Source of the DNA: a virus
Reading direction: 5' to 3' (one strand)
Virus record (IMG/VR): IMGVR_UViG_3300009154_004480
Location: 1-20,720 of that record
DNA: 20,720 nt
Shown: piece by piece, positions 1 to 20,720 of the stretch
Numbering within the stretch: position 1 is the first letter of the stretch
How the letters are laid out: each line of letters begins with the position of its first letter
The notes under the pieces: generated by a model
What the model was told of the DNA's origin: nothing
What the model saw: the letters and a program-made list of their open reading frames with translations, nothing else
Databases searched by the model: none
Position numbers and translations under genes: made by a program

Positions 1-2382
1 ATAGTGCATACACATGAGGATTTGCACAGCCTCTATCATGATCTAGAAGAGGAGGCAGTGACTCCACCAGGGTTGGACATCATGAGACCAGTAGAGTGTG
101 TCAACCGCTGGCCCAGCAGCAGAGCCACTACCTTTAGATTGACTCCGGAGGAAGCACACAGCTTGACTCAAGACCCCAGGGTCTTGGAGATAGAACTAAA
201 TGAGAGACATCTGGGTCATCAACCAGTCACCACGGGGGTTCGTCGTCAATTCAGCGACTCTTGGTCAAAGGCCTCCCGCCTCAACGCTAGGGCCACAGAC
301 CGAAATTGGGCTCTATATAGGTGTCTGTTCACCGATGAACCCGACGGGAATTGGATCAACTCGGGCGCATCCAAAACTCGCACCACTGCCACCATAGAGT
401 TGACCATGACTGGTAAAAATGTGGACATTGTGATTGTGGACAACAGTGACATAGATGCACAGCATCCTGAGTTTGCATCTCAGGCAGATGGTCAAGGTGG
501 CACTAGGTTTGTGTACCACAATTGGCGTCAACATTGGCCCCGGGTGCGTGGTCTATCACCAGGCACATATCCCCCGTTCTATCAGTACGCAAGAGATCAA
601 AATCCCCTAAGGACCTATTCCCAAATAGTGCAGCAGTGGTTATCTATCTCCGATCACCCCACACATGTTGCGGGCACAGCGGCAGGCATTACACAGGGAT
701 GGGCCAGTGATGCCAACATCTATCACATGTCTTTTAATGAAACAAGAAAATTTGCCTTGATCAGAGAATTTCACAAAAACAAACCCGTGAATCCTCGTAC
801 TGGTAGACGAAACCCCACCATTGTCAACAACAGTTGGGGATATTTTGCGACTCGGAACAATTATCCCAATTTGTTCAACCCCAAATATATCCAAGAACTA
901 ACACATCGTGGAGTAAAGTACACTGCTCTCCAATACGATGGGCTGGACATTGATCAAGCAGGGTTTTATGTTTGGTTTGGTGATGTGGCCTATAACTATG
1001 GACGTTTTCTCATTCTGTCAACATTTGGCAGTTTGAGAAATACCGCAGTTCAAATGGATCCTAGGAGCCCAGACAACCAACGCTATTCCCAATTGGATGA
1101 TCCCGCTAAACCTTGGGCAAGGCTTCGTGGCGGCAGCGGCCTAACTGAATCAACACAACCCACCAGTGGTGACAATGATCGGGGCTATTGGACAGTTGAC
1201 TTGCCGTGGCCCATATCCATGGGACTGTCCAACAGGGTCAATCAACAGGGTCTACCACGCACTGATGATTTGTATTCACAGGCCTATGTCAGTACCAAAG
1301 GCTACATAACTTTTGATGCTCCATCAACCACCTCCACAAATTTCAGTATGGGCAATCCTGAAGGTGCAAAATTGATGTGGAATGCAGGCGATCGCAGTGT
1401 GCAAAGGATTTATTATGGTGTATCTAATGGAGGGGTCAGTCCCAATCGAGAGTTTACCATAAGGATTGAAGGCAACAATGTCAATACAGGCACTGTGGGT
1501 TCTCCAGGTATGCTGGTGGAAGTGACCTTTTTTGAGTCAAACTACTACGTGGCCATGGTGTTTGGCCCCAACAATGGTATAACACAGGAAGGTGTGGATT
1601 TCACAGAACAAATGTTGATTGATTTTGGTCTCGTTGACTCTATGGGATATACCTCGATGATAGGGACACCCAGCGCCTCTGATGCGGCTGATATACAGGA
1701 TTGTATCAGAGACGGTATAATCATAGTTGGCAGTGCTGGCAATGACTCTACCATAATTGATGTTCCTGGCGGCATTGACTATGATAACTCATTTACAACT
1801 AGAGCCTATGTCTCTGGGATACCCATATATTGGAATCGAGGACCACATCCTGGATCTGTGCCTAATGTTATTTGTGTGGGGTCTGTGGGTACTGATTCTT
1901 TGCCCATGCCCGTAACTTTGTCCAGTAATAATGGTCCTAGAATTGATATTTTTGCTCCAGGACAAGATATCATAAGTGCTGTGAACAGCTCCCATAGTGG
2001 ATCAGTCCTGGACACAAGAAAGACCGCGACAATCAATACTCTAACTGGTCCATATTCTGAAAATTTTTATGTGGGAAATGACAGCGGTACATCAATGGCC
2101 GGTCCCCAAGTCACAGGCGTATTGGCCTGTTTGTTAGAAGTGTATCCTGATATGACACAATCTGAAGCATTAAATTACGTCACAGCGTCTCATGTTTCAT
2201 TAAATAAAATTAACAGTACTAATGGCAGGTTGGAAGGAGCACCTAATAAATTTCTTTTTTACAATGCAGGGGAAAAGGCAGTAGTTGGGCCTGTAATACC
2301 CAAAGTAAACTACAAAAAACGACCCTCATCAGGTCCAACATTTCCAAGGACCAGACAAGGTCCTAGATCCAAACCCCAATAG
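1..2382 (+). CDS. Subtilisin-family (S8) serine protease with large insertion in the catalytic domain; 5' partial
   Basis: Probably a virion-associated subtilase. Numbering from the GTG at 4, the catalytic triad reads Asp146 (VDIVIVD), His218 (DHPTHVAGT, Pro where subtilisins have Gly) and Ser697 (SGTSMAGP). The substrate-strand motif NNSWG is at 275-279 and the oxyanion Asn is N580 (VGSAGN). In subtilisin BPN' the Ser of the SWG-like segment and the oxyanion Asn are about 30 residues apart; here they are about 300 apart, so a beta-rich domain (roughly 395-530, with a YVSTKGYITF strand) is inserted in the fold. The tail (about 755-792) is Pro/Arg/Lys rich. The frame is open at base 1, and the first residues resemble the interior of the N-terminal region of marine-phage subtilases as I remember them, so the true start is probably upstream and GTG at 4 is not trusted. 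Self-processing or host-surface cleavage is inference. Confidence 0.85.
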   Translation: MVHTHEDLHSLYHDLEEEAVTPPGLDIMRPVECVNRWPSSRATTFRLTPEEAHSLTQDPRVLEIELNERHLGHQPVTTGVRRQFSDSWSKASRLNARATDRNWALYRCLFTDEPDGNWINSGASKTRTTATIELTMTGKNVDIVIVDNSDIDAQHPEFASQADGQGGTRFVYHNWRQHWPRVRGLSPGTYPPFYQYARDQNPLRTYSQIVQQWLSISDHPTHVAGTAAGITQGWASDANIYHMSFNETRKFALIREFHKNKPVNPRTGRRNPTIVNNSWGYFATRNNYPNLFNPKYIQELTHRGVKYTALQYDGLDIDQAGFYVWFGDVAYNYGRFLILSTFGSLRNTAVQMDPRSPDNQRYSQLDDPAKPWARLRGGSGLTESTQPTSGDNDRGYWTVDLPWPISMGLSNRVNQQGLPRTDDLYSQAYVSTKGYITFDAPSTTSTNFSMGNPEGAKLMWNAGDRSVQRIYYGVSNGGVSPNREFTIRIEGNNVNTGTVGSPGMLVEVTFFESNYYVAMVFGPNNGITQEGVDFTEQMLIDFGLVDSMGYTSMIGTPSASDAADIQDCIRDGIIIVGSAGNDSTIIDVPGGIDYDNSFTTRAYVSGIPIYWNRGPHPGSVPNVICVGSVGTDSLPMPVTLSSNNGPRIDIFAPGQDIISAVNSSHSGSVLDTRKTATINTLTGPYSENFYVGNDSGTSMAGPQVTGVLACLLEVYPDMTQSEALNYVTASHVSLNKINSTNGRLEGAPNKFLFYNAGEKAVVGPVIPKVNYKKRPSSGPTFPRTRQGPRSKPQ

Positions 2383-2451
2383 TATTCCAGTCAATGCATA
2401 CTTTGGAATTGAACCTTGAACCAACCACTTAAAACAAATGGAGAACCACCA

Positions 2452-2661
2452 ATGAACCCTAGAATTCAAACTCTAGCTGAGCAGGCCGCCGAGTGGGCCA
2501 GTCAGGAACAGTCTTTTGAGGCCTTTGGCCAACAGTTCACGGAGAAATTCTCTGAGTTGATTGTGAGGGAGTGTGCAGGCTTGTTTGCACTCACTCACAC
2601 TGACGAACAGCCACCACGCAGAATTGACACGACAATCCTCCGACACTTTGATCAGGAATAG
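2452..2661 (+). CDS. Small conserved-type phage protein (69 aa), function unknown
   Basis: Starts MNPRIQTLAEQAAEW and contains FTEKFSELIVRECAGL. The pattern of LAEQA near the N-terminus followed by KFxELIVREC occurs in many short uncharacterised proteins of T4-like marine phages as I remember them. It is largely helical and acidic, with no signal peptide or membrane segment. The ATG at 2452 is preferred over an in-frame TTG at 2416 because GGAG at 2440-2443 sits 8 nt upstream of it, and nothing comparable precedes the TTG. It lies 69 nt after the S8 protease on the same strand and is probably co-transcribed. No function can be assigned. Confidence 0.7.
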   Translation: MNPRIQTLAEQAAEWASQEQSFEAFGQQFTEKFSELIVRECAGLFALTHTDEQPPRRIDTTILRHFDQE

Positions 2662-2682
2662 TTGAGGGCCCGGGGTGGGTGT

Positions 2683-2690
2683 TATAAATA
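2683..2690 (+). promoter_or_regulatory. T4-like late promoter motif TATAAATA
   Basis: An exact match to the T4 late -10 element TATAAATA, in the 103-nt gap between the 69-aa gene and the 274-aa gene. By analogy with T4, transcription would start near 2697, giving a leader of about 68 nt that begins with a hairpin. No -35 element is expected for this class. Confidence 0.7.
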
Positions 2691-2697
2691 CATAAAA

Positions 2698-2735
2698 CAC
2701 ACACATATATGCACCTGCATATGTATGGGTGTGTG
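2698..2735 (+). promoter_or_regulatory. Imperfect hairpin at the predicted 5' end of the late transcript
   Basis: CACACAC (2698-2704) pairs with GTGTGTG (2729-2735), and ATATGCA (2707-2713) pairs with TGCATAT (2716-2722) around a minimal loop, with unpaired bases between the two stems. It starts right after the TATAAATA motif, so it would form the extreme 5' end of the mRNA. There is no T-run, so it is not an intrinsic terminator. A role in mRNA stability or initiation control is inference. Confidence 0.5.
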
Positions 2736-2764
2736 ACCCCTATTAGGAGACAGAAAGGCATCAT

Positions 2765-3589
2765 ATGGGAACCTACGCAAAAATTCAAAATGGTCGTGTG
2801 CAGAGAATGATCAAGGCTGATTGGGAATATATCAGCGCTCTAGAGGATCGTGACTCTTGGGTAAAGACCAGCTATAACACCTTTGGAGGTGTGCATGTCA
2901 GCCCTCAGGAGGAAGCTAGACCCTACCAACACGTGATCTACTCCGACGGCAGCACGGACTTGATACCTCTAGATCAAGAAATAGACTCCACCACTACCTA
3001 TGTGATCAGTACAGGCACTCTGGTAAAACGTTTTCCTGATGGTGGCACAGCTATCAGAGGCAACTATGCTGCTGTGGGTGACATCTATGACGCAGTCAAT
3101 GATGTTTTTTACCCACCCCCACCATTTGCCAGTTGGCATATCAGCAGTGCCACCAACTGGCAATGGGAGCCGCCTCATGAACCCACACGACCCTTGATTG
3201 AGTCAGTTTGGCATGAACCATCACAGTCTTGGTTATACCCCTTGACTAGGTCAGGCACTGATGTTAGAGATTTAGTGACCTGGTGTGAGACTCACATACA
3301 GGACCCCGAATTAGTCAAAAGCTTTCTGCCCGTCAATCGGGCCTTTGAGGTGGAATCTCTTTTAGCCTTCTTGATTCACGGGGAGACCACTGCAACTGAA
3401 CACTTGGAGATCAAGCACAACATTGTTCAGCAACTGAGAGCCAGCACTCAAACTCAAGTGGTTGCTTATATTGAACGTCTCTTGGCAGACTCCAGCACCT
3501 ACCACGCTGTTGTGACAGAATTGCAACTACAAGCTAAGTTCAAGCAACAGCTCACAACTGCCACACAGGTTGTAAATACCGCCACCTAG
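2765..3589 (+). CDS. Phage structural-type protein of unknown function (274 aa)
   Basis: The N-terminal half has a module I recognise from many T4-like aquatic phage proteins: an AKIQNGRVQRMI opening, SYNTFGGVH around residues 37-45, GNYAAVGDIYD around 98-108, then FYPPPPFASW around 114-123 and a Trp-rich segment (NWQWEPP). These proteins are usually annotated as hypothetical or putative tail-associated. The C-terminal half (about 165-274) is predicted helical (DVRDLVTWCETHI, then Gln/Thr-rich helices), with no membrane segment. The start is well supported: AGGAGA at 2745-2750 and AAAGG at 2754-2758 precede the ATG. The stop lies 2 nt from the stop of the convergent 89-aa gene. The structural role is inference from family resemblance. 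Confidence 0.75.
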   Translation: MGTYAKIQNGRVQRMIKADWEYISALEDRDSWVKTSYNTFGGVHVSPQEEARPYQHVIYSDGSTDLIPLDQEIDSTTTYVISTGTLVKRFPDGGTAIRGNYAAVGDIYDAVNDVFYPPPPFASWHISSATNWQWEPPHEPTRPLIESVWHEPSQSWLYPLTRSGTDVRDLVTWCETHIQDPELVKSFLPVNRAFEVESLLAFLIHGETTATEHLEIKHNIVQQLRASTQTQVVAYIERLLADSSTYHAVVTELQLQAKFKQQLTTATQVVNTAT

Positions 3590-3591
3590 GT

Positions 3592-3861
3592 TCAGCCCTG
3601 ACCCTCGGGTTGGGGTGGCTGGGCAGTGATCACAGCAGTTGATGTGTCTCGATCTATGGTCATGTAACCCTGGCAGGCCACGTTCCAATTGTCTGCACCT
3701 TCTCCTGCCCCAGTCACAGTGTCTACCACAGTGACCCCTTCAATTCTAAAATGTTTGAACAAAAATTCTCGGTCATTTTCAAACACTCTCCACACATGGT
3801 CCACACTGCCTCGGCCTGGTAGGCCTCGTGATTTGTTGAATCTAATATAGTATTGGTTCAT
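3592..3861 (-). CDS. Conserved-type phage hypothetical protein (89 aa)
   Basis: Reads MNQYYIRFNKSRGLPGRGS, then VDHVWRVFENDREFLFKHF and a C-terminal GYMTIDRDTSTAVIT strand pattern, suggesting a compact beta-rich soluble protein. The VWRVFE and YMTIDRxTSTAxIT pattern resembles short uncharacterised proteins of marine myoviruses as I remember them. No signal peptide, membrane helix or catalytic motif is visible. It is the last gene of the leftward cassette, 16 nt after the 2OG oxygenase gene, without a clear Shine-Dalgarno sequence, so translation may depend on the upstream gene. Its stop nearly abuts that of the convergent gene ending at 3589. Confidence 0.65.
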   Translation of the reverse strand: MNQYYIRFNKSRGLPGRGSVDHVWRVFENDREFLFKHFRIEGVTVVDTVTGAGEGADNWNVACQGYMTIDRDTSTAVITAQPPQPEGQG

Positions 3862-3877
3862 GGGTCAAATCTGGGAG

Positions 3878-4672
3878 TTAGATCACAGTCACTGATGAGT
3901 CACCACTACCACTCTGGTCATTGGGGCCTGAGGCAGGGGGTTGCGTGTCATAGTGATGAGGTTCTGCTCTGTTCACTGACAGTGTCATATGTACCATTCT
4001 TAGGGGCTCGTCACCCACGTGTCTACTGATGCTGTGGGGAACCCAACTGGGTGCAAAAAACAAGTCACCTTCTTTGGGATTAAAATTGATAGCAGTGCTG
4101 GCATCGGAGGCCATTTGATGATCAGCTTCAGGCAAATTGATTTGTCTCTTGGCGGGTCTTGGATCGTGAAACACCAGCCTGCCTGAGTCTTCAGGCGTGT
4201 TCAAAAAGTAAAACCCCACCAGTTGACTGCCATAGCCATGCACATGTTCGTCATGCCCTGAATGTTTATGATGTTCCTGTAACCAAGCCTCTTGAAAAAT
4301 CACAGCAAGCTCCTGCATGTGATAGCCCTCTTCCACCAAGGACTGAAAACAATTGTAGCCCACAAAGTCAAAGAAATCCTTGAGTTCAGGTTCGTCTAAC
4401 AGGGTGTTGGTCTGACGAATGGGAAATACTGGATGTAATTCAGGAACTTCTTGACGATGTTGCTCCAGCCTCACTTCGGCGATTTCTCTCAGTTTGGGCA
4501 AGAACTGGGGCACGTTCACATGGTAAACTGGAGTGCAAAAATAATAGTATCTATTAATCTGTGGCTCATTGTTTTCCAAATTTCCTACTTGGACGTCCTT
4601 ACCAATCACAACGGATGTGGCATCCTCTGTTTTGACCTGCGGACTGCTTTTTTTAGATTTTGTTTTTTTCAT
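3878..4672 (-). CDS. Putative 2OG-Fe(II) dioxygenase (264 aa)
   Basis: Resembles the phage/bacterial 2OG-Fe(II) oxygenase group typified by TIGR02466. Visible signatures are a His-rich iron-site strand (H143 and H145 in EHVHGYGSQLVGFYFL), SGRLVFHDPR (163-172), EGDLFFAPSWVPHS with the likely distal iron ligand H213, and R225 in LRMVHMTLSVN as the probable 2-oxoglutarate carboxylate contact. Such enzymes couple decarboxylation of 2-oxoglutarate to hydroxylation of a protein, nucleic acid or small molecule; the substrate here is unknown. The usual HxD ligand pair is not obvious, so exact ligands are uncertain. The N-terminal 20 residues are Lys/Ser rich and the C-terminal 25 low-complexity. The gene follows GT9-like gene 2 by 20 nt with an AT-rich, SD-less gap. 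Confidence 0.75.
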   Translation of the reverse strand: MKKTKSKKSSPQVKTEDATSVVIGKDVQVGNLENNEPQINRYYYFCTPVYHVNVPQFLPKLREIAEVRLEQHRQEVPELHPVFPIRQTNTLLDEPELKDFFDFVGYNCFQSLVEEGYHMQELAVIFQEAWLQEHHKHSGHDEHVHGYGSQLVGFYFLNTPEDSGRLVFHDPRPAKRQINLPEADHQMASDASTAINFNPKEGDLFFAPSWVPHSISRHVGDEPLRMVHMTLSVNRAEPHHYDTQPPASGPNDQSGSGDSSVTVI

Positions 4673-4692
4673 ATGTTTAATTGTGTTAGTGT

Positions 4693-5469
4693 TTACCTAG
4701 CCCCAAATATTTTTTGGGCAGCTGAGCTATGATCTGGTGCTGCCAACACTGTCCATTGGCTGCCCAGTACTGGGGTCAAATGTATATGGCTTCTAGGAAT
4801 CCAATACTTGTTTTCAATGGGCAGCTTCAACTGATCCACCATGCAGGCTATACAGGAGTCTATACAGATCAGGGCCTCTGCGCCTTCAATTATGGTCAGC
4901 CAGTCAAACACACTGGCAGTGACACCTGCACGTATGTCAATTCTTTGCCATTCAGGAGGCAGGTGAGTTAAATCAGGATCTGCATTAAAATCACTGCCTT
5001 CAAAATGTGTGACATAGTAGTTGGTATTGGGTTTTACCAATTTGTTTTTTAATGAAATTTCTGTATTCAAACTTCTAGTCACACACTGATTCAAGTTCCA
5101 TTTTTCAATAAACGGCACTTCTGCCTTTGTGTATTTGAATTCGTCAAAATGTTGAATTTGGAACCAAGGCACTTGACTGAGTTCTGGATGTGAACTCAAG
5201 GCCTGATAGAGACAGATTATTTCGTCACAGCCCAAATTGGTCAATCTTGTCATGGGTTCTTTGTAGAAGAAATCTCCACGACTGTCAGTGGGCAATGGTA
5301 TCCATTTGACCCAAGGCGCATGATTTTGAAAATTGCCCATGAATTCTTGGCAAATGGGCCAGTGTATGTCGTAGCCCTGATCCGCATAATGTCGAGCTAT
5401 GGGCAAGGCAATGATGATGTCACCAATGCCCCTTGATTGAATGATTCCCAGTTTGGGTTTTTTACTCAT
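4693..5469 (-). CDS. GT9 (heptosyltransferase)-like glycosyltransferase 2 (258 aa)
   Basis: The N-terminus has the glycosyltransferase family 9 start: a beta-strand (LGIIQSRG), then GIGDIIIALPIARHYADQG with the conserved Asp17, followed by HWPI. The C-terminal half has FDWLTIIEGAEALICIDSC (about 188-206), like the GT-B nucleotide-sugar lobe where GT9 enzymes have D-(S/T)-x-x-x-H; here the segment after IDS is atypical. At 258 residues it is shorter than the 320-350 usual for heptosyltransferases. Activity and sugar are unknown. Its ATG lies inside the end of the preceding 49-aa gene (8-nt ATGAGTAA overlap), indicating translational coupling. It is probably transcribed from the sigma-70 promoter at 5713-5685. 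Confidence 0.7.
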   Translation of the reverse strand: MSKKPKLGIIQSRGIGDIIIALPIARHYADQGYDIHWPICQEFMGNFQNHAPWVKWIPLPTDSRGDFFYKEPMTRLTNLGCDEIICLYQALSSHPELSQVPWFQIQHFDEFKYTKAEVPFIEKWNLNQCVTRSLNTEISLKNKLVKPNTNYYVTHFEGSDFNADPDLTHLPPEWQRIDIRAGVTASVFDWLTIIEGAEALICIDSCIACMVDQLKLPIENKYWIPRSHIHLTPVLGSQWTVLAAPDHSSAAQKIFGAR

Positions 5470-5611
5470 AAATCCTACTGTAGTTCAAAACGTTGCCAGA
5501 ACCATATTGACTTTCGGCAATTGCTCGAGCATCGTAATCGCTGCTGGCCCAAATCACGGTGTGAATGGTTTCATTGGCTGTTACTCGGGCCCAAATTTTG
5601 TATTTGTACAT
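5462..5611 (-). CDS. Small conserved-type phage protein (49 aa)
   Basis: An ORF of 49 codons, starting MYKYKIWARVTANETI and containing SSDYDARAIAESQYGSGNVL. The pattern of a short beta hairpin, then a YDAxxxAExQYGxGNVLNYxxI segment, is shared with many unannotated 45-60 aa proteins in marine phage genomes as I remember them, so I consider it a real gene despite its size. AAGGA sits 8-9 nt before the ATG. It is the first gene after the perfect sigma-70 promoter at 5713-5685 (leader about 67 nt) and overlaps the start of GT9-like gene 2 by 8 nt. Function is unknown. Confidence 0.7.
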   Translation of the reverse strand: MYKYKIWARVTANETIHTVIWASSDYDARAIAESQYGSGNVLNYSRIYE

Positions 5612-5684
5612 GATGTGTTCCTTTATGACTAGTTGATCATTTGAGAAATGTGTTTGATTTGTGTTTTGTTAAAAACATAGCCAT

Positions 5685-5713
5685 ATTATAAACAAATTCT
5701 TTCAAATTGTCAA
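5685..5713 (-). promoter_or_regulatory. Perfect sigma-70 consensus promoter
   Basis: Reading the minus strand, TTGACA (5713-5708), a 17-bp spacer and TATAAT (5690-5685) match the bacterial housekeeping consensus at all 12 positions with optimal spacing. The -35 hexamer contains the TGA stop codon of the upstream gene (5712-5710). Predicted transcription start is near 5678, reading into the 49-aa, GT9-2, 2OG and 89-aa genes. It suggests expression by unmodified host RNA polymerase, i.e. early in infection. Confidence 0.85.
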
Positions 5714-6483
5714 CCGCCAAAATATTTCACTTTTTGGGGATTGAACCCGTAACATTCATTTCTTTCCAAAGGCAAATCATCTCGGTGTTCACAGTGGACA
5801 TTTACTCCCAGTCCAATGGCCAAGGACAGCGCCATGCTTTGATTGCCAATGAACATTTCACTGCCAGCAATGATTTTGGCCAAATCCATCATGGTATTGG
5901 TGTAGTGAAAAGGCAAGTCCCACCCTGTGGTTTTCTTGAACGCTTGATATTCTTCTTCCATGCCCACAAATATTGCTTGGTCCATTAGGCCTGTTTTTTG
6001 CCATTCTTTCCATTGTGGAGACAGTTGTCTTGGTTGCCATCTAGCAGATCTGTTGATTACCACAGGTCGGCCTTTGACTGTGTCCTCACTGTCCACAGTG
6101 AGCCATGGGCTGTTTCTTAACTTGTTCTTTGTGTCCGTGTCAAAAATATTGAACGTGTGTGAGTAAATGTCCACATAATTTCCAGGGTGTCCCAAAAACA
6201 AGGGTCTAAATCTATCAAGGTTATGTGTGATTTCAGTATCTGATCTCATGACGTCAAACTTTTTGATATACTCTTGACTGGTCATAAAAGACTGCATGAA
6301 ATCAAAATCTTTGGAGTTCATTCGTCCCTGATGAAAAGGGTTTGGCGCAGATCCATAGTAGTAGCTGCCAATCCAATTGATTTGATCAAGATGAAGATAA
6401 AATTCGCCACCACCTAGATGTTTGACAATTGGCAAAGCATATATCAAATCACCAAATGTTCCAGAGTGTTTGAATGAATTCAT
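5710..6483 (-). CDS. GT9 (heptosyltransferase)-like protein 1 (257 aa)
   Basis: Opens with SGTFGDLIYALPIVKHLGG, the same G-x-x-GD-x-x-x-x-LP signature as GT9 enzymes (Asp12), followed by FYLHLDQ. A central PVVINRSARW segment is the start of the second lobe, and MDLAKIIAGSEMFIGNQSMALSLAIGLG (about 199-226) matches the C-terminal donor-binding region, with GNQS in place of the usual D-(S/T)-G. It is distantly related to its neighbour GT9-2, sharing layout but little identity, so they are not a recent duplication. At 257 residues it is short for GT9. Substrate unknown. A late-type AATAAATA at 6521-6514 and an AAGGGA ribosome site precede the ATG. It is divergent from the giant S53 gene. Confidence 0.65.
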   Translation of the reverse strand: MNSFKHSGTFGDLIYALPIVKHLGGGEFYLHLDQINWIGSYYYGSAPNPFHQGRMNSKDFDFMQSFMTSQEYIKKFDVMRSDTEITHNLDRFRPLFLGHPGNYVDIYSHTFNIFDTDTKNKLRNSPWLTVDSEDTVKGRPVVINRSARWQPRQLSPQWKEWQKTGLMDQAIFVGMEEEYQAFKKTTGWDLPFHYTNTMMDLAKIIAGSEMFIGNQSMALSLAIGLGVNVHCEHRDDLPLERNECYGFNPQKVKYFGG

Positions 6484-6513
6484 TAGGTCCCTTACTATAA
6501 TATAATGTGCGTG

Positions 6514-6521
6514 TATTTATT
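6514..6521 (-). promoter_or_regulatory. Late-type promoter motif AATAAATA
   Basis: On the minus strand AATAAATA lies about 30 nt upstream of the GT9-like gene 1 start, a spacing similar to that of the plus-strand motifs before 15654, 16552 and 18892. It sits in the 64-nt divergent gap shared with the S53 gene. One mismatch to the T4 late consensus TATAAATA. Confidence 0.5.
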
Positions 6522-6547
6522 GGCCCATGATTATGCCTCGTTGATTT

Positions 6548-9500
6548 ATGAATAAATACCAAATGTCCTATTACAATTTCACACCCATAGCAAACACAGC
6601 TATTCAATATCCTGAAAATTCAGAAATTTCTGCACTTGATACTGATATCATTATTAGAGTTTCGGTGATTTTGCGTAGACCCTTGGCACCTGGCGGGGTG
6701 ACCATGCAGGAATATGCTAGAAAAGTCATGAACAATCAAGCAGCCAAAATGTCTCGATTGGAATTTGCCCAATATTTTGGAGCCTCGTCCTCGGACATTG
6801 CTCAGGTATTGGACTTTGCTAATCATTTTGGCATGGAAGTGATTGAAACATCCAGAGACAGTGCTAGAATAAAATTACAAGCCCCAATTTCCATTTTTAA
6901 TCAAGCGTTCAATGTCATCATTGAACAAGTGGTAGTCGATGGAAAAACATGTTTTGGGCACACGCAGCCAATCAGTGTGCCTGAACAATTGTCAGAAATT
7001 ATAATTCATGTGTTGGGTCTTGACTCGTTGGTTGTAATGGAAACCAAAAATAAGCAAAGCTCATTGGTCGCCGATAATGTAGTTCCTGACCTTACTCCGA
7101 ACCCGCCGTCGCCAGTTCTTCTCACACCAATTCAAGTTGCAAAAGCCTACAATTTTCCCGAAGCCACAGGGCAGGACCAATGTATTGCCATTATCTCATT
7201 TGGTGGAGGATATACACAAGCCAACTTAGATGCAAGTTTTGCTGATGTGGGGTTATCAACACCAAACATAGTTGTGGCATACGGAACTTCGGACACCACA
7301 ATCGTGTCTTCATCCACATACATCTATAATCTAGAAAATATGTTGGATATTTTTACAATAGGCTGTTTGGTACCCAACGCCAAGATTGCATTATACTTTG
7401 ATGATACTACCAATATTAGTGATTCATGGGTGGACCCTTTTGTCGCAGCCATAGGTGATAATGTTAATCAACCTTCAGTGATCTCACTGACTTGGACTTT
7501 TCCAGAACCCTTTCTTGATTCCTTGCCTAATTTATCAAAGCTTTTCTATGATACAGTAATTGCACCAGCAGCTATCAAAGGCATAACAATTTGCTGTAGT
7601 GTGGGTGATTTTGGTGCGACTTCTGGTAAGGGTGCATTAGATAATAGATTAACCATTAGATTTCCAGCGGCAACTGACGGAGTTTTGGCAGTAGGCGGCA
7701 CGACGTTGGTGTTAAATCAGGATGATACTAGATATTCTGAAGAAGCATGGGTTGGCAGTGGCGGTGGCCTCAGTGAAAAAACTGGTATACCAACCTGGCA
7801 GCAAGGCTTGAGATATAAAGAGTATAATAGTGGTGAAGTTTTTAGTTTGTTCACACGGGGTATTCCTGACGTCACAGCCAATGCAAATCCATCATCCGGT
7901 TATACTTTTTATTTTTATAATAGCGATAGTCAGACAAATCTTCAGATCAGTGCGGGCGGCACCAGTGCGTCAACCCCGTTGGTTGCAGCCCTGATACTGA
8001 GATTGAATCAGATTTTTGACACTCGACTGGGGTTTGTCAATAAATTATTTTATCAAAATATAAGTGCATTTAATGATGTGACTATAGGCAATAATTATCG
8101 AAATGTTAATGGTTTTGTGGCCTCGTCTGGATGGGATGCAGTCAGTGGGTTGGGTAGTCCCAACGGCCAATTATTAGTCGACGCATTGTTAGAGATTCCT
8201 ATTGCTGGGAATTTGTCTGTTACAGTTGCTCAAAATAGTTCAGCGACCATAACACCATCAGTGTCAGTGGGAGTTACTGAAATTTCCATCACTAACCCGC
8301 CAGACCATGGTACTGCTACAGTAAGTGCAGGCAGATTTGATATAATTTACACACCAAGCAACGACTATTACGGCACTGACAGTTTTCAATATATTGTTAA
8401 AACTAGATTTGCTCAGTCAGCTCCAGCGTTGGTGTCTATAACAGTAGGAAGTTTGGCCCCAATAGCCAACACATTAACTGTCACTGTGGTGGCAAATTCT
8501 GAGGTTGCGGTAATATCACCAAATGTCACCAATTATTATAGCAGCATTGGGGTAGTAACAACAGAAAATACACAGGGTCGTGCATTAACAGATGGCGCTA
8601 GTATTTTTTATACACCTCTGACAAATTTCGTAGGCACAGACACTTTTCAATATTATGCAGTCAGTCCATCTGGTAATTCAAATAACGCTGATGTCATTGT
8701 AACAGTGCCCAAACCTGCTGCACCAATTGCTAAAAATATCAGCAAGTATGTGCTTTATAATTCTGTAAACAATATTATAAAGCCAAATATAGAAAATATA
8801 TACTCCAGTATCACAACACCAGAGTTTTCTGTCAATAGTGGAACAGTATCTGTCATTGACAACACCATTCTCTATTCTACACCTATTGATTATTCAGGCA
8901 ATGATCGATTTGATTACACTGCTATTGGACCAGGGGGAACTTCCACAGCCAGTGTCCGCATATCTATTTTACAATCTACTTCATCTAATATAGCTTTTAA
9001 TATCAGCCAATTTGTAAAACAAAATTCAAGAGACAATTTAATAAAGCTCAGTGATACAAACAGCATAGGAACATTAACAGTGGTTGTTAGAGCCTTGCAT
9101 GGCACATCCACCGTGACCAATAACTTGGTGTACTATACTCCTAATGTTAACTATGTGGGCTTTGATCATTTTGAATACTACATCTCTAATGCTGTTGGAG
9201 ACTCGAATGTAGCGTCAATTAATATTTCTGTGAATTCTTTGGACTATGTTCCACAAGTATTCAAATCCACAGCGTCAGTATTTCAGGGCAGCAGAAACAA
9301 CATTTTAAGACCATTAGTGAGTAACACAGTTACTGGAATAATTCTTAATTCAAAACCGTTGTTTGGAGTTGCATCAGCATCAACATCTACCATTACCTAC
9401 AGCCCAAATAGTAGATTTGTTGGAATAGATTATTTTTATTATTCTGCTTTTAATTCTGCGGGCATATCAAAGTCTGAAAGATTTTATGTTACAGTAAATC

Positions 9501-12500
9501 CGGTATTAACTCCTTATGCAAATCCAGTTAATGTCACAGTGGCGTATAATTCTGTAAACAACCCAATAACCCCTAGCGTAATAAATCCGTTCAACACCGC
9601 CACAGTGGTTACTTCGCCATTACATGGAGTAGCCACAGTATCAAATATTGTGATTTATTATACACCAACAACTGGATATTCAGGAACAGATACGTTTGAT
9701 TATTCAGTTGGAAATTTAAAAGGAGTATCTAACTCAGCTCCGGTAAATGTCACAGTATTACCCAGTGTTGGCATGCTGATATATCCGCCTAGCGGAAATT
9801 TACCTTCGGGCTCCACTGGCACTGTTTATGAACCAGTGACATTTTACGGCATCAATGGCACAGCTCCATTTAGTTCCTCTATATCTTCAGGGACGTTGCC
9901 TGAAGGGTTAACATTAGTCAATAATGTGCTGTCAGGCACTCCGGGACCACACACAGAAAGACTATATAGATTTTCAGTAACCTTACAAGACAGTAGCTTT
10001 CCTAATAATTTGATAGTAACTGGCACTTATGTACTGTTAATTTCTTCAGACGTAAACACCATAATAACTGCAATTAGTTTTAATGAACTGGAATCTGCCT
10101 CCACTAATTTAGTATCAGACACTTATGGGTCGTTCAATACGTCTGCACAAGTGATCCCTGGTAACTTAGTCACTGAATTGGGTTGGAATCAAATTTATAA
10201 TGACATGTTACGATGCTTTATTCATCAAAATGGTCCGTCATCAACAGACATGGGATTTGTCAGACCAACCACAGGCACCTATGTGTCTTTGGGGCAGCTC
10301 AAGGCCATGCTTGGCAGAATGGAGGTCTTGACCACCTCGTATCTTGATGCTCACCCAACTCAAATATTATTAGACACTGATTCCACGTTGTCCCTAACGA
10401 CCGCAACACTGGTGGACAAAACATTTAACGTGTCATATTCTTGGCAAAATCCAGAAGACCCGCTTTATTTTTTCAATCTTGGCGGTTCTTTGAAAGGCAC
10501 TATTTACAACTCCAGTACCAATGTTGAAATGTCAGCAATTTTCACATTGAGTAATTATGTTAATAATGTTCCTGCGTCTATATCTGGAACTAATGCAGTT
10601 ATTTCTGGAGTAGGAACTATTAATATAACCAACCTCGCCGGAGATCCTGGAGATACAGTAATTGCATCATTTGAAATATCTACCAGTAGCAATGTTATTC
10701 CTGCAGAGATGTCCTTTACTGCCACGTACTATTATTCCACTGATAAGACAGGTGGAGTTTTAGCTCCTAGGCCTTTGGTACAATTCACCGGAGGAGTAAT
10801 AACTGCTAGTGCAATTGGCAATGTGGTAGTGACTGGTAACGATCCTAAAATAATTTCAGTAAACATAACCAACGGCAGTGACGAAACAGTTACGATTCCA
10901 GTTCCAACAGAATTCGTAAATTCATTTAAAGTGTCTGAAAACACCAGTCCATTAACTGTGACTGCTCTAAATCTTCCACTGACTATTCCGCCAAATTCCA
11001 CAGGAATATTACAAATAAAATTACAGAATTTTACTGCGATAGGTGGCCGCTACCCCATTATTTTTAAAATTCGAGGCTATACGGGATCTGAACCAGATTT
11101 GGTATTATTAAACTCCATCGTATTGCGTGGCACATTGACTGTGAAATTTGGCATCACAGTTGACCCTTCTATAGTAACTGCCACAGTGACTGAACCTAGA
11201 AATTTTGATTTTAAAATAACTGGGTATGGCGGATATCTAAGTAGTGCAGAATTGGTGGGTGATAATTTTACCACCGTGAATACTGGCAGCGTATCTTATG
11301 TAAATTTTGATGGAGTGACGCCATTATTTTCCACATCAACATTATTGTTTGAAACGTTGTATGTGATCAATGGACCATATAGTGGATCGTTAATTGCTTA
11401 CGGCAGAACCGACGAAGATACACCCGAGACATCTTCAACATCAGTCACATTAGATTTGACTCTTGATGTTGAAGACAGAAACTTGGGATTCAATCCCAAT
11501 GTTGCAGGGTCGTGGATCAGTGCCCAGGCTCCGTATAATGCAGTTGTGGGATTTGATTACAGTATCTTTAATGGCCAAAGGTTTTTAACCACAGGATTTG
11601 GCAGCAACCCTGTACTTTCTAATGGCGGGTATCCAACATACAGTAATTTTAGTTTAAAATCTTTGGGAAGGCCAAAATATAATACAAATTTTAGGTATTT
11701 TAGAAGTTCAAATAGCGGCTGGGGAACTTTTTTAAAAACACACGGTATGAGGACCACATCACCAGCAAACACCACAGAATCAGGTAACAGTGTCTTCTTT
11801 GTTAGATATGGCGGATCGTTTCAATGGCAGTTTGCTGCGAGTAGTCAAGGCAGCCTCGTCATTGACGGTCAAACAGTTATCAATCAAGCCACGGACAGTA
11901 CAATTTCCTATCAAGGAAATATCACTTTAACTGCTGGCACCCACACAGTTGCTTGGTCCCACATTGGCGCTGTGGGATCTACAATTACCTATCTTGATGG
12001 TAAAAATAAAGATTATAATGCATGGAGCACCTTGGACGAGTGTTATTATAATTCGTGGTATGAAATCACTAGATTACGTATACTATTGGACTTCAACAAT
12101 ATTTCTTACACAATGGAGCCCAATATATATCCGCCTAAAGATGCAAAAATCTCTGGGAATGTTTTCACATATTCTGAAAATTTTACATCACCCTCTGGCG
12201 AAAAAGGCATGTTTTTGGTGTCTAATGATGGTTCTGGAAATTTAATAATTTCTGCCAACAGATTAACCACAGTCACTGCTGAGTCAAAAGAAATTGATAC
12301 TACCCTTAGGGTTGTGGAAAACGAACTATTTTATTACTATTCTGCTGTCTCCAATAGATATAACAACATAGGATCTGTAGTTAACTTTGATGGGTCAACA
12401 GAAACTCCAGTGTTTATTGGGTTTGATTCATCGGGCAATGTACTTACACGGCTGCTGCCAGAATTACTGGGACCGCCACAAGTTAGGCCAATCCCACGAT

Positions 12501-12622
12501 ATCCAGACCGGCGAATTAATATCTGGCCAATCATAGCCGCTGGCGTTGCCATATACTTACGGGTTACTGCGGTTGTGCCGGTGCCGATCCCGATCACACC
12601 GTTAGCTCCTTGGCCCTCATAA
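6548..12622 (+). CDS. Giant multidomain protein: sedolisin (S53) proprotease fused to adhesin-like beta domains (2024 aa)
   Basis: Residues about 20-175 match the pro-kumamolisin activation domain (LRRPL, YFGAS, HVLGLDSL). Residues about 195-545 are an S53 peptidase: E263 and D267 in the ExxxD motif, Ser473 in GGTSASTP, and the C-terminal Ca2+ site (D510 in FNDVTIGNN, D530 in SGWDAVSGLGSPNG). By ungapped alignment the oxyanion Asp after SxW is Pro321; the nearest Asp is D324. About 550-1073 holds six cadherin-like repeats of ~86 residues, each with YTP and Y/F-x-G-x-D-x-F-x-Y. A putative-Ig type domain follows (about 1075-1165), then a FNELESAS/HQNG module (about 1175-1240) seen in phage structural proteins, further beta domains, and a PA14-like segment (about 1755-1820, VIDGQTVI). 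There is no signal peptide. It is probably a virion surface adhesin or fibre. Start could also be the ATG at 6563. Confidence 0.8.
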   Translation: MNKYQMSYYNFTPIANTAIQYPENSEISALDTDIIIRVSVILRRPLAPGGVTMQEYARKVMNNQAAKMSRLEFAQYFGASSSDIAQVLDFANHFGMEVIETSRDSARIKLQAPISIFNQAFNVIIEQVVVDGKTCFGHTQPISVPEQLSEIIIHVLGLDSLVVMETKNKQSSLVADNVVPDLTPNPPSPVLLTPIQVAKAYNFPEATGQDQCIAIISFGGGYTQANLDASFADVGLSTPNIVVAYGTSDTTIVSSSTYIYNLENMLDIFTIGCLVPNAKIALYFDDTTNISDSWVDPFVAAIGDNVNQPSVISLTWTFPEPFLDSLPNLSKLFYDTVIAPAAIKGITICCSVGDFGATSGKGALDNRLTIRFPAATDGVLAVGGTTLVLNQDDTRYSEEAWVGSGGGLSEKTGIPTWQQGLRYKEYNSGEVFSLFTRGIPDVTANANPSSGYTFYFYNSDSQTNLQISAGGTSASTPLVAALILRLNQIFDTRLGFVNKLFYQNISAFNDVTIGNNYRNVNGFVASSGWDAVSGLGSPNGQLLVDALLEIPIAGNLSVTVAQNSSATITPSVSVGVTEISITNPPDHGTATVSAGRFDIIYTPSNDYYGTDSFQYIVKTRFAQSAPALVSITVGSLAPIANTLTVTVVANSEVAVISPNVTNYYSSIGVVTTENTQGRALTDGASIFYTPLTNFVGTDTFQYYAVSPSGNSNNADVIVTVPKPAAPIAKNISKYVLYNSVNNIIKPNIENIYSSITTPEFSVNSGTVSVIDNTILYSTPIDYSGNDRFDYTAIGPGGTSTASVRISILQSTSSNIAFNISQFVKQNSRDNLIKLSDTNSIGTLTVVVRALHGTSTVTNNLVYYTPNVNYVGFDHFEYYISNAVGDSNVASINISVNSLDYVPQVFKSTASVFQGSRNNILRPLVSNTVTGIILNSKPLFGVASASTSTITYSPNSRFVGIDYFYYSAFNSAGISKSERFYVTVNPVLTPYANPVNVTVAYNSVNNPITPSVINPFNTATVVTSPLHGVATVSNIVIYYTPTTGYSGTDTFDYSVGNLKGVSNSAPVNVTVLPSVGMLIYPPSGNLPSGSTGTVYEPVTFYGINGTAPFSSSISSGTLPEGLTLVNNVLSGTPGPHTERLYRFSVTLQDSSFPNNLIVTGTYVLLISSDVNTIITAISFNELESASTNLVSDTYGSFNTSAQVIPGNLVTELGWNQIYNDMLRCFIHQNGPSSTDMGFVRPTTGTYVSLGQLKAMLGRMEVLTTSYLDAHPTQILLDTDSTLSLTTATLVDKTFNVSYSWQNPEDPLYFFNLGGSLKGTIYNSSTNVEMSAIFTLSNYVNNVPASISGTNAVISGVGTINITNLAGDPGDTVIASFEISTSSNVIPAEMSFTATYYYSTDKTGGVLAPRPLVQFTGGVITASAIGNVVVTGNDPKIISVNITNGSDETVTIPVPTEFVNSFKVSENTSPLTVTALNLPLTIPPNSTGILQIKLQNFTAIGGRYPIIFKIRGYTGSEPDLVLLNSIVLRGTLTVKFGITVDPSIVTATVTEPRNFDFKITGYGGYLSSAELVGDNFTTVNTGSVSYVNFDGVTPLFSTSTLLFETLYVINGPYSGSLIAYGRTDEDTPETSSTSVTLDLTLDVEDRNLGFNPNVAGSWISAQAPYNAVVGFDYSIFNGQRFLTTGFGSNPVLSNGGYPTYSNFSLKSLGRPKYNTNFRYFRSSNSGWGTFLKTHGMRTTSPANTTESGNSVFFVRYGGSFQWQFAASSQGSLVIDGQTVINQATDSTISYQGNITLTAGTHTVAWSHIGAVGSTITYLDGKNKDYNAWSTLDECYYNSWYEITRLRILLDFNNISYTMEPNIYPPKDAKISGNVFTYSENFTSPSGEKGMFLVSNDGSGNLIISANRLTTVTAESKEIDTTLRVVENELFYYYSAVSNRYNNIGSVVNFDGSTETPVFIGFDSSGNVLTRLLPELLGPPQVRPIPRYPDRRINIWPIIAAGVAIYLRVTAVVPVPIPITPLAPWPS
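8198..9766 (+). repeat. Six tandem cadherin-like protein repeats inside the S53 fusion protein
   Basis: Six diverged ~86-residue repeats, recognised by YYGTDSFQY, FVGTDTFQY, YSGNDRFDY, YVGFDHFEY, FVGIDYFYY and YSGTDTFDY, each preceded about 10 residues earlier by a TP/SP turn and followed by a V-x-V/I strand. They are protein-level repeats with no obvious near-identical DNA, implying old duplication. Repeats of this Big/cadherin type usually form extended stalks. Confidence 0.75.
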
Positions 12623-12701
12623 AAGCCAAATCGCTTGACTTTTTCCATTTTTTTAGTGTAAACTACAAAAACTGCATAACTATTCTTACCGCTAAACACA
12701 A

Positions 12702-12709
12702 AAGGAGGT
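12702..12709 (+). promoter_or_regulatory. Canonical strong Shine-Dalgarno (AAGGAGGT)
   Basis: AAGGAGGT is fully complementary to the anti-SD of bacterial 16S rRNA and sits 6 nt before the ATG at 12716. It is the strongest ribosome site in the window and fixes the start of the hydrolase gene. Confidence 0.85.
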
Positions 12710-12715
12710 CAAAAC

Positions 12716-13294
12716 ATGACTGAAGTTGCGATTGAGCGAGGAATGGAAAAGGTAATTGTACCTAATTCAATTCTCAAATTTATATCATTTACTATCATGG
12801 CTCTACTACTATGGGCCGCCGTGAACTTATTGGGGTGGGCAGTGACCACCAAACTGGCCAATAACGATGTTTCAACCACCAACAACGTCACTGCACAGAT
12901 CAGGGACCAACAATTGGCCTGCTTGGCCAAAAATGTCTATCACGAAGCAGGCAGTGAACCTTTTGAAGGAAAAATTGCTGTGGCACAAGTCACTATGAAC
13001 AGAGTTGCCTCAGGAAAGTTTCCAGACGATGTTTGCCAAACTATCTATCAAAAAAACATATTCTATGAGCGAGTTATTTGTCAGTTCAGTTGGACCTGTG
13101 ATAGGTCTTTGAAATTTAAACCTGTGAATCCTGACAACTATGATCAAAGCATGATTGCTGCTCAAAAAGTCTTATTGGAAAACTATAGGTTACCTGGTTT
13201 GAGTGATGCATTATTTTATCATGCCGATTATATCAATCCAAAATGGAATAAAACGCAGGTGGCCAAAATTGGTCGCCATATTTTTTACAAGTGA
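12716..13294 (+). CDS. SleB-type cell-wall hydrolase, membrane-anchored (192 aa); putative endolysin
   Basis: Residues about 65-192 match the Hydrolase_2 (SleB/CwlJ) family: CLAKNVYHEAGSEPFEGKI with probable catalytic Glu77, AVAQVTMNRV, FPDDVCQTIYQ, CQFSWTCD and a C-terminal ALFYHADYINPKW. These enzymes cleave the glycan strand of peptidoglycan. An N-terminal hydrophobic helix (about 19-43, ISFTIMALLLWAAVNLLGWAV) without a clear cleavage site suggests a signal anchor, so the enzyme would be held at the inner membrane facing the periplasm. Cys69, 107, 122 and 128 could form disulphides there. It is followed after 10 nt by a small membrane protein, consistent with a lysis module. It could also be a virion or entry hydrolase, but the membrane anchor favours lysis. 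Confidence 0.85.
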   Translation: MTEVAIERGMEKVIVPNSILKFISFTIMALLLWAAVNLLGWAVTTKLANNDVSTTNNVTAQIRDQQLACLAKNVYHEAGSEPFEGKIAVAQVTMNRVASGKFPDDVCQTIYQKNIFYERVICQFSWTCDRSLKFKPVNPDNYDQSMIAAQKVLLENYRLPGLSDALFYHADYINPKWNKTQVAKIGRHIFYK

Positions 13295-13304
13295 GAACCA
13301 ACCC

Positions 13305-13640
13305 ATGAAAATTTCATACGAACAACTTTATTCATCAGCCCAACAATGGATCCTTTCAGCTATCAATTTTGTCAAGGATCATCTAGTCAACGTGTCAGCA
13401 CATGCCTTGGGTTGGATAGCTTTGATAATGTTACATTTTGCCAGTGTACCCTCACTTTGGGCAGTGTTGATTGGTCAAAGTGACAAATTGCCCAACATTG
13501 ATCTCATGATCTTTATTTGGGCGGCATTGACCACAATGTTTGCCAAGGCTATTTTAGAAAAAGATAGACTGTATGTGACCACTATTGCTGTGGGTTTCAT
13601 TGCACAGACTCTGCTAATGGGATTGATCTTATTCAAATAA
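13305..13640 (+). CDS. Small membrane protein (111 aa); holin candidate
   Basis: Three predicted membrane helices: WIALIMLHFASVPSLWAVLI (about 43-62), MIFIWAALTTMFAKAIL (about 74-90) and TIAVGFIAQTLLMGLILF (about 93-110). A polar helical N-terminus of about 35 residues precedes them. The start at ATG 13305 is chosen because longer versions of the frame would overlap the hydrolase gene by about 90 nt; it lies 10 nt after that gene's stop with a weak GAGAA ribosome site. Size, helix number and position next to a cell-wall hydrolase fit a class I-like holin, but there is no family signature I can name. Similar three-helix proteins (HALGWxxxxxxHxAxxPxLxAV) occur in T4-like marine phages as I remember them, usually unannotated. 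Confidence 0.65.
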   Translation: MKISYEQLYSSAQQWILSAINFVKDHLVNVSAHALGWIALIMLHFASVPSLWAVLIGQSDKLPNIDLMIFIWAALTTMFAKAILEKDRLYVTTIAVGFIAQTLLMGLILFK

Positions 13641-13657
13641 TGACATAAATATTGTCA
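13641..13657 (+). promoter_or_regulatory. Late-type motif CATAAATA inside an inverted repeat, abutting a start codon
   Basis: CATAAATA (13644-13651) lies within TGACA(13641-13645)-N7-TGTCA(13653-13657). The start ATG of the 85-aa gene begins at 13657, only 5 nt after the motif, so by T4 geometry the transcript would begin at or next to the start codon. Confidence 0.5.
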
Positions 13658-13914
13658 TGAAAATATACGAACTACTTGATGAAAAGAAGATACCTCACCC
13701 CACACAAAGTCAGTGTGATGTTAGGGCCAGTCGCTTATCAAACGTTCGTTATGCACAGTGTGTGGGTTTAGGCATGCGTCCACATGACAGCGATCACACT
13801 GATGGCACTGGAAAACAAGGTGTCAAAGGCAGCGGGAAACCACAACGTGGAAGAAAGATCAAAAGTGAAAAGTATGGCGGCCCAAACAAATATTGGCCAG
13901 GTAGTAGGAATTAA
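13657..13914 (+). CDS. Small basic phage protein (85 aa), function unknown
   Basis: Opens MKIYELLDEKK, contains SQCDVRASRLSNVRYAQCVGLG, and ends in a Gly/Lys/Arg-rich tail (KQGVKGSGKPQRGRK, then KYGGPNKYWPGS). No membrane segment or signal peptide. The basic, Gly-rich C-terminal half suggests disorder or nucleic-acid binding, which is inference only. The two Cys residues (in SQC and AQC) are 15-16 apart with no zinc-site pattern. Its stop TAA at 13912-13914 is followed after 1 nt by the TTG start of the Fe-S carrier gene, and that gene's ribosome site lies inside this coding sequence, so the two are probably translationally coupled. Confidence 0.65.
   Translation: MKIYELLDEKKIPHPTQSQCDVRASRLSNVRYAQCVGLGMRPHDSDHTDGTGKQGVKGSGKPQRGRKIKSEKYGGPNKYWPGSRN
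13906..13909 (+). promoter_or_regulatory. Shine-Dalgarno AGGA that selects the TTG start of the Fe-S carrier gene
   Basis: AGGA(A) lies 6 nt upstream of the TTG at 13916 and overlaps the end of the preceding gene. No comparable site precedes the in-frame ATGs at 13784 or 13874. Confidence 0.7.
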
Positions 13915-13915
13915 T

Positions 13916-14239
13916 TTGATCACAGTCACAGAGTCTGCCAAACAAAGAATCAATGACATTCTATATGATCATGGCAATCCAAATTTGGCCATTCGAATAT
14001 CAGTCCAAGGCGGCGGCTGTTCGGGCTTTCAGTACAAGTTTGCTATAGAACACACTCCCAATGACGACGATTTGGCATTGGACACAGGTGCTTTCAAAAT
14101 ACTTATAGATTCTGCAAGTGTCATGTACATGGATGATGCTGTAATTGATTATCAAGAGTCTTTGATGAACAGTCAATTTGTAGTTCAAAATCCCAATGCT
14201 CAAAGTCAATGTGGTTGTGGTAGTTCATTCAGTGTTTGA
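13916..14239 (+). CDS. A-type iron-sulfur carrier (IscA/ErpA/SufA family, 107 aa)
   Basis: A-type carriers bind and pass Fe-S clusters to apoproteins. With the TTG start at 13916 the protein begins (M)ITVTESAKQRI and is 107 residues long, with Cys35 (VQGGGCSGF), Cys99 and Cys101 (QCGCGSSFSV). The length and all three cysteine positions match E. coli IscA, which strongly supports this start over upstream ATGs (13784, 13874) that would overlap the previous gene. The three-cysteine cluster site is intact, so the protein is probably functional. HesB/IscA-like genes are known auxiliary genes in some marine phages. It follows the 85-aa gene by 1 nt. Its stop codon lies in the -35 box of the ligase promoter. 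The IscA versus ErpA versus SufA subfamily cannot be decided by eye. Confidence 0.9.
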   Translation: MITVTESAKQRINDILYDHGNPNLAIRISVQGGGCSGFQYKFAIEHTPNDDDLALDTGAFKILIDSASVMYMDDAVIDYQESLMNSQFVVQNPNAQSQCGCGSSFSV

Positions 14240-14264
14240 CAACTGTTGAAAATTCCTGTATAAT
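14236..14264 (+). promoter_or_regulatory. Perfect sigma-70 consensus promoter for DNA ligase
   Basis: TTGACA (14236-14241), a 17-bp spacer and TATAAT (14259-14264) match the housekeeping consensus at all 12 positions. The -35 box contains the TGA stop of the Fe-S carrier (14237-14239). Predicted start near 14271, so the ligase mRNA leader would be only about 14 nt. Points to early, host-polymerase-driven expression. Confidence 0.85.
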
Positions 14265-14284
14265 TAGATCATGTACAACAACTT

Positions 14285-15619
14285 ATGGAAACTTTGATGA
14301 GTGCCTGCGATAGTATTATTCGAATTATTCGTGATCATAACAGTCGATTGGACAAGGAAGCTATTATTCAAGCCGAACTTGAGGCAGATAATGCAGAACT
14401 GTTTGAAGGTCTAAGAATGGCGTTTGATCCCATGATAACATTTGGGGTTAAAAAAGTTCCCACACACGGTGGCGGCGAGGGCCAAGGACTTCCATGGGAG
14501 GCCTTCAAAGAGTTAGCTCGAGCTTTGGCACTGCGTGAACTCACTGGTCACGCCGCCCGTGATGCAATTGAATTGGCATTGGGTGCAAGCACAAAATCAC
14601 AATGGAACGACTGGTACAGATTGATTCTAGTCAAAGACCTAAAAGCAGGTATTGGTGAGACCACAGTGAACAAAGTGGTGGCAAAATTCAATAAACCGGA
14701 GTACGCAATTCCGTTGTTCGAGTGTATGCTGGCACATGATGGCGCCAAAAATGAAAATTATGTTCGTGGTCGAAAATTACTTGAACCAAAACTTGATGGT
14801 GTTAGAGTCATCACAGTGATCAATGTGGCCAATAAAACAGCCATCATGTACAGTCGCAACGGAAAGTTATTGGAAAACTTTGGGCATATTACTTCAGCCA
14901 TTGAAAAAAATATTGCCATGTTTGAACGTAGTATTGTGTTAGATGGCGAAATGGTCAGTTCCAGTTTTCAAGCATTGATGAAACAGGTGCATCGTAAGAG
15001 TGATGTACAGAGCGAAGATGCAAGGCTGATGCTATTTGATGTTCTTCCACTCACTGAATTTCAGTCAGGATCAAGTATCATGGGACAAAGACGTCGTAGT
15101 AATCTCTTACGCAGTATGAAACCTCAGTTTGATATAATTGGCAGCATTGACATCATCTCACAGAAAGAAGTGGATTTGAATAGTTATGTGGGAGAATTAG
15201 AATTCAAACAGTACAACAAGGATGCAATTGAAGCAGGTTATGAGGGCATCATGATCAAAGACATTGACGCTGTCTACGAATGCAAACGCAGTCGCAGTTG
15301 GCTAAAGATGAAACCTTTCCTTACAGTGGATTTGGTCATTGTAGATGTACAGGAAGGTACTGGAAAAAATGAAGGCAAATTGGGTGCTTTAATCTGCGAA
15401 GGCACTGATCAAGACAAGTTTATTCGAGTAAATGTAGGATCTGGTCTTACTGATGATCAAAGAGATGAAATTTGGAGTAACAAAGACACAGTCATTGGCC
15501 AAGTAGTTGAAGTCAAAGCAGATGCTGTTACAAAAAATCAAGACACTGAAGACGCCTATAGTTTAAGATTTCCTAGATTTGAAAGATTTCGCGGATTCGT
15601 TGTGGGGGATAAACTGTGA
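14285..15619 (+). CDS. ATP-dependent DNA ligase, T4 gp30-like (444 aa)
   Basis: Seals nicks using ATP through a lysine-AMP intermediate. Nucleotidyltransferase motifs are in order: motif I EPKLDGVR with Lys169 as the adenylated residue, SRNGK with Arg191, motif III LDGE (219-222), MLFD (249-252), motif IV EGIMIK (320-325) and motif V SWLKMKP (338-344). A C-terminal OB domain (about 345-444) contains VNVGSGLTDDQ. The N-terminal 150 residues are helical (LTGHAARDAI, VKDLKAGIG), like the N-terminal domain of T4 gp30, which is longer (487 aa); T7-type ligases lack this size of domain. All key residues are present. No strong SD is visible before ATG 14285; ATG 14297 is an alternative. A perfect sigma-70 promoter lies directly upstream. 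Confidence 0.95.
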   Translation: METLMSACDSIIRIIRDHNSRLDKEAIIQAELEADNAELFEGLRMAFDPMITFGVKKVPTHGGGEGQGLPWEAFKELARALALRELTGHAARDAIELALGASTKSQWNDWYRLILVKDLKAGIGETTVNKVVAKFNKPEYAIPLFECMLAHDGAKNENYVRGRKLLEPKLDGVRVITVINVANKTAIMYSRNGKLLENFGHITSAIEKNIAMFERSIVLDGEMVSSSFQALMKQVHRKSDVQSEDARLMLFDVLPLTEFQSGSSIMGQRRRSNLLRSMKPQFDIIGSIDIISQKEVDLNSYVGELEFKQYNKDAIEAGYEGIMIKDIDAVYECKRSRSWLKMKPFLTVDLVIVDVQEGTGKNEGKLGALICEGTDQDKFIRVNVGSGLTDDQRDEIWSNKDTVIGQVVEVKADAVTKNQDTEDAYSLRFPRFERFRGFVVGDKL

Positions 15620-15627
15620 TTCAAAAA

Positions 15628-15635
15628 ACTAAATA
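15628..15635 (+). promoter_or_regulatory. Late-type promoter motif ACTAAATA before infA
   Basis: ACTAAATA lies 19 nt upstream of the IF-1 start, followed by AAGGA at 15644-15648. The same octamer precedes the tail-fibre gene at 16552. Confidence 0.5.
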
Positions 15636-15653
15636 AATTCTTTAAGGAATATT

Positions 15654-15875
15654 GTGTCAAAAGAGGATATCATTGAAATGTCAGGTACCATTGAAGAAGT
15701 ACTACCAGGTGCCATGTTTAGAGTTAAATTAGAAAATAACAATTCGTTGATCTTGGGCCATATCAGTGGTCGAATGCGTCAAAACAAAATTAAAATACTT
15801 TTGGGTGATCGAGTCATGGTGGAAATGTCGCCCTATGATCTATCCCGAGGTCGAATTTCGTATAGAGAAAAATAA
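15654..15875 (+). CDS. infA: Translation initiation factor IF-1 (73 aa)
   Basis: IF-1 binds the ribosomal A site on the 30S subunit and helps IF-2/IF-3 select the start codon. The protein is near full canonical length (bacterial IF-1 is about 72 aa), and the OB fold signatures are all present: [41 protein letters not shown], and [13 protein letters not shown]. The start is GTG at 15654, with AAGGA 5 nt upstream. There are no frameshifts or missing conserved blocks, so it looks functional and under selection. Bacteria carry their own infA, so a phage copy would supplement or replace host IF-1. IF-1 homologues have been reported in some very large phages but are uncommon. It has its own late-type motif and terminator. 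Confidence 0.95.
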
Positions 15876-15899
15876 TTATAAATTATTCAACTAAAAATA

Positions 15900-15924
15900 A
15901 AGCCCCTAACTTAGGGGCTTTTTT
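15900..15924. terminator. Bidirectional intrinsic terminator between infA and the HNH gene
   Basis: Stem AAGCCCC (15900-15906) / GGGGCTT (15914-15920) around a TAACTTA loop, extendable to a nearly perfect 10-bp palindrome. On the + strand it is followed by TTTTTT; on the - strand by TTTATTTTT. It therefore ends both convergent transcripts. The stop codon of the minus-strand HNH gene (15925-15923) overlaps the T-run. Confidence 0.9.
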
Positions 15925-16432
15925 ATGATAGATAGTATTCCCAACTGGAGTGTTGAAAATCCCAACCCAATTTTTTACGTTTGTCAGCCAACTGAAAATA
16001 AGTGGGTTTATGAGGTTTGATTTTTGGAACAATTTTTTTATTGTTTCCTTTGGCCGAATTACAGACAGCACAGGCACACACACAGTTTTCAAAAGTAGTT
16101 TTGCCGCCCAAACTCACTGGTAGTACATGATCTAAGGTGGCAGTTTTTCTACTGACGTCGTCCATGCAGTATTGACAGATATACCCATCCCGTAAAAACA
16201 CGTTTTGTTTGCTGAATCTCACTGAATTTTTTTTCTTTTGATATTCTTTCAACATCATCACGGCGGGAACAGGGGTACTCCACTTTTCACTGCGCACTAT
16301 CCAATCATCGTACCACTCTAATGCTACAGCTTTTTCTGAAACTAGGTATCGTATTGATTCTTCCCATGAAATTATGCTCAAAGGTAGTAAACTTACTGGA
16401 TTAGCATCTGCGTTTAGGATTAAAGTAGACAA
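15923..16432 (-). CDS. HNH endonuclease (169 aa)
   Basis: An HNH nuclease domain at about 80-130: Cys86-x-x-Cys89 (ICQYC), Asp101-His102 (LDHVLPVSLGG), Asn116 and a second zinc pair Cys121/Cys124 (CAVCN). The N-terminal 80 residues (MSTLILNADANPVSLLPLS, SWEESIRYL, VPAVMMLKEY) form the fixed arm seen in HNH proteins of cyanophages and related T4-like phages, matching their length. Full-length, with all metal and catalytic residues present. Starts at TTG 16432; the frame upstream has no ATG or GTG before a stop. Could be a free-standing homing-type nuclease or a phage DNA-processing enzyme. Transcribed toward infA, ending in a shared terminator. Confidence 0.9.
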   Translation of the reverse strand: MSTLILNADANPVSLLPLSIISWEESIRYLVSEKAVALEWYDDWIVRSEKWSTPVPAVMMLKEYQKKKNSVRFSKQNVFLRDGYICQYCMDDVSRKTATLDHVLPVSLGGKTTFENCVCACAVCNSAKGNNKKIVPKIKPHKPTYFQLADKRKKLGWDFQHSSWEYYLS

Positions 16433-16461
16433 GTTTAACTCACTATTGAAATTTACTCAAA

Positions 16462-16469
16462 TATTTATT
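16462..16469 (-). promoter_or_regulatory. Late-type motif AATAAATA upstream of the HNH gene
   Basis: On the minus strand, 29 nt before the HNH TTG start, the same octamer and similar spacing as before GT9-like gene 1. The region is very AT-rich, so chance occurrence is possible. Confidence 0.4.
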
Positions 16470-16488
16470 TTCATAAAATAAGTCATTT

Positions 16489-16517
16489 ATTATAACACAA
16501 CTTTGCCCAAACTGCAA
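16489..16517 (-). promoter_or_regulatory. Sigma-70 promoter with extended -10, for the HNH gene
   Basis: Minus strand: TATAAT (16494-16489) preceded by TG-T (extended -10), with TTGCAG 17 bp upstream (16517-16512), a weak -35. Predicted start near 16482, about 50 nt before the HNH start. It lies next to the divergent plus-strand ACTAAATA motif. Confidence 0.55.
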
Positions 16518-16524
16518 CTAAATA
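16517..16524 (+). promoter_or_regulatory. Late-type promoter motif ACTAAATA before tail-fibre-like gene 1
   Basis: Same octamer as before infA, 28 nt before ATG 16552; AAGGA at 16541-16545 provides the ribosome site. Confidence 0.55.
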
Positions 16525-16551
16525 CTGGATGAACCCAGCCAAGGACAAACA

Positions 16552-18861
16552 ATGACGTTATACTATGTAAACACCGGAAGTGGCCCAAACAGCCAGGATG
16601 GAGACTCTCTACGAACCGCATTTAATAAAATCAATGCTAATTTTTCCCAAATAAACACTGGTTCTTTGGGAGCAGTTCTAGTTCAAAGTCCATCAGTGCC
16701 CCAAGGATATGGACCAAACACACTCTGGTATGACACTGAGTCTGGTAGGACTTTTGTTTTTTATAATGGATCATGGATAGACGCCAACCCCAGCAGTAAT
16801 CAAAATCAAAGCACAGTGGCTGTGGGGTTGTACGATCCTGAAACTGAAGAATATTCCAACACAGTGGAAAATGTGTCAAAAATTAATTTTGATGTTTTGG
16901 CAGATTTCAGTGTAACGGATCAGGGCAGTGGCAATGTATTGGTTGGGATGAACTCTACATTTAAGTACATACAGATCGCAGGGCAGGAAACACTAACTGC
17001 ACAAGGAGTTGACACATTGACTCTGGTGGCTGGCACTGGTACTCAATTGATAACTTCCAATGCTGGATTAAAGAACCAACAAACTATAACATTTATTTCC
17101 ACTGGTTCAGGCTCAGGATCAGGTAATGCCACATTCCCACCGTCAAGTGTGCCAGGGTTCCTATACACGGACGGTGTAGATGTCATTGAATGGAGGCAAC
17201 CTGAACTCAGTTCATTAAAAAATGGAGAGTTTGTCTTTTCAGTGACTGAGTTGGGCTCAATATCATTACCAGATGGAACTGAACAGCAAACCGCTTATAA
17301 AATTCCTGTTCCTGACGGTACTAATAGTGCTCACTATGTATTAATTAGGGGAACTACAGGAGTTCTGCAGTATAACAACGGTTTTTCCTATAATCCCAGT
17401 ACTGGCGAACTAGGCAAACTAAAAAGAATTTTATTCAATGACAATACAATACAGACCACTGCTTGGTTAGGGTCCACTGCCACATTGTTTAGCTCAGTGT
17501 CTGGTGCTGGACGATCATCTTTGACATTGACTACTACTACTTTAAGACTTTCCACAGGAACCATAACATTTCCAGATTTGTCAGTGCAAAGAACTGCATT
17601 TCTTGGATATATTGACTATGGTGACATCAGAAATATCCCAATAGTGACTACATCATCGCTGAACAATAATGGATTTACTGCAAAGTTGTCAACATCAGGC
17701 GAATTTACAATTCCTAATAAGTTGACTACGAAATATCTAACAACTGATGTATTTTCAATTGTGTCAACACAGACAGGCGGAGTATTGTCGTCAGTAGGTA
17801 CTACCACTAACGTTTCCATACAGACGTTATCAACCCAAACGTCTTATAAGTGGACATTCAATAATGATGGCACAATAACTTTCCCTGATAATTCCATACA
17901 ACAAAGTGCGGGAAGAAATATCTATGATGCCATCCTTTCAGGAACCAAATATCTTTCTGTGTTATCCAGCGGTATTGTTAAGTTTCCTGATGGCACTGAT
18001 CAATCAACTGCTTTTACAGGCAAGGCTGTGTCTTTACTAAATGGTGTACATGCTCTACGTCCAGTGGCAGTTCCTACAGATGCCAATTTTGGGTCTCCAG
18101 GAGATCAAGTGGGCGACATTGCATTTGATCAAACGTTTCTTTACTATTGTTCAGCACCTTATGGGTACAAAACTTATACCACAGGAACAGTCAGTTCTGG
18201 TAACTCTGTAAATTTTATAAGAATACCGCAAGTTAGTACCAATTTTATACAGCCCCAACCAGGTTGGACTTTTCAACAAGTTGGTACTCCTGAAATTTAC
18301 ACTTTAACTAGTGCGGCAACTTCGGCAGTGTTTGGTATTGGTCCTGCTGTATGGGTCTTGACTTCAAGTACAGCCTCCCTTAGTTACACCACTGGAACAA
18401 TTTTTTCAGTGTTTAATAACTCAATACCACAATCTAATTGGATCAAAACTGCCGTAACTGGTCAAGGCCTAATCACTAACATAAGTGAATTTGTTGATCA
18501 GAATCAGTATGTTACCAATGGTATTATTCTTGTTCAATGGAAATCAGTTCGAATAGAATTGGGAGCTGGAACTGAAATATTCGAAGACAATATTCGTTTG
18601 GCGGTTTCCTCATTATCTGGAAAACTTTCAAATTTGATATACAATATGACCAGTAATTATAATGGTCAAACTAACATAATATCTGGAACATGGATAGAAT
18701 TAACGGCAAATTTAGAATTAATTGGGCCCACGTCTAAAATACCTGGGGATAGTGCAACATTAATAATTAATTCAGTTGACGAAAACTTTTGTTATAGAAT
18801 AACTGCAATGACTGGTAGGAATTTTTTAAATAATTTTATCAGCATTGAACAACTACTTTGA
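16552..18861 (+). CDS. Tail-fibre-like structural protein 1 (769 aa)
   Basis: The N-terminus (TGSGPNSQDGDSLRTAFNKI, then NANFSQIN) is a module found at the start of many marine phage fibre or baseplate-associated proteins as I remember them. It is followed by YGPNTLWYDTESGRTFVFYNG. The middle contains five copies of a short strand motif of the form xFPDGTxQxTA (SLPDGTEQQTA, LFNDNTIQTTA, TFPDLSVQRTA, TFPDNSIQQSA, KFPDGTDQSTA), spaced by 40-80 residues. A later PGDQVGDIAFDQTFLYYC segment (about 517-534) is another phage-structural signature. Ser/Thr/Gly-rich, beta-predicted, no signal peptide. Probably a trimeric fibre or decoration subunit, by inference. Start ATG 16552 has AAGGA 6 nt upstream. 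Ends 30 nt before the second fibre gene. Confidence 0.8.
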   Translation: MTLYYVNTGSGPNSQDGDSLRTAFNKINANFSQINTGSLGAVLVQSPSVPQGYGPNTLWYDTESGRTFVFYNGSWIDANPSSNQNQSTVAVGLYDPETEEYSNTVENVSKINFDVLADFSVTDQGSGNVLVGMNSTFKYIQIAGQETLTAQGVDTLTLVAGTGTQLITSNAGLKNQQTITFISTGSGSGSGNATFPPSSVPGFLYTDGVDVIEWRQPELSSLKNGEFVFSVTELGSISLPDGTEQQTAYKIPVPDGTNSAHYVLIRGTTGVLQYNNGFSYNPSTGELGKLKRILFNDNTIQTTAWLGSTATLFSSVSGAGRSSLTLTTTTLRLSTGTITFPDLSVQRTAFLGYIDYGDIRNIPIVTTSSLNNNGFTAKLSTSGEFTIPNKLTTKYLTTDVFSIVSTQTGGVLSSVGTTTNVSIQTLSTQTSYKWTFNNDGTITFPDNSIQQSAGRNIYDAILSGTKYLSVLSSGIVKFPDGTDQSTAFTGKAVSLLNGVHALRPVAVPTDANFGSPGDQVGDIAFDQTFLYYCSAPYGYKTYTTGTVSSGNSVNFIRIPQVSTNFIQPQPGWTFQQVGTPEIYTLTSAATSAVFGIGPAVWVLTSSTASLSYTTGTIFSVFNNSIPQSNWIKTAVTGQGLITNISEFVDQNQYVTNGIILVQWKSVRIELGAGTEIFEDNIRLAVSSLSGKLSNLIYNMTSNYNGQTNIISGTWIELTANLELIGPTSKIPGDSATLIINSVDENFCYRITAMTGRNFLNNFISIEQLL

Positions 18862-18864
18862 TAG

Positions 18865-18872
18865 AATAAATA
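18865..18872 (+). promoter_or_regulatory. Late-type promoter motif AATAAATA before tail-fibre-like gene 2
   Basis: Lies just after the stop of fibre gene 1 and 19 nt before ATG 18892, with AGGA at 18881-18884. Confidence 0.5.
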
Positions 18873-18891
18873 TTATATCTAGGACACCAAT

Positions 18892-20720
18892 ATGGCAGCA
18901 TTAAAATTTCCGTTAAATCCCGTTAGAGGTTCATTATATACCGGAAATAATGGATTAACATACGTATTTGACGGAATAAAATGGGTGGGTTCATCAGTTA
19001 TTGCCACCAGCACAGTAACAAACGCATTAATCAATTCCAATTATGTAGTGCAGGTAACTGACAATGGTGATTTACAATTGCCCTATTATGCAGTGCCGGC
19101 CAGCACCGGAACATTGGGACAGGTGCTGCAATGGACCTATGTCAGTGGAACAAACACACTGATATGGGCAGATGTAAGAAGTCAAAATGCACCAAGAGAG
19201 GGAACAACTGGATCTTTCTTAATCAGTAGTGTTGGCAGTTGGGTGGCCAGCATCAATACTGACAGTAGCTTTACTATTCCAGGTGCGCTACGTATGGGGG
19301 ACGGCACAGTCCAATATTCTGCCTATCCTGGCCCGCCAAGAACACTGACCAATTCCCTAAGCATACTTGACTCCGCACAGTCAACTAGCACACAGTCTGG
19401 AGCTTTGATAGTACGCGGCGGCGTTGGTATAGGTGGTAATGGATTTTTTGGCGGATCGTTAACCGCAACAGCGATAGACATCACAAAAACAGGCATTGGC
19501 ACACAGACTGCTGCGGTTTTTTCAAGCGGCCAAGATCAAATAGTAATTCAATTTAATAGCAGTACTGGAAGAAACAGCATTGTTAGCTTTAACAACACAG
19601 CCAGTACATATTCACGGTTGACTGTGGCGGCTTCAACCATTACATTTTCCACGTTGGATTCACCCTCAACGATGGTGATCAGTAGTGGCACAGTTAGTAT
19701 GGTGGGAACTTTGGGAGTATCAGGTGCTGCAACTATAGGTGGTGGACTAAACATTGGGGCTGCTAGTTTTATTTCTGGAGTTCCCATACTGACCAGTGCT
19801 ACTGTAAAACAATTTGCCTTGGTTGGTGTTAGAGCAGGTACAGATACTGCAATTGCGGTCAATACCAATACCAGTGTAGTGACGGTGTGGAATACCAGCA
19901 CACTGCAATCAATTACTAGAAGAGGTGGTACTACTATCTATGCAATGTCAATACTTAACGCTACACCAAGTGACGACGCCACAACTGGCGCATTGGTGGT
20001 TGACGGTGGGGTGGGCATTGGTGGAGATTTAAATGTTGACGGCACGGTCAACGCCGTAGAAATATTTGTCAATGGCAGCGCAGTGGTCACTACTGCGACT
20101 GCGGGTGGAGTCAACACTGTGAATGGTTCATCTGGCACAGTGACCATATCTGCAGGCACAGACACTGTAATTTTCACCTCTGGTACTAATATCACTATTT
20201 CAAATATCAGTACACTGCAATCAATCACCAATAGGGGAAGTACTACTACTAGTACTATTTCAATTAACAACGCCACAACCAGCACCAGCACTGCCACAGG
20301 TGCATTAGTGGTTACCGGGGGAGTTGGAGTAGGTGGCAACTTGTATGTTAGAGGAAACATATTCCAAAATGGAGTACAAGTTGGCACTGGATCAAGCACT
20401 GGCACAACTGGCACATTTTTAATATCAAATGAAACTCAATCAGTCTCTACTAACACAGGTGCATTAGTGGTTACCGGGGGAGTTGGAGTAGGTGGCAACT
20501 TGTATGTTAGAGGAAACATATTCCAAAATGGAGTACAAGTTGGCACTGGTTCTAGTACTGGAACAACCAGTACATTTTTAATATCAAATGAAACTCAATC
20601 AGTCTCTACTAACACAGGTGCATTAGTGGTTGTGGGCGGTGCAGGCATTGGTGGCAACTTGTATGTTAGAGGAAACATATTCCAAAATGGAGTACAAGTT
20701 GGCACTGGATCAAGCACTGG
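18892..20720 (+). CDS. Tail-fibre-like structural protein 2, 3' partial (at least 609 aa)
   Basis: Open reading frame from ATG 18892 to the window end with no stop. The N-terminus (MAALKFPLNPVRGSLYTG, then TYVFDGIKWVG) is typical of marine phage fibre proteins with a FPxNPxxGxxYTG opening. One copy of the fibre-1 motif occurs (GDGTVQYSA). The rest is built from modules with GAL-x-V-x-GGVGIGG-x-L-x-V-x-G, five copies in view, from about residue 165 on, the last three within 159-bp DNA repeats. A second repeated phrase, STLQSIT-x-RG, occurs twice. Composition is Thr/Ser/Gly/Val rich, beta-structured, no Cys noted, no signal peptide. Likely an elongated fibre with a repetitive shaft; the receptor-binding tip would be downstream. 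Two long minus-strand frames inside it are shadows of the repeats. Confidence 0.8.
   Translation, partial: MAALKFPLNPVRGSLYTGNNGLTYVFDGIKWVGSSVIATSTVTNALINSNYVVQVTDNGDLQLPYYAVPASTGTLGQVLQWTYVSGTNTLIWADVRSQNAPREGTTGSFLISSVGSWVASINTDSSFTIPGALRMGDGTVQYSAYPGPPRTLTNSLSILDSAQSTSTQSGALIVRGGVGIGGNGFFGGSLTATAIDITKTGIGTQTAAVFSSGQDQIVIQFNSSTGRNSIVSFNNTASTYSRLTVAASTITFSTLDSPSTMVISSGTVSMVGTLGVSGAATIGGGLNIGAASFISGVPILTSATVKQFALVGVRAGTDTAIAVNTNTSVVTVWNTSTLQSITRRGGTTIYAMSILNATPSDDATTGALVVDGGVGIGGDLNVDGTVNAVEIFVNGSAVVTTATAGGVNTVNGSSGTVTISAGTDTVIFTSGTNITISNISTLQSITNRGSTTTSTISINNATTSTSTATGALVVTGGVGVGGNLYVRGNIFQNGVQVGTGSSTGTTGTFLISNETQSVSTNTGALVVTGGVGVGGNLYVRGNIFQNGVQVGTGSSTGTTSTFLISNETQSVSTNTGALVVVGGAGIGGNLYVRGNIFQNGVQVGTGSST
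20296..20720 (+). repeat. 159-bp tandem repeats coding 53-aa fibre modules
   Basis: Units start at 20296, 20455 and 20614 (each opening ACAGGTGCATTAGTGGTT), a period of 159 bp or 53 codons; the third is cut by the window end. The NLYVRGNIFQNGVQVGTG block is identical at DNA level in all three. Differences are clustered: GTTGTGGGCGGTGCAGGC in unit 3 versus GTTACCGGGGGAGTTGG in units 1-2, and TCTAGTACTGGAACAACC in unit 2 versus TCAAGCACTGGCACAACT in unit 1. Confidence 0.9.

Follow-up and report, generated by a model that had tools for sequence, protein, structure and literature searches.

The window, that is, the whole stretch of DNA analysed here, is a virus record of 20,720 bases. It contains a single open frame of 2024 codons, with no internal stops, that encodes a sedolisin-type (S53) protease followed by a long adhesin-like extension. 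The features of the window that bear on this protein are as follows.

1-2382, + strand: S8 subtilase of the cyanophage baseplate type (ORF1), 5' end off the contig (Pfam S8, E 3.5e-22)
2287-2370, + strand: C-terminal tag of the S8 ORF1, KVNYKKRPSSGPTFPRTRQGPR, common to stand-alone phage S53 proteins
6548-12622, + strand: S53-headed adhesin ORF
6629-7027, + strand: pro-kumamolisin activation domain, residues 28-160 (Pfam PF09286; aligned with the 1t1e prodomain)
7028-7108, + strand: linker from prodomain to enzyme, residues 161-187, expected processing site at about residue 187/188 (1t1e alignment)
7109-8191, + strand: S53 catalytic domain, residues 188-548 (phmmer against 1t1e; VIA-align)
8198-9757, + strand: six Ig-like (Big_9/cadherin-like) repeats, residues 551-1070 (Pfam PF17963, E 5.8e-23; iterated repeat HMM)
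9758-12619, + strand: distal adhesin region of about 950 residues, parts of which (residues 1654-1690 and 1834-1969) are conserved in the syntenic contig L067
12716-13294, + strand: cell wall hydrolase/endolysin, syntenic (Pfam PF07486, E 4.8e-25; 57% to L067)
16552-20718, + strand: probable tail structural genes, one at 16552-18861 and another from 18892 to the contig end (phrog_8859; relation to L032)

Residues 27-548 of the adhesin ORF aligned end to end with intact pro-kumamolisin (1t1e) at E 7.3e-66 (phmmer), and bacterial S53 proteins matched the same span with 28-35% identity, which confirms the S53 similarity proposed in an earlier note on this DNA. The prodomain, also described there as intact, matched PF09286 at E 2.2e-12, with 47.9 bits against a Pfam cut-off of 23.5. 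The mature N-terminus of kumamolisin pairs with residue 188, and residues 162-186 of the linker have a pLDDT below 50 in the structural model; a likely processing site lies at about residues 187-190, in agreement with the predicted cut near residue 190. The six Ig-like repeats that follow the enzyme are about 82 residues each. No hydrophobic N-terminal signal was found (the maximum 19-residue hydropathy near the N-terminus is 1.1), and it is unusual, as had been remarked, for such an enzyme to be fused to a phage adhesin that lacks a signal peptide. The last 439 residues matched no Pfam family above its cut-off, no relatives of the distal region were found in IMG/VR or among PDB sequences, and a model of residues 1635-2024, built from two sequences, reached a pLDDT of 30, with no fold assigned. 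The protein ends (residues 1990-2024, window 12515-12619) in a short, hydrophobic, proline-rich tail, INIWPIIAAGVAIYLRVTAVVPVPIPITPLAPWPS; other S53 fusions end without a similar tail.

In kumamolisin, catalysis relies on E78, D82 and S278, and Asp164 contributes its side chain to the oxyanion hole (PMC5935664). Residue conservation was scored in 86 sequences, consisting of 79 viral loci, the window protein, five plasmid-borne bacterial S53 proteins and kumamolisin, and the corresponding positions in the window are listed below.

7334-7336, + strand: catalytic Glu263 (kumamolisin Glu78), Glu in 86/86
7346-7348, + strand: catalytic Asp267 (kumamolisin Asp82), Asp in 86/86
7508-7510, + strand: Pro321, in the loop near W316 (kumamolisin Trp129), a column with 16 different residues
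7607-7609, + strand: oxyanion Asp354 (kumamolisin Asp164), motif SVGDFG, Asp in 86/86
7964-7966, + strand: nucleophile Ser473 (kumamolisin Ser278), Ser in 85/86, the remaining sequence (L033) being a truncated contig
8075-8137, + strand: Ca2+ site with ligand side chains Asp510 and Asp530 (alignment; TPP1 ligands from PMC2914745)

The results show that the E263/D267 pair and Ser473 are intact, as the earlier note had stated. The Ca2+ ligands of TPP1 (PMC2914745) correspond to D510, V511, S526, G528 and D530 of the window protein, and with D510, G528 and D530 in place the Ca2+ site is likewise intact. The same note had also claimed that the conserved oxyanion Asp is replaced by Pro321 in SLTWTFPEP. 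This segment pairs with kumamolisin SISWGGPED, which is the Trp129 loop (W129-E133); the Trp is kept as W316, and Pro321 occupies a freely variable position of that loop. Counting the mature kumamolisin numbering through the 1t1e alignment locates Asp164 in AAAGDSG, which is paired with SVGDFG of the window protein and so gives Asp354. An Asp in the oxyanion site was the outcome that had been named as contradicting the claim, and it is what the kumamolisin alignment places there; together with its conservation across the 86 sequences, this led us to reject the loss of the oxyanion residue. The suggestions that the enzyme is inactive, uses D324 as a substitute or retains self-cleavage only were all built on the misassigned residue. 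The pro-enzyme described in that note is thus real and intact, and its altered residue is a misassignment.

A model of residues 1-640, computed from 48 viral and bacterial sequences, had a pLDDT of 85 and a pTM of 0.87. It superimposed on 1t1e with a Z-score of 53.0 over 499 residues at 2.9 A (VIA-align), whereas S8 subtilisins reached only Z 25-27. All residues needed by a working S53 enzyme are present, since E263, D267, D354 and S473 are kept. Judged from the alignment, one real departure from kumamolisin is at Glu32, which corresponds to Ser217; Ser occurs at that position in 37 of the 86 sequences. Because of this change the pH profile of the enzyme may be shifted. Taken together, the alignment and the predicted fold indicate that the window protein is a complete S53 pro-enzyme that is probably active.

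The earlier note treated an S53 enzyme in a phage as a single oddity. Three different S53 queries found no S53 protein in 50,697 GenBank phage records, and an alignment query found S53 in 101 IMG/VR contigs, which shows that the family is widespread in uncultivated phages; 79 of these loci were examined. A single-sequence search of IMG/VR with the window protein gave no confirmed relative, because its patterns were specific to that sequence. In a tree that included 85 bacterial S53 proteins (closest matches only), the window protein falls in a clade of 62 viral and 0 bacterial sequences with a support of 0.993 (FastTree, midpoint root). Its sister is L014, followed by L031, L037 and L021, all of which are S53 heads with long C-terminal extensions. 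Viral S53 sequences outside the clade intermingle with bacterial ones, and there may be cellular DNA or recent transfers among them. The prodomain-free S53 proteins form one group inside the viral clade (support 1.0), a topology consistent with a single loss of the prodomain within it.

The prodomain-free phage enzymes (L036, L038-L060, L062-L068 and others) retain all catalytic residues, which poses the question of how folding, and inactivity in the cell, are achieved without the usual helper of an S53 enzyme. One locus, L059 (9911-14107), encodes an S53-headed protein of 1398 residues with a weak Hint/Vint-like hit at the C-terminus (E 0.005) and another weak, PA14-like hit, which suggest that the end of this protein may be self-splicing or self-cleaving.

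Among the neighbours of viral S53 genes are genes for virion structural proteins, baseplate connectors and collagen-like tail fibres. Collagen-like tail fibre genes lie directly downstream of the S53 genes of L014 and L031, and L037 also adjoins a tail fibre gene. At 28 S53 loci, encoding 20 different S53 proteins, the S53 gene is immediately preceded by a homologue (best E about 1e-67) of the gene that stands just before the S8 protease gene in Kyanoviridae, and this homologue ends 1-3 bases before the S53 gene; the prodomain is present in 19 of these loci and missing in 9. In S-CREM1, S-H38 and Sf-FR1, the Kyanoviridae homologue of this upstream gene bears the annotation 'baseplate wedge subunit and tail pin'. 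The S8 and S53 enzymes are thus encoded at an equivalent genomic position, behind the same tail-pin gene. The adhesin ORF of the window has upstream genes on the opposite strand, with no tail-pin homologue directly upstream of the kind present in the 28 other loci. Its direct neighbours are non-tail genes, and the tail-type ORFs at 16552-20718 and the S8 ORF1 are each about 4 kb away. The family matched in this tail region, phrog_8859, is also matched by a baseplate-connector-like gene in L016, and the ORF from 18892 to the contig end has a relative in the gene that precedes S53 in L032 (E 4.6e-15).

The S8 ORF1 of the window is 30-40% identical to Kyanoviridae subtilisin-like proteases. By eye its Asp/His/Ser motifs are apparently intact; it belongs to the same fold clan as S53 and lies upstream of the adhesin. 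Stand-alone phage S53 proteins often carry a terminal peptide like FPKQNYGFRPTSGQTYPRKTTGAR, and the same C-terminal peptide, RPxSGxxFPR, is found on most S53 proteins of the 28 slot loci and on several S8 proteases. In its strict form, RPxSGxx[FY]PR, the tag occurs in ORF1 and in 23 of 79 S53 ORFs, and it is absent from the S53 adhesin of the window. A degenerate IMG/VR scan for GFRPxxGxxYPR returned 57 contigs (not dereplicated): 45 were S53 C-termini, always with the motif 17-21 residues before the end, two were S53-like ends at contig edges and 10 were other frames. None of the 85 bacterial S53 proteins has the tag. When an HMM of the S53 tail was run against 4,105 other proteins, the top three were S8 proteases, each matched at its extreme C-terminus (S-CREM1, E 0.01; window ORF1, 0.023; Sf-FR1, 0.17); so short a motif yields weak individual E-values, and the evidence lies in the ranking and the position. 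A form of the tag is present in 24 of the 28 slot loci, and every strict-tag S53 has the upstream tail-pin gene. We infer that the protease docks to the baseplate through this tag. The window S8 protease gave short matches only in the other S53 records, two of them to the C-terminal tag, and the S8 protease is not named in the accessible text of the cyanophage proteomics papers. On prodomain-free phage S53 proteins (L038-L042, L044, L048, L050, L051, L053, L054, L064-L066, L075, L076 and L084), a second conserved tail, IKTxxNTWSYVxNVxVKT...W, replaces the RPxSG tag and is possibly a second docking module.

The window protein was compared with the closest known systems. It resembles kumamolisin (MEROPS S53) in its co-linear residues 27-548, Glu-Asp-Asp-Ser set, Ca2+ site and predicted fold, and differs from it in being about 33% identical, fused to a 1470-residue adhesin, devoid of a signal peptide and changed at Glu32. 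Stand-alone phage S53 proteins share the upstream tail-pin gene and the tag with the Kyanoviridae S8 proteases (S-CREM1, S-H38 and Sf-FR1), although their catalytic domain is S53 rather than S8; the window adhesin is an untagged fusion, whereas ORF1 is of the S8 kind. The distal region of the sister protein L014 is related to those of the S8-headed gp329 of Agrobacterium jumbo phage Atu_ph07 and of the S8 peptidase of Sinorhizobium phage Phosso (E 1e-9). These two proteins also combine a protease head with a long distal region, but their head is S8, and no relation to them was detected for the distal region of the window protein itself. In the accessible part of the Atu_ph07 study, the virion proteins identified by mass spectrometry cluster in CDS 284-329 (PMC6102473), and the cluster boundary at CDS 329 suggests that gp329 itself was detected in virions. 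Giant-virus S53 proteins (Homavirus, E 3e-39; Barrevirus, 8e-39) are also viral and similar in predicted fold; unlike the phage proteins, they come from viruses that infect eukaryotes and have no phage tail context.

Gene for gene, the window corresponds to the syntenic 56-kb contig L067, whose genes are also those of L068: 4696 (52%), 5713 (57%), the endolysin (57%), 13203 (57%), 13784 (43%), the DNA ligase (74%) and 15654 (71%). At the position of the adhesin ORF, L067 encodes an S53-headed protein of 1072 residues whose S53 domain is 32% identical, has no prodomain and branches elsewhere in the tree. Two segments of the distal region recur in it, residues 1654-1690 at 57% and residues 1834-1969 at 29%. 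The comparison suggests that at one locus the S53 head was exchanged, or diverged much faster than its surroundings.

We consider it probable, with some reserve, that the ORF at 6548-12622 encodes a tail-associated, virion-borne adhesin whose intact zymogen protease head trims a protein of the host surface, and that S8 and S53 heads are interchangeable in this function. Against this stand the lack of the tag in the window protein and its position outside the baseplate slot. The evidence for the window protein is its sequence, fold prediction, context and phylogeny, from which we infer its virion location, activation and substrate. Synthesis and assembly of the zymogen would take place in the host cytoplasm, at a neutral pH that, together with the prodomain, would keep the enzyme silent. 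As part of the virion it would be released by lysis, and no signal peptide would be needed because lysis carries the adhesin outside. Self-cleavage at about residue 187/188 would free the enzyme at low pH, in acid water or on contact with the cell surface. The protease would then trim a surface protein of the next host, to which the stalk and distal region would keep the phage attached; S8 and S53 heads would be interchangeable solutions for the trimming of surface proteins in phage tails.

Other roles were weighed against this one. The S53 enzyme might instead mature the virion: it would cut itself and adjacent tail proteins while the phage assembles or afterwards, and would have no host substrate. 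We regard this as unlikely, as sedolisins usually require acid, whereas phage assembly occurs in the neutral cytoplasm; moreover, a slot filled by either S8 or S53 and the long Ig-like and distal extensions better suit a surface tool than a conserved assembly step. A maturation role would nevertheless fit the intact zymogen with its self-processing linker and the location of S53 genes in tail clusters, and phage peptidases are often assembly enzymes (PMC7824862). A diffusible enzyme that is freed at lysis, stays unattached to the virion and digests debris or decoy receptors is less likely still: the ORF has no recognised attachment domain and no C-terminal tag, but it does have a repeat stalk and a distal adhesin-like region, its nearest relatives adjoin tail fibre genes, and a related protein of Atu_ph07 with an S8 head is the last member of a gene cluster supported by virion mass spectrometry. 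The main reading of the earlier note, an inactive pseudo-enzyme retained as a binding or structural domain, is very improbable. It could draw on the Glu32 to Ser217 change, which is only a second-shell one, whereas all four catalytic and oxyanion residues are conserved throughout the viral set, the prodomain is retained and the predicted fold matches pro-kumamolisin.

More broadly, we tentatively propose that tailed phages have an exchangeable tail or baseplate slot that is filled by S8 or S53 proteases and uses a portable C-terminal docking peptide, and that S53 has diversified in phages, with one prodomain loss and with some members, such as that of the window, heading long adhesins that digest host surface protein at entry. 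The open-access literature searched, on sedolisin or kumamolisin in phages or viruses and on S53 with tail fibres, gave no report of a phage S53. Within that literature, a tail-region S53 protease that recurs in uncultivated phages and is interchangeable with S8 appears to be undescribed. Most of the well-known enzymes of phage tails act on sugars or peptidoglycan. A slot for tail-linked proteases that recurs, with S8 or S53 enzymes of one fold and a shared C-terminal peptide, would point to protein layers as a barrier that many aquatic phages have to open. From slot and tag together, the upstream baseplate/tail-pin protein is predicted to be the docking partner, and the tag offers a means of finding tail-linked proteases.

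Two probable auxiliary metabolic genes also lie in the window: one for Fe-S cluster biosynthesis at 13784-14239 (+ strand; Pfam Fe-S_biosyn, E 6.6e-21) and one for a 2OG-Fe(II) oxygenase at 3878-4672 (- strand).
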